This document shows, piece by piece, positions 1-28,974 of a DNA stretch of 28,974 nucleotides; positions within the stretch are counted from its first letter, which is position 1, and the number at the start of each line of letters is the position of its first letter. Source of the DNA: a virus. The position numbers and the translations under genes are program-made. The DNA lies in the IMG/VR virus record IMGVR_UViG_3300033143_002586, positions 1 through 28,974 of that record, one strand, 5' to 3'. The notes under the pieces are model-generated. The model was not told the DNA's origin, did no database searches, and was given only the letters and a program-made list of their open reading frames with translations.

Positions 1-211
1 ATATCTCTCTTATTTTCTTTTGTCTTATAGCATCTTGATAATACTTACATATTCTCTTATCCTTATATGATGGCCAATTCGATTTTCCTAAACAAGATCC
101 TCCCCCACCACAACTATATGGATCTTCAATATATTTATTATTATATGTTTTAATTATATGACAATAATATTTCCCATTTTTTAGTTTACTATACGGACAT
201 TGGACATTCAT
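1..211 (-). CDS. Cys-rich small early protein, 3' end cut by window edge
   Basis: The open frame starts at ATG 211 and runs off the left edge after 70 codons. An AAGGTGG ribosome binding site lies 6 nt before the start. The protein begins MNVQCPYSK, has a Cys/Gly patch (SCGGGGSC) and ends at the edge in QKKIREI. That is the beginning of the KIKEILK tail shared by its neighbours, so the true stop should lie only a few codons outside the window. It belongs to the family of small Cys-containing phage proteins that fills 1-4214. Function is unknown; paired Cys residues suggest metal binding, which is inference. Confidence 0.75.
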   Translation of the reverse strand, partial: MNVQCPYSKLKNGKYYCHIIKTYNNKYIEDPYSCGGGGSCLGKSNWPSYKDKRICKYYQDAIRQKKIREI

Positions 212-222
212 GACAACCACCT

Positions 223-279
223 TCAGGACATAAAACGCTTTTTCATACTATTTGTTTTTAATTTTTTTATTGGTTTCAT
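223..279 (-). CDS. Possible 18-codon leader peptide
   Basis: ATG 279 overlaps the TGA of the upstream gene (ATGA) and opens an 18-codon frame (MKPIKKLKTNS...), strongly basic. Its stop lies just before the AAGGTGG site of the next gene at 211. It may only carry ribosomes across the junction. Too short to support a function. Confidence 0.35.
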   Translation of the reverse strand: MKPIKKLKTNSMKKRFMS

Positions 280-572
280 TTCATAATCTCTATTATCTTT
301 AATTCTTTTTCTGTAGGATATCCTATATGATCTAAATCAAATTCTTCTAGTAATACTTTTTTATTTTTTATTGTAATGAACCATATTGTATATGATAATA
401 TACAGGGAATCAAAAAAATAGTAATAAAAAAGAATTTTATTTTATTCTTAATACCGTTAGTACTGCCGAATTCATCATTATAAAGTTCTAGGTAGTTTTT
501 CTTGAGTTTCTTGCTACAATAAGCTTTTAATAAACATTTTAATAATAATGGTTTTTTAATCGTTCTAGTCAT
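276..572 (-). CDS. Small single-pass membrane protein
   Basis: This 98-residue protein has a basic N-terminus, one clear hydrophobic segment at about residues 47-67 (FFFITIFLIPCILSYTIWF) and an acidic C-terminus ending KIIEIMK, a variant of the KIKEILK tail. The start ATG 572 overlaps the stop of the upstream gene by 4 nt, and its own stop overlaps the next ATG. No family recognised; the membrane location is inferred from the segment. Confidence 0.7.
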   Translation of the reverse strand: MTRTIKKPLLLKCLLKAYCSKKLKKNYLELYNDEFGSTNGIKNKIKFFFITIFLIPCILSYTIWFITIKNKKVLLEEFDLDHIGYPTEKELKIIEIMK

Positions 573-796
573 TTTAATATCTCTTCAATTAACATTCTTT
601 TTTTGTCTATACAATCAAAAAGGAAAGACCATGTATTATCAAGGTGTTCGTCATATATATCTATACAGTCTACGTTTAATTTTTTTATTTGACCTTTCTT
701 CCCTAGGTATTGATCCATTAATATGTTCCAATTAAAATGCATTATTTCATGTGCATTTTTTTTAATATATACCCAATCTCCTACTTTATATTTCAT
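569..796 (-). CDS. Small SH3/KOW-like early protein
   Basis: This 75-residue protein opens MKYKVGDWVYIKKN and later has GKKGQIKKL. The pattern resembles small SH3/KOW-type beta-barrel domains, but the assignment is weak. It ends in MLIEEILK, encoded so that GAAGAG lies upstream of the overlapping ATG of the next gene. It overlaps both neighbours by 4 nt (ATGA). Function unknown. Confidence 0.75.
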   Translation of the reverse strand: MKYKVGDWVYIKKNAHEIMHFNWNILMDQYLGKKGQIKKLNVDCIDIYDEHLDNTWSFLFDCIDKKRMLIEEILK

Positions 797-1002
797 CTCA
801 TTATCTCTTTTATTTTATCTTGCTTTTCCAGTTTACAGGCTACTATATGTTTTTTAGTATTTTTTGAAATAAAGTGTTTACAACTTATACAAAATCCTCC
901 ACCAACATTAACTATTTGCGAACTTTTAAAATTATCGTTTATATCTCTTATTCTGAATCCATATGGGCAATCATCATCGGCCCCATGCATATAATATTTC
1001 AT
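793..1002 (-). CDS. Cys-rich small early protein (CPY...C..C..F type)
   Basis: This 69-residue protein has the spacing CPY, then VGGGFCISCKHF, then VAC. The same layout is seen in the products of 3115-3324 and 28056-28250, so these three form one subfamily. Four Cys in two pairs suggest a metal site (inference). It ends DKIKEIMR; start and stop overlap the neighbours by 4 nt. No function can be named. Confidence 0.8.
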   Translation of the reverse strand: MKYYMHGADDDCPYGFRIRDINDNFKSSQIVNVGGGFCISCKHFISKNTKKHIVACKLEKQDKIKEIMR

Positions 1003-1223
1003 TTTAATATCGCCTCTATTTTTTGTTCCCTTTCCAACTGATATAATACAGGATAGGTGGCCACGCTGGGGCCATCATGACAGCTACATAATTTGGGATT
1101 GAAATTACACATATGACATTCTGCAGAACATTTCCAATATCCATTATTACCTCTATACAATTTAATTTTCCCATATTTTAAGGTAATGGGTTTATTTATT
1201 ATATGTTTATATACATATTTCAT
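999..1223 (-). CDS. Cys-rich small early protein (LYRG type)
   Basis: This 74-residue protein has GKIKLYRGNNGYWKCSAEC followed by further Cys and His residues. The KLYRG motif also occurs in the product of the adjacent gene (1225-1440), suggesting a local duplication. The tail is QKIEAILK, encoded as ATA GAG GCG ATA TTA AAA TGA, so GAGG serves as ribosome binding site for the next ATG. No ribosome binding site is visible before its own start, one of the few junctions where the upstream gene lacks the tail. Confidence 0.75.
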   Translation of the reverse strand: MKYVYKHIINKPITLKYGKIKLYRGNNGYWKCSAECHMCNFNPKLCSCHDGPSVATYPVLYQLEREQKIEAILK

Positions 1224-1224
1224 T

Positions 1225-1440
1225 TTAATTATTTTTTATATGGACTAATATATCTCCACAAGAAGAATGATCAAAATTATGAACAATCTTATTTTTGGAT
1301 ATAAACCTATTAATATCAGACGATCTGAATTTTGATTTCTTAGTCTTTTTTAATATATGAGATACAATGGGACATTTCTTACATATATTATTACATATGA
1401 CTCGGCCCCTATATAATTTCATTTTTTCTATTTTATTCAT
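1225..1440 (-). CDS. Cys-rich small early protein (LYRG type), no KIKEILK tail
   Basis: This 71-residue protein begins MNKIEKMKLYRGRVICNNIC and continues with CP and a later Cys. It is similar to the next gene's LYRG motif. It ends LVHIKNN without the common tail, and its TAA stop sits two bases before the next ATG with no purine-rich site. The start overlaps the upstream stop (ATGA). Possibly the 3' end has been replaced relative to its neighbours. Function unknown. Confidence 0.75.
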   Translation of the reverse strand: MNKIEKMKLYRGRVICNNICKKCPIVSHILKKTKKSKFRSSDINRFISKNKIVHNFDHSSCGDILVHIKNN

Positions 1441-1655
1441 TTTAATATTTCCTTTATCTTGTTTAATTTTTCTTTTTTAAAATAATAACAATCTTTATAT
1501 GATTTGCTATTAATAAGATACTTTTTATTGTGGTATGCTGGTGTAAGAAAATCTGAACAGGTACCATCCTTTTTTGGTTTATAAATCCATTTGCAATTAT
1601 TATGACAGCCGCTCAATTTGTCATACCATTTACATTTTTTACTATTACATTTCAT
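1437..1655 (-). CDS. Cys-rich small early protein
   Basis: This 72-residue basic protein starts MKCNSKKCKWYDKLSGCHNNC with closely spaced Cys/His and has CSDF and CYYF further on. It ends in the full tail NKIKEILK; the codons ATA AAG GAA ATA TTA AAA TGA provide AAGGA before the overlapping next ATG. Zinc binding is plausible but not shown. Function unknown. Confidence 0.8.
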   Translation of the reverse strand: MKCNSKKCKWYDKLSGCHNNCKWIYKPKKDGTCSDFLTPAYHNKKYLINSKSYKDCYYFKKEKLNKIKEILK

Positions 1656-2062
1656 TTTAATTCTGAAATCCCATTTGGATATACTATAATAACTTTAATA
1701 TTATTTTTTATTCCATATCGTATTGTCGACCATGTTCCCGACCTTAATATTTCATTTGTACTATTTGGGGTAGCTAATAATATATCAGATGAATTTACAA
1801 TATCTTTATTTCTTTTCAAATATGGTTTTTCTTCTAAAATAGTTTTTGATTTACAGAACGCCCTATGTTTATCAAATATGGGCGGATGAATTATTATATT
1901 GTCTATTCCATTATTAGAACAAATATTATGAAAATCCTCATCGGATCCTATACAATCTCCGTGATGGAATTCTGATATATAATTATTTTCTATAAAATCT
2001 GTTATTGTCTTTTTTTGTTCAGGGGTCATTCCGTCTTTAGTTCCTGTAAATCCTATTTTCAT
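1652..2062 (-). CDS. SLOG-superfamily (YpsA/DprA-like) protein
   Basis: This 136-residue protein shows a SLOG-type Rossmann layout. There is an N-terminal strand and loop KIGFTGTKDGMT, then HGDCIGSDEDFHNIC, KDIVNSSDILLATP and the C-terminal RSGTWSTIRYG. In this superfamily such segments bind nucleotides or nucleotide-derived ligands; some members sense NAD/ADP-ribose derivatives in immunity, others are LOG-type hydrolases. Which ligand applies here cannot be read from sequence. It sits among Cys-rich early genes, overlaps both neighbours, and ends ISELK rather than KIKEILK. A role in nucleotide signalling or counter-defence is inference. Confidence 0.75.
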   Translation of the reverse strand: MKIGFTGTKDGMTPEQKKTITDFIENNYISEFHHGDCIGSDEDFHNICSNNGIDNIIIHPPIFDKHRAFCKSKTILEEKPYLKRNKDIVNSSDILLATPNSTNEILRSGTWSTIRYGIKNNIKVIIVYPNGISELK

Positions 2063-2244
2063 TTTAGTATCTCCTTAATTTTTTCTTTCTTTGCAAATTT
2101 TTTATATACTGGACATTCTAGTTTATTATCTACTCCATCAAAAGATAAAACACATAATGTTCCAGAATAAGTATTGATTCTATGTAATTTACAAACCTTA
2201 AATGGGCGTAAAGGATTAGTTTTACAATATTCACATTGACTCAT
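2059..2244 (-). CDS. Cys-rich small early protein
   Basis: This 61-residue protein starts MSQCEYCKTNPLRPFKVCKLH, a CxxC plus CxxxH arrangement suggestive of a small zinc knuckle, and has two later Cys. It ends EKIKEILK, with codons giving AAGGAG, the strongest ribosome binding site in the series, before the overlapping next ATG. Function unknown. Confidence 0.8.
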   Translation of the reverse strand: MSQCEYCKTNPLRPFKVCKLHRINTYSGTLCVLSFDGVDNKLECPVYKKFAKKEKIKEILK

Positions 2245-2435
2245 TTCAGTATTGCCTTAATTTTATTATATCTTTTCAAATATTTATTGGCCCATTTCCG
2301 AGCTATTCTGAGCATACAATTATATGGTTTATGATCCACCCTAATTTGTGATGGCATCGGGCAATAGTCACATGACGATACACCGCATTTTCCATTGTTA
2401 ATTATTCTATTAGCTAATCCATATTTACTAATCAT
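2241..2435 (-). CDS. Cys-rich small early protein (C..C..CP type)
   Basis: The start chosen is ATG 2435 (MISKYGLANRIINNGKCG), which overlaps the TGA of the upstream gene as ATGA. An ORF start at 2486 would overlap the upstream gene by 55 nt and has no such junction. The 64-residue product has KCGVSSCDYCPMPS and a later Cys, then a basic helix and the tail NKIKAILK. The GKC...C..CP pattern recurs in 3611-3823, 4017-4214 and 4307-4510. Function unknown. Confidence 0.8.
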   Translation of the reverse strand: MISKYGLANRIINNGKCGVSSCDYCPMPSQIRVDHKPYNCMLRIARKWANKYLKRYNKIKAILK

Positions 2436-2641
2436 CTTAATATCTCTTTTATTAAATTCTTTTTCTCCAACATATGATGAATACATTTATTATACGGGCA
2501 GATAATTATACAATTGCCGTCCCCTATAACAGACTTTTGTTTTATTTTACATTTATGGAAAAGTACTGTTGATCTTATACAATACGGACAATTCTCATTA
2601 AGAGTTTTGTCAAATAATAAAGGTATGTTAAACCTATTCAT
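2432..2641 (-). CDS. Cys-rich small early protein
   Basis: A 69-residue protein with ENCPYCIRSTVLFHKCKI and a second part IICPYNKCIHH, that is, two Cys pairs with histidines nearby. It ends NLIKEILR. The end codons place AAGAG before the overlapping ATG 2435, which fixes the start of the next gene. Metal binding is likely by pattern; function unknown. Confidence 0.8.
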   Translation of the reverse strand: MNRFNIPLLFDKTLNENCPYCIRSTVLFHKCKIKQKSVIGDGNCIIICPYNKCIHHMLEKKNLIKEILR

Positions 2642-2847
2642 CTTAGTATTTCCTTCAATACTCGTCTTTTATGATATTCTTTATCTAAAATATCAGACCT
2701 TAATTCACAATGTCCGAGCATATATCCTGTCCACGGACAATCGATACAAGATACTGCAGAATCCACACCAATTTTTCTGGGACAATACCATATATGCCCC
2801 GAGGAATCAGTATTAAATATATGTCCCTTCCATTCAAATTTTTTCAT
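2638..2847 (-). CDS. Cys-rich small early protein
   Basis: A 69-residue protein with YCPRKIGVDSAVSCIDCPWTGYMLGHC, resembling the CP...IGS..C..C subfamily. It ends RRVLKEILR, with AAGGA in the last codons. Its start overlaps the 3' end of the receiver-like gene by 14 nt; AGGA lies 10 nt before the ATG. Function unknown. Confidence 0.78.
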   Translation of the reverse strand: MKKFEWKGHIFNTDSSGHIWYCPRKIGVDSAVSCIDCPWTGYMLGHCELRSDILDKEYHKRRVLKEILR

Positions 2848-3118
2848 ATAAATTAATCCTAACTCTTTCCATATTTTTCCTTCCTACTGGATTAGCAGTT
2901 ACAAATTCTATCCTACCAGGAAGATGGTTTTGGTTTTGTTCCAACCAACACATTATACCATATCCTGTTTTTCTGGGATCTTCATCACATAAATCATGAT
3001 CTAATAATAATAAATCCCAGTATTCATTTTTAAGACATTCAATTCCTTGCTCAAATGTACTGGCGATTTTATCAGCATGGATATTTTCTCTAAAATCATC
3101 TATCAATAATATTTTCAT
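2834..3118 (-). CDS. Receiver-like (cREC-type) protein
   Basis: This 94-residue protein opens MKILLIDDFRENIHADKI (acidic pair at residues 7-8). It has DLLLLDHDLCDEDP around 35-48, TGYGIMCWLEQ and finally RIEFVTANPVGRKNMERV. The LDHDL and H/TANPVGRxNM segments are typical of the stand-alone receiver-like family often called cyclic-phosphate processing receiver domain (cREC), proposed to act with RNA-repair or tRNA-related systems. It lacks a partner kinase. Given the tRNA-rich genome a link to tRNA ends or repair is attractive, but that is inference. It overlaps the upstream stop by 4 nt. Confidence 0.75.
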   Translation of the reverse strand: MKILLIDDFRENIHADKIASTFEQGIECLKNEYWDLLLLDHDLCDEDPRKTGYGIMCWLEQNQNHLPGRIEFVTANPVGRKNMERVRINLYEKI

Positions 3119-3324
3119 TTCATTATTTCCTTAATTTTATTTCTTTTCTTTTCTAGTATTTCCTGATTACATATAACAGTAGACATAGAATCTCTAATCA
3201 AAAATTCTTTACATTGTTCACAAAATGCACTACCAATTTTTGGTAAAACATCATCAAATGATGATTTTTTATAATAAGGGCACGCACCGCTTAGAACTCC
3301 TCTATAGTTGGTTGTAACTATCAT
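3115..3324 (-). CDS. Cys-rich small early protein (CPY...C..C..F type)
   Basis: A 69-residue protein with GACPYYKKS, then KIGSAFCEQCKEF and VIC, the same spacing as the products of 793-1002 and 28056-28250. It ends NKIKEIMK; AAGGAAAT in the end codons precedes the overlapping ATG of the receiver-like gene. Function unknown. Confidence 0.8.
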   Translation of the reverse strand: MIVTTNYRGVLSGACPYYKKSSFDDVLPKIGSAFCEQCKEFLIRDSMSTVICNQEILEKKRNKIKEIMK

Positions 3325-3338
3325 TTTAATATTTCCTT
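3321..3338 (-). promoter_or_regulatory. Embedded RBS and ATGA junction (type example of a repeated element)
   Basis: The minus strand reads AAGGAAATATTAAAATGA. In the upstream frame it encodes K-E-I-L-K-stop. At DNA level it gives AAGGA, about 9 nt, then an ATG that shares bases with the TGA. Close copies end the genes at 28758, 28483, 28056, 18664, 3115, 2638, 2432, 2241, 2059, 1437, 999, 793, 569 and 276, with weaker purine tracts at 28247, 3820, 3611 and 4017. It acts as a translational coupling signal by position. Confidence 0.8.
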
Positions 3339-3614
3339 AATTTTTTCTTCTTTTTCTTTTTTTACTAAATACAAATACAATACTGCACAAGCTGATTCCC
3401 CGTTTATATTTTTAATTTCATGTTTTATTCTTTTTTCAAGCTTACTTATTTCTTTTCCTGCCAAGCCTGACCCATCCGTTAATTCTTCAATATCAATATT
3501 TCTTATTTTTGAAATATATTGTATTAATGGACAATCAGGGCTACAACATGCCATTGTAGTCCTATTACAGGGACTCAGTCTACGTCCTTTAATTTGCATA
3601 TCACTTAGTTTCAT
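3321..3614 (-). CDS. Cys-containing small early protein, helical C-terminal half
   Basis: This 97-residue protein has an N-terminal Cys cluster (SPCNRTTMACCSPDCPL) and a long charged, probably helical C-terminal half ending EEKIKEILK. Longer than most of its neighbours. Start and stop overlap adjacent genes by 4 nt. The AAGGA of its last codons precedes the next ATG. No known family. Confidence 0.8.
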   Translation of the reverse strand: MKLSDMQIKGRRLSPCNRTTMACCSPDCPLIQYISKIRNIDIEELTDGSGLAGKEISKLEKRIKHEIKNINGESACAVLYLYLVKKEKEEKIKEILK

Positions 3615-3823
3615 TTTAATATTTCTTTAATCTTATATTGTTTTAAAAGTTCTTTGGCTGTTTTATTGGCCAAGTCATAAGTGCATCCACAAGCATGATC
3701 AGAACTATGAACTATTAAGTCAATAGGGCATTCATTACAATCCCCTATATGATCAGGGCACTTTCCACCATTTTTAATCATAATCTTTAGCTTTCTAATA
3801 TCTCTTTTATCAATAGATTTCAT
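3611..3823 (-). CDS. Cys-rich small early protein (C..C..CP type)
   Basis: A 70-residue protein with NGGKCPDHIGDCNECPIDL, then HACGC, a helical stretch and the tail YKIKEILK. It has the same plan as 2241-2435, 4017-4214 and 4307-4510: helix, GG/R-K-C, C..CP, Cys, helix. The pattern is common among uncharacterised small phage proteins. Overlaps both neighbours by 4 nt. Confidence 0.8.
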   Translation of the reverse strand: MKSIDKRDIRKLKIMIKNGGKCPDHIGDCNECPIDLIVHSSDHACGCTYDLANKTAKELLKQYKIKEILK

Positions 3824-4020
3824 TTTAATATCTCTAGGATTTTATATCTTTTATATTCTTTTAATATATGTATATTAATCTTTTCATCCACTAATGAATT
3901 AATGGGACAATTCTTTTCTATTGGACATATACTACAATCTGACCCATGACAATAATACCTTTTTTTGTCCATATTATTCATATTATATTGTGCTCCATAA
4001 AAAAATTCTTTCTTATTCAT
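3820..4020 (-). CDS. Cys-rich small early protein
   Basis: A 66-residue protein with YYCHGSDCSICPIEKNCPINS, four Cys within 14 residues, then a charged helix and YKILEILK. The end codons give only TAGAG before the next ATG, a weaker site than its neighbours. Function unknown. Confidence 0.8.
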   Translation of the reverse strand: MNKKEFFYGAQYNMNNMDKKRYYCHGSDCSICPIEKNCPINSLVDEKINIHILKEYKRYKILEILK

Positions 4021-4214
4021 TTGAGTATCTCTTGGATTTTATTTTGTTTTAATATCTTTCTAAATTTATTAATTGAGCATATATGCAACGGAGTAATATT
4101 ATTTTTATGATATCTCATGATGCATCCCGTACAATCGCCATATCCAGGGCATCTTCTATCAGTCAGAATTTTATTAATAAGATCGATTTGTTCTTTGGAT
4201 AGTGTTTTGCCCAA
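4017..4214 (-). CDS. Cys-rich small early protein, TTG start, first gene after an early promoter
   Basis: A 65-residue protein (MGKTLSKEQIDLINKILTD...) with RRCPGYGDCTGCIM and a later Cys; it ends NKIQEILK. No ATG is in frame near the 5' end, and TTG 4214 is preceded by a good GAAGGAAT site. The promoter at 4243-4271 lies 28 nt upstream, so this is the first gene of the left early operon. The leader resembles that of the gene at 20137 (promoter, then ATTGAAGGAAT). Confidence 0.75.
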   Translation of the reverse strand: MGKTLSKEQIDLINKILTDRRCPGYGDCTGCIMRYHKNNITPLHICSINKFRKILKQNKIQEILK

Positions 4215-4242
4215 TTATAGATTCCTTCAATTTCGATAAGAT

Positions 4243-4271
4243 ATTATATCATGCAAACCGATCCAGATCAA
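4243..4271 (-). promoter_or_regulatory. Early sigma70-type promoter
   Basis: Minus strand: TTGATC at 4271-4266, a 17-bp spacer ending in CATGA, TATAAT at 4248-4243, with TG one base before the -10 (extended -10). The same arrangement occurs at 19407-19435, 20158-20186 and 26826-26854, so this is a reused phage promoter. It drives the gene run 4214 to 1. Confidence 0.88.
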
Positions 4272-4306
4272 GTTTCCCATCCTATTTGGGCATAACTGAA
4301 TATGGG

Positions 4307-4510
4307 CTATTTTAGTATTTGGGCTATTTTTTCTTGTTTGATTTTTTCAAGTTCTTCTATTGAATTATTGTATATATCAGTCCATAGTATTTTGTCTATA
4401 TCACAAAAATTATCGAATGGACATTGGTAACAGTTTAGGTAGTTTATATCTATACAATGGCCACCATGTTTAATTATATCCTTTAATATATACTCATTGG
4501 AATGTTCCAT
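4307..4510 (-). CDS. Cys-rich small protein behind gp17
   Basis: A 67-residue protein with HGGHCIDINYLNCYQCPFDNFCDI and a charged helix ending KIAQILK. ATG 4510 follows the gp17 stop directly (no gap) and no ribosome binding site is obvious, so translation may depend on gp17. It ends in TAG, followed by the promoter at 4243-4271, not an overlapping gene. It has the same family plan as 3611-3823. Function unknown. Confidence 0.72.
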   Translation of the reverse strand: MEHSNEYILKDIIKHGGHCIDINYLNCYQCPFDNFCDIDKILWTDIYNNSIEELEKIKQEKIAQILK

Positions 4511-6205
4511 CTACACAACTGTAAATCCATTATTCGCTTCATCAAAATTGGAACTCTCTTCTCCGCCATCCTGGTGGTATACAGGCAACATTTGCTCTGA
4601 AGATATTTGTTCCATTTTCTTTTTATACATCCTTGAAACAAAATCAGTATCACACCATTCTTTATAATATGGAAGAGATGAGAAATAAGAGAACAATACT
4701 AGTCCCATTATAATGTCATCAGTAAATCCATCTGCCGCCTCATATGAATTTTTTCTTCTGGTAAAATTTGATAGTTCAACCACGGTATCATAATCATTTA
4801 TCTTTAGTCCATGATTTTCTATAAGTTCTTTTGCATATCTAACACCAGCTTTTTTTGTTGATTTGGTTGTTCTAATTCCTATTTCCTTGGTATCTACATA
4901 TAATTCTGGATATTCAATATCATTAAATAATGCATTACATACTACAAGACCAATAGAATTATTTTCTATTATTGTCAAGGCATTATTATACATTTGGCCA
5001 ATCTTTTCTATTGTATAAGGAAACATTGTTAATTCTATCTTATTGTTTCTATATACAGCCACCTGCTCAATAAACCCAGTATTATCGACTGATAATACGT
5101 TTATAGTGGAAAAGTCCTTCCCTACACCTTCTGATGTGTCCACAGATAGTATATATTTCATATCTGGTTCTGGTTCTTTATAAATCTTAAATGTTCCTTC
5201 ATACATTTCTTTTTTAGGGGGCTCGTATGTGATAGAACTCATGGCGGCTGATGATAATAACATACTACCACTTGAAATAAAACTACAGCAATATTCCTGA
5301 TTAAATTTATCAATATCACCCATATTTTGTATTTCTTGTTCTTTCCACTTTTCATCTCGGCCAGGTATTTCATCCCAACCTATTGTAAATGGATGATAGC
5401 CGTTATTTTTATTCTGGGCATCTCTCCATAATTTATAAAAATGGTTCATGCCTTTGGGGGTTGATACCAATACTATTTTGGCATTATCCGCTCTTGATAT
5501 TGTAGGATACATGGCGGTATAGAATTCTTCAAATAATGATGTTTGTATAATAGCTGCCTCATCAATCATTAATAAACCATTAATAGTAAAACCACGGAGA
5601 CCAGATTCAGATGTAGCGGAAGATATTGTTCCACTACCAGTATCAATACCAATGGATGATTTGTTGAACTCGTAAACTCCACCTTTAAGAAAATGTGGTA
5701 GTCCTCTATATGCCATCATAAGTCTTGAGAATATTTCACGGGCAGTAACGCCTTTATTCGCTAGAATAGCAGATAGTTTATCTTTATAAAAACACATATA
5801 CCAGACAAGGAATAATGCCAATGTTTGGGATTTCCCTGATTGTCTAGGAAGTAATAGTATATTATATTTTTGTGCTTGGAGTTGGCGCACTAGTTTTTCT
5901 TGCCATTGATATAGAGTTATGATTGATCGCCCTTCATTGGGATCATTTATATAACAATAGTTATTCATAAAATAGACTGGATCTTTTTTACATTTGGCTA
6001 TTTCTATTATATGTTCTTTTGTTAATCCTATTTTAGTTTCTGCTTTTCTTAAATGAGGGTCTTTACGGAATTCTAACGGTTCGCCATGTATATCTGTTGT
6101 TATATCATATATACCAGTTTTTAATAAACCTTTTTTGTTTATTCCTAGATCGCCGGAGAGATTTTGTCGTATTTCTTTTTCTAATAATTGTTCTTGTTCG
6201 TCCAT
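4511..6205 (-). CDS. 17: Terminase large subunit (T4 gp17-like)
   Basis: This 564-residue packaging motor has an N-terminal ATPase: a Walker A-type loop LPRQSGKS at 119-126, a Walker B strand LLMIDEAA at 211-218 (D215, E216) and the coupling motif STP at 248-250. A C-terminal RNase H-like nuclease follows with D356 in ILSVDTSEG and D496/D497 in GFTDDIIMG. The length is close to T4 gp17 (610). It cuts concatemeric DNA and pumps it into the prohead through the portal. A late promoter lies at 6226-6233. Unlike T4, gp16 is not adjacent but 5.6 kb upstream, separated by the CTS-tagged cargo genes. Confidence 0.95.
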   Translation of the reverse strand: MDEQEQLLEKEIRQNLSGDLGINKKGLLKTGIYDITTDIHGEPLEFRKDPHLRKAETKIGLTKEHIIEIAKCKKDPVYFMNNYCYINDPNEGRSIITLYQWQEKLVRQLQAQKYNILLLPRQSGKSQTLALFLVWYMCFYKDKLSAILANKGVTAREIFSRLMMAYRGLPHFLKGGVYEFNKSSIGIDTGSGTISSATSESGLRGFTINGLLMIDEAAIIQTSLFEEFYTAMYPTISRADNAKIVLVSTPKGMNHFYKLWRDAQNKNNGYHPFTIGWDEIPGRDEKWKEQEIQNMGDIDKFNQEYCCSFISSGSMLLSSAAMSSITYEPPKKEMYEGTFKIYKEPEPDMKYILSVDTSEGVGKDFSTINVLSVDNTGFIEQVAVYRNNKIELTMFPYTIEKIGQMYNNALTIIENNSIGLVVCNALFNDIEYPELYVDTKEIGIRTTKSTKKAGVRYAKELIENHGLKINDYDTVVELSNFTRRKNSYEAADGFTDDIIMGLVLFSYFSSLPYYKEWCDTDFVSRMYKKKMEQISSEQMLPVYHQDGGEESSNFDEANNGFTVV

Positions 6206-6225
6206 TATATATTTCCTTCAATTAA

Positions 6226-6233
6226 TATTTATA
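6226..6233 (-). promoter_or_regulatory. T4-type late promoter
   Basis: TATAAATA on the minus strand, 21 nt before the gp17 start. It matches the T4 late consensus read by the phage sigma factor (gp55 type). The position directly before a late gene supports it. Confidence 0.75.
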
Positions 6234-6235
6234 TA

Positions 6236-6703
6236 TTATCTTACATACTTACCAGTATAGTCTACTAATTGATTTCCGCCATAATTCATATTTTCTGATT
6301 TTATTACCATTCCATGTATACCATTATCAAGGAAAAACTTTTCTAATTTATTATTTACTTTTTTTCTTATAGTTTCTAAGTTTTTAAAATCTTGATCATC
6401 TTCTAGATCAAATACTACAACTTTCATATTTCTTAATACACCATGAGTATCTATCTTACCATGTACTTTAGGATCGTAGTATTCTATTTTTGATGATTCA
6501 GGGTTTAATGTATATTCTTCTGCGTCTTCTTGTTTAAGAGTATAGTATCTACCCTTACCATAATTGGCTTTACCTTTATATGTTTTATGAGCCTTCTCTG
6601 TTCTAAAAACATTATTGATGCCTAGATTTTTGGTATAGGTGAAGGATAGTCCAAAGTCCTTTAATGAAAATTGTTCATTAAGGAATGATTTAAAGTGTTT
6701 CAT
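6236..6703 (-). CDS. CTS-tagged ADP-ribosyltransferase-like protein, probably packaged
   Basis: This 155-residue protein begins MKHFKSFLNE, which fits the capsid-targeting peptide with a predicted prohead-protease site L-x-E at residues 8-10. The body has NYGKGRYYTLKQEDAEEY, then GVLRNMKVVVFDL, FFLDNGIHGMVI and GGNQLVDYT. This order (aromatic GRYYT strand, A..Y helix, long helix, DGI-like turn, final strand) resembles small ADP-ribosyltransferase-like domains found in phage head proteins. The catalytic Glu cannot be assigned with certainty. T4 likewise packages an ART (Alt). The function as an injected effector is inference. Confidence 0.65.
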   Translation of the reverse strand: MKHFKSFLNEQFSLKDFGLSFTYTKNLGINNVFRTEKAHKTYKGKANYGKGRYYTLKQEDAEEYTLNPESSKIEYYDPKVHGKIDTHGVLRNMKVVVFDLEDDQDFKNLETIRKKVNNKLEKFFLDNGIHGMVIKSENMNYGGNQLVDYTGKYVR

Positions 6704-6709
6704 AACACC

Positions 6710-6889
6710 TTAATCAGATTCTTTATCGCCTTCCCACTCTTTATCTATTTCGTCAAAAAATTCTTTTTTCTTGTCGCCTTCTAATTCGGCCGGTGATTTT
6801 ACACCAAACTTCTTTAGTTTTTCTTCAAAGAATTTTTTATAGGCTTCTTTATCGCCTGATTTTTCATTTACATATTCTGAAAATTTCAT
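6710..6889 (-). CDS. CTS-tagged small protein with KFGVKSPAEL module
   Basis: A 59-residue protein: MKFSEYVNE (site V-N-E), then a charged helical module KKFFEEKLKKFGVKSPAEL ending in DKKKEFFDEIDKEW. The same module occurs in the product of 9005-9172. Such modules recur in small T4-type phage proteins; function is unknown. An AGGATAAAATA site precedes the ATG. Acidic and basic residues alternate and there are no Cys. Confidence 0.75.
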   Translation of the reverse strand: MKFSEYVNEKSGDKEAYKKFFEEKLKKFGVKSPAELEGDKKKEFFDEIDKEWEGDKESD

Positions 6890-6895
6890 ATTATT

Positions 6896-7126
6896 TTATC
6901 CTTTTGGGTTTGCAAACTTCCAAGCGGCTGCATATTGATCTTGTGAGAGAGCATCTTTTTGCTTGTCGCCCGCATCATCTGCGATTTCTTTTATCCAATT
7001 ATCGACTGCTTTAACACCTTCTGTGTTATCGTCTTCGACATATTGAGGTCTTATATTATCCAAAGCTTGTTTAAGTTTAGAACAACCTTTATCATACTCT
7101 TCGTTTAAATATTCTTCAAATTTCAT
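6896..7126 (-). CDS. CTS-tagged small protein
   Basis: A 76-residue protein beginning MKFEEYLNEE (site L-N-E) followed by an acidic, mostly helical body (YDKGCSKLKQALDNIRPQY ... DALSQDQYAAAWKFANPKG). AGGGAGAT precedes the ATG, followed by ATAAA. Predicted to be packaged and trimmed by the prohead protease; no domain recognised. Confidence 0.78.
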   Translation of the reverse strand: MKFEEYLNEEYDKGCSKLKQALDNIRPQYVEDDNTEGVKAVDNWIKEIADDAGDKQKDALSQDQYAAAWKFANPKG

Positions 7127-7140
7127 TTTATATCTCCCTA

Positions 7141-7425
7141 TTATCCTTTATATGCTCTTACAGTTTCTAAATCTGGTTCATCCTTATCATTTACTCCCAG
7201 TGAGATGCCATCACCCTTTTTCCAAAGTTTTTTATTCCACTTACCATTAAGAGGTTTATCTATCATAACTGAATAATCATTATCATCGCTGATTTTCACT
7301 GTTCCTATAAATAATGTTTTTCCATCTCCAGATTGTATAATAACTTTATCCCCATCCTTGAATTTCTTTTTCTTTGGAAAGTCCTCAAGTTTTTTCATCT
7401 CTTCTAAATATTCTTCAAATTTCAT
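7141..7425 (-). CDS. CTS-tagged SH3-like small protein
   Basis: A 94-residue protein beginning MKFEEYLEEM (site L-E-E). The body has FKDGDKVIIQSGDGKTLFIGTVKIS, a pattern of short strands around G-D-x-V and GTV typical of small SH3-like barrels, and ends ETVRAYKG. AAGGAGAT precedes the ATG. Function unknown; packaging is inferred from the tag. Confidence 0.75.
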   Translation of the reverse strand: MKFEEYLEEMKKLEDFPKKKKFKDGDKVIIQSGDGKTLFIGTVKISDDNDYSVMIDKPLNGKWNKKLWKKGDGISLGVNDKDEPDLETVRAYKG

Positions 7426-7436
7426 TTTATATCTCC

Positions 7437-7634
7437 TTAATCGTCTGATCTTAACATTTTATCTAGTTCGTCAGTTGTAACTTTTTTTGATTTTCCTTTA
7501 TCATCTTTAAGTCCAACATCTTTGGAACTTATGGATACTATAACGTATTCCATTCCCTCAAATGTGAATTTATCACCTTTCTTTGGGTTATCTCGCCAGT
7601 CTTTCATTTCGCTTACATACTCTGAAAATTTCAT
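7437..7634 (-). CDS. CTS-tagged small SH3-like protein
   Basis: The start chosen is ATG 7634 because AGGAG lies 8 nt before it and the product then begins MKFSEYVSE like its neighbours; a start at 7703 would overlap the upstream gene. The 65-residue protein has KKGDKFTFEGMEYVIVSIS and GLKDDKGKSKKVTTDEL, again a small beta-rich fold with K-G-D-x-F. Function unknown. Confidence 0.78.
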   Translation of the reverse strand: MKFSEYVSEMKDWRDNPKKGDKFTFEGMEYVIVSISSKDVGLKDDKGKSKKVTTDELDKMLRSDD

Positions 7635-7647
7635 TTTATTTCTCCTA

Positions 7648-7956
7648 TTAAATATCCATTCTGGATTCTCTATGACTTGATTCGGCATCCTTTTTATTAT
7701 CAAGGATTACCAATACTCTTTTTCTATTTACATCCAATACATATGGATTTATAAATAAGAATATATCTTTATTTTTCTTTAATAATTCGTCTGCATCATT
7801 ATCATTAAGAGGTGATACTATATGTACCCCTTCTCTGGCATTTGTTTCTTTCATAGCTTGATCAATAGTTTTTGATCTTAGTTTAGACCATTTCCCCATT
7901 GAATATTGGTATATTGTACCAGTTAATGACTCAGCGATATATTCATTAAATTTCAT
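7648..7956 (-). CDS. CTS-tagged small protein
   Basis: A 102-residue protein beginning MKFNEYIAES (site I-A-E). The body has TIDQAMKETNAREGVHIVSP and IFLFINPYVLDVNRKRVLVIL, an alpha/beta mix; no family recognised. Its ATG overlaps no gene at the 3' side, but its start overlaps the upstream stop by 4 nt. Confidence 0.75.
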   Translation of the reverse strand: MKFNEYIAESLTGTIYQYSMGKWSKLRSKTIDQAMKETNAREGVHIVSPLNDNDADELLKKNKDIFLFINPYVLDVNRKRVLVILDNKKDAESSHRESRMDI

Positions 7957-8147
7957 TTTGATTTTCCTTGCATTAAGGTATTACATTTAGGACATTTATT
8001 TTCCTTACAAGGAACACCTTTTTTATGAGTTACTTCTTCTCCACATTTAGGACATTTACAAATATTTGATCCACCATCTTTTTGTTTTTCTCCACCAACA
8101 CCCATTCCTTTGCCACGTTCTTCTTCTATATATTCTCTAAATTTCAT
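7953..8147 (-). CDS. CTS-tagged zinc-ribbon protein
   Basis: A 64-residue protein: MKFREYIEEE tag (site I-E-E), a Gly/Lys linker, then a zinc ribbon CKCPKCGEEVTHKKGVPC and KCPKCNTLM (CPxCG, H, PC, CPxC). The ribbon starts near residue 30. A packaged metal-binding protein that could bind DNA or protein after injection; that use is inference. It overlaps both neighbours by 4 nt. Confidence 0.8.
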   Translation of the reverse strand: MKFREYIEEERGKGMGVGGEKQKDGGSNICKCPKCGEEVTHKKGVPCKENKCPKCNTLMQGKSK

Positions 8148-8542
8148 TCTGATCCACCCTCCGATTCCATCTTTTTAAGTCTCGAATAATAGTCTTTTAG
8201 TTCGGCCAGATGATCCAATGAAATTCTCTTTGCCATCATAGTGGCGAATGGGGATTTTTTATCCAAATGTTCGTATTCTACTTCTGTTCCCATTTCCAAT
8301 TCTTTTTGATCTACATCTTCTTCTTTGAGACCTTCTTTATTTGCCATACCACCATACATGAATGTGGATATTATTTGGTATGCCATTTTTTCTAAGTCGT
8401 CTGGTTCTATATTATTTTCTTCGGCAAACTTATGAAAATCATCATCAGACTTATAAGGATTATCCTTAAAATAATTTGCTAATTTAATGTTTAATTCAGA
8501 ATTATCTTTTTCTTCTTCTTTTATATATTCATTAAATTTCAT
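8144..8542 (-). CDS. CTS-tagged protein with DUF5661-like domain
   Basis: A 132-residue protein: MKFNEYIKEE tag (site I-K-E), a helical middle part (KLANYFKDNPYKSDDDFHKF) and a C-terminal domain VDQKELEMGTEVEYEH followed by ISLDHLAELKDYYSRLKKME. The EMGxEVExEH...IALDHLAE..DYY..L pattern is known from uncharacterised phage and bacterial proteins, which I associate with DUF5661 from memory. Likely packaged; role unknown. Confidence 0.78.
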   Translation of the reverse strand: MKFNEYIKEEEKDNSELNIKLANYFKDNPYKSDDDFHKFAEENNIEPDDLEKMAYQIISTFMYGGMANKEGLKEEDVDQKELEMGTEVEYEHLDKKSPFATMMAKRISLDHLAELKDYYSRLKKMESEGGSE

Positions 8543-8766
8543 GCGTATGAACTTCCTACTTTATAAATTGGTATAAATGCTATATTACTGTTTTGTTTAC
8601 CTTTTCCTATTCTAGCTTTGTCAATAATACCAAGAGAAATACTAGAACCTTTGCCAGGTTCTTGAGTTCTAACAATCATATTATCATCAAACTTATTAAG
8701 AGCATTTTTTAATTCTTTGACTGTTATTTCATCAGCCCCTTCTTTTATATATTCGTTGAATTTCAT
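8539..8766 (-). CDS. CTS-tagged small protein
   Basis: A 75-residue protein beginning MKFNEYIKEG (site I-K-E). The body EITVKELKNALNKFDDNMIV followed by short strands resembles a small alpha/beta fold seen in many short phage proteins. No function. The ATG overlaps the upstream stop by 4 nt. Confidence 0.75.
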   Translation of the reverse strand: MKFNEYIKEGADEITVKELKNALNKFDDNMIVRTQEPGKGSSISLGIIDKARIGKGKQNSNIAFIPIYKVGSSYA

Positions 8767-9008
8767 TTTACCCTCTTTAGTTTAAATCCAGCACCAATTG
8801 CCATTTCCTTACCAGCTGCTAATTTTATAATATTATCTATTTCTTTTGGTGTAAGAGGCTCAACATCATCGGCAGTATTGACTTCAACAAAATCAACAAT
8901 ATCTACCAGCTCGCCGTCTAACTCGAATTGTTTGCCCTTACTTTCTGTTGATACTTTTTTTAAGTAGAGTTTCATATCTTTTTCTTTTATATATTCTGAG
9001 AATTTCAT
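8763..9008 (-). CDS. CTS-tagged small protein
   Basis: An 81-residue protein beginning MKFSEYIKEKDM (site I-K-E). The body is alpha/beta with LTPKEIDNIIKLAAGKEMA and a basic C-terminus GFKLKRVK. A second Met at residue 12 could be the start of the untagged ancestor. Overlaps both neighbours. Function unknown. Confidence 0.75.
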   Translation of the reverse strand: MKFSEYIKEKDMKLYLKKVSTESKGKQFELDGELVDIVDFVEVNTADDVEPLTPKEIDNIIKLAAGKEMAIGAGFKLKRVK

Positions 9009-9172
9009 TTTGTTTTCTCCTTAGACCATTCATTTTTAATCTCGCTAAAGAATTTCTTTTTCTCTTCAGCGTTTAATGATGCAGGAGATTTAACACCAAA
9101 CTTTTTTAATTTGGCCATAAAAAAATCATAGTATTTGGTTTGTTCTTCTAGTTTGTCTTTAAATGATTTCAT
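9005..9172 (-). CDS. CTS-like small protein with KFGVKSPASL module
   Basis: A 55-residue protein: MKSFKDKLEEQ (a diverged tag, L-E-E) then FFMAKLKKFGVKSPASL and EEKKKFFSEIKNEWSKEK. It is a clear paralogue of the product of 6710-6889. The stop overlaps the next ATG, with AAGGAG in the last codons. Function unknown. Confidence 0.75.
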   Translation of the reverse strand: MKSFKDKLEEQTKYYDFFMAKLKKFGVKSPASLNAEEKKKFFSEIKNEWSKEKTK

Positions 9173-9459
9173 GATTGTACGCCTTTTAATAAAGTTTCCG
9201 CCAATTTCTTTGCTTTATTCTTATCATGTGTTATTAATTCAATATCACCACCAGCAAGTCCGCCTCTAGCTTGCAGTATCATATCAAATACATCAGCATC
9301 AAATAATATATCTCCCAATTCAGAGTTTTTTGAAGCTTTTGTTACAACCCAGAATTTACCCATATCATCTTTGCCTTTAAATCCTAATGTTCTGGCACCA
9401 TTCAGTTCATTAATAACCTTCATGGTAGTATTCTCTTTTAAGTATTTTTGAAAACTCAT
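9169..9459 (-). CDS. CTS-tagged small protein
   Basis: A 96-residue protein beginning MSFQKYLKENTT (site L-K-E), with a second Met at residue 13. The body (KVINELNGARTLGFKGK ... GGDIELITHDKNKAKKLAETLL) is alpha/beta. No family recognised; its stop overlaps the next ATG by 4 nt. Confidence 0.75.
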   Translation of the reverse strand: MSFQKYLKENTTMKVINELNGARTLGFKGKDDMGKFWVVTKASKNSELGDILFDADVFDMILQARGGLAGGDIELITHDKNKAKKLAETLLKGVQS

Positions 9460-9460
9460 T

Positions 9461-9727
9461 TTATTCCCCTATATTATTCTTGCCGATTAATTTTACGGCA
9501 TCATCATATTTTTTATCATCAACTTCAAGATAATAATAGAAGTCTCCCTTTTTATAATCACCTTGTTTTAGTTTGCCTATTGACTCTAATTTTTTGTATA
9601 TCTTGGACAGTAGATCCGTATCTGTATTGAATTTAATAGTTTTCATTTCATTGATTTCTTTTTTATTAAATCCTTCCATCATTTCAACTTCTTCTTCTGA
9701 TAATAAATCTTTAAGTAAAATTCCCAT
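9461..9727 (-). CDS. Small late protein with diverged CTS
   Basis: An 88-residue protein beginning MGILLKDLLSEEEVEMMEG; L-S-E at residues 9-11 could be a protease site, but the tag is less typical. The rest (MKTIKFNTDTDLLSKIYKKL ... KKYDDAVKLIGKNN) looks like a small ferredoxin-type alpha/beta fold. A GATAAATA late-promoter-like octamer lies at 9747-9754. Confidence 0.72.
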   Translation of the reverse strand: MGILLKDLLSEEEVEMMEGFNKKEINEMKTIKFNTDTDLLSKIYKKLESIGKLKQGDYKKGDFYYYLEVDDKKYDDAVKLIGKNNIGE

Positions 9728-9746
9728 ATTTTATTCCTTGTATTAC

Positions 9747-9754
9747 TATTTATC
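9747..9754 (-). promoter_or_regulatory. Possible late promoter (GATAAATA)
   Basis: The minus strand reads GATAAATA, one base off the late consensus, 20 nt before the ATG at 9727 and in a short intergenic gap. The position is right; the mismatch lowers confidence. Confidence 0.4.
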
Positions 9755-9759
9755 TTATT

Positions 9760-10872
9760 TTATAGAGTTAAGACGTATTTTAATAACTCCGTTGAAACAT
9801 CAACACCAGAAGCTTTATCTATTCCAGTAGTTCCTGGGCAACTATTAACTTCTATGACAATTGGTTTTCCTTTAACAACAAAATGATCTACACCAGAGTA
9901 ATTTGCTTTAACAGCATGGTGGGATCTAAGTACAATTTCTTTTTCTTCATCATTTAATTCATATTTTTCGGCTTCTGCGCCTAATGTTATATTGCTTCTA
10001 AAATCTCCCTTTATCTTGTTCCTTCTTATAGATGCTACTATTTTACCATTTATAACGAATGTTCTAACGTCAAAATCAATTTTATGATATGGTTGGATAA
10101 GAACATCGTTGGCGTCTGATAACCAAATAGATTGTAAAATAGATGGTAATTGTTCGGGACTCTCAACTTTAACAACGCCTTTACCCAGTGATCCTCTAAC
10201 AGTTTTTACAATAACTGGAAATTTATTTCCAATTTTTTTCATCGCTGGTATTATTGAATCTTCATCTGATACCATGACGCTTTCTGGCGTTGGTATACCA
10301 TTTTCTTTTAACTTTTGAAATGTTTTATATTTAGATCCACATATTTTTATTGTTTCTTTTTGATTAACTACTGGTATCCCATTCTCTATTAAGAAATCAT
10401 AAAATGCTTCACGACCTGCTGTTAATTCTTGTCTAACCAATACTTTAACCTTTTTTGGATCTAGTATTAGTTTTTGTGGTTCTTCAAATCTATTATTTTT
10501 TATAAAAATATTTCCGTCTTTTTGTAATTCATAATAAACATTATCTAAAAATATAACATGAGCGGTTATACCCATTTTTTTTAATATTTTTAAATATTTA
10601 TTTTCATCTTTTCCAATACGATCTAAATTATCAATATTTTTAGCTTCAGTGGCGCTAGTAGCTATAATTACTATTTTTTCTTCTTGTTCTTTTAGATAAT
10701 TTTTAAATCCTTTCATATGATTACTCTCAATTTTTAAAATCTTTTTTAATGTTCCAACAATAGCGGCATAGTCTTCGCCATATTGTTTTTTTAAATCCTT
10801 CCAATGTTTTTCGACGACTGCTGGAGACTTACCTGATTGACGACTAAAAGCTTTAATTACAGATGATGGCAT
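9760..10872 (-). CDS. ATP-grasp (RimK-like) ligase with internal CTS
   Basis: This 370-residue protein has three parts. Residues 1-50 are a short helical domain (AFSRQSGKSPAVVEKHWKDL), a type seen in T4-like phage head proteins. At 53-62 lies MKGFKNYLKE, a typical CTS with L-K-E. From 66 on is an ATP-grasp ligase: the glycine-rich loop VKTVRGSLGKGVVK at 222-235, YSGVDHFVV (D329) and VIEVNSCPG (E341, N343) for ATP and metal. RimK-type enzymes ligate an amino acid to a protein or small carboxylate; the substrate here is unknown. AGGA precedes ATG 10872, and a GAGAG site also precedes the internal ATG 10716, so a short form starting at the CTS is possible. Confidence 0.85.
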   Translation of the reverse strand: MPSSVIKAFSRQSGKSPAVVEKHWKDLKKQYGEDYAAIVGTLKKILKIESNHMKGFKNYLKEQEEKIVIIATSATEAKNIDNLDRIGKDENKYLKILKKMGITAHVIFLDNVYYELQKDGNIFIKNNRFEEPQKLILDPKKVKVLVRQELTAGREAFYDFLIENGIPVVNQKETIKICGSKYKTFQKLKENGIPTPESVMVSDEDSIIPAMKKIGNKFPVIVKTVRGSLGKGVVKVESPEQLPSILQSIWLSDANDVLIQPYHKIDFDVRTFVINGKIVASIRRNKIKGDFRSNITLGAEAEKYELNDEEKEIVLRSHHAVKANYSGVDHFVVKGKPIVIEVNSCPGTTGIDKASGVDVSTELLKYVLTL

Positions 10873-10875
10873 ATG

Positions 10876-11187
10876 TTATTTTCCTATTAATAGTTTTTTC
10901 CAGTCTGGTTTCTTATACTTTCTATCAAAATTATCAAAAAAATCACTAGCTAAAAATGCATTAACAAAACCTATTTTGTCTTTTGTAGTCTTAATAGGTT
11001 TTAAAATATTTCCATATTTGTCTTTATGTTTCTGGCCATCCATGAAAGCCCTCATCCAGTTTACAAATTCTTCTAATGAATGTCCGTGCAATTCTTCTTC
11101 TACATCAAAAAATCCATTTGGTATTGCCATTTTATAATCGTGAATATATGGTACTTCAGAAATATATTCTTTGAATTTTATTTTCAT
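10876..11187 (-). CDS. CTS-tagged small protein
   Basis: A 103-residue protein beginning MKIKFKEYISEV (site I-S-E). The body has HGHSLEEFVNWMRAFMDG and FVNAFLASDFFDNFDRKYKKPDW, mostly helical. It ends in a TAA inside the ribosome binding region of the ATP-grasp gene. Function unknown; the tag suggests packaging. Confidence 0.75.
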   Translation of the reverse strand: MKIKFKEYISEVPYIHDYKMAIPNGFFDVEEELHGHSLEEFVNWMRAFMDGQKHKDKYGNILKPIKTTKDKIGFVNAFLASDFFDNFDRKYKKPDWKKLLIGK

Positions 11188-11501
11188 TTTTTATGTCCGT
11201 AACATAATAATAAATTACTATTCGATTTATCACCTTTTGATATTTCTTCTTGGATTATTCCAGTAAACTTTTTACACCTTAACCATTGAATAGCATTCCA
11301 TTCATTGGTTTGTGTTCTTATCATCCTTATAATATTTTCAGAATGATCTTTTTGAGTCTTTGTTAGGGGTTCTCGCTCAATTAATAATATGTCTTCTGGT
11401 TTTGCGTTCACTAAAATATTCCATTGTTCTAATATTTCTTTCTTAATTTCGTCAATATCATTTAAAAGAAAATTCTTAAATGATATTCTATTTTTTTCCA
11501 A
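11184..11501 (-). CDS. Small late protein with degenerate CTS
   Basis: A 105-residue protein beginning MEKNRISFKNFLLNDIDEI; SFKNFLLND keeps the CTS pattern but lacks the final Glu, so cleavage is doubtful. The rest is helical with IIRMIRTQTNEWNAIQWLR. It overlaps the next ATG by 4 nt. No family recognised. Confidence 0.7.
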   Translation of the reverse strand: MEKNRISFKNFLLNDIDEIKKEILEQWNILVNAKPEDILLIEREPLTKTQKDHSENIIRMIRTQTNEWNAIQWLRCKKFTGIIQEEISKGDKSNSNLLLCYGHKK

Positions 11502-11515
11502 TTCTGTATTTTAAA

Positions 11516-11773
11516 TTATTTCCAGATAGGAATAATTTCTGTATCAGCATGGAATGTAACACTACTGGCACCAATATCTTTATTTTCCCAGCTAGCCAAT
11601 TCAGTCTCAAATTCATCGACTTCTTTTGCGCTGATTTTTTTACCTTCAATATACTTATTCAAATTTTTAATAAAATCTTTTATGGCTATTTTTTTACCCA
11701 TAAATTGTTTTTTAAATTTGAATGATTTTGTATTATACCTGATACCTTCTTCTAAATATTGCTCGAACAACAT
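11516..11773 (-). CDS. CTS-tagged small protein, first of the cargo run
   Basis: An 85-residue protein beginning MLFEQYLEEG (site L-E-E), then a basic and helical body (KDFIKNLNKYIEGKKIS) and FHADTEIIPIWK at the end. A perfect late promoter lies at 11809-11816, 36 nt before the ATG, so it heads the late transcript through the cargo genes. Function unknown. Confidence 0.76.
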   Translation of the reverse strand: MLFEQYLEEGIRYNTKSFKFKKQFMGKKIAIKDFIKNLNKYIEGKKISAKEVDEFETELASWENKDIGASSVTFHADTEIIPIWK

Positions 11774-11808
11774 ATTATGCCCCTAAAATTTATTTGTTAT
11801 TATAATAT

Positions 11809-11816
11809 TATTTATA
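11809..11816 (-). promoter_or_regulatory. T4-type late promoter
   Basis: TATAAATA on the minus strand, overlapping the sequence between the gp16 stop (11818) and the first cargo gene (11773). It would drive the run of CTS-tagged genes. Confidence 0.75.
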
Positions 11817-11817
11817 C

Positions 11818-12295
11818 CTATTGTTTATCATTTTTCATATCAATAGCATTAAGTACGTCACGCATATCCCCTGATAATATAATATTATTCTGTGTTAAAT
11901 GTTTGGGGTCAATGGCTTTTGGATCGTCTTTTTTAAATAAATCTGAGTTAGTCTGTCTTATCTCTCTTTGCATTTCTAATAATGTTTTTCCTAGTGCTGA
12001 TACTGCCTCTACATCACGGCTCTTGCCAAAGTTGATGGCATTATCAGAATGACTTTGCAATACATCTTCTAGTTTGGTATAGGATACTTCCAATCTAGTC
12101 CTACCTTTTAATAATTCACTTTCTATATTATCTTTTGATGTTAATTGCATTTTCTATATTATCTTTTGATGTTAATTGCATGTCATCATACCCTTTGGGT
12201 ATTGGCAATGATGGTTTTCTAGTCTCAACAATTTCTTGTTTTTCTTTTATACCAATTATTTGGTCTAAATGTTCTGTCATCGTTTCTGTATTCAT
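11818..12295 (-). pseudogene. 16: Terminase small subunit (T4 gp16-like) split by a 31-bp duplication
   Basis: Two open frames cover this gene. The first, 12128-12295 (MNTETMTEHLDQIIGIKEKQ...), has AGGA before its ATG and ends 10 codons into a second repeat copy. The second, 11818-12150, starts MQLTSKDNIE inside that copy and continues with a coiled-coil core (RTRLEVSYTKLEDVLQSHSD ... LGKTLLEMQREIRQTNSDL) typical of gp16. Removing one copy of the repeat joins them into one frame of about 148 residues, close to T4 gp16 (164). gp16 forms the DNA-recognising ring that works with gp17. Re-initiation at ATG 12150 could still give a core protein. Confidence 0.85.
12120..12181. repeat. Exact 31-bp tandem duplication inside gp16
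   Basis: Positions 12120-12150 and 12151-12181 are identical over 31 bases. On the minus strand each unit begins ATGCAATTAACATC and ends ATATAGAAA. Because 31 is not a multiple of 3, the second copy shifts the frame and stops the first ORF at 12128. Confidence 0.95.
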
Positions 12296-12304
12296 AATAA
12301 AATC

Positions 12305-13138
12305 CTATGCATTATCAGTTCCTACATATGTTGTTTTTGTCTCTCTTGGTTCATATCCAGTTGAATCTGGATCATCATCTCCAGTAAATTCGGTATCTAA
12401 TAGATAATTTTCAAAAATTACATCATTCTCATTTTCAAAATCAATATCAATATATCTAATCAATACATTTCCAGCACCAGACCCAGGACCGGCCGACCCT
12501 GTATTTTTATCATCACCCTCTTTAAAATCTATTGTACTATTAGAACCATATATCCACCCTTTTACCATAAATGATAATGTAGCAGTAAATGTTTGTTCGT
12601 CTTCTTGTCCTATATCAGAGTCTTGTAATGATATTGGAGTGGATGTCAATTCCATACACAAGTCTCGTTGTATTTCTGTACCATCATAAAATTTAAAATC
12701 TATTAAAGGATAATATCTGGATTTTCTATAAAATGGAACTATTTGTTCTAACAGATCAAATAATTGGGACTCTCTTTCGGCTATCAAAGCCACATCAATA
12801 GTATAATTATACGGCACTGGGTTGAATACAAATTGTCCTTCATTTACAATTTTTGTGAATGGAGTTAATATTCTATTCTCGTCCAAATCCATTGATGTTA
12901 TATTCATTCCTATTGCTGGCAGTGATATTCTAGTTGTGTTTGCATCAGCAGCCAGTTTTGTTGCTCGAGCAATTAGTTTTTCTGATGATGAAATATATAC
13001 AGGAACTGTTACATCTTTAAAATCTTTTGATCTTTTAGATTTTCTTTGTGCCGTTTTAATATCAGAAAATGTATCTGCCATAGCAATAAGAATTTTCTTA
13101 GTAGAGTTCGATCTATAAATTACATTAGTTGTTGCCAT
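12305..13138 (-). CDS. 15: Tail sheath stabilizer / tail completion protein (T4 gp15-like)
   Basis: A 277-residue protein. ATG 13138 is chosen over the GTG one codon earlier because it overlaps the upstream TGA and has AAGG 7 nt before it. Key segments are GMNITSMDLDENRILTPFTK, FVFNPVPYNYTIDVALIAER, QIVPFYRKSRYYPLIDFKFY and a C-terminal strand-rich part (TATLSFMVKGWIYG). These match T4-type gp15, the hexamer that caps the tail tube/sheath and joins the neck. The position next to gp14 and gp16 agrees with T4 order. The C-terminus is acidic and longer than the core needs. Confidence 0.88.
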   Translation of the reverse strand: MATTNVIYRSNSTKKILIAMADTFSDIKTAQRKSKRSKDFKDVTVPVYISSSEKLIARATKLAADANTTRISLPAIGMNITSMDLDENRILTPFTKIVNEGQFVFNPVPYNYTIDVALIAERESQLFDLLEQIVPFYRKSRYYPLIDFKFYDGTEIQRDLCMELTSTPISLQDSDIGQEDEQTFTATLSFMVKGWIYGSNSTIDFKEGDDKNTGSAGPGSGAGNVLIRYIDIDFENENDVIFENYLLDTEFTGDDDPDSTGYEPRETKTTYVGTDNA

Positions 13139-14352
13139 CACTTGCCCTTAATTCTAAAATACATATATTGTACATTTTCCCCAGAATTTGATATTTCTTC
13201 TACGGCACGGGTGAACCGGTATTTGGTTTTGTTTTCTATTAATTTTGCAAATGTTTTATATAGTCGTCGTCTGCTTTGTTCTTTGGCTCCTAGAGCGAAT
13301 GATGTAGGTTTCTTTTTCTTTAAGAATTCAAATAGGATATCTTTAACTGTAGAGAATGCTGTAAACTGCATTTTATCATCATTGATCAGTTTTTGTGTTC
13401 CTTTATGCCCTTTGGTCTGTATTCTATTAAATTCTACTATCCATGTTGTAACGCCACCTTCTGATATTCTATATAAGTCGGTATAAAATCTAACTGTATT
13501 CTCTTCTTTAGTTATTTCAAATTTTGCTTTCCATTGGTATTGTTCTTTCTTAATCCAATTCCATTTTGCTGGTTTATCGAAGATTTCTGTTAAGTAATTC
13601 TTAAATGTTTTTTCTTCATTCTCTTGTTGTGTAAAAGCTTTATATTCTGCATAGGAATCAAATCCAGCTTTTTTTGCAATGTCCATTTGTTTCTTACTAC
13701 CAAATCCTTTTACCTTATCTAAGAATGCTTTTTTAGCAATTGGATTCATTAGATGTATTGCTTGTAAATTGTGTTTTACAGATTTCATTTCTTTTGATTT
13801 TTCATATGTGCCGATATTAAGGGAATGTCCTTTTCCATCATCTTTAGATAAATCTAAATTCCAATTATCTTTTATATTTATCCCCTTTTTAGCAATGTCT
13901 TTTTTAAATTTTAACCAATCCTCTTTACTTTTTGGATAATGCCAAAAAGATACAATGCCTGGATTTTTCCATATCCTACCAGCATACCCAAATCCTGTTC
14001 TAGCAACAAATGTCATAGTTGTTTCATACATTTCTCTATTTTCAGCAATCTTTTTTGCGCCCGTAAATTGTAAATTTTTTAATGATTTAAACCCTAAAGT
14101 AGGACTATAGTCTACTATATCTTTAACATTTTTATGGGCTGTTTCTAAAAACAGTTTTATATTTTTTTCTGTCCATTGTTCGTCTGGAATATTTCTTATT
14201 AATATACCGTGAGTTATTCCCTTTGATGAAATAATCATATCACCTCCAAAATAACCAAAGGTCATTCCCTTTTGCCATCCGGCCATTTCTCCAGTTGATA
14301 ATATATATCTATCTGGATTTTCTTTTAAATATTGTTTGAATTTTATTTTCAT
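13138..14352 (-). CDS. CTS-tagged two-module protein with an internal CTS
   Basis: This 404-residue protein begins MKIKFKQYLKEN (site L-K-E near residues 9-11). Module 1 (about 12-245) ends with a short helical repeat DIAKKAGFDSYAEYKAF. At 247-256 lies EKTFKNYLTE, a second CTS-like segment, followed by IFDKPAKWNW and a module with FYTDLYRISE, FTAFSTVKDILFEF and AKEQSRRRLYKTFAKL. A module of that second kind (xxFDKPxxW start) often stands alone with its own CTS in T4-like phages (from memory). So the gene looks like a fusion of two cargo proteins that the prohead protease could cut apart. Its activity is unknown. Confidence 0.78.
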   Translation of the reverse strand: MKIKFKQYLKENPDRYILSTGEMAGWQKGMTFGYFGGDMIISSKGITHGILIRNIPDEQWTEKNIKLFLETAHKNVKDIVDYSPTLGFKSLKNLQFTGAKKIAENREMYETTMTFVARTGFGYAGRIWKNPGIVSFWHYPKSKEDWLKFKKDIAKKGINIKDNWNLDLSKDDGKGHSLNIGTYEKSKEMKSVKHNLQAIHLMNPIAKKAFLDKVKGFGSKKQMDIAKKAGFDSYAEYKAFTQQENEEKTFKNYLTEIFDKPAKWNWIKKEQYQWKAKFEITKEENTVRFYTDLYRISEGGVTTWIVEFNRIQTKGHKGTQKLINDDKMQFTAFSTVKDILFEFLKKKKPTSFALGAKEQSRRRLYKTFAKLIENKTKYRFTRAVEEISNSGENVQYMYFRIKGK

Positions 14353-14358
14353 AATATT

Positions 14359-15144
14359 TTACCAATCTGACATAAAGTCTGATCCTCCGTCTTCACTATC
14401 ATCTCTTATACTTGAAGCTTCATCAACCCCATCATCATTTGTTATATCATCATCTGATATTGGCCCAAAACCAGTAGCATCTGGATCTGTTTCAATATCA
14501 TATTTAGCTTTGCCATCATCGTCTACACTATCTATAGTTGATATATCTTCTGTCATATCAGGCAATTCATTATCTTTTGTGGTATCAAATCCAGTAGCGT
14601 CCATATCAATAATATCTCTTTGTCGTACTTTATATTTTTTACAAATTAATTTCCACCATGATCTATTACCAATCATTAAGTTTTCCCATTCTTCCACAAA
14701 AGTGATTTCAAACATTGATTTCCACATGGGAATATATATTAGGTCGGATATTTTTGGTCTGGTATCGTCTGTGTCTGGAACTGTTTCATCGTCATCATCG
14801 ATGACTCTTATATCATCGCCAGTTATTCTTTCAATAAATTCTTTTCTTGTTATGAATAATGTTATATCATCTGTTAAGTCCACGCCAAATTTAGAAAACA
14901 TATCTCCACCACCGGCCATATTGGCTTGATCTTCAGAGATCATTCTCATACCGTATACATTACTATAATCTCTATTAATAACTTCACCCCAAATACCGTC
15001 TACATCACTTTCAGCATATGTATCCATTGGCAAGTAGTAAATGGGAAGTCCAAAAAGATTTATGGCATCAGAATATACCGATTGGTATACATCAGTAGTT
15101 CTCTTTCTAGTAAAATCTGTGAAATATTCTTTTTCGTTTCCCAT
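14359..15144 (-). CDS. 14: Neck protein (T4 gp14-like)
   Basis: A 261-residue protein. The N-terminal half is diagnostic: DVYQSVYSDAINLFGLPIYYLP, then DGIWGEVINRDYSNVYGMRM, GGGDMFSKFGVDLTDDITL and KISDLIYIPMWKSMFEITFVE ending in WKLICKKYK. These match gp14 of the T4-type head-tail connector. The C-terminal 80 residues are very acidic, rich in Asp and DATGF repeats, and probably flexible. It works with gp13 to close the neck after DNA filling. No strong ribosome binding site is seen before ATG 15144. Confidence 0.9.
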   Translation of the reverse strand: MGNEKEYFTDFTRKRTTDVYQSVYSDAINLFGLPIYYLPMDTYAESDVDGIWGEVINRDYSNVYGMRMISEDQANMAGGGDMFSKFGVDLTDDITLFITRKEFIERITGDDIRVIDDDDETVPDTDDTRPKISDLIYIPMWKSMFEITFVEEWENLMIGNRSWWKLICKKYKVRQRDIIDMDATGFDTTKDNELPDMTEDISTIDSVDDDGKAKYDIETDPDATGFGPISDDDITNDDGVDEASSIRDDSEDGGSDFMSDW

Positions 15145-15152
15145 ATATTATT

Positions 15153-15497
15153 TTATGTTGCTCTTATTGTATTGCTTTCTGGTTTACCTTTTTGGTATGT
15201 CTTAACCAATTTATCAATTATTTTTTTATATTCAGATTGGATTATTTTTTTCTTTGCAGAACTTTTCTTAATTGCGTTAAATGTATCCATAGAATATTTT
15301 ATTTGTAAATCATTGCCTTTGTTTACAACTTCAACCCTATAATCTTCTAATTTTTCAAGTTTCTTATTATCACCACATTTCATATTAATATCCATTTCCA
15401 AATCACCAGCGTCTTCTTCGCTTAGATTAAAATTTTTAACTAAAGCCCCTGCAGTTCCATATTGGTTTGATTCACTTAAATATTCTTCAAATTTCAT
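15153..15497 (-). CDS. CTS-tagged small protein between gp13 and gp14
   Basis: A 114-residue protein beginning MKFEEYLSES (site L-S-E). The body has NLSEEDAGDLEMDINMKCGD and a basic helical C-terminal half. It follows the endonuclease gene with a 4-nt overlap; a TATAAATA at 15544-15551 inside that gene could give it its own late start. Function unknown. Confidence 0.75.
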   Translation of the reverse strand: MKFEEYLSESNQYGTAGALVKNFNLSEEDAGDLEMDINMKCGDNKKLEKLEDYRVEVVNKGNDLQIKYSMDTFNAIKKSSAKKKIIQSEYKKIIDKLVKTYQKGKPESNTIRAT

Positions 15498-16429
15498 TTT
15501 ATTATCCTTTTGGCCAAAATATATAATTTTTCTTCTATAATATTATTTATAGCATCTATATTGTAATAAGGGATTCTCAATAGGTCAATTTTATATTTTA
15601 TGCAATATTCTGTTTTAATATTATCATTAATTATAGTTTCTTTATGGTAAAATTTGCTGGTCTTGTCATAATGTTGTATACCATCATATTCTATTAATAA
15701 ATTATAGTCTGGTAAGTAAAAATCAAAAGGGAGTTTATATTTTTTACCAACACAACCATCAAATCGTTTTTGCAGTTTGAAACATATATTATTGTTTTCC
15801 AAAAATATCCTAATACCCATTTCTCCCTTACTTTCTTTGCATATATGACATCCCCTACCATTCAAATGTCCACTTGGTTGTTGTTGGAATATTCCATGAA
15901 TAGGACATATAATATCTACTTTAGATTTGCTATTCTTATAATTGACCAAAGAATAATCATATTTGATACCATGAATTTGTTTAGATTTATTTATAAAACT
16001 TTCGGTATCCGAATAGCTGTTGTCAACAGAACATTTTGGGCATCCTTGTCCTATACCAACATGATTGTACGGAGTCTGTAAAAACAATCCATGTTTGGGA
16101 CATATTATTTTAATTTTAGTATTACCATTTTTATAATTGGCCAACGAATAATCATATTTATTATTATGTTTTTTATTTCCTTCTATTATAGTCTGTTCTA
16201 TTGTTTTTCTTTTAGTAGATGATACTTTTATAATACCACATTCAGGACATCCAGATCCTTTAGATATATGATTGTTTGGTGTTGGTTTAAAATATCCATG
16301 AATGGGACATGTAACAATTATCTTTGTTTTATTATTCTTATAAATTGATTTGGAATAATTATATTTATTTTTATGGATTTTATTGGATCTTTTTATAAAT
16401 TCTTGCAATGATGATTTTTTTGTTGGCAT
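15494..16429 (-). CDS. Homing-type endonuclease: three zinc repeats plus Vsr-like nuclease
   Basis: The start preferred is ATG 16429, with GGGAG 5 nt before it; ATG 16441 is also open. Three repeats of about 56 residues carry YxYS...Y.N...K..I.CP.HG, a second His and GC..C, that is, zinc-binding DNA-reading modules. The C-terminal part (LPFDFYLPDYNLLIEYDGIQHY) is a Vsr/EDxHD-type nuclease core with E-Y-D-G-x-x-H. Such proteins are free-standing homing endonucleases. It sits between gp13 and gp14, conserved neighbours elsewhere, as expected for an inserted mobile gene, with its own late promoter. Confidence 0.85.
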   Translation of the reverse strand: MPTKKSSLQEFIKRSNKIHKNKYNYSKSIYKNNKTKIIVTCPIHGYFKPTPNNHISKGSGCPECGIIKVSSTKRKTIEQTIIEGNKKHNNKYDYSLANYKNGNTKIKIICPKHGLFLQTPYNHVGIGQGCPKCSVDNSYSDTESFINKSKQIHGIKYDYSLVNYKNSKSKVDIICPIHGIFQQQPSGHLNGRGCHICKESKGEMGIRIFLENNNICFKLQKRFDGCVGKKYKLPFDFYLPDYNLLIEYDGIQHYDKTSKFYHKETIINDNIKTEYCIKYKIDLLRIPYYNIDAINNIIEEKLYILAKRIIK

Positions 16430-16521
16430 TTGATCTCCCAATAGATATATTTGTAGGGGTTATTCCTTACTAATTGGGTTTCGGGAAAAAGAGTTGCAAT
16501 CTCTCTGTCCCCCTACATTAT

Positions 16522-16529
16522 TATTTATA
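16522..16529 (-). promoter_or_regulatory. T4-type late promoter
   Basis: TATAAATA on the minus strand just after the gp13 stop (16537) and about 90 nt before the endonuclease gene. It probably serves that gene and the following gp14 region. Confidence 0.7.
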
Positions 16530-16536
16530 TGGTTAT

Positions 16537-17295
16537 TTATGCTAAATAAGGAACAAATGCTGATGGGGCATAACTAAGACTTTCCACAGCGTATAGTTCA
16601 AGTCGATCTTTCTCGTCTTTAAATTCACTATACCTATCGTTTATTTCTCCACCACCAGGAATGTTTAGTCCAGAAAATTTCCTCAAATTTTGCATCCACT
16701 GCATTCCTACCATCGATGTAGCGTACTCAATTAGCCATTTGTTTGACCAAAATTTTCCAGTAGAATTTCCATCATAGTCTAATAATATGGAACATAATAA
16801 TACCACTTTATTTGTTCTATCATATGGGTTTGTACTAAATCTTAATATACCAGTATTAAAATTATAATTCCATTCTGTTCTGGGAACAACAACGTGTTCT
16901 ATTGCTGATATTTTCTCCATAGCTATTTCATAGTCCACTAGATTATTACCTTCTAATCTACCAAGACTAACCAACCAATCTACGTCTGCAGGGGTAATAC
17001 CATAATTGGAAGGAAATATATATCCTGCTGACGTTGGATCTACTACTTCGGTAACTGAATATAAATTTTCCAAACCAGGTATGTCATTCAATACATATTC
17101 TAAAGTCCCATCTAGTAGATTAATAAGGTATGCGGCATCTTTTTGTCCTTCATATACATTTTCACAATAAAAATTAACAGCCTCATCTATTATATCATCA
17201 AATTGATCTGGAGTTATTTCAATTTCTATTATAGGGGATCCGAGTTTTCTTTTAATATATGATTGGAATTCTGATTTATTTTGGGGTTTTGCCAT
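16537..17295 (-). CDS. 13: Neck protein (T4 gp13-like)
   Basis: A 252-residue protein beginning MAKPQNKSEFQSYIKRKLG, then GSPIIEIEITPDQFDDIIDEAVNFY, the hallmark start of T4-type gp13. Later come NYNFNTGILRFSTNP and EYATSMVGMQWMQNLRKFSG with GGGEINDRYSEF. gp13 and gp14 form the neck that closes the filled head and receives the tail. AGGAG lies before the ATG, and a late promoter at 17322-17329 heads the transcript. Confidence 0.92.
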   Translation of the reverse strand: MAKPQNKSEFQSYIKRKLGSPIIEIEITPDQFDDIIDEAVNFYCENVYEGQKDAAYLINLLDGTLEYVLNDIPGLENLYSVTEVVDPTSAGYIFPSNYGITPADVDWLVSLGRLEGNNLVDYEIAMEKISAIEHVVVPRTEWNYNFNTGILRFSTNPYDRTNKVVLLCSILLDYDGNSTGKFWSNKWLIEYATSMVGMQWMQNLRKFSGLNIPGGGEINDRYSEFKDEKDRLELYAVESLSYAPSAFVPYLA

Positions 17296-17321
17296 AGCGA
17301 ATTTCTCCTAATGTATATTAT

Positions 17322-17329
17322 TATTTATA
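17322..17329 (-). promoter_or_regulatory. T4-type late promoter
   Basis: TATAAATA on the minus strand, 26 nt before the gp13 start and just after the terminator at 17352-17389. It marks the switch from the early to the late block. Confidence 0.8.
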
Positions 17330-17351
17330 TGAATTTTTTAAGAGTAGGCGT

Positions 17352-17389
17352 AAAAAAAGCCTTGATGATATTTCATTATCATCAAGGCT
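17352..17389 (-). terminator. Rho-independent terminator of the early block
   Basis: The minus strand has a perfect 13-bp stem (AGCCTTGATGATA and its complement, 17389-17358) with a 6-nt loop, followed by seven T. It separates the small early membrane genes from the late neck module. Confidence 0.93.
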
Positions 17390-17417
17390 GAGGTGGTTTT
17401 AAAATATGAAAAACTAT

Positions 17418-17852
17418 TTAGAAAAACACAGATTTAATTTTAGTAAAAATAGTTTCTACTTTACTTACATTTGTATTATATGATTTACTATTATTTGTAT
17501 ATGATGTTCCATTAGTATAAACTATTGGGGTTTCATTTATTGTTGGGTATAAAATACAACCAGTTCCACCAGCCGCTGGGACAAATTTGCTGGACATTCT
17601 TTGCCATTGATTCATGTCTTCATAAAAAATGGTGGACATTTGTTTAAGAGTATTATATGAAACAATCTTCCATTTTATGTTCTTATACTTTTTCTCCCTA
17701 GGAACATTTACTATCACAGTCTTTGTTATTGTATTTACAATAGTCCTTTGACTCTGATCATTTTTTTGCTCTTGATGTTGGGTTATTCTTATAAACCCAA
17801 TACCTGTAGCTATGAATGCTACACATAATAATATTAATAATTTTTTATTCAT
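17418..17852 (-). CDS. Signal-anchored exported protein
   Basis: A 144-residue protein with a typical membrane anchor or signal at residues 5-22 (LLILLCVAFIATGIGF). A linker rich in Gln/Lys follows, then a Ser/Thr/Asn-rich body with one Cys (GGTGCILYP). It probably acts in the periplasm or outer face of the membrane. GAAGGAG lies before the ATG, encoded in a 12-codon leader ORF (17849-17887) whose TGA overlaps this start. No family recognised. Confidence 0.7.
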   Translation of the reverse strand: MNKKLLILLCVAFIATGIGFIRITQHQEQKNDQSQRTIVNTITKTVIVNVPREKKYKNIKWKIVSYNTLKQMSTIFYEDMNQWQRMSSKFVPAAGGTGCILYPTINETPIVYTNGTSYTNNSKSYNTNVSKVETIFTKIKSVFF

Positions 17853-17887
17853 TGTTTAACTCCTTCAATGTTTTTTAATCCGTTCAT
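17849..17887 (-). CDS. Possible 12-codon leader peptide
   Basis: ATG 17887 opens MNGLKNIEGVKQ and its TGA overlaps the ATG of the exported protein. It contains GAAGGAG, the ribosome binding site of that gene. This is the same embedded-RBS design as elsewhere in the early genes. Confidence 0.35.
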   Translation of the reverse strand: MNGLKNIEGVKQ

Positions 17888-17888
17888 T

Positions 17889-18080
17889 TTATAACCACCT
17901 TATAATGGCTAAACATGTTATAAAGAACAATACTGCAAAACCGATTGCCTTTATTATAAAATGTTGTAAATCTTTGTCCCATTTTTTAATTAATTTTTTG
18001 ACCAGATATTTGTTCGCTTTGTCCTGAGAGTTCGGAGACCCTGACATAAACTTTTTGCCTGTTAATAATAATTGTTTCAT
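17889..18080 (-). CDS. Small C-tail membrane protein
   Basis: A 63-residue protein with a polar, basic N-terminal part and one hydrophobic segment at about 44-62 (IKAIGFAVLFFITCLAIIRW). The ATG overlaps the stop of the upstream 44-residue membrane protein. Several tiny membrane proteins in a row could include a holin, but nothing here proves it. Confidence 0.65.
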   Translation of the reverse strand: MKQLLLTGKKFMSGSPNSQDKANKYLVKKLIKKWDKDLQHFIIKAIGFAVLFFITCLAIIRWL

Positions 18081-18211
18081 CTTAATGCCATCATCATTAA
18101 ATACAGACCTAAATTAAATATCACAGTCCAAACATAATCTAATTTTAACTTCTTCATTAAAACAATATCAATTAATATTAATCCAATACCAAATAATAAT
18201 AAATGTTTCAT
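18077..18211 (-). CDS. Tiny membrane protein
   Basis: 44 residues (MKHLLLFGIGLILIDIVLMK ... LGLYLMMMALR) with two hydrophobic segments. GGATATT lies before the ATG inside the last codons of the upstream gene, and its own TGA overlaps the next ATG. Function unknown; part of a run of small membrane proteins. Confidence 0.6.
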   Translation of the reverse strand: MKHLLLFGIGLILIDIVLMKKLKLDYVWTVIFNLGLYLMMMALR

Positions 18212-18212
18212 T

Positions 18213-18365
18213 TTAATATCCACTCAATAAATAATATATAACATAAATCCATCCTAAAAGCCCATGGACTATTGCCCATAGAATAGAATGCCATTTTACA
18301 AAACTGATTATGACTGCTATTACAGATCCTAATCCAATTCCAGTACCAACTCTTGTATCACTCAT
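18213..18365 (-). CDS. Tiny membrane protein
   Basis: 50 residues (MSDTRVGTGIGLGSVIAVII ... GWIYVIYYLLSGY), with two likely membrane segments separated by a short WHS loop. GAGGA from the end of the BRCT gene lies 6 nt before the ATG. A compact two-helix shape is compatible with a holin-like protein, which is only inference. Confidence 0.62.
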   Translation of the reverse strand: MSDTRVGTGIGLGSVIAVIISFVKWHSILWAIVHGLLGWIYVIYYLLSGY

Positions 18366-18367
18366 TT

Positions 18368-18667
18368 TCAATCCTCTAATATTGCTTTAATTTTTTTTGA
18401 TTTTTCAATCATATTATATAATTGATCTTCAGTGATTATTTTAACCCCAAAAGATTCTGCTTTTTGTCTTTTAACGGTATAGTTATCTGCATTAGTAACT
18501 AAATAATCCAATTTGCTGGAAACGCTTGAACGATATGATCCACCACATTTTTTTATATAATCAATATAAGTTGGTCGATTATCTCTACCTAATGCACCTG
18601 TTATACAAAAAGTTTTACCTTTAAGTACGTTATCTTCTTTGGGATACCATATATCTGGATCTTTCAT
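18368..18667 (-). CDS. Stand-alone BRCT-domain protein
   Basis: This 99-residue protein is a single BRCT domain. LKGKTFCITGALGRDNRPTY holds the first strand and turn, KKCGGSYRSSVSSKLDYLV the GG motif and second strand, and ESFGVKIITEDQLYNMI the end. It is close to the C-terminal BRCT of NAD-dependent DNA ligase and of replication factor C. Here no ligase is attached, so it may act as a DNA-end or protein-binding adaptor. It ends KIKAILED, an extended form of the common tail. Confidence 0.85.
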   Translation of the reverse strand: MKDPDIWYPKEDNVLKGKTFCITGALGRDNRPTYIDYIKKCGGSYRSSVSSKLDYLVTNADNYTVKRQKAESFGVKIITEDQLYNMIEKSKKIKAILED

Positions 18668-18897
18668 TTTAATATCGCCTTAATCTTATCTTCTTTTACT
18701 AAATTTTCAACTGTAGTATTATTCAGATCAGCTTTAAATTTTAAAAAGCCTTTATTATAGAACTCATCTCGAGTATCTTTAAAATTTCTTTTTATCGGCC
18801 TTGTTAATATTTTTATCTTTTGGTAATTAGTTAAATCATCAAATCTTATCCTGTCTTTTGCCACCTCAGAAGAATAATAATTAACCTTCTCGGCAAT
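18664..18897 (-). CDS. 3' part of a split gene or separately started small protein
   Basis: The frame continues directly from the TAA at 18898 (IAEKVNYYSSEVAKDRIRFD...), in the same frame as the upstream gene. It ends in DKIKAILK, with AAGG before the next ATG. No ATG is available near the 5' end. GTG 18864 has a poorly placed GAGG, and an ATT codon at 18897 has AAAGG 8 nt upstream. So the start is uncertain, and a nonsense mutation splitting one gene of about 155 codons is likely. No domain recognised. Confidence 0.6.
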   Translation of the reverse strand: MAEKVNYYSSEVAKDRIRFDDLTNYQKIKILTRPIKRNFKDTRDEFYNKGFLKFKADLNNTTVENLVKEDKIKAILK

Positions 18898-19134
18898 TTA
18901 TCTAACCTTTGCAAATAAATCATCTTGTGTTTTCCAAATACCAAAATCTACACCAATGAATATGCGGGTAAACTCGGGGGTTTTTTGATTTTTTATATCC
19001 CAATCTCCTTTAAAAATCATCAGTGTATTTGGGCTAAAAACATAATACTTTGAAGCGTCGCCTACCCAAGTACTACACCATGTTTTAGAACTTTTAACTT
19101 TTTTATATAATTCTTTAAAATATCTTTTTTCCAT
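18898..19134 (-). CDS. Small early protein (5' part of a possible split gene)
   Basis: A 78-residue protein (MEKRYFKELYKKVKSSKTWC ... FGIWKTQDDLFAKVR) ended by TAA 18898, after which the same frame stays open into 18664. The end lacks the KIKEILK tail, but the downstream part has it, supporting one original gene. Rich in Trp, Lys and Phe; no family recognised. Confidence 0.65.
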   Translation of the reverse strand: MEKRYFKELYKKVKSSKTWCSTWVGDASKYYVFSPNTLMIFKGDWDIKNQKTPEFTRIFIGVDFGIWKTQDDLFAKVR

Positions 19135-19138
19135 TATT

Positions 19139-19291
19139 TTAATCCGTGCTATCTTCTAACCAATGATCTGAGTTAGGGCGCCAGTCATTGTATTTTTCCA
19201 TAGACTCACAAGATGTTGCAAGAACAACTAAAAATACAATGACTACCGCAATTATAAGAGATATAATATAACTTATAATTTTTTTAATCAT
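19139..19291 (-). CDS. Small lipoprotein or membrane protein
   Basis: 50 residues: MIKKIISYIISLIIAVVIVF, then LVVLATSCES and a polar acidic tail ending DSTD. ATSC resembles a lipobox, so this may be a lipoprotein such as an outer-membrane spanin subunit; a simple membrane anchor is the alternative. The ATG overlaps the upstream stop. Confidence 0.6.
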   Translation of the reverse strand: MIKKIISYIISLIIAVVIVFLVVLATSCESMEKYNDWRPNSDHWLEDSTD

Positions 19292-19380
19292 AAATTTTCT
19301 TCAGCAATAGCCAAACGGGCAAGAATTGGAAATAGGGCAAACCTTAAATTTATATTTGTTTTGTTGATTAATTTATTCAT
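19288..19380 (-). CDS. Small peptide gene, first after an early promoter
   Basis: 30 residues (MNKLINKTNINLRFALFPIL ...). A perfect GGAGGAAAT site lies before the ATG and the early promoter at 19407-19435 lies 27 nt upstream. The strong signals argue that it is translated. Moderately hydrophobic; function unknown. Confidence 0.6.
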   Translation of the reverse strand: MNKLINKTNINLRFALFPILARLAIAEENL

Positions 19381-19406
19381 ATTTCCTCCAAATTAATTGT
19401 ATGTAT

Positions 19407-19435
19407 ATTATATCATGCATCCATACTCAGATCAA
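19407..19435 (-). promoter_or_regulatory. Early sigma70-type promoter inside a gene's 3' end
   Basis: TTGATC at 19435-19430, a 17-bp spacer, TATAAT at 19412-19407 with extended TGA. The promoter is encoded by the last codons of the metallophosphoesterase gene, and the gene's TGA stop is the TGA of the extended -10. Confidence 0.88.
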
Positions 19436-19916
19436 GCTTTTTTGATACAAATTTTTCTAATAAAATTGGGCTATAATTTTCTTCTTCTATGGACAAACAT
19501 TTATGATATCTGGGATCGTAAAATTTATACCCATCTGCACTATGAGAATTGGTATGAAAATGTCCATGTATGTTGTACTCAGTGTTTTCTATTTTCGGTA
19601 ATGGTATATGGGAAAAAACTATCCCATCTTTAATAAAAAAATCACATGCAAAATCAAACCCATTATTCATATACCAATGGATGGATTTCCTATCATGGTT
19701 TCCTTTGCATAGAAATTTTCTACATACTAATTTATCCATAATAGGCTTTACTTTCCTATCATGGGAAAAATATACATCTCCAAGATTGATTAAAATATCA
19801 TGTTCTTTTAGTGCGCAATGGTTTTTTAGAATTTTATCCTCAAAATTATATGGTCTGTTTTCAAATCTAATAATGTTTTTATGGCATAAATGCCAATCAG
19901 TTGTTAAATAAATCAT
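19413..19916 (-). CDS. Metallophosphoesterase
   Basis: This 167-residue protein carries the calcineurin-type metal motifs in order: TTDWHLCHKNI (D-x-H) at 5-15, NLGDVYFSHD (GD) near 44-53, CKGNHDRKS (GNHD) near 70-78, FSHIPLP and HGHFHTN (GHxH) near 117-123. It is a compact phosphodiesterase of the phage type. Substrates in this family include cyclic dinucleotides, nucleic acid ends and phosphoproteins; not decidable here. It overlaps the upstream gene by 4 nt. The C-terminal codons double as a promoter. Confidence 0.88.
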   Translation of the reverse strand: MIYLTTDWHLCHKNIIRFENRPYNFEDKILKNHCALKEHDILINLGDVYFSHDRKVKPIMDKLVCRKFLCKGNHDRKSIHWYMNNGFDFACDFFIKDGIVFSHIPLPKIENTEYNIHGHFHTNSHSADGYKFYDPRYHKCLSIEEENYSPILLEKFVSKKLDLSMDA

Positions 19917-20137
19917 TTAAGTATCTCCAAAATCTTTTGAAATCGTTTATATCCGCATAGAATATCGCCACTATCTTTACCTTTATTATGACGACAATCG
20001 TCCATACATTGAAACCCGCCAATATAAAGATGTTTTCTTTTTAGGTATGGACATTTTAACATTGGGTATACATTGGCGCCATATCTTTCTACTGTTTTTT
20101 TCCCATATTGGGATAAAGATTCGTATTTTGCGCCCAT
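19913..20137 (-). CDS. Cys-rich small early protein
   Basis: A 74-residue protein with LKCPYLKRKHLYIGGFQCMDDCRHNKG and a later Cys, resembling the CPY...IGS..C..C subfamily. It ends FQKILEILK, with TTGGAG in the end codons before the overlapping ATG of the phosphoesterase. It is the first gene after the promoter 20158-20186, with an ATTGAAGGAATTGAA leader. Confidence 0.8.
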   Translation of the reverse strand: MGAKYESLSQYGKKTVERYGANVYPMLKCPYLKRKHLYIGGFQCMDDCRHNKGKDSGDILCGYKRFQKILEILK

Positions 20138-20157
20138 TTCAATTCCTTCAATAGTAT

Positions 20158-20186
20158 ATTATATCATACAAACCGACCCAGATCAA
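20158..20186 (-). promoter_or_regulatory. Early sigma70-type promoter
   Basis: TTGATC at 20186-20181, 17-bp spacer, TATAAT at 20163-20158, extended -10 TGA. The TGA stop of the upstream gene (20183) is part of the -35 element, so gene end and promoter share bases. Confidence 0.88.
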
Positions 20187-20386
20187 GTTTTTAATATTTC
20201 TTTTATTTTTTCCATTTTTTTGCCCCATTTACATATACCCGACGTACATGCAATATTGGGATGGTTTCCATCATCATCAAGCGAGCATGCATAATAGTTT
20301 ACACAATCTATTTGTGACGTAAATATTTTTAAATATGTGCAGTATTTTTCTGTTTCGTCATCCCAAGGCCATCTATAAGTGCTCAT
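20183..20386 (-). CDS. Cys-containing small early protein
   Basis: A 67-residue protein with KYCTYLKIF, DCVNYYACSL and IACTSGICKWGKK, four to five Cys. It ends EKIKEILKT. Here the tail is present although no gene overlaps; the sequence runs straight into the next promoter. Function unknown. Confidence 0.75.
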   Translation of the reverse strand: MSTYRWPWDDETEKYCTYLKIFTSQIDCVNYYACSLDDDGNHPNIACTSGICKWGKKMEKIKEILKT

Positions 20387-20396
20387 TTATTTTCCT

Positions 20397-20645
20397 TTAT
20401 TTATTGTGTTTTCTTAAATCCTCAATAACAAAATAATCTTTTGAACATAATACTCCTTGGACAAACCCTAACCATCTCATAGCCTTATCTTTTTTCTTAT
20501 CCCATTTGGATAATTCCTGACACATAAATAATATATGACTTTCATCTGGAATTAATTTATTTCTAACAGGTTTTAAATTGGGATATTCTTTTTTCATTAA
20601 TTGGGAATATAATTTCCCTAAATTTTTTACTTCATTTATTTTCAT
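20397..20645 (-). CDS. Conserved phage hypothetical protein
   Basis: An 82-residue protein with SHILFMCQELSKWDKKKDKAMRWLGFVQGVL and a final VIEDLRKHNK. The K-A-M-R-W-L-G-F-x-Q-G-x-L motif is familiar from small proteins of many tailed phages, function unknown. The ATG follows a tRNA 5'-half remnant joined to a TATAAT sequence (20651-20656), which may be its promoter. Confidence 0.75.
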   Translation of the reverse strand: MKINEVKNLGKLYSQLMKKEYPNLKPVRNKLIPDESHILFMCQELSKWDKKKDKAMRWLGFVQGVLCSKDYFVIEDLRKHNK

Positions 20646-20660
20646 ATTATATTATATCAT

Positions 20661-20705
20661 GATGCTTTATAAGAACACCGCTTTTAACCAATAAGCTACA
20701 CTCCC
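20661..20705 (-). pseudogene. tRNA 5' half (acceptor 5' strand, D arm, anticodon arm), UAU loop
   Basis: The minus strand has GGGAGTG, a D arm (GCTTATTGGTTAAAAGC) and an anticodon arm with loop CTTATAA (UAU, Ile). No variable, T or acceptor 3' part follows. Instead the sequence passes into ATGATATAAT and the gene at 20645. A truncated tRNA gene, probably cut by recombination at a GCAT/ATGATATAAT sequence. Confidence 0.7.
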
Positions 20706-20710
20706 AAATG

Positions 20711-20784
20711 TACCCCGAGCAGGCCACGATCCTGCAACGTCAAGTTTAGAAAACTTGTACTCTATCCATTTGAGTTATCGGGGC
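20711..20784 (-). tRNA. tRNA-Arg(UCU)
   Basis: Acceptor GCCCCGA pairs with TCGGGGT (one G-U). Anticodon stem CAAGT/ACTTG, loop TTTCTAA (anticodon TCT). T arm GCAGG/CCTGC. CCA is not encoded. Confidence 0.93.
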
Positions 20785-20789
20785 ATATA

Positions 20790-20859
20790 CGATTCGTGCA
20801 AGAATTGAACTTGCTCGTCGAGGTTTTGGAGACCTGACCGCTCCTTAGCTGTACGAACC
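20790..20859 (-). tRNA. tRNA-Trp(CCA)
   Basis: Acceptor GGTTCGT/ACGAATC, anticodon loop CTCCAAA (CCA), T arm GCAAG/CTTGC with loop TTCAATT. The D loop is very short and the top pair of the anticodon stem is mismatched. Confidence 0.88.
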
Positions 20860-20864
20860 ATATG

Positions 20865-20952
20865 CGGAAGGTGGAGGTCTCGATCCCCAGCCCCTTTCGG
20901 GACACCGTGGTTTCAAATCACGTCGCCACCCCTTGCAGCTGCTTCACCTTCC
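20865..20952 (-). tRNA. tRNA-Ser(UGA)
   Basis: 88 nt, class II. Acceptor GGAAGGT/ACCTTCC, anticodon loop TTTGAAA (TGA), long variable arm (GTGTCCCGAAAGGGGC). T loop ATCGAGA. Confidence 0.92.
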
Positions 20953-20954
20953 AT

Positions 20955-21044
20955 CGGAACAAGAGAGACTCGAACTCTCATACCCCTATTAAGGGATAAA
21001 TGGTTTAGCAAACCATGCCGATACCGGTTTCGGTTTATTGTTCC
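20955..21044 (-). tRNA. tRNA-Ser(GCU)
   Basis: 90 nt, class II. Acceptor GGAACAA/TTGTTCC, anticodon stem ATGGT/ACCAT, loop TTGCTAA (GCT), long variable arm. Its first 10 bases are also the last codons and stop of the gene 21035-21226. Confidence 0.94.
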
Positions 21045-21226
21045 AAAATTTTTTTTATCTTTTTCCTTTTATGTTTTTTATATTCGCCACATTTTTTCCA
21101 TTTATTAGTAGATTTACCGCCATCATAACAGGCAAAATATCCACCGTCAACACAAGGTCTTACATGACATCTACCAAATCCCATATCTTCGGAAAAACTG
21201 GATCTAAAATGTGGACATTTATTCAT
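21035..21226 (-). CDS. Cys-rich small protein overlapping a tRNA
   Basis: A 63-residue protein with NKCPHFRSSF, GFGRCHVRPCVDGGYFACYDGG and KKCGEYKK, ending KKILEQ. Its last four codons (TTG GAA CAA TAA) form the 5' end of tRNA-Ser(GCU), so mRNA and tRNA share 10 bases. The ATG lies inside the end of the upstream gene. Function unknown. Confidence 0.75.
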   Translation of the reverse strand: MNKCPHFRSSFSEDMGFGRCHVRPCVDGGYFACYDGGKSTNKWKKCGEYKKHKRKKIKKILEQ

Positions 21227-21635
21227 TTTTCAATATCTCTTCTATTTTAATTCTTTTGATTTTTACCAATTCACTTCTAAATTCTTTCATTAATTCGCCA
21301 TTATCGTACCAATTTACACTATCCTTTCCTCTATCATCAATATATCTTTTAAAATCTTTATAGCTTTCAAACCATGTAATACTTTGTTCCATACTATCAG
21401 CCAAATCTTGCACTTCTTTATAATTGCTATCGCATCCTTCTAATGCATCACAACCTGAACAAGAACCCCATCCATATACCATAAAACCATATTTCTGGTT
21501 AGTATCAATTTTTTCATTATAGAATAACACCATCGAGTCGCCTTGATAATCGTCTTGATCAACTTTGATTAATATTTTATGTCCATATGATTCTAATAAA
21601 TCCTCATATGAATAATAATCCATTTTTTTTAACAT
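21219..21635 (-). CDS. Conserved phage hypothetical protein (GWGSCSGCDAL)
   Basis: A 138-residue protein with DDYQGDSMVLFY, YGFMVYGWGSCSGCDALEGC and a C-terminal part ending IKRIKIEEILKNE. The G-W-G-S-C-S-G-C-D-A-L motif is conserved in uncharacterised phage and bacterial proteins; its two Cys may bind metal. The KIKEILK-like tail is present and overlaps the start of the next gene. Confidence 0.8.
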   Translation of the reverse strand: MLKKMDYYSYEDLLESYGHKILIKVDQDDYQGDSMVLFYNEKIDTNQKYGFMVYGWGSCSGCDALEGCDSNYKEVQDLADSMEQSITWFESYKDFKRYIDDRGKDSVNWYDNGELMKEFRSELVKIKRIKIEEILKNE

Positions 21636-21638
21636 TAT

Positions 21639-21839
21639 TTACTCCTTCTTATAAAATTTCCAGTTAAATTGTTTCATATGCGATCCATGAATATGTCCTA
21701 TCATACACATACCATCAATATTTTTCATCCATTCTTTTGCGTCTTCGCCTTCAATATTTTGTATAATACCATCTTCATATTCAAACTGGACTTTAATTAA
21801 TTTTTTATTATCAATTTTATAATCTTTTAATTCTTTCAT
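21639..21839 (-). CDS. Small protein following the RNase P RNA candidate
   Basis: The start is set at ATG 21839, which has AAGGA 8 nt upstream. The frame is open to 21941, but that part lies inside the RNA gene 21859-22055. The 66-residue protein (MKELKDYKIDNKKLIKVQFEYEDG ...) has HIHGSHMKQFNW near the end. It does not look like the bacterial RNase P protein. Function unknown. Confidence 0.72.
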   Translation of the reverse strand: MKELKDYKIDNKKLIKVQFEYEDGIIQNIEGEDAKEWMKNIDGMCMIGHIHGSHMKQFNWKFYKKE

Positions 21840-21858
21840 ATTATTTTCCTTCTTTAAT

Positions 21859-22055
21859 ATAATTTTATTCTCATAGGCAGGATTCTGTTTTAACCTATAT
21901 TTATCTATTGGCCGAAACCTTGTCATAATAGTGTTGCTCACCCACTAGACTGTTTTTCGTTGCAACCTCGGTAGTAATAACGGTATAACCTCCTACCTTA
22001 AGCAATATTGTCCTGACCTTCCTCTCCGTAGAGCATAGGTTCGGAATAAAATTAT
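21859..22055 (-). ncRNA. rnpB: Minimal RNase P RNA candidate
   Basis: A 197-nt RNA closed by a perfect 12-bp P1 (22055-22044 with 21870-21859). Inside, P2 is AACCTAT/ATAGGTT (22041-22035 with 21898-21892), and P3 is CTC-TACG-GAG. CR I reads GAGGAAGGTC (22024-22015) and CR V reads ACAGAATCCTGCC. These two pair as P4, AGG-U-CAGGA with TCCTGCCT, leaving the hallmark bulged U. AGATAAAT matches CR IV, and TAGTG-GGTGAGCAA-CACTA resembles P12/CR III. It lacks most of the bacterial specificity domain. It would cut 5' leaders from the adjacent tRNAs, with or without the host protein. It starts directly after tRNA-Leu(UAA). Confidence 0.85.
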
Positions 22056-22129
22056 TAGTCGCGATGAGATTCGAACTCATACTGGAAAGGGCTTAAACCT
22101 TTTGCCTCCTGCCGTTGGGCTACGCGACC
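22056..22129 (-). tRNA. tRNA-Leu(UAA), short variable loop
   Basis: Acceptor GGTCGCG/CGCGACT, D arm GCC/GGC, anticodon stem AAAGG/CCTTT, loop TTTAAGC (TAA). T arm ATGAG/CTCAT with TTCGAAT. The variable loop has 5 nt, unusual for Leu, and base 37 is G. Confidence 0.88.
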
Positions 22130-22134
22130 ACTAT

Positions 22135-22207
22135 TAGCGCTCCTCGGATTTGAACCGAGACTTCCAGAATTCTAAATCCTGTTCCTCTGCCATTGGGATA
22201 GAGCGCT
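22135..22207 (-). tRNA. tRNA-Leu(UAG), short variable loop
   Basis: Acceptor AGCGCTC/GAGCGCT, anticodon stem CAGGA/TTCTG, loop TTTAGAA (TAG, reads CUA), T arm CTCGG/CCGAG with TTCAAAT. Like the UAA tRNA it lacks the long arm expected for bacterial Leu tRNAs. Confidence 0.88.
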
Positions 22208-22406
22208 ATACACCATCGTCATCCGCCACATTTCCTACTTCGCAATAGGAAGGAAGACCCCTCAGTATCAATGCGAAACGATACTTACACCTTTTCTTTA
22301 ATCCTATTTTATTATAATGATAACATTAGAGAGTCTTATCGATATAAATAGTATTCTTACCTAGAAGTCTCTATACCACTTATGGTAAGTCAAGGATTGT
22401 ACTATG
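22208..22406 (-). ncRNA. Structured non-tRNA RNA with complementary hairpin loops
   Basis: This 199-nt gap between tRNA-Leu(UAG) and tRNA-Gly has no ORF. Two hairpins, AGTATC/GATACT (22264-22285) and TTCCTA/TAGGAA (22232-22251), carry loops TTCGCA and TGCGAA, perfectly complementary over 6 bases, so a kissing-loop pairing is possible. Further stems are TACCA-TAAG-TGGTA and TAGAGA...TCTCTA. It is not a recognised family. Comparable in position to the stable non-tRNA RNAs in T4's tRNA cluster. Confidence 0.5.
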
Positions 22407-22478
22407 AGCGGGTACAGGAAATCGAATCCTGATCAAAAGATTGGAAATCTCTTATATTAGCCGTTATACGATACCCGC
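22407..22478 (-). tRNA. tRNA-Gly(UCC)
   Basis: Acceptor GCGGGTA/TACCCGC, discriminator T, anticodon stem AGAGA/TCTTT, loop TTTCCAA (TCC), T arm CAGGA/TCCTG with TTCGATT. Confidence 0.92.
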
Positions 22479-22481
22479 TTG

Positions 22482-22639
22482 TGGAGAACGCTTGTCTATT
22501 ATCCCGAGAGCACTAGTAAACATCGGGTAGAAATGGTTTATTTCAGTTCTCCAAACCATAATAGAATAGGCTCTATGGACGATGCAGTCGCTACCCATGA
22601 TTTATTCCTACACTGCACTACGGATACCTAATCTATATG
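22482..22639 (-). ncRNA. Structured RNA with tRNA-like acceptor pairing
   Basis: No ORF. The segment 22482-22552 is closed by GGAGAAC/GTTCTCC plus a single A, as in a tRNA acceptor, and contains CCCGA/TCGGG, but has no T arm. Upstream, ATGGTTT pairs with AAACCAT around the GGAGAAC strand (possible pseudoknot), CATGGGTAG can pair with CTACCC-ATG, and TGCAGT with ACTGCA. Either a tRNA-derived RNA or an unknown pseudoknotted RNA. Confidence 0.45.
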
Positions 22640-22713
22640 AGCACTCGATCAGACTTGAACTGATACATAATGGTTTTGCAAACCATCCCCTTAACCTATT
22701 TGGGTACGAGTGC
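22640..22713 (-). tRNA. tRNA-Cys(GCA)
   Basis: Acceptor GCACTCG/CGAGTGC, anticodon stem ATGGT/ACCAT, loop TTGCAAA (GCA), T arm ATCAG/CTGAT with TTCAAGT. Its first base directly follows the HNH gene's stop codon. Confidence 0.93.
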
Positions 22714-23280
22714 CTATTTTCTTCCTATCCTACCTTTGCCTTTATTAAGGTTTTTATAAGTAGGAGTAAGACTATGACAATTTGGACATAATAATTCTAA
22801 ATTGTCTTCTTTATTATTTAACCAATTACCATCTTTATGATCAATCTCCAATGGATGATTTTTTGTAATTGGATTTATTTTATCCCATCCACATTTACAA
22901 CATTTACTATTATACTTTTCGAACAAGTATCTTCTAATGTGCATTGATGTGCTAAATTTTCCTTTAAGGCCATTTTCGTTTCCTTGTTTCCATCTGTCCA
23001 CATATTCTTTATATTCTTTTTTTCTTTGACATGTTTTACTACAATATTTAATTTGTTTTTTATCATAATTATTATCTTCTAATTTTTTACCACAATTTTT
23101 ACAATTTTTATCTTCTTTTTTTAATCCAATTCTATAAACCATTTTATATTTTGGTTTGTACAACCCGAATTTTCTCGCCCAGTTGGCTACAGTTTTGTCA
23201 CATACTCCATATTGTTTACCAATATATACATATGAAAAATTATCATCTAAATATTTAACTAGTTTGTCTTTATCAATCAT
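22714..23280 (-). CDS. HNH homing endonuclease
   Basis: A 188-residue protein. The N-terminal helix-turn-helix YIGKQYGVCDKTVANWARKFG is followed by a CxxC...CxxxC zinc part (KNCGKKLEDN ... KYCSKTCQRK). The C-terminal HNH nuclease has CCKCGWDK, LEIDHKDGNWLNNKEDNLELLC and PNCH. AGGAG lies 7 nt before the ATG, and a late promoter lies at 23308-23315. It is a mobile gene placed in the tRNA array. The stop abuts tRNA-Cys, suggesting insertion precisely upstream of that tRNA or recognition of it. Confidence 0.92.
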   Translation of the reverse strand: MIDKDKLVKYLDDNFSYVYIGKQYGVCDKTVANWARKFGLYKPKYKMVYRIGLKKEDKNCKNCGKKLEDNNYDKKQIKYCSKTCQRKKEYKEYVDRWKQGNENGLKGKFSTSMHIRRYLFEKYNSKCCKCGWDKINPITKNHPLEIDHKDGNWLNNKEDNLELLCPNCHSLTPTYKNLNKGKGRIGRK

Positions 23281-23307
23281 AATCGAACTCCTATCCTCTG
23301 ATATAAT

Positions 23308-23315
23308 TATTTATA
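23308..23315 (-). promoter_or_regulatory. T4-type late promoter of the HNH gene
   Basis: TATAAATA on the minus strand, 28 nt before the HNH start, between tRNA-Thr and the gene. Gives the endonuclease its own late transcription. Confidence 0.75.
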
Positions 23316-23329
23316 CCATTAAATCGGAT

Positions 23330-23401
23330 AGCTCCATGTAGGAATTGAACCCACTTTTCCAGAGTACAAATCTGGCACATCGCCAAGTATGCTTATGGAG
23401 C
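23330..23401 (-). tRNA. tRNA-Thr(UGU)
   Basis: Acceptor GCTCCAT/ATGGAGC, discriminator T, anticodon stem CCAGA/TCTGG, loop TTTGTAC (TGT), T loop TTCAATT. Confidence 0.92.
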
Positions 23402-23502
23402 AAGTACGGTTATGTTCTGAACCGTGGCAGGTATAATCTTACATATACTCTAAGCTTTAACCAATGCTCTGCGAAAGGAAAACATATTAAAAATATGTCA
23501 TT
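23402..23502 (-). pseudogene. Decayed tRNA-like sequence
   Basis: The minus strand keeps a D-arm-like AGCATTGGTTAAAGCT, a GTATA/TATAC stem and a T-arm-like CGGTT/AACCG, but no acceptor pairing and wrong loop sizes. It is preceded by a perfect 7-bp A/T hairpin (ACATATT/AATATGT). Probably a degenerating tRNA gene. Confidence 0.45.
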
Positions 23503-23573
23503 AGCGGAGGTCGGTAACGCTCCGACTCTATAATGGCTTATGAGACCATCGAGGATCTTATCCTCCACTCCGC
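23503..23573 (-). tRNA. tRNA with CAU anticodon (Met, or Ile2 if modified)
   Basis: Acceptor GCGGAG/CTCCGC (6 bp), anticodon stem ATGGT/GCCAT, loop CTCATAA (CAT), T arm GTCGG/CCGAC. G1-C72 pairing argues against an initiator. The D loop is short and the T loop AGCGTTA lacks TTC, so it is unusual. Confidence 0.75.
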
Positions 23574-23580
23574 AACAAAA

Positions 23581-23652
23581 CGCCAATGAGGAGAATTGAA
23601 CTCCCACCTAGGCCTTGACAGGGCCCCGTGCTGACCGTTACACAACATCGGC
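23581..23652 (-). tRNA. tRNA-Asp(GUC)
   Basis: Acceptor GCCGATG/CATTGGC (one G-U), discriminator G, anticodon stem GGGCC/GGCCT, loop CTGTCAA (GTC), T loop TTCAATT. Confidence 0.93.
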
Positions 23653-23664
23653 AATCATATACTT

Positions 23665-23796
23665 TTATTTTTTCTTAAAAGTATATTTTACATAATCTTT
23701 TAATCCATCTTGGACAATTTTTATTCTTTTGGAATCTTTTTTTAATTGCAAATTTTTAATTGTTTCCAATGAATCATTAATAATTGTAAATAACAT
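23665..23796 (-). CDS. Tiny basic protein within the tRNA array
   Basis: 43 residues: MLFTIINDSLETIKNLQLKK, then DSKRIKIVQDGLKDYVKYTF and three Lys. A perfect TAAGGAGG site lies 5 nt before the ATG, which makes translation very likely despite the size. A TAATAAATAA stretch upstream resembles a weak late promoter. Basic and helical; function unknown. Confidence 0.7.
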   Translation of the reverse strand: MLFTIINDSLETIKNLQLKKDSKRIKIVQDGLKDYVKYTFKKK

Positions 23797-23818
23797 TTTT
23801 CCTCCTTATATTATTTAT

Positions 23819-23891
23819 TATTCCCGAGCAGAATCGAACTGCCATTGCCAGAGTGAAGGTCTGGTGTCCTATACCGTTAGACGACGGGAAC
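23819..23891 (-). tRNA. tRNA-Glu(UUC)
   Basis: Acceptor GTTCCCG/CGGGAAT, anticodon stem CCAGA/TCTGG, loop CCTTCAC (TTC), T arm GGCAG/CTGCT with TTCGATT. Confidence 0.93.
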
Positions 23892-23896
23892 ATATG

Positions 23897-23969
23897 CACC
23901 AAGGGTGAGATTCGAACTCACATGCAAAACATTAACAGTGTTTCCGCCTGCCAGATAGCGCACCTTGGT
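23897..23969 (-). tRNA. tRNA-Asn(GUU)
   Basis: Acceptor ACCAAGG/CCTTGGT, discriminator G, anticodon stem AAACA/TGTTT, loop CTGTTAA (GTT), T arm GTGAG/CTCAC with TTCGAAT. Confidence 0.93.
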
Positions 23970-23974
23970 TTATG

Positions 23975-24047
23975 TACGGATACGAGAATTTGAATCTCGA
24001 CTAAAACCTTATCAGAGTTTCGTGCTAACCAATTACACCATATCCGC
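23975..24047 (-). tRNA. tRNA-Ile(GAU)
   Basis: Acceptor GCGGATA/TATCCGT, anticodon stem AAACT/GGTTT, loop CTGATAA (GAT), T arm CGAGA/TCTCG with TTCAAAT. Confidence 0.92.
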
Positions 24048-24054
24048 TCATTAC

Positions 24055-24126
24055 TGGAGAATGACGGTTACGATCCGTCTACTTAACCGTGCAAGGGTTA
24101 TGTGTTCCCGATTATACCAATTCCCC
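24055..24126 (-). tRNA. tRNA-Ala(UGC)
   Basis: Acceptor GGGGAAT/ATTCTCC, anticodon stem TAACC/GGTTA, loop CTTGCAC (TGC), T arm GACGG/CCGTC with loop ATCGTAA. Confidence 0.92.
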
Positions 24127-24129
24127 TAA

Positions 24130-24194
24130 TATAGTAAACCTAATTTTGCATTGTTAACCTTGATAGTTAACAATGCATTTTTTAGTTTACTATA
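24130..24194. repeat. 65-nt inverted repeat, hairpin between a CDS and the tRNAs
   Basis: An inner perfect 11-bp stem GCATTGTTAAC (24148-24158 with 24166-24176) and an outer perfect 10-bp stem TATAGTAAAC (24130-24139 with 24185-24194) are separated by an A/T internal loop. On the minus strand no T-run follows, so it is more likely an RNA processing or stability hairpin than a terminator for this strand. On the plus strand the inner stem is followed by ATTTTTT. Confidence 0.75.
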
Positions 24195-24197
24195 ATA

Positions 24198-24380
24198 TTA
24201 TTTTAATATTTCTTTTATTTTATCCTGTATCATTTTCTTTTTATAATATGAACATTCGGTATAATGATTTCTAATATTTGGTGTATCATAACACACTACG
24301 TATCTGTGAGCAGAATCTAATGTACACCTATGTACATCATATTTTTTTATCATTCCTTTATCTACAAACTTACATTTCAT
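24198..24380 (-). CDS. Cys-containing small protein within the tRNA array
   Basis: A 60-residue protein (MKCKFVDKGMIKKYDVHRCTLDSAHRYVVC ... TECSYYKKK) ending DKIKEILK then TAA. AAAGGA lies before the ATG. The tail is retained although no gene overlaps; the 65-nt hairpin follows instead. It looks like a member of the early Cys-rich family displaced into the tRNA region. Confidence 0.75.
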   Translation of the reverse strand: MKCKFVDKGMIKKYDVHRCTLDSAHRYVVCYDTPNIRNHYTECSYYKKKMIQDKIKEILK

Positions 24381-24402
24381 TATATTATCCTTTATTATAT
24401 AC

Positions 24403-24476
24403 TGCGAGTGGAGAGACTCGAACTCTCAATCTTCTGCTCCCAGGGCAGACGGATTAACCAATTTTCCTACACTCAC
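24403..24476 (-). tRNA. tRNA-Pro(UGG)
   Basis: Acceptor GTGAGTG/CACTCGC, anticodon stem TCTGC/GCAGA, loop CCTGGGA (TGG), T arm GAGAG/CTCTC with TTCGAGT. Confidence 0.93.
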
Positions 24477-24665
24477 TAAAATATGACTGCAATCTTTTTT
24501 ATAGCTTGCCTGTTTATGTAAACGACAAGATTATCGGCTCTAAAATTTGCCGACTACTTATAACTAGTTATCCATTCTAGTCCTGATTATACCCGATTGC
24601 TGGGTGTCCGCTGCAGCGCGACAAAAAGGTTTGGTTATTTCCTTACACTTTAGGATAGTCATATA
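24477..24665 (-). ncRNA. Structured gap RNA between tRNA-Phe and tRNA-Pro
   Basis: No ORF. The minus strand shows consecutive hairpins: CGCTGCAGCG within GTC/GAC, ACCC/GGGT, ACTAG/CTAGT, TCGGC/GCCGA, and CTTG-TC-GTTT/AAAC-AGG-CAAG. No tRNA arms are present. Five stems in 189 nt suggest a stable RNA; no family recognised. Confidence 0.4.
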
Positions 24666-24738
24666 TGGGACGAGTTGGTAACGATCCAACCTTTCAGGCT
24701 CTTCAAGCCCGCACTGATCCATCTCAGCTTATCGTCCC
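24666..24738 (-). tRNA. tRNA-Phe(GAA)
   Basis: Acceptor GGGACGA/TCGTCCC, anticodon stem CGGGC/GCCTG, loop TTGAAGA (GAA), T arm GTTGG/CCAAC with loop ATCGTTA. Confidence 0.92.
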
Positions 24739-24745
24739 TAAAAAT

Positions 24746-24819
24746 TCTCAATACTAGGATTTGAACCCAGACTTTCAGTTTCGAAGACTGAAGTGCTAAT
24801 CCAATTACACCATATCGAG
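24746..24819 (-). tRNA. tRNA-Arg(UCG)
   Basis: Acceptor CTCGATA/TATTGAG, anticodon stem TCAGT/ACTGA, loop CTTCGAA (TCG), T loop TTCAAAT. Confidence 0.9.
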
Positions 24820-24824
24820 ATGAA

Positions 24825-24896
24825 TGAGAAAGGTGAATTCCGAGATCACAATCTTGAGCATGTAACACTCCTGCTTTGCCTTTAAGCTACTTTCCC
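24825..24896 (-). tRNA. tRNA-Val(UAC)
   Basis: Acceptor GGGAAAG/CTTTCTC, loop GTTACAT (TAC), with one mismatch in the anticodon stem and an irregular T arm (GTGA/TCAC). Functional state less certain than its neighbours. Confidence 0.78.
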
Positions 24897-24901
24897 TAAT
24901 T

Positions 24902-24973
24902 TGAACCGTGAAAGAATTGAACTTTCCTAGCCACATTAAAAGTGTGGTGCATAAACCACTTTGCTAACGGTCC
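24902..24973 (-). tRNA. tRNA-Lys(UUU)
   Basis: Acceptor GGACCGT/ACGGTTC, anticodon stem CCACA/TGTGG, loop CTTTTAA (TTT), T loop TTCAATT. Confidence 0.93.
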
Positions 24974-24984
24974 GAAATAAAATG

Positions 24985-25058
24985 GGTGGTATATGAGATT
25001 TGAACTCATTCCCTAGGATTCACAGTCCTACATGCAAACCGATTACACCAATACCACC
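24985..25058 (-). tRNA. tRNA-His(GUG)
   Basis: Acceptor GTGGTAT/ATACCAC with an extra 5' G opposite discriminator C, the His identity pair. Anticodon stem TAGGA/TCCTA, loop CTGTGAA (GTG). Confidence 0.94.
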
Positions 25059-25267
25059 ATATATAAATCACTGACATGCGACTCGTCCAACTCCATGATA
25101 CTTACTAGTTTTCTCACTTCGCCTCAAATTGTGTACTGTCTCCGTGCTGCCAACGGGCTGTATTTTTCTACCCCAAGCAGGGGCAAATTATTTAATTCTG
25201 AAACAAGACAAGTTCCATACAGGATACACACCCATTAAGGACTCGAACCTTATCGTCTTGTTTCTAT
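25059..25267 (-). ncRNA. Structured gap RNA containing a tRNA T arm
   Basis: No real ORF. A perfect 9-bp stem AAACAAGAC/GTCTTGTTT (25263-25255 with 25209-25201) encloses a canonical T arm TAAGG-TTCGAGT-CCTTA (25236-25252) followed by an acceptor-like ATGGGTG. No matching 5' acceptor is found. Downstream, GCCCC/GGGGT and CCGT/ACGG hairpins follow. Either a tRNA 3' remnant in a new RNA or an unknown structured RNA. Confidence 0.45.
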
Positions 25268-25339
25268 CAGAGATATCGGGGAACGATCCCAAAACTGCAG
25301 ATTCAAAGTCTGCCGAGTTGCCAATTACTCTATATCTCT
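25268..25339 (-). tRNA. tRNA-Gln(UUG)
   Basis: Acceptor AGAGATA/TATCTCT, discriminator G, anticodon stem GCAGA/TCTGC, loop CTTTGAA (TTG), T arm TTGGG/CCCGA. Its first two bases are shared with the stop codon of the endonuclease gene. Confidence 0.91.
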
Positions 25340-26093
25340 ATAAATACCTATCACCAATTTTAATAATTTGTCTTTTATCATTATAAATTATTTTTTCTAA
25401 TTCTTTTAAATTCTTATCTTTAAATTTTAATTCGTCTATTCTAACTAATTTATAGTTATTTTTCTTACACCATCTTTCTAATAATTTATCTTTAATTTGT
25501 TTCTTCCTTAATTGGTTATGAATATCCTTAAAATGCCAAACTCCATCATATTCAAAACATATTTTTAATTTTTTAGAATATAAATCTCTAACTATTCTTT
25601 GCCCTAATACTTTTAAAGAGCCTCCGAAAGTCCATTCGTCGTTGGGAAACTTTTTAATAAAATGTTCTCTAATCAAAACCTCATTCTTACTCGTAAAAAT
25701 TGATTTTTTATTTGACATAACTTTTTTTATATAATCTTCATTTTGCCATAATTTTAGAGATGCAATTCTATTTTTTTCTCTTTTTTTATCATTAATATCT
25801 TTTGTTTGTATTCTGCTATTAGCACAACTAACATTACAAAAATACTTTTCCTTTTTCGGAAAATGTTTTTCCCGTTCAACCACGTGGAACATTTTCCCAC
25901 ATTTTTTACAATCAACTTTAAACGATTTTAATTTTCCCAATTCTTCATCATCTCTTTTTTTCTTAGAAATAGAAATATTTTTTGTATTATTTCTACTGGG
26001 ATTTTTCTTACACCACCTTACATGGTTAGAAAAATTTCTACTTGATTCTACCGATATTGTTTCATTACAATGTTTGCATATATTTTCATACAT
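25338..26093 (-). CDS. Homing-type endonuclease with zinc fingers and Vsr-like nuclease
   Basis: A 251-residue protein. An N-terminal ICKHCNETISVESSRNFSNH finger (CxxC...H) is followed by a second zinc part CKKCGKMFH...YFCNVSC. The middle (SLKLWQNEDYIKKVMS) is helical, like NUMOD-type DNA-binding segments. The C-terminal RIVRDLYSKKLKICFEYDGVWHF is a Vsr/EDxHD-type nuclease core related to that of 15494-16429. AAGGA lies 7 nt before the ATG, and a late promoter lies at 26113-26120. The stop overlaps tRNA-Gln by 2 nt. Confidence 0.87.
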   Translation of the reverse strand: MYENICKHCNETISVESSRNFSNHVRWCKKNPSRNNTKNISISKKKRDDEELGKLKSFKVDCKKCGKMFHVVEREKHFPKKEKYFCNVSCANSRIQTKDINDKKREKNRIASLKLWQNEDYIKKVMSNKKSIFTSKNEVLIREHFIKKFPNDEWTFGGSLKVLGQRIVRDLYSKKLKICFEYDGVWHFKDIHNQLRKKQIKDKLLERWCKKNNYKLVRIDELKFKDKNLKELEKIIYNDKRQIIKIGDRYL

Positions 26094-26112
26094 AATTTTA
26101 TCCTTGTATTAT

Positions 26113-26120
26113 TATTTATA
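26113..26120 (-). promoter_or_regulatory. T4-type late promoter of the endonuclease gene
   Basis: TATAAATA on the minus strand, 20 nt before the ATG at 26093 and just after the tmRNA 3' end. Confidence 0.75.
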
Positions 26121-26155
26121 CTTGGAGTTGTTATAAAACGTACCCGTAAAATCCT

Positions 26156-26485
26156 TGGACCTGCGGAGCTCCGACTCTCCGGTCCTTAATAAATCCTATA
26201 ATATCTAATATACAACAATTCTTGTTTTAATCAGAACAATAAATCCAAACAAGCAAATAACTTATTATCCTTTTTGTAGTATTTTTCATCAATAGTACCC
26301 ACAAATACTATTAACAATCTTATTAGTTGTTATGACAAATTTTAATAGGAAATAAGCGTCTTATTAAAACCCGTAGCAGCTTACGCTGCTAAAAGAAGGT
26401 TTTCGTCTTCAGTTATTGATTTTGAGATTCACATCTTTGTTGTCAATAATATATTCAATATCAAGTCGAATCCATATTCAGGCCC
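26156..26485 (-). ncRNA. ssrA: tmRNA
   Basis: 330 nt. The 5' end GGGCCTG pairs with the 3' CAGGTCC plus A, forming a 7-bp acceptor, and is followed by the diagnostic TGGATTCGAC. The tag frame ends in codons for TEDENLLLAA and TAA (26413-26381); GCA GCG TAA sits in the AGCAGC-GTAA-GCTGCT hairpin. The 3' T arm is CGGAG/CTCCG, with an odd 8-base loop. The resume codon cannot be fixed; an in-frame TGA a few codons upstream limits the tag to about 15 residues. It would rescue stalled ribosomes and tag products for proteases (AA end). CCA is not encoded. Confidence 0.93.
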
Positions 26486-26570
26486 TAATATTTTTTACAC
26501 TACAAGGTTTGCTCTCACCACCTATTAAGATTAATAATATCTAAGATCAAATTTTCTTTCATGAGAATAT
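26486..26570 (-). other. Leader between tRNA-Tyr and tmRNA
   Basis: A TTGATC at the usual -35 spelling occurs (minus strand, about 26547-26542), but 17 bp further on only TAATAG is found, so a promoter for the tmRNA is weak. Otherwise an AGGT/ACCT hairpin and AT-rich sequence; processing from the tRNA transcript is likely. Confidence 0.3.
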
Positions 26571-26642
26571 TGGATTGACATGGACTCGAACCATGACTTG
26601 TAGTTTTACAGACTAGCGTGCAGCCATTTACACCATCAATCC
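26571..26642 (-). tRNA. tRNA-Tyr(GUA), short variable loop
   Basis: Acceptor GGATTGA/TCAATCC, discriminator A, anticodon loop CTGTAAA (GTA), T arm CATGG/CCATG with TTCGAGT. The variable region is short, whereas bacterial Tyr tRNAs normally have a long arm. Confidence 0.9.
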
Positions 26643-26648
26643 ATTAAA

Positions 26649-26697
26649 AAACCCGATTATCAATTACCAAAATGGCATTAATAATCGGGCATAATTT
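26649..26697 (-). terminator. Rho-independent terminator before the tRNA array
   Basis: On the minus strand CCCGATTAT pairs with ATAATCGGG (9 bp), with an inner TGCCA/TGGTA stem, followed by six T. It closes the early transcript from the right; read-through or the next promoter would feed the tRNAs. Confidence 0.88.
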
Positions 26698-26716
26698 CCT
26701 TTTAAAAATATACCCT

Positions 26717-26803
26717 TTACATATGTTCTACGATATAATTATCCTGTATCGCACCAATACTGGGCAAACATGATAAATTATGTATATTGAATTTCGTCTC
26801 CAT
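26717..26803 (-). CDS. 28-residue peptide gene after an early promoter
   Basis: ATG 26803 has AAAGG 7 nt upstream and encodes METKFNIHN ... DNYIVEHM. The frame is open to 26938, but that stretch contains the promoter 26826-26854, so the short start is preferred. Function unknown. Confidence 0.5.
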   Translation of the reverse strand: METKFNIHNLSCLPSIGAIQDNYIVEHM

Positions 26804-26814
26804 TTTCATACCTT

Positions 26815-26822
26815 TATTTATA
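26815..26822 (-). promoter_or_regulatory. Possible late promoter in tandem with the early one
   Basis: TATAAATA on the minus strand, four bases after the early -10. Transcription would start too close to ATG 26803 to translate that peptide, but could feed the tRNA array late in infection. Confidence 0.45.
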
Positions 26823-26825
26823 CAT

Positions 26826-26854
26826 ATTATATCATGCAATCTGTTCAAGATCAA
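26826..26854 (-). promoter_or_regulatory. Early sigma70-type promoter
   Basis: TTGATC at 26854-26849, 17-bp spacer, TATAAT at 26831-26826 with extended TGA. It heads the transcript towards the terminator 26649-26697 and the tRNA/tmRNA array. Confidence 0.88.
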
Positions 26855-26927
26855 GTTTTTTTCGACATTTTTTAAAAAAGTGTATTTTCTCATTTTTCGT
26901 ATATTTTGAATATTGGGCAAAATGTCT

Positions 26928-27470
26928 TTAATTATCAAAGAATATGATAAACCTTATATCTTGGGTTAATTTCAAATCTTTCAGCTTTTTATTAGAAAGG
27001 TTTTCCACAATACCAATTAATTTTGCGTTTCTGACTTCTTTTAAACATTTTTTTACCAGATCACAAAAAACGGCCGAACAGGATTTAATACTTTTTAAAT
27101 GATTTTTAAACTCATTAATATTATAACAAATATGAGAATGACCATCGCCATCCCAATTTTCAACATCCCTTTGTGTTTCCATAGATAAATTATCTGGTAG
27201 CCCATAATTATGTTTTTTATTAAGATGAGATGGGGGTTTTATTTGATTGGTATGTGGGCATCTTACTCCTGCTAATAATCCAAATAGTTCATAATTCCTG
27301 TCACAATAATTATAATTATCGTCTTCATATCTAGCAGAATAATCTAGTTTGGGGTTATATGTGGTATAATAAACTGATTCGTCTTTAAAACGTTCCTCGT
27401 ACCATTTATGAGCAGTAACCCATTTTCCATTGATCTTTTTTTCTACACTCAAATGACAATCACAGCCCAT
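26928..27470 (-). CDS. Conserved hypothetical protein (MGCDxHL family)
   Basis: A 180-residue protein opening MGCDCHLSVEKKINGKW, with CDRNYELFGLLAGVRCPH, HNYGLPDNLS and NWDGDGHSHICYNINEFKNHL. The start MGCDIHL, the RNYxLFAxLAGVR motif and the D-x-HSHS motif define a family common in phages and bacteria, function unknown. Conserved Cys, Asp and His suggest a metal-dependent enzyme (inference). The ATG overlaps the upstream TAA; AAGGATAAAATA of the upstream gene forms its ribosome binding site. Confidence 0.85.
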   Translation of the reverse strand: MGCDCHLSVEKKINGKWVTAHKWYEERFKDESVYYTTYNPKLDYSARYEDDNYNYCDRNYELFGLLAGVRCPHTNQIKPPSHLNKKHNYGLPDNLSMETQRDVENWDGDGHSHICYNINEFKNHLKSIKSCSAVFCDLVKKCLKEVRNAKLIGIVENLSNKKLKDLKLTQDIRFIIFFDN

Positions 27471-27715
27471 TATTTTATCCTTATTAATATTTTTTTAATT
27501 TTATATTTCTTAGTTTTATTTTTAAGATATTTATTTATAACTATTATTTTTTCTTTTTGGTTTGATACAGGTATTCCTTCGACTAATGATGTACAAATTA
27601 TAAAATGTGGACAATCGCCCACATTACACAAAGTATCTTTACAATAAAAATAATCAATATCTTTTTTGATATATTTATTAATATGTTTCCAAAAAGCTTT
27701 TACTGAGTTTTTCAT
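27470..27715 (-). CDS. Cys-containing small early protein
   Basis: An 81-residue protein with FYCKDTLCNVGDCPHFIIC and a basic end YKIKKILIRIK. The end is a variant of the common tail in which AAGGA is read in the frame ATA AGG ATA AAA TAA and the junction is TAATG. Function unknown. Confidence 0.76.
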   Translation of the reverse strand: MKNSVKAFWKHINKYIKKDIDYFYCKDTLCNVGDCPHFIICTSLVEGIPVSNQKEKIIVINKYLKNKTKKYKIKKILIRIK

Positions 27716-28059
27716 TTTAATATCTGTTTTATTTTTTCTTTTTTTATATCGTTTTTGTTTTTATAAGACCAGGAAAAGTTGAAGGTGAACCAAAAAATAT
27801 CTTTTCTGATTACATACTTGGGTTTATTATAATAATTAAATCCTGAAAAAATGTCATTTTGTCTTTTAGTATTATGATAAAAATAATTAATTAGCCATTT
27901 CCCAAAATCTTCTGATTCTTTTTTTGTCCATTTATATCTAGTATACCACTGTTTGTCTGTTGTAAATCTTATTTTATATGGATCGGCCCCAACTCTCTCG
28001 CACATTTCAACCATAATTTCTTTTAGAGTAGGATTAAAATCATTAATTTCTGGTTTCAT
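27712..28059 (-). CDS. Early hypothetical protein
   Basis: A 115-residue protein with NPTLKEIMVEMCERVGADPY, WTKKESEDFGKWLINYFYHN and a long aromatic stretch FWFTFNFSWSYKNKND, ending KIKQILK. The C-terminal tail is kept although its codons (AAA CAG) no longer give a GG-containing ribosome binding site. No family recognised. Confidence 0.75.
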   Translation of the reverse strand: MKPEINDFNPTLKEIMVEMCERVGADPYKIRFTTDKQWYTRYKWTKKESEDFGKWLINYFYHNTKRQNDIFSGFNYYNKPKYVIRKDIFWFTFNFSWSYKNKNDIKKEKIKQILK

Positions 28060-28250
28060 TTGAATATTGCCTCTATTTTCGTTATCTTTTCCATTTTACA
28101 TTTAATGTTTCTTGTGTTCATATCTTGACTTATATGATAGCGGCATCCTTGACATCCGATTGATCCAACATATGCCGTTGTACCATTCATGGATACCACT
28201 TTATAAGGACATAATATAACGCAACAATCGCCGCTAACTTTATATTTCAT
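28056..28250 (-). CDS. Cys-rich small early protein (CPY...C..C..Y type)
   Basis: A 64-residue protein with GDCCVILCPYKVVSM, YVGSIGCQGCRYHIS and IKCKMEK, in the same order as 793-1002 and 3115-3324. It ends TKIEAIFK, encoded with GAGG before the overlapping next ATG. Likely metal binding; function unknown. Confidence 0.8.
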   Translation of the reverse strand: MKYKVSGDCCVILCPYKVVSMNGTTAYVGSIGCQGCRYHISQDMNTRNIKCKMEKITKIEAIFK

Positions 28251-28486
28251 TTTAATATTTCTTCTATTTTTATAGATTTTTCATATTTCTTTCTTACATC
28301 ACATGTAGCATATTGACTATCATACCCATCGGTAGAAGTACATGGATTATACCAAGAATAATTAGTATCATAGTTGCTATCATTACAACCATGATTTCCA
28401 CATCCATGCATAACTTGGCCGCCCATCCTTTTAGTAATTAATTTTTTATCTATTATAAAACTTAAAGGGCATATGCGCTTTTTCAT
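28247..28486 (-). CDS. Cys-containing small early protein
   Basis: A 79-residue protein with KRICPLSF, MHGCGNHGCNDSN and later CTS and CDV; Asn, Asp and Tyr rich in the middle (SNYDTNYSWYNP). It ends SIKIEEILK. The junction to the next gene has GAAGAA only. Function unknown. Confidence 0.77.
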   Translation of the reverse strand: MKKRICPLSFIIDKKLITKRMGGQVMHGCGNHGCNDSNYDTNYSWYNPCTSTDGYDSQYATCDVRKKYEKSIKIEEILK

Positions 28487-28761
28487 TTTAATATTGCCTT
28501 GATTTTTTTCTGTTTGGATAATTTATCATCTCGCCATTTCATATCATATGATGTCCATGCTGGTACTTTTGCGCAGGTAGCATAGCTTGATCCTGTATGC
28601 AAAAGTGTTCGTAAATAACATCTTTGTTCCCATGCGGCATATTCTAGCCATCGCCTTTCATTTTGAAGTTTTTTTGGGAATAATAAAAATGCTTTTTTTA
28701 TTCTTATATCTCCAACCTTTGGGTCTTTCTTTATTGTTTTTTGTTTTATTTTAAATCTCAT
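28483..28761 (-). CDS. Basic small early protein
   Basis: A 92-residue protein, very basic N-terminus (MRFKIKQKTIKKDPKVGDIR), then LQNERRWLEYAAWEQRCYLR and a final DDKLSKQKKIKAILK. Only two Cys. AAGG in the last codons precedes the overlapping next ATG. No family recognised. Confidence 0.77.
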   Translation of the reverse strand: MRFKIKQKTIKKDPKVGDIRIKKAFLLFPKKLQNERRWLEYAAWEQRCYLRTLLHTGSSYATCAKVPAWTSYDMKWRDDKLSKQKKIKAILK

Positions 28762-28974
28762 TTTAATATTGCCTCAATTTTTTTATGTTTATTTAATTGT
28801 AAATAATCTTTACATATATTTTTATTCTTATATCCCATGAAGTTGAAGTCACTACCTTTTAAATTGGGGTCTCCATTTTTACAACAATTAAAATATGGAC
28901 AATTAAAAGTATAACATTTTTCATATTGTTTAATATCTTTTTTAATTTCTTCAATATCATGACAATCATAATCT
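28758..28974 (-). CDS. Cys-rich small early protein, 5' end cut by window edge
   Basis: An open frame from the right edge to TGA 28758, 71 codons visible: YDCHDIEEIKKDIKQYEKC, then CPYFNCCKNGDPNL, NICKDYL and the end HKKIEAILK. GAGG in the end codons serves the overlapping next ATG. The start lies outside the window. Confidence 0.75.
   Translation of the reverse strand, partial: DYDCHDIEEIKKDIKQYEKCYTFNCPYFNCCKNGDPNLKGSDFNFMGYKNKNICKDYLQLNKHKKIEAILK

Follow-up and report, generated by a model that had tools for sequence, protein, structure and literature searches.

A natural bacterial-type RNase P RNA without an S (specificity) domain is likely encoded inside the tRNA array of a T4-like phage, where it would join the RnpA protein and cut the 5' ends of the phage tRNAs. 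The gene lies on the minus strand of the window, by which we mean the whole 28,974-nucleotide stretch of viral DNA that was analyzed. Our results show that the C-domain fold is kept and that the S domain is replaced by a mini-domain made of a short P7 and a hairpin. These two points rest on sequence, while catalysis, expression and binding are inferred, as there are no assay data. An earlier note on the window had proposed that the phage encodes an RNase P RNA of about 197 nt, which lacks most of the specificity domain and lies inside a tRNA array. This claim held as far as identity is concerned, and cleavage activity is inferred. The identity is supported because four lines of evidence agree: the phage gene context, a model match obtained without the window in the training set, compensatory changes in P1, P2, P4, P5, P6 and P16/P17, and significant scores with the bacterial class A model RF00010 in several homologues.

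The gene content of the window is that of a phage and includes a T4-type terminase, a gp15-type tail sheath stabiliser and a neck protein. Among the best matches of the terminase, which are mostly cyanophages, identity to named phages does not exceed 38%. ARAGORN called 19 tRNAs in the window, and two more tRNAs not called by ARAGORN (24666-24738 and 24825-24896, minus strand) exceed the Rfam gathering score. The tRNAs are spaced as closely as 3 nt and none of them has an encoded CCA. In this tight spacing and lack of encoded CCA they resemble the tRNAPro-tRNASer dimer of T4, which is processed by RNase P (PMC11143913). Two HNH-type endonuclease genes are found inside the array (22714-23280 and 25338-26093, minus strand), the second being a weak match. 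Elsewhere in the window, a gene at 9760-10872 (minus strand) encodes a RimK-like ATP-grasp protein (Pfam E 9.7e-43), which might modify ribosomal protein S6 or some other protein.

The 197-nt RNA begins at 22055, immediately next to the discriminator base of tRNA-Leu(UAA), and 3' of the gene there is a small ORF starting at about 21838 with AAGGA upstream of that start. The elements kept in the window RNA are P1-P5, P7, P16/P17, the P6 pseudoknot, CR I, CR V and the L15 GGU (Table 1), and all 58 proposed pairs are canonical, counting P1-P7, the mini-hairpin, P16 and P17. P4 is formed by AGG(U)CAGGA with UCCUGCCU and has 8 of 8 pairs in addition to the bulged U. The elements also follow the order expected for RNase P RNA, with the 5' strand of P4 before its partner UCCUGCCU, and AGAUAAAU before ACAGAA. 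Apart from P7 and one short hairpin the S domain is absent, the elbow-binding motifs are missing, and P18 is not present in the window RNA. Folding of the single sequence is only modestly unusual (z = -2.6).

Most structural claims of the earlier note held. P4 with its bulged U and the conserved blocks are in the right order, all on the minus strand; P1 is a perfect 12-bp helix; and the RNA starts right after a tRNA. The perfect 7-bp P2 was also confirmed as seven Watson-Crick pairs, to which a closing G-U adds an eighth. The reading of GTG-GGTGAGCAA-CAC as P12/CR III failed, as this segment is the P16/P17 hairpin. P12/CR III is ruled out for the GGUGAGCAA hairpin on two grounds: the loop of this hairpin forms P6 with the UUGCUUA strand before P7, with which it also covaries, and the hairpin aligns to P16/P17.

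Table 1. Elements of the S-domain-free RNase P RNA and its upstream tRNA in the window.
Feature	Position	Strand	Support
Whole S-domain-free RNase P RNA gene, P1 to P1'	21859..22055	minus	197 nt; covariance model core match 22024..21875
P1 5' strand AUAAUUUUAUUC	22044..22055	minus	12/12 pairs with 21859-21870; P1 covaries in homologues, 0/2000 permutations
P1 3' strand GAAUAAAAUUAU	21859..21870	minus	partner of P1 5' strand; pairing and covariation
P2 5' strand AACCUAUG, pseudoknotted helix	22034..22041	minus	8/8 pairs; covaries, 0/2000
P2 3' strand UAUAGGUU	21892..21899	minus	pairing and covariation
P3 mini-hairpin CUC-UACG-GAG	22024..22033	minus	pairing in window
CR I GAGGAAGGUCAGGA, including P4 5' strand (22019-22011) with bulged U at 22016	22011..22024	minus	
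ACAGAAUCCUGCCU, joining strand and P4 3' strand (21882-21875)	21875..21888	minus	
P5 5' strand CAAU	22007..22010	minus	4/4 pairs with 21966-21963; 100% paired in homologues
P5 3' strand GUUG	21963..21966	minus	pairs with P5 5' strand
P6 5' strand UUGCUUA	21999..22005	minus	7/7 pairs with 21940-21934; covaries between homologues
P6 3' strand UGAGCAA, in P17 loop	21934..21940	minus	pairing and covariation
P7 (GGUAG/CUACC) closing 28-nt mini-domain with GGU-UAU-ACC hairpin, replacing S domain	21970..21997	minus	
UGCAACGAAAAACAG, counterpart of E. coli J5/15 GAGCAAGGCCAAAUAG	21950..21964	minus	DLP6 alignment to RF00010 positions
P16/P17 hairpin (GUC UAGUG ... CACUA ... GAC)	21922..21950	minus	
L15 GGU motif (AGGUUUCGGCC), would-be pairing site for tRNA 3'-RCCA	21910..21920	minus	
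CR V AGAUAAAU	21899..21906	minus	
tRNA-Leu(UAA), directly 5' of RNA	22055..22130	minus	Rfam tRNA match ends at 22056

Comparison with the Rfam RNase P models, which the earlier note had named as a check, failed on the window alone and was passed only through homologues. At the Rfam gathering scores, cmscan of the window returned 20 tRNAs and no RNase P, and the local stretch around the RNA did not match any of the Rfam RNase P models, including the archaeal and type T models, even at E = 10. As the window RNA is silent in Rfam, relatives were needed to settle its identity.

A blastn search of phage records gave one true homologue, in the uncultured 642-kb phage LR756502.1. Further homologues were found by blastn in LR756501.1 and LR756503.1 (735 kb), in LR756511.1 (595 kb), and in the cultured T4-like Stenotrophomonas phage vB_SmaS-DLP_6 (DLP6; KU682439.2, 168 kb), where the RNA (about 105774-106022) is unannotated and located between gp165 and tRNA-Arg within a tRNA cluster. 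Pattern scans of viral contigs scored with a descriptor combining P4 and CR V were sharply bimodal: 33 loci, about 30 of them distinct, scored 11 to 13 points with the window's own locus excluded, and one chance hit scored 7. Including later model matches, about 40 or more phage sequences carry a homologue. Exactly one copy was found in each of the 13 large phage records tested, and no copy was found in six control phages (T4, KVP40, S-CRM01, S-SCSM2R, V45v66 and crAss001). Bacterial contamination is an unlikely source of these RNAs, since none of the 13 large phage records contained 16S rRNA and 9 of them had a recognisable terminase. A search of 257 Gb of bacterial and archaeal genomes with a single CR V-based pattern, which is a weak test, gave no true S-domain-free copy; its two matches (L210 and L211) were rejected, as they scored at most 15.7 bits and lay elsewhere in the sequence. 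Another pattern, TGCAACNNAAACAGN{28,58}AATAGA, was discarded as too loose, giving mostly chance matches.

RF00010 recognizes several of these homologues. The DLP6 RNA scores 54.7 bits (E 1.7e-14 to 3.3e-17 depending on search space), the RNA of a 476-kb contig 48.9 bits (E 8.4e-15), and the loci L005 and L118 49.7 bits (E 2.7e-12) and 38.3 bits (E 2e-8), respectively. These matches run from end to end of the model (positions 1-367). In the DLP6 alignment, the S-domain positions of the model fall in a deletion, while AGCAAGCCAAACAGACC...GGUCGGGU is placed on the J5/15-P15-P16/17-GGU region. A 264-nt piece of DLP6 gave no cmscan match, whereas 1.5-kb and 8-kb pieces containing the RNA both gave 54.7 bits; the missing match likely reflects how the search behaves on very short input. 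One more homologue (L186) matched RNaseP_arch weakly (E 3e-4). The RF00010 gathering score of 100 bits is not met by any homologue tested, the four matched ones scoring 38-55 bits, and this explains the gap in annotation of these RNAs.

A covariance model was trained on ten homologues, with the window and P1-P3 left out. The underlying alignment spanned P4 to P4'; three MAFFT alignments in which P2/P3 were misplaced were rejected. When run on the whole window, the model gave a match at 22024..21875 with 139.1 bits (E = 2.2e-32), and the next best hit had 12.5 bits. Against E. coli M1 RNA the same model gave a weak and partial match of 16 bits. Chance resemblance, or another non-coding RNA of tRNA arrays, could be argued from the silence of Rfam on the window alone. 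However, the strength of the model match to the window, together with end-to-end RF00010 matches in homologues at E 2e-8 to 3e-17, leaves practically no room for this explanation.

The search for covarying homologues, also named as a check in the earlier note, was passed, with compensatory changes found in P1, P2 and P4. With the P6 pseudoknot counted, 91% of cells in the ten-homologue alignment are paired compared to 71% after shuffling, and double-sided changes occur at 22 of 35 pairs. Double-changed cells number 61 against 18 expected, and none of 500 shuffles matched the observed value on any covariation measure. Sliding the partners by 1 to 3 columns reduces pairing to 30-44%. An alignment-free test, in which 3' strands were swapped between sequences, lowered the scores of P1, P2, P4, P5 and P6, and none of 2000 permutations did as well; for P16/P17 one of 2000 did. 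As the sequences are related to one another, these counts cannot be read as exact probabilities, but there are many differences and they are spread across diverged phages.

P4 is paired in 100% of cells in the ten homologues, with double changes at 5 of 8 pairs. In LR756502.1 it reads AGU(U)CAAC with GUUGACU, i.e., the letters are unlike those of the window while the helix and the bulged U are the same. P6 occurs as UUGCUU/GAGCAA, CCGCUU/GAGCGG, CUUCUU/GAGAAG, GAAACU/AGUUUC and GACAC/GUGUC. P7 is paired in 94% of cells with double changes at 3 of 5 pairs, and judging from sequence alone the remaining P7 appears to close GGA-[hairpin]-GNNNRYA in homologues. P3 is CAC/GUG or CUC/GAG in most homologues and longer in some. 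Within the J5/15 counterpart UGCAA is invariant, and the L15 GGU is in the same place in every homologue examined. Collectively, the sequences show strong selection on the fold in many phages.

The RNA could instead be a decaying relic of a captured bacterial rnpB, with the S domain lost by degeneration. The missing S domain and the lack of a Rfam match for the window would fit such a relic. However, all window pairs are intact, compensatory differences are many across diverged phages, the replacement mini-domain is conserved, and each genome has one intact copy. Decay would not produce such a pattern, and a relic is therefore close to excluded.

Some homologues depart from the compact form of the window RNA, with variable insertions at the S-domain site in some phages. 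The longest homologue (L049:590-880), with a core of about 347 nt, has a large P7 insertion that may include coding sequence. In L026:766-977, the loop replacing the S domain holds a tRNA T-arm-like stretch, GTGGGTTCAAGTCCCAC, where ARAGORN finds no tRNA. In L201:1998-2792 (also L185 and L203) and in L006:22-834, several hundred extra bases split the RNA gene close to P16/P17, so that the model matches the RNA in two pieces; read by eye, the insert resembles a GIY-YIG homing endonuclease ORF. Neighboring RNAs were observed as well. The DLP6 record contains a permuted tmRNA (L207:866-1087; RF04321, 136.8 bits) which is absent from its listed features, at L027:426-1037 a tmRNA adjoins and slightly overlaps a group I intron match, and one phage tRNA region with an RNase P RNA also holds a GOLLD RNA just above the gathering score (L118:5662-6168).

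Compared to bacterial type A RNase P RNA (RF00010, E. coli M1), the phage RNA shares P1, P2, P3, P4 with the bulged U, P5 and the P6 pseudoknot with P16/P17, and it also has J5/15, the L15 GGU, CR I and CR V; the order of all these elements is unchanged. P6 marks type A rather than type B. The phage RNA differs in lacking the S domain (P8-P14 and the conserved motifs), the window RNA also lacks P18, and its 197 nt compare to 340-420 nt in bacteria (PMC4919922). Canonical type A RNA is defined in part by its S domain, which was tested for here and is absent, and we therefore class the phage RNA as a variant and not as an ordinary type A member.

Natural RNase P RNAs without an S domain are known from Thermoproteaceae archaea (PMC12974513, PMC4919922). 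In the type T/type P RNA of this family, e.g., in Pyrobaculum (Lai et al., 2010, cited in PMC12974513 and PMC4919922), the S domain is nearly absent as in the phage RNA, and P6 is reported to be present in type T (PMC5839562). Type T RNA is also about equal in size to the phage RNA. However, these RNAs belong to archaeal hosts and work with several protein subunits, while the phage RNA has bacterial type A details and one phage has a bacterial RnpA. The diverged RNase P RNAs found in CPR bacteria (Lui et al., 2021; PMC8172020) resemble the phage RNAs in having lost helices and in falling below standard Rfam thresholds, but they are cellular and about two thirds of them lack the CCA-binding UGG motif, whereas the phage RNAs keep GGU.

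Almost exactly the phage architecture is seen in the engineered E. coli C-domain RNA, Eco CP RPR, which cleaves substrates with or without C5, even with P18 deleted and a mini P3 (Mao et al., 2018; PMC5839562). A P6 mimic contributes to the activity of the engineered C-domain (PMC5839562). Like this RNA, the phage RNA has no S domain, no P18, a short P3 and a retained P6 contact. The difference is that Eco CP RPR is a laboratory construct of reduced efficiency, while the phage RNA occurs in nature and carries a conserved mini-domain of its own at P7. By analogy with the active engineered E. coli RNAs of the same architecture, catalysis by the phage RNA is plausible, although inferred.

One of the phages encodes a protein partner. 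LR756502.1:525189-525473 (L205, L206) encodes a 101-aa RnpA with 52.5 bits to TIGR00188 (cut-off 38.35), an E-value of 3.4e-14 to PF00825, an RNRVKR motif and matches to solved RnpA chains. A recognisable RnpA was not found in the other phage records searched, and host RnpA must therefore be assumed for those phages. In the mechanism we propose, the RNA would be released from a co-transcript with the phage tRNAs, and 3' processing of tRNA-Leu would define its 5' end. It would bind RnpA through the retained P2/P3/P4 and CR V region, using host RnpA or, in the 642-kb genome, the phage-encoded one. The complex would then cleave the 5' leaders of the closely spaced phage tRNAs. Having lost the portion that holds the tRNA elbow, the RNA would recognise only the acceptor stem, the cleavage site and the 3'-RCCA. 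With no encoded CCA on the window tRNAs, the GGU contact would need prior CCA addition.

A true RNase P RNA relative might also act as a decoy which binds host RnpA and slows host tRNA processing, with little cleavage of its own. The retained RnpA-binding side, the loss of the elbow-binding domain and the lack of an own RnpA in most phages fit this reading. However, the RNA retains the L15 GGU and the P6 pseudoknot, neither of which a decoy would need, along with the catalytic P4, and its helices covary. The location inside phage tRNA arrays suggests service to those tRNAs, and one phage brings its own RnpA. We consider a decoy unlikely.

Even less likely is that the RNA acts on non-tRNA substrates, such as phage tmRNA or leader RNAs, with tRNA proximity being incidental. 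Most copies are located among tRNA genes, often with a tmRNA. For this alternative speak the tmRNA or permuted tmRNA genes near several copies, and the copies of three huge phages (L001, L208 and L209) with no tRNA within the fetched flanks. On the other hand, many tRNAs flank most copies, and RNase P also matures tmRNA, so this explanation overlaps with our main reading of an RNA serving phage tRNA maturation.

A bolder form of this main reading is that the RNAs form a distinct natural RNase P class in several phage lineages, including some of the largest phages known. Lacking the S domain, and accompanied at least once by a phage-encoded RnpA, such an RNA would take over phage tRNA maturation independently of the host RNA and with a recognition unlike that of the host enzyme. 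We lean slightly towards this view. We found no report of a phage RNase P RNA in the open-access literature searched; subscription journals and preprints were mostly outside this search, and priority is therefore uncertain. The sections of the CPR study bearing on the subject do not mention one (PMC8172020), "RNase P" is absent from the main text of the huge-phage paper that describes complete genomes of 642 and 735 kb (PMC7162821), and a term search of the DLP6 genome paper, which reports 30 tRNAs, did not find RNase P mentioned (PMC5349666).

Only two ribozymes are nearly universal, RNase P RNA being one of them, and the general assumption is that phages rely on that of the host. A widespread and unannotated phage version means that phages carry one of the core ribozymes of translation. 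These are natural bacterial-type RNAs cut down to the catalytic domain, a state so far seen in cells only in Thermoproteaceae archaea, and for bacteria in engineered constructs. It becomes directly testable whether natural RNAs can do without the S domain and how its loss affects substrate choice, and DLP6 is a cultured phage that offers a test system. With catalysis still inferred, the dozens of unannotated copies suggest that many phages may bring their own tRNA-processing enzyme.

Follow-up and report, generated by a model that had tools for sequence, protein, structure and literature searches.

A tmRNA releases stalled ribosomes and attaches a tag to their incomplete proteins. Several phages are known to encode one, among them mycobacteriophage Bxz1 and its relatives, Wildcat, and Bacillus phage G (PMC4131195), and the tmRNA and SmpB are both found among the translation genes of huge phages (PMC7162821). 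A tmRNA is present in 402 of 18,146 phage genomes (2.3%; PMC9004378), so the initial annotation of the locus described here was right that phage tmRNAs are known, but "rare" was too strong a word. A reduced form is encoded by mycobacteriophage DS6A, which also has a tRNA-like domain (TLD) but little beyond it, and whose tmRNA-like RNA is reported to inhibit tmRNA (PMC4131195). In E. coli tmRNA, pseudoknot PK1 can be replaced by a hairpin, and contacts between the D loop and the T loop are necessary for SmpB binding (PMC3968760). Few parts of any tRNA-like molecule are as strongly conserved as the T loop. The literature describes the T54-A58 pair of tRNAs as conserved and reports A54-A58 exceptions in eukaryotes but none in bacteria or archaea (PMC7566577, PMC7912444).

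The window, that is, the whole stretch of DNA analysed here, is a 28,974-base linear IMG/VR fragment of a T4-like myovirus, with matches to T4 families for the large terminase, the neck protein, and the tail sheath stabiliser. All of its named genes, its tRNAs, and its tmRNA lie on the minus strand. A tRNA cluster at 20.7-26.6 kb includes the tmRNA gene at one of its ends, between the gene for tRNA-Tyr, the last of the cluster, and an endonuclease-like gene (25338-26093). Like the tmRNAs of Bxz1, Wildcat, phage G, and the set of 402, it is a phage-borne ssrA that is complete. The others came to light in standard searches; this one was missed by ARAGORN.

Anatomy of the phage tmRNA

The interval 26156-26485 on the minus strand, which the initial annotation had delimited exactly, is on its anatomy a one-piece phage tmRNA with all landmarks, bar a recognisable PK1, present in order (Table 1). 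The acceptor ends had been noted as paired, and the strands GGGCCUG and CAGGUCC match at all seven positions. The G-U pair at 3-70, earlier flagged for verification, is present, and with the discriminator A completes the alanine identity set. CCA is not encoded; AGG comes next. The D-loop element fits the pattern UGG.UUCGAC and is not accompanied by a D stem, as is usual for tmRNAs. A two-piece (permuted) tmRNA was considered and is ruled out by the order of the elements: 5' acceptor, tag, pseudoknots, 3' acceptor. No second tmRNA 3' end that might be a trace of island or intron insertion was found downstream, CAGGTCCA being unique in the window.

Table 1. Positions of the tmRNA elements and of selected tRNA genes in the window
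Feature	Position	Strand	Details
One-piece tmRNA gene, complete	26156-26485	-	330 nt mature without CCA; RF00023 30.0 bits
5' acceptor strand GGGCCUG	26479-26485	-	7/7 pairs with 26157-26163; G3-U70
Conserved D-loop element UGGAUUCGAC (TGGATTCGAC as DNA)	26465-26474	-	
Helix H2, distal 5' strand ACAAC	26439-26443	-	pairs with 26212-26216
Short hairpin AGAU-GUGA-AUCU at the usual PK1 site	26425-26436	-	from sequence
AAUAACU element immediately before the resume codon	26411-26417	-	common to 85 bacterial contigs
Tag frame GAA...GCG UAA	26381-26410	-	EDENLLLAA-stop
Helix H5 UAGCAGC-GUAA-GCUGCUA	26374-26391	-	7 bp; stop codon inside GNRA tetraloop
PK2	26319-26369	-	S1 26362-26369/26340-26347; S2 CUUAUU 26351-26356/AAUAAG 26319-26324
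PK3	26273-26312	-	S1 26306-26312/26291-26297; S2 UUUGU 26301-26305/ACAAA 26273-26277
PK4	26221-26269	-	S1 26262-26269/26234-26243; S2 CUUGUUU 26247-26253/AAACAAG 26221-26227
Helix H2, distal 3' strand GUUGU	26212-26216	-	
GGAC, preceding the T stem in tmRNAs	26182-26185	-	
T arm	26164-26181	-	CGGAG 26177-26181; loop AGUCGGAG 26169-26176; CUCCG 26164-26168
3' acceptor strand CAGGUCC	26157-26163	-	discriminator A at 26156
tRNA-Tyr, just upstream of the tmRNA	26570-26643	-	last of the tRNA cluster
Altered T-loop tRNAs	20710-20784, 23501-23575, 24055-24126, 24666-24738, 24825-24896, 25267-25340	-	

The tag region resembles those of certain bacteria. A pattern of AAUAACU followed by a nine-codon LAA-like frame occurs in 85 bacterial contigs of the genome collection, mostly Bacteroidota or Ignavibacteria, with tags that include GENNYALAA, GEYNYALAA, and AEDNFALAA. 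The phage frame aligns codon for codon with these tags as EDENLLLAA (GAA GAC GAA AAC CUU CUU UUA GCA GCG UAA), and the resume codon, previously marked as uncertain, is therefore GAA, in the same place as in the 85 bacterial matches. Of the tag first proposed, TEDENLLLAA, nine codons stand, while its leading T is the ACU triplet that precedes the resume codon. The frame was also correctly said to end in LLLAA-stop within a hairpin: the stop codon lies in the GUAA loop of the 7-bp H5, and a hydrophobic (L)AA end with its stop in a hairpin is characteristic of tmRNAs. A first residue of Glu is unusual, Gly or Ala being the rule, and the exact EDENLLLAA context is absent from all other genomes and viral contigs scanned. 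The Bacteroidota-like tag region may point to the source of the gene, though it is only a hint.

Compared with bacterial one-piece tmRNAs (RF00023, Bacteroidota/Ignavibacteria type), the phage molecule has in common the acceptor with G3-U70, UGGAUUCGAC, AAUAACU with a nine-codon tag, H5 with the stop codon, PK2-PK4, and GGAC before the T stem. It differs in its 8-nt T loop, the initial Glu of its tag, the reduced PK1, and the lack of an encoded CCA. In addition, the distal part of H2 is ACAAC/GUUGU in place of the bacterial CAUGC/GCAUG. A full PK1 was not recognised, and a 4-bp hairpin stands in its place.

Detection and support from sequence comparison

The tmRNA model search gave a divided answer. 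ARAGORN reported no tmRNA in the window, most likely because of the odd T arm, and the Rfam model RF00023 matched at 30.0 bits, under its 47-bit gathering cut-off, probably mainly because of the 8-nt T loop. Five of 14 matching control genomes also fell below this cut-off in the same type of search (4/14 archaea), so the threshold does not discriminate cleanly here. Since RF00023 also scores tRNA-sized places in the tRNA clusters of other phages at up to 53.5 bits, 30.0 bits is weak evidence alone, and identification depends on anatomy, not on the Rfam score. The strict motif, made up of the core 10-mer, a 7-bp acceptor, and a 5-bp T stem, has a single instance in the window. The fold of the whole molecule has a z-score of -4.0 (0/100 shuffles), and the three H-type pseudoknots together score 43, whereas dinucleotide shuffles of that region average 11.8 and none of 500 reaches the observed value.

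No DNA relatives of the tmRNA were found in INPHARED, and the absence of a match in these 50,697 phage records means that pairing was retained while the sequence diverged strongly. Scans with the exact T-arm and tag patterns likewise matched nothing. A conspecific contig (L001; terminase 100% identical) ends about 8 kb short of the tmRNA, and the next-best terminases are 39% identical. Given this lack of near relatives with a tmRNA, the comparison is one of differences from bacterial references rather than of within-family covariation. Acceptor pair 4 is C-G in the phage and G-C in 71/71 bacterial references, both sides having changed, and G3-U70 is kept in the phage and in all 71. From this we infer selection on structure over a long divergence. 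A search of terminase-related phages with RF00023 brought up a single tmRNA, of cyanobacterial type, in contig L081; most other matches were tRNAs.

The eight-nucleotide T loop

The unusual 8-base T loop noted at the outset is real (AGTCGGAG as DNA, inside the 5-bp stem CGGAG/CTCCG, 5/5 paired). A canonical 7-nt UUC[GA]ANN loop is present in 71/71 bacterial references, from which the phage loop AGUCGGAG differs. To see whether the odd loop is damage confined to this gene, we searched IMG/VR for sequences in which UGGAUUCGAC and GGACNNNNG-A[GU][CU][GC][GU] are spaced as in a tmRNA. Of eight matches, one is a tmRNA (7113-7455), encoded by contig 3300005826_000294 (L221; 301,683 bases), which belongs to a giant myophage, judging by its genes for a tail sheath and for a baseplate wedge protein. 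The L221 tmRNA scores 148 bits with RF00023 (E 4.7e-60) and has an 8-nt T loop, AGUCGAUG. Its acceptor is GGGGAUG/CAUCUCC, and its tag is GEQEYAMAA.

The two phage tmRNAs share the 8-nt AGUCGNNG loop, G3-U70, UGGAUUCGAC, a nine-codon tag, and the failure of ARAGORN to report them; surveys based on that program therefore undercount phage tmRNAs. L221 differs from the window in its strong Rfam score, its encoded CCA, its tag, and its tRNAs, which have canonical T loops where displayed in full. Outside the conserved blocks the two molecules have no clear nucleotide similarity, and both loops follow the pattern A-G-U-C-G-N-N-G. Because the otherwise typical L221 tmRNA also lacks UUCRANN, a canonical T loop is treated here as typical of tmRNAs, not as defining them. 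In bacteria, a scan for the 8-nt loop gave four matches and no tmRNA among 395 genomes of one phylum, that of the Bacteroidales genome G053, with a gap range short of the longest tmRNAs. Among other phage tmRNAs, T loops were compared in L093 and L094 and are canonical.

In the 8-nt loop, U, C, and G are kept at the places of 55-57, and U54, the m5U site, is absent. Docking of U55-C56-G57 on the GG of the D loop could persist, with loss of the m5U54 site. The loop is most likely an evolved elbow variant common to another phage. This 8-nt T-loop form of tmRNA, beside tRNAs with A54-U58, appears to be new, and no description of phage T-loop variants was found in the open-access literature. If tmRNAs of this class work, they show which elbow contacts trans-translation truly needs.

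tRNA genes with altered T loops

The window was first listed as having 21 tRNA genes, 19 reported by ARAGORN and two more by Rfam. Six of the 21 have T loops without U54/A58, five of them on fully paired T stems. Four are of the form AUCGUNN with A54-U58, namely Arg(UCU) AUCGUGG, Ala(UGC) AUCGUAA, Gln(UUG) AUCGUUC, and Phe(GAA) AUCGUUA; the others are Met(CAU) AGCGUUA and Val(UAC) CUCGGAA, the latter with C54-G58 and a stem paired at 4/5 positions. Positions 54 and 58 change jointly, from U-A to A-U or C-G. The two genes that ARAGORN did not report and Rfam found are Phe(GAA) (24666-24738) and Val(UAC) (24825-24896). A probable Trp(CCA) tRNA at 20790-20859 on the minus strand scores 28.7 bits with a model built here and is also unreported by ARAGORN.

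Among 255 tRNAs from other phage loci there are 16 cases of A54-U58, most of them tRNA-Phe preselected by blast or pattern; independent cases are an Ala tRNA in Vibrio phage D482 and an Ile tRNA in contig L203. The tRNA-Phe of the T5-like phage BSP22A has a T arm identical to that of the window (GUUGG-AUCGUUA-CCAAC), and the AUCGU loop is also seen in tRNA-Phe of T5-like, Justusliebigvirus, and giant phages. With the selected Phe genes excluded, altered loops are enriched in the window (6/21 versus 4/241, p = 2e-5), a guide figure only, as few tRNAs were available for comparison and they had been gathered by similarity.

The occurrence of A54-U58 tRNAs beside an odd tmRNA raises the question of why phages alter the elbow. 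One rather speculative answer, which we consider unlikely, is that a separate class of tRNA elbow has arisen in phages, comprising the 8-nt AGUCGNNG tmRNA and the A54-U58 or C54-G58 tRNAs, as a shield from host factors. Both forms would keep U55-C56-G57 docking and remove U54, and the factors evaded might be tRNA-targeting nucleases, T-loop-homing introns and integrases, or modification enzymes. Group I introns are known to insert in the T loops of tmRNA genes (PMC11915505), and the T loop of the phage tmRNA may have been altered as a protection from homing, among other possible reasons.

Proposed function and alternatives

We consider it very probable that the gene encodes a functional one-piece tmRNA (ssrA) of the T4-like myovirus, dependent on host SmpB and with a modified elbow. 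Once expressed, the RNA would be matured by host RNase P and the CCA-adding enzyme, and charged by host AlaRS through G3-U70. With host SmpB and EF-Tu it would then enter ribosomes stalled on truncated mRNA, which is expected when host transcripts are destroyed by the phage. No SmpB gene was found in the window, in the conspecific contig, or in L221, and the lack of one in the first two is why host SmpB is assumed. The template swap would occur at codon GAA, adding A-EDENLLLAA, whose LAA end would be a ClpXP-type signal. The likely benefit is that ribosomes and amino acids are recycled. Against function stand the sub-threshold RF00023 score, the absence of the canonical U54-A58 loop that all 71 references have, the dependence of SmpB binding on D-loop/T-loop contacts (PMC3968760), the unrecognisable PK1, and the Glu resume codon in place of Ala or Gly.

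Some of these points would also fit a decaying gene, recently arrived and unused, in which the T loop was lost first, since the canonical loop is gone, PK1 is weak, and the score is under the Rfam cut-off. We think this unlikely, as all paired elements are intact despite strong divergence, the tag frame is open, and the tag hairpin is preserved. Moreover, the 8-nt loop class recurs in the otherwise strong L221 tmRNA, and six tRNAs of the cluster have comparable T-loop changes with largely intact T stems.

Still less probable is a decoy for host SmpB or ribosomes that blocks host trans-translation, in the manner proposed for DS6A, although the odd elbow would suit such a role. A decoy would need neither an LAA-ending tag with a stop codon nor three pseudoknots, and the phage keeps both; DS6A retains the TLD only. 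The TLD-only type of decoy is excluded as a class by the presence of the tag and pseudoknots.

A sequencing or assembly error in the T loop is very improbable. A single contig covers the tmRNA gene, the conspecific contig stopping short of it, but no canonical loop can be reached from AGTCGGAG in fewer than three edits, and the same loop class is present in the independently assembled L221. The occurrence of A-G-U-C-G-N-N-G in two phage tmRNAs that are otherwise intact argues against both error and decay. Finally, a looser acceptor and T-stem motif (G-U pairs, 6-9 nt loops) did arise once in 60 dinucleotide shuffles, before any tag or pseudoknot requirement, but chance resemblance in AT-rich intergenic DNA is in practice refuted by the combined anatomy, with tag, H5, pseudoknots, G3-U70, and GGAC all in the correct order and spacing.

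Other phage tmRNAs and other genes of the window

The pattern GGGCCTGNNNNTGGATTCGAC matched other phage tmRNAs with unrelated long tags (L089/L093/L094 and L091). Those of L089, L093, and L094 have the same acceptor strand as the window's, GGGCCUG, and an unusually long 26-residue tag, AKRNLAKLTVLSLVRKNVNSAYAVAA. Permuted-type tmRNAs were found on viral contigs of 198 kb (L081, 1586-1855) and 156 kb (L091, 2797-3205) with cyanobacterial and betaproteobacterial Rfam models.

The gene at 25338-26093, which ends at tRNA-Gln and starts about 60 bases downstream of the tmRNA, encodes a weakly HNH-endonuclease-like protein (phrog_559, E 2e-5). The tRNA cluster itself contains a second HNH gene (22714-23280).

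Between 6896 and 15497 on the minus strand are about 12 mostly small genes whose products start with MKF.EY(I/L).E, a motif that strongly resembles the sequence by which T4 internal proteins are targeted to the capsid; the run may encode a large set of proteins that are packaged and injected. A similar stretch, MKGFKNYLKE, is found in a RimK-like ATP-grasp gene (9760-10872). The minus strand also encodes about 25 small, often Cys-rich proteins with a nearly identical C-terminal (K)IKEILK, located at 1-4500, 18.4-21.7 kb, 24.2-24.4 kb, and 27.5-29 kb. In many of these genes the stop codon overlaps the ATG of the next gene, and the shared ends look like a common ribosome-site/C-terminal cassette that could permit gene shuffling. 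A stand-alone protein of 99 aa (18368-18667, minus strand) matches NAD-dependent DNA ligases, but only at their C-terminal end.
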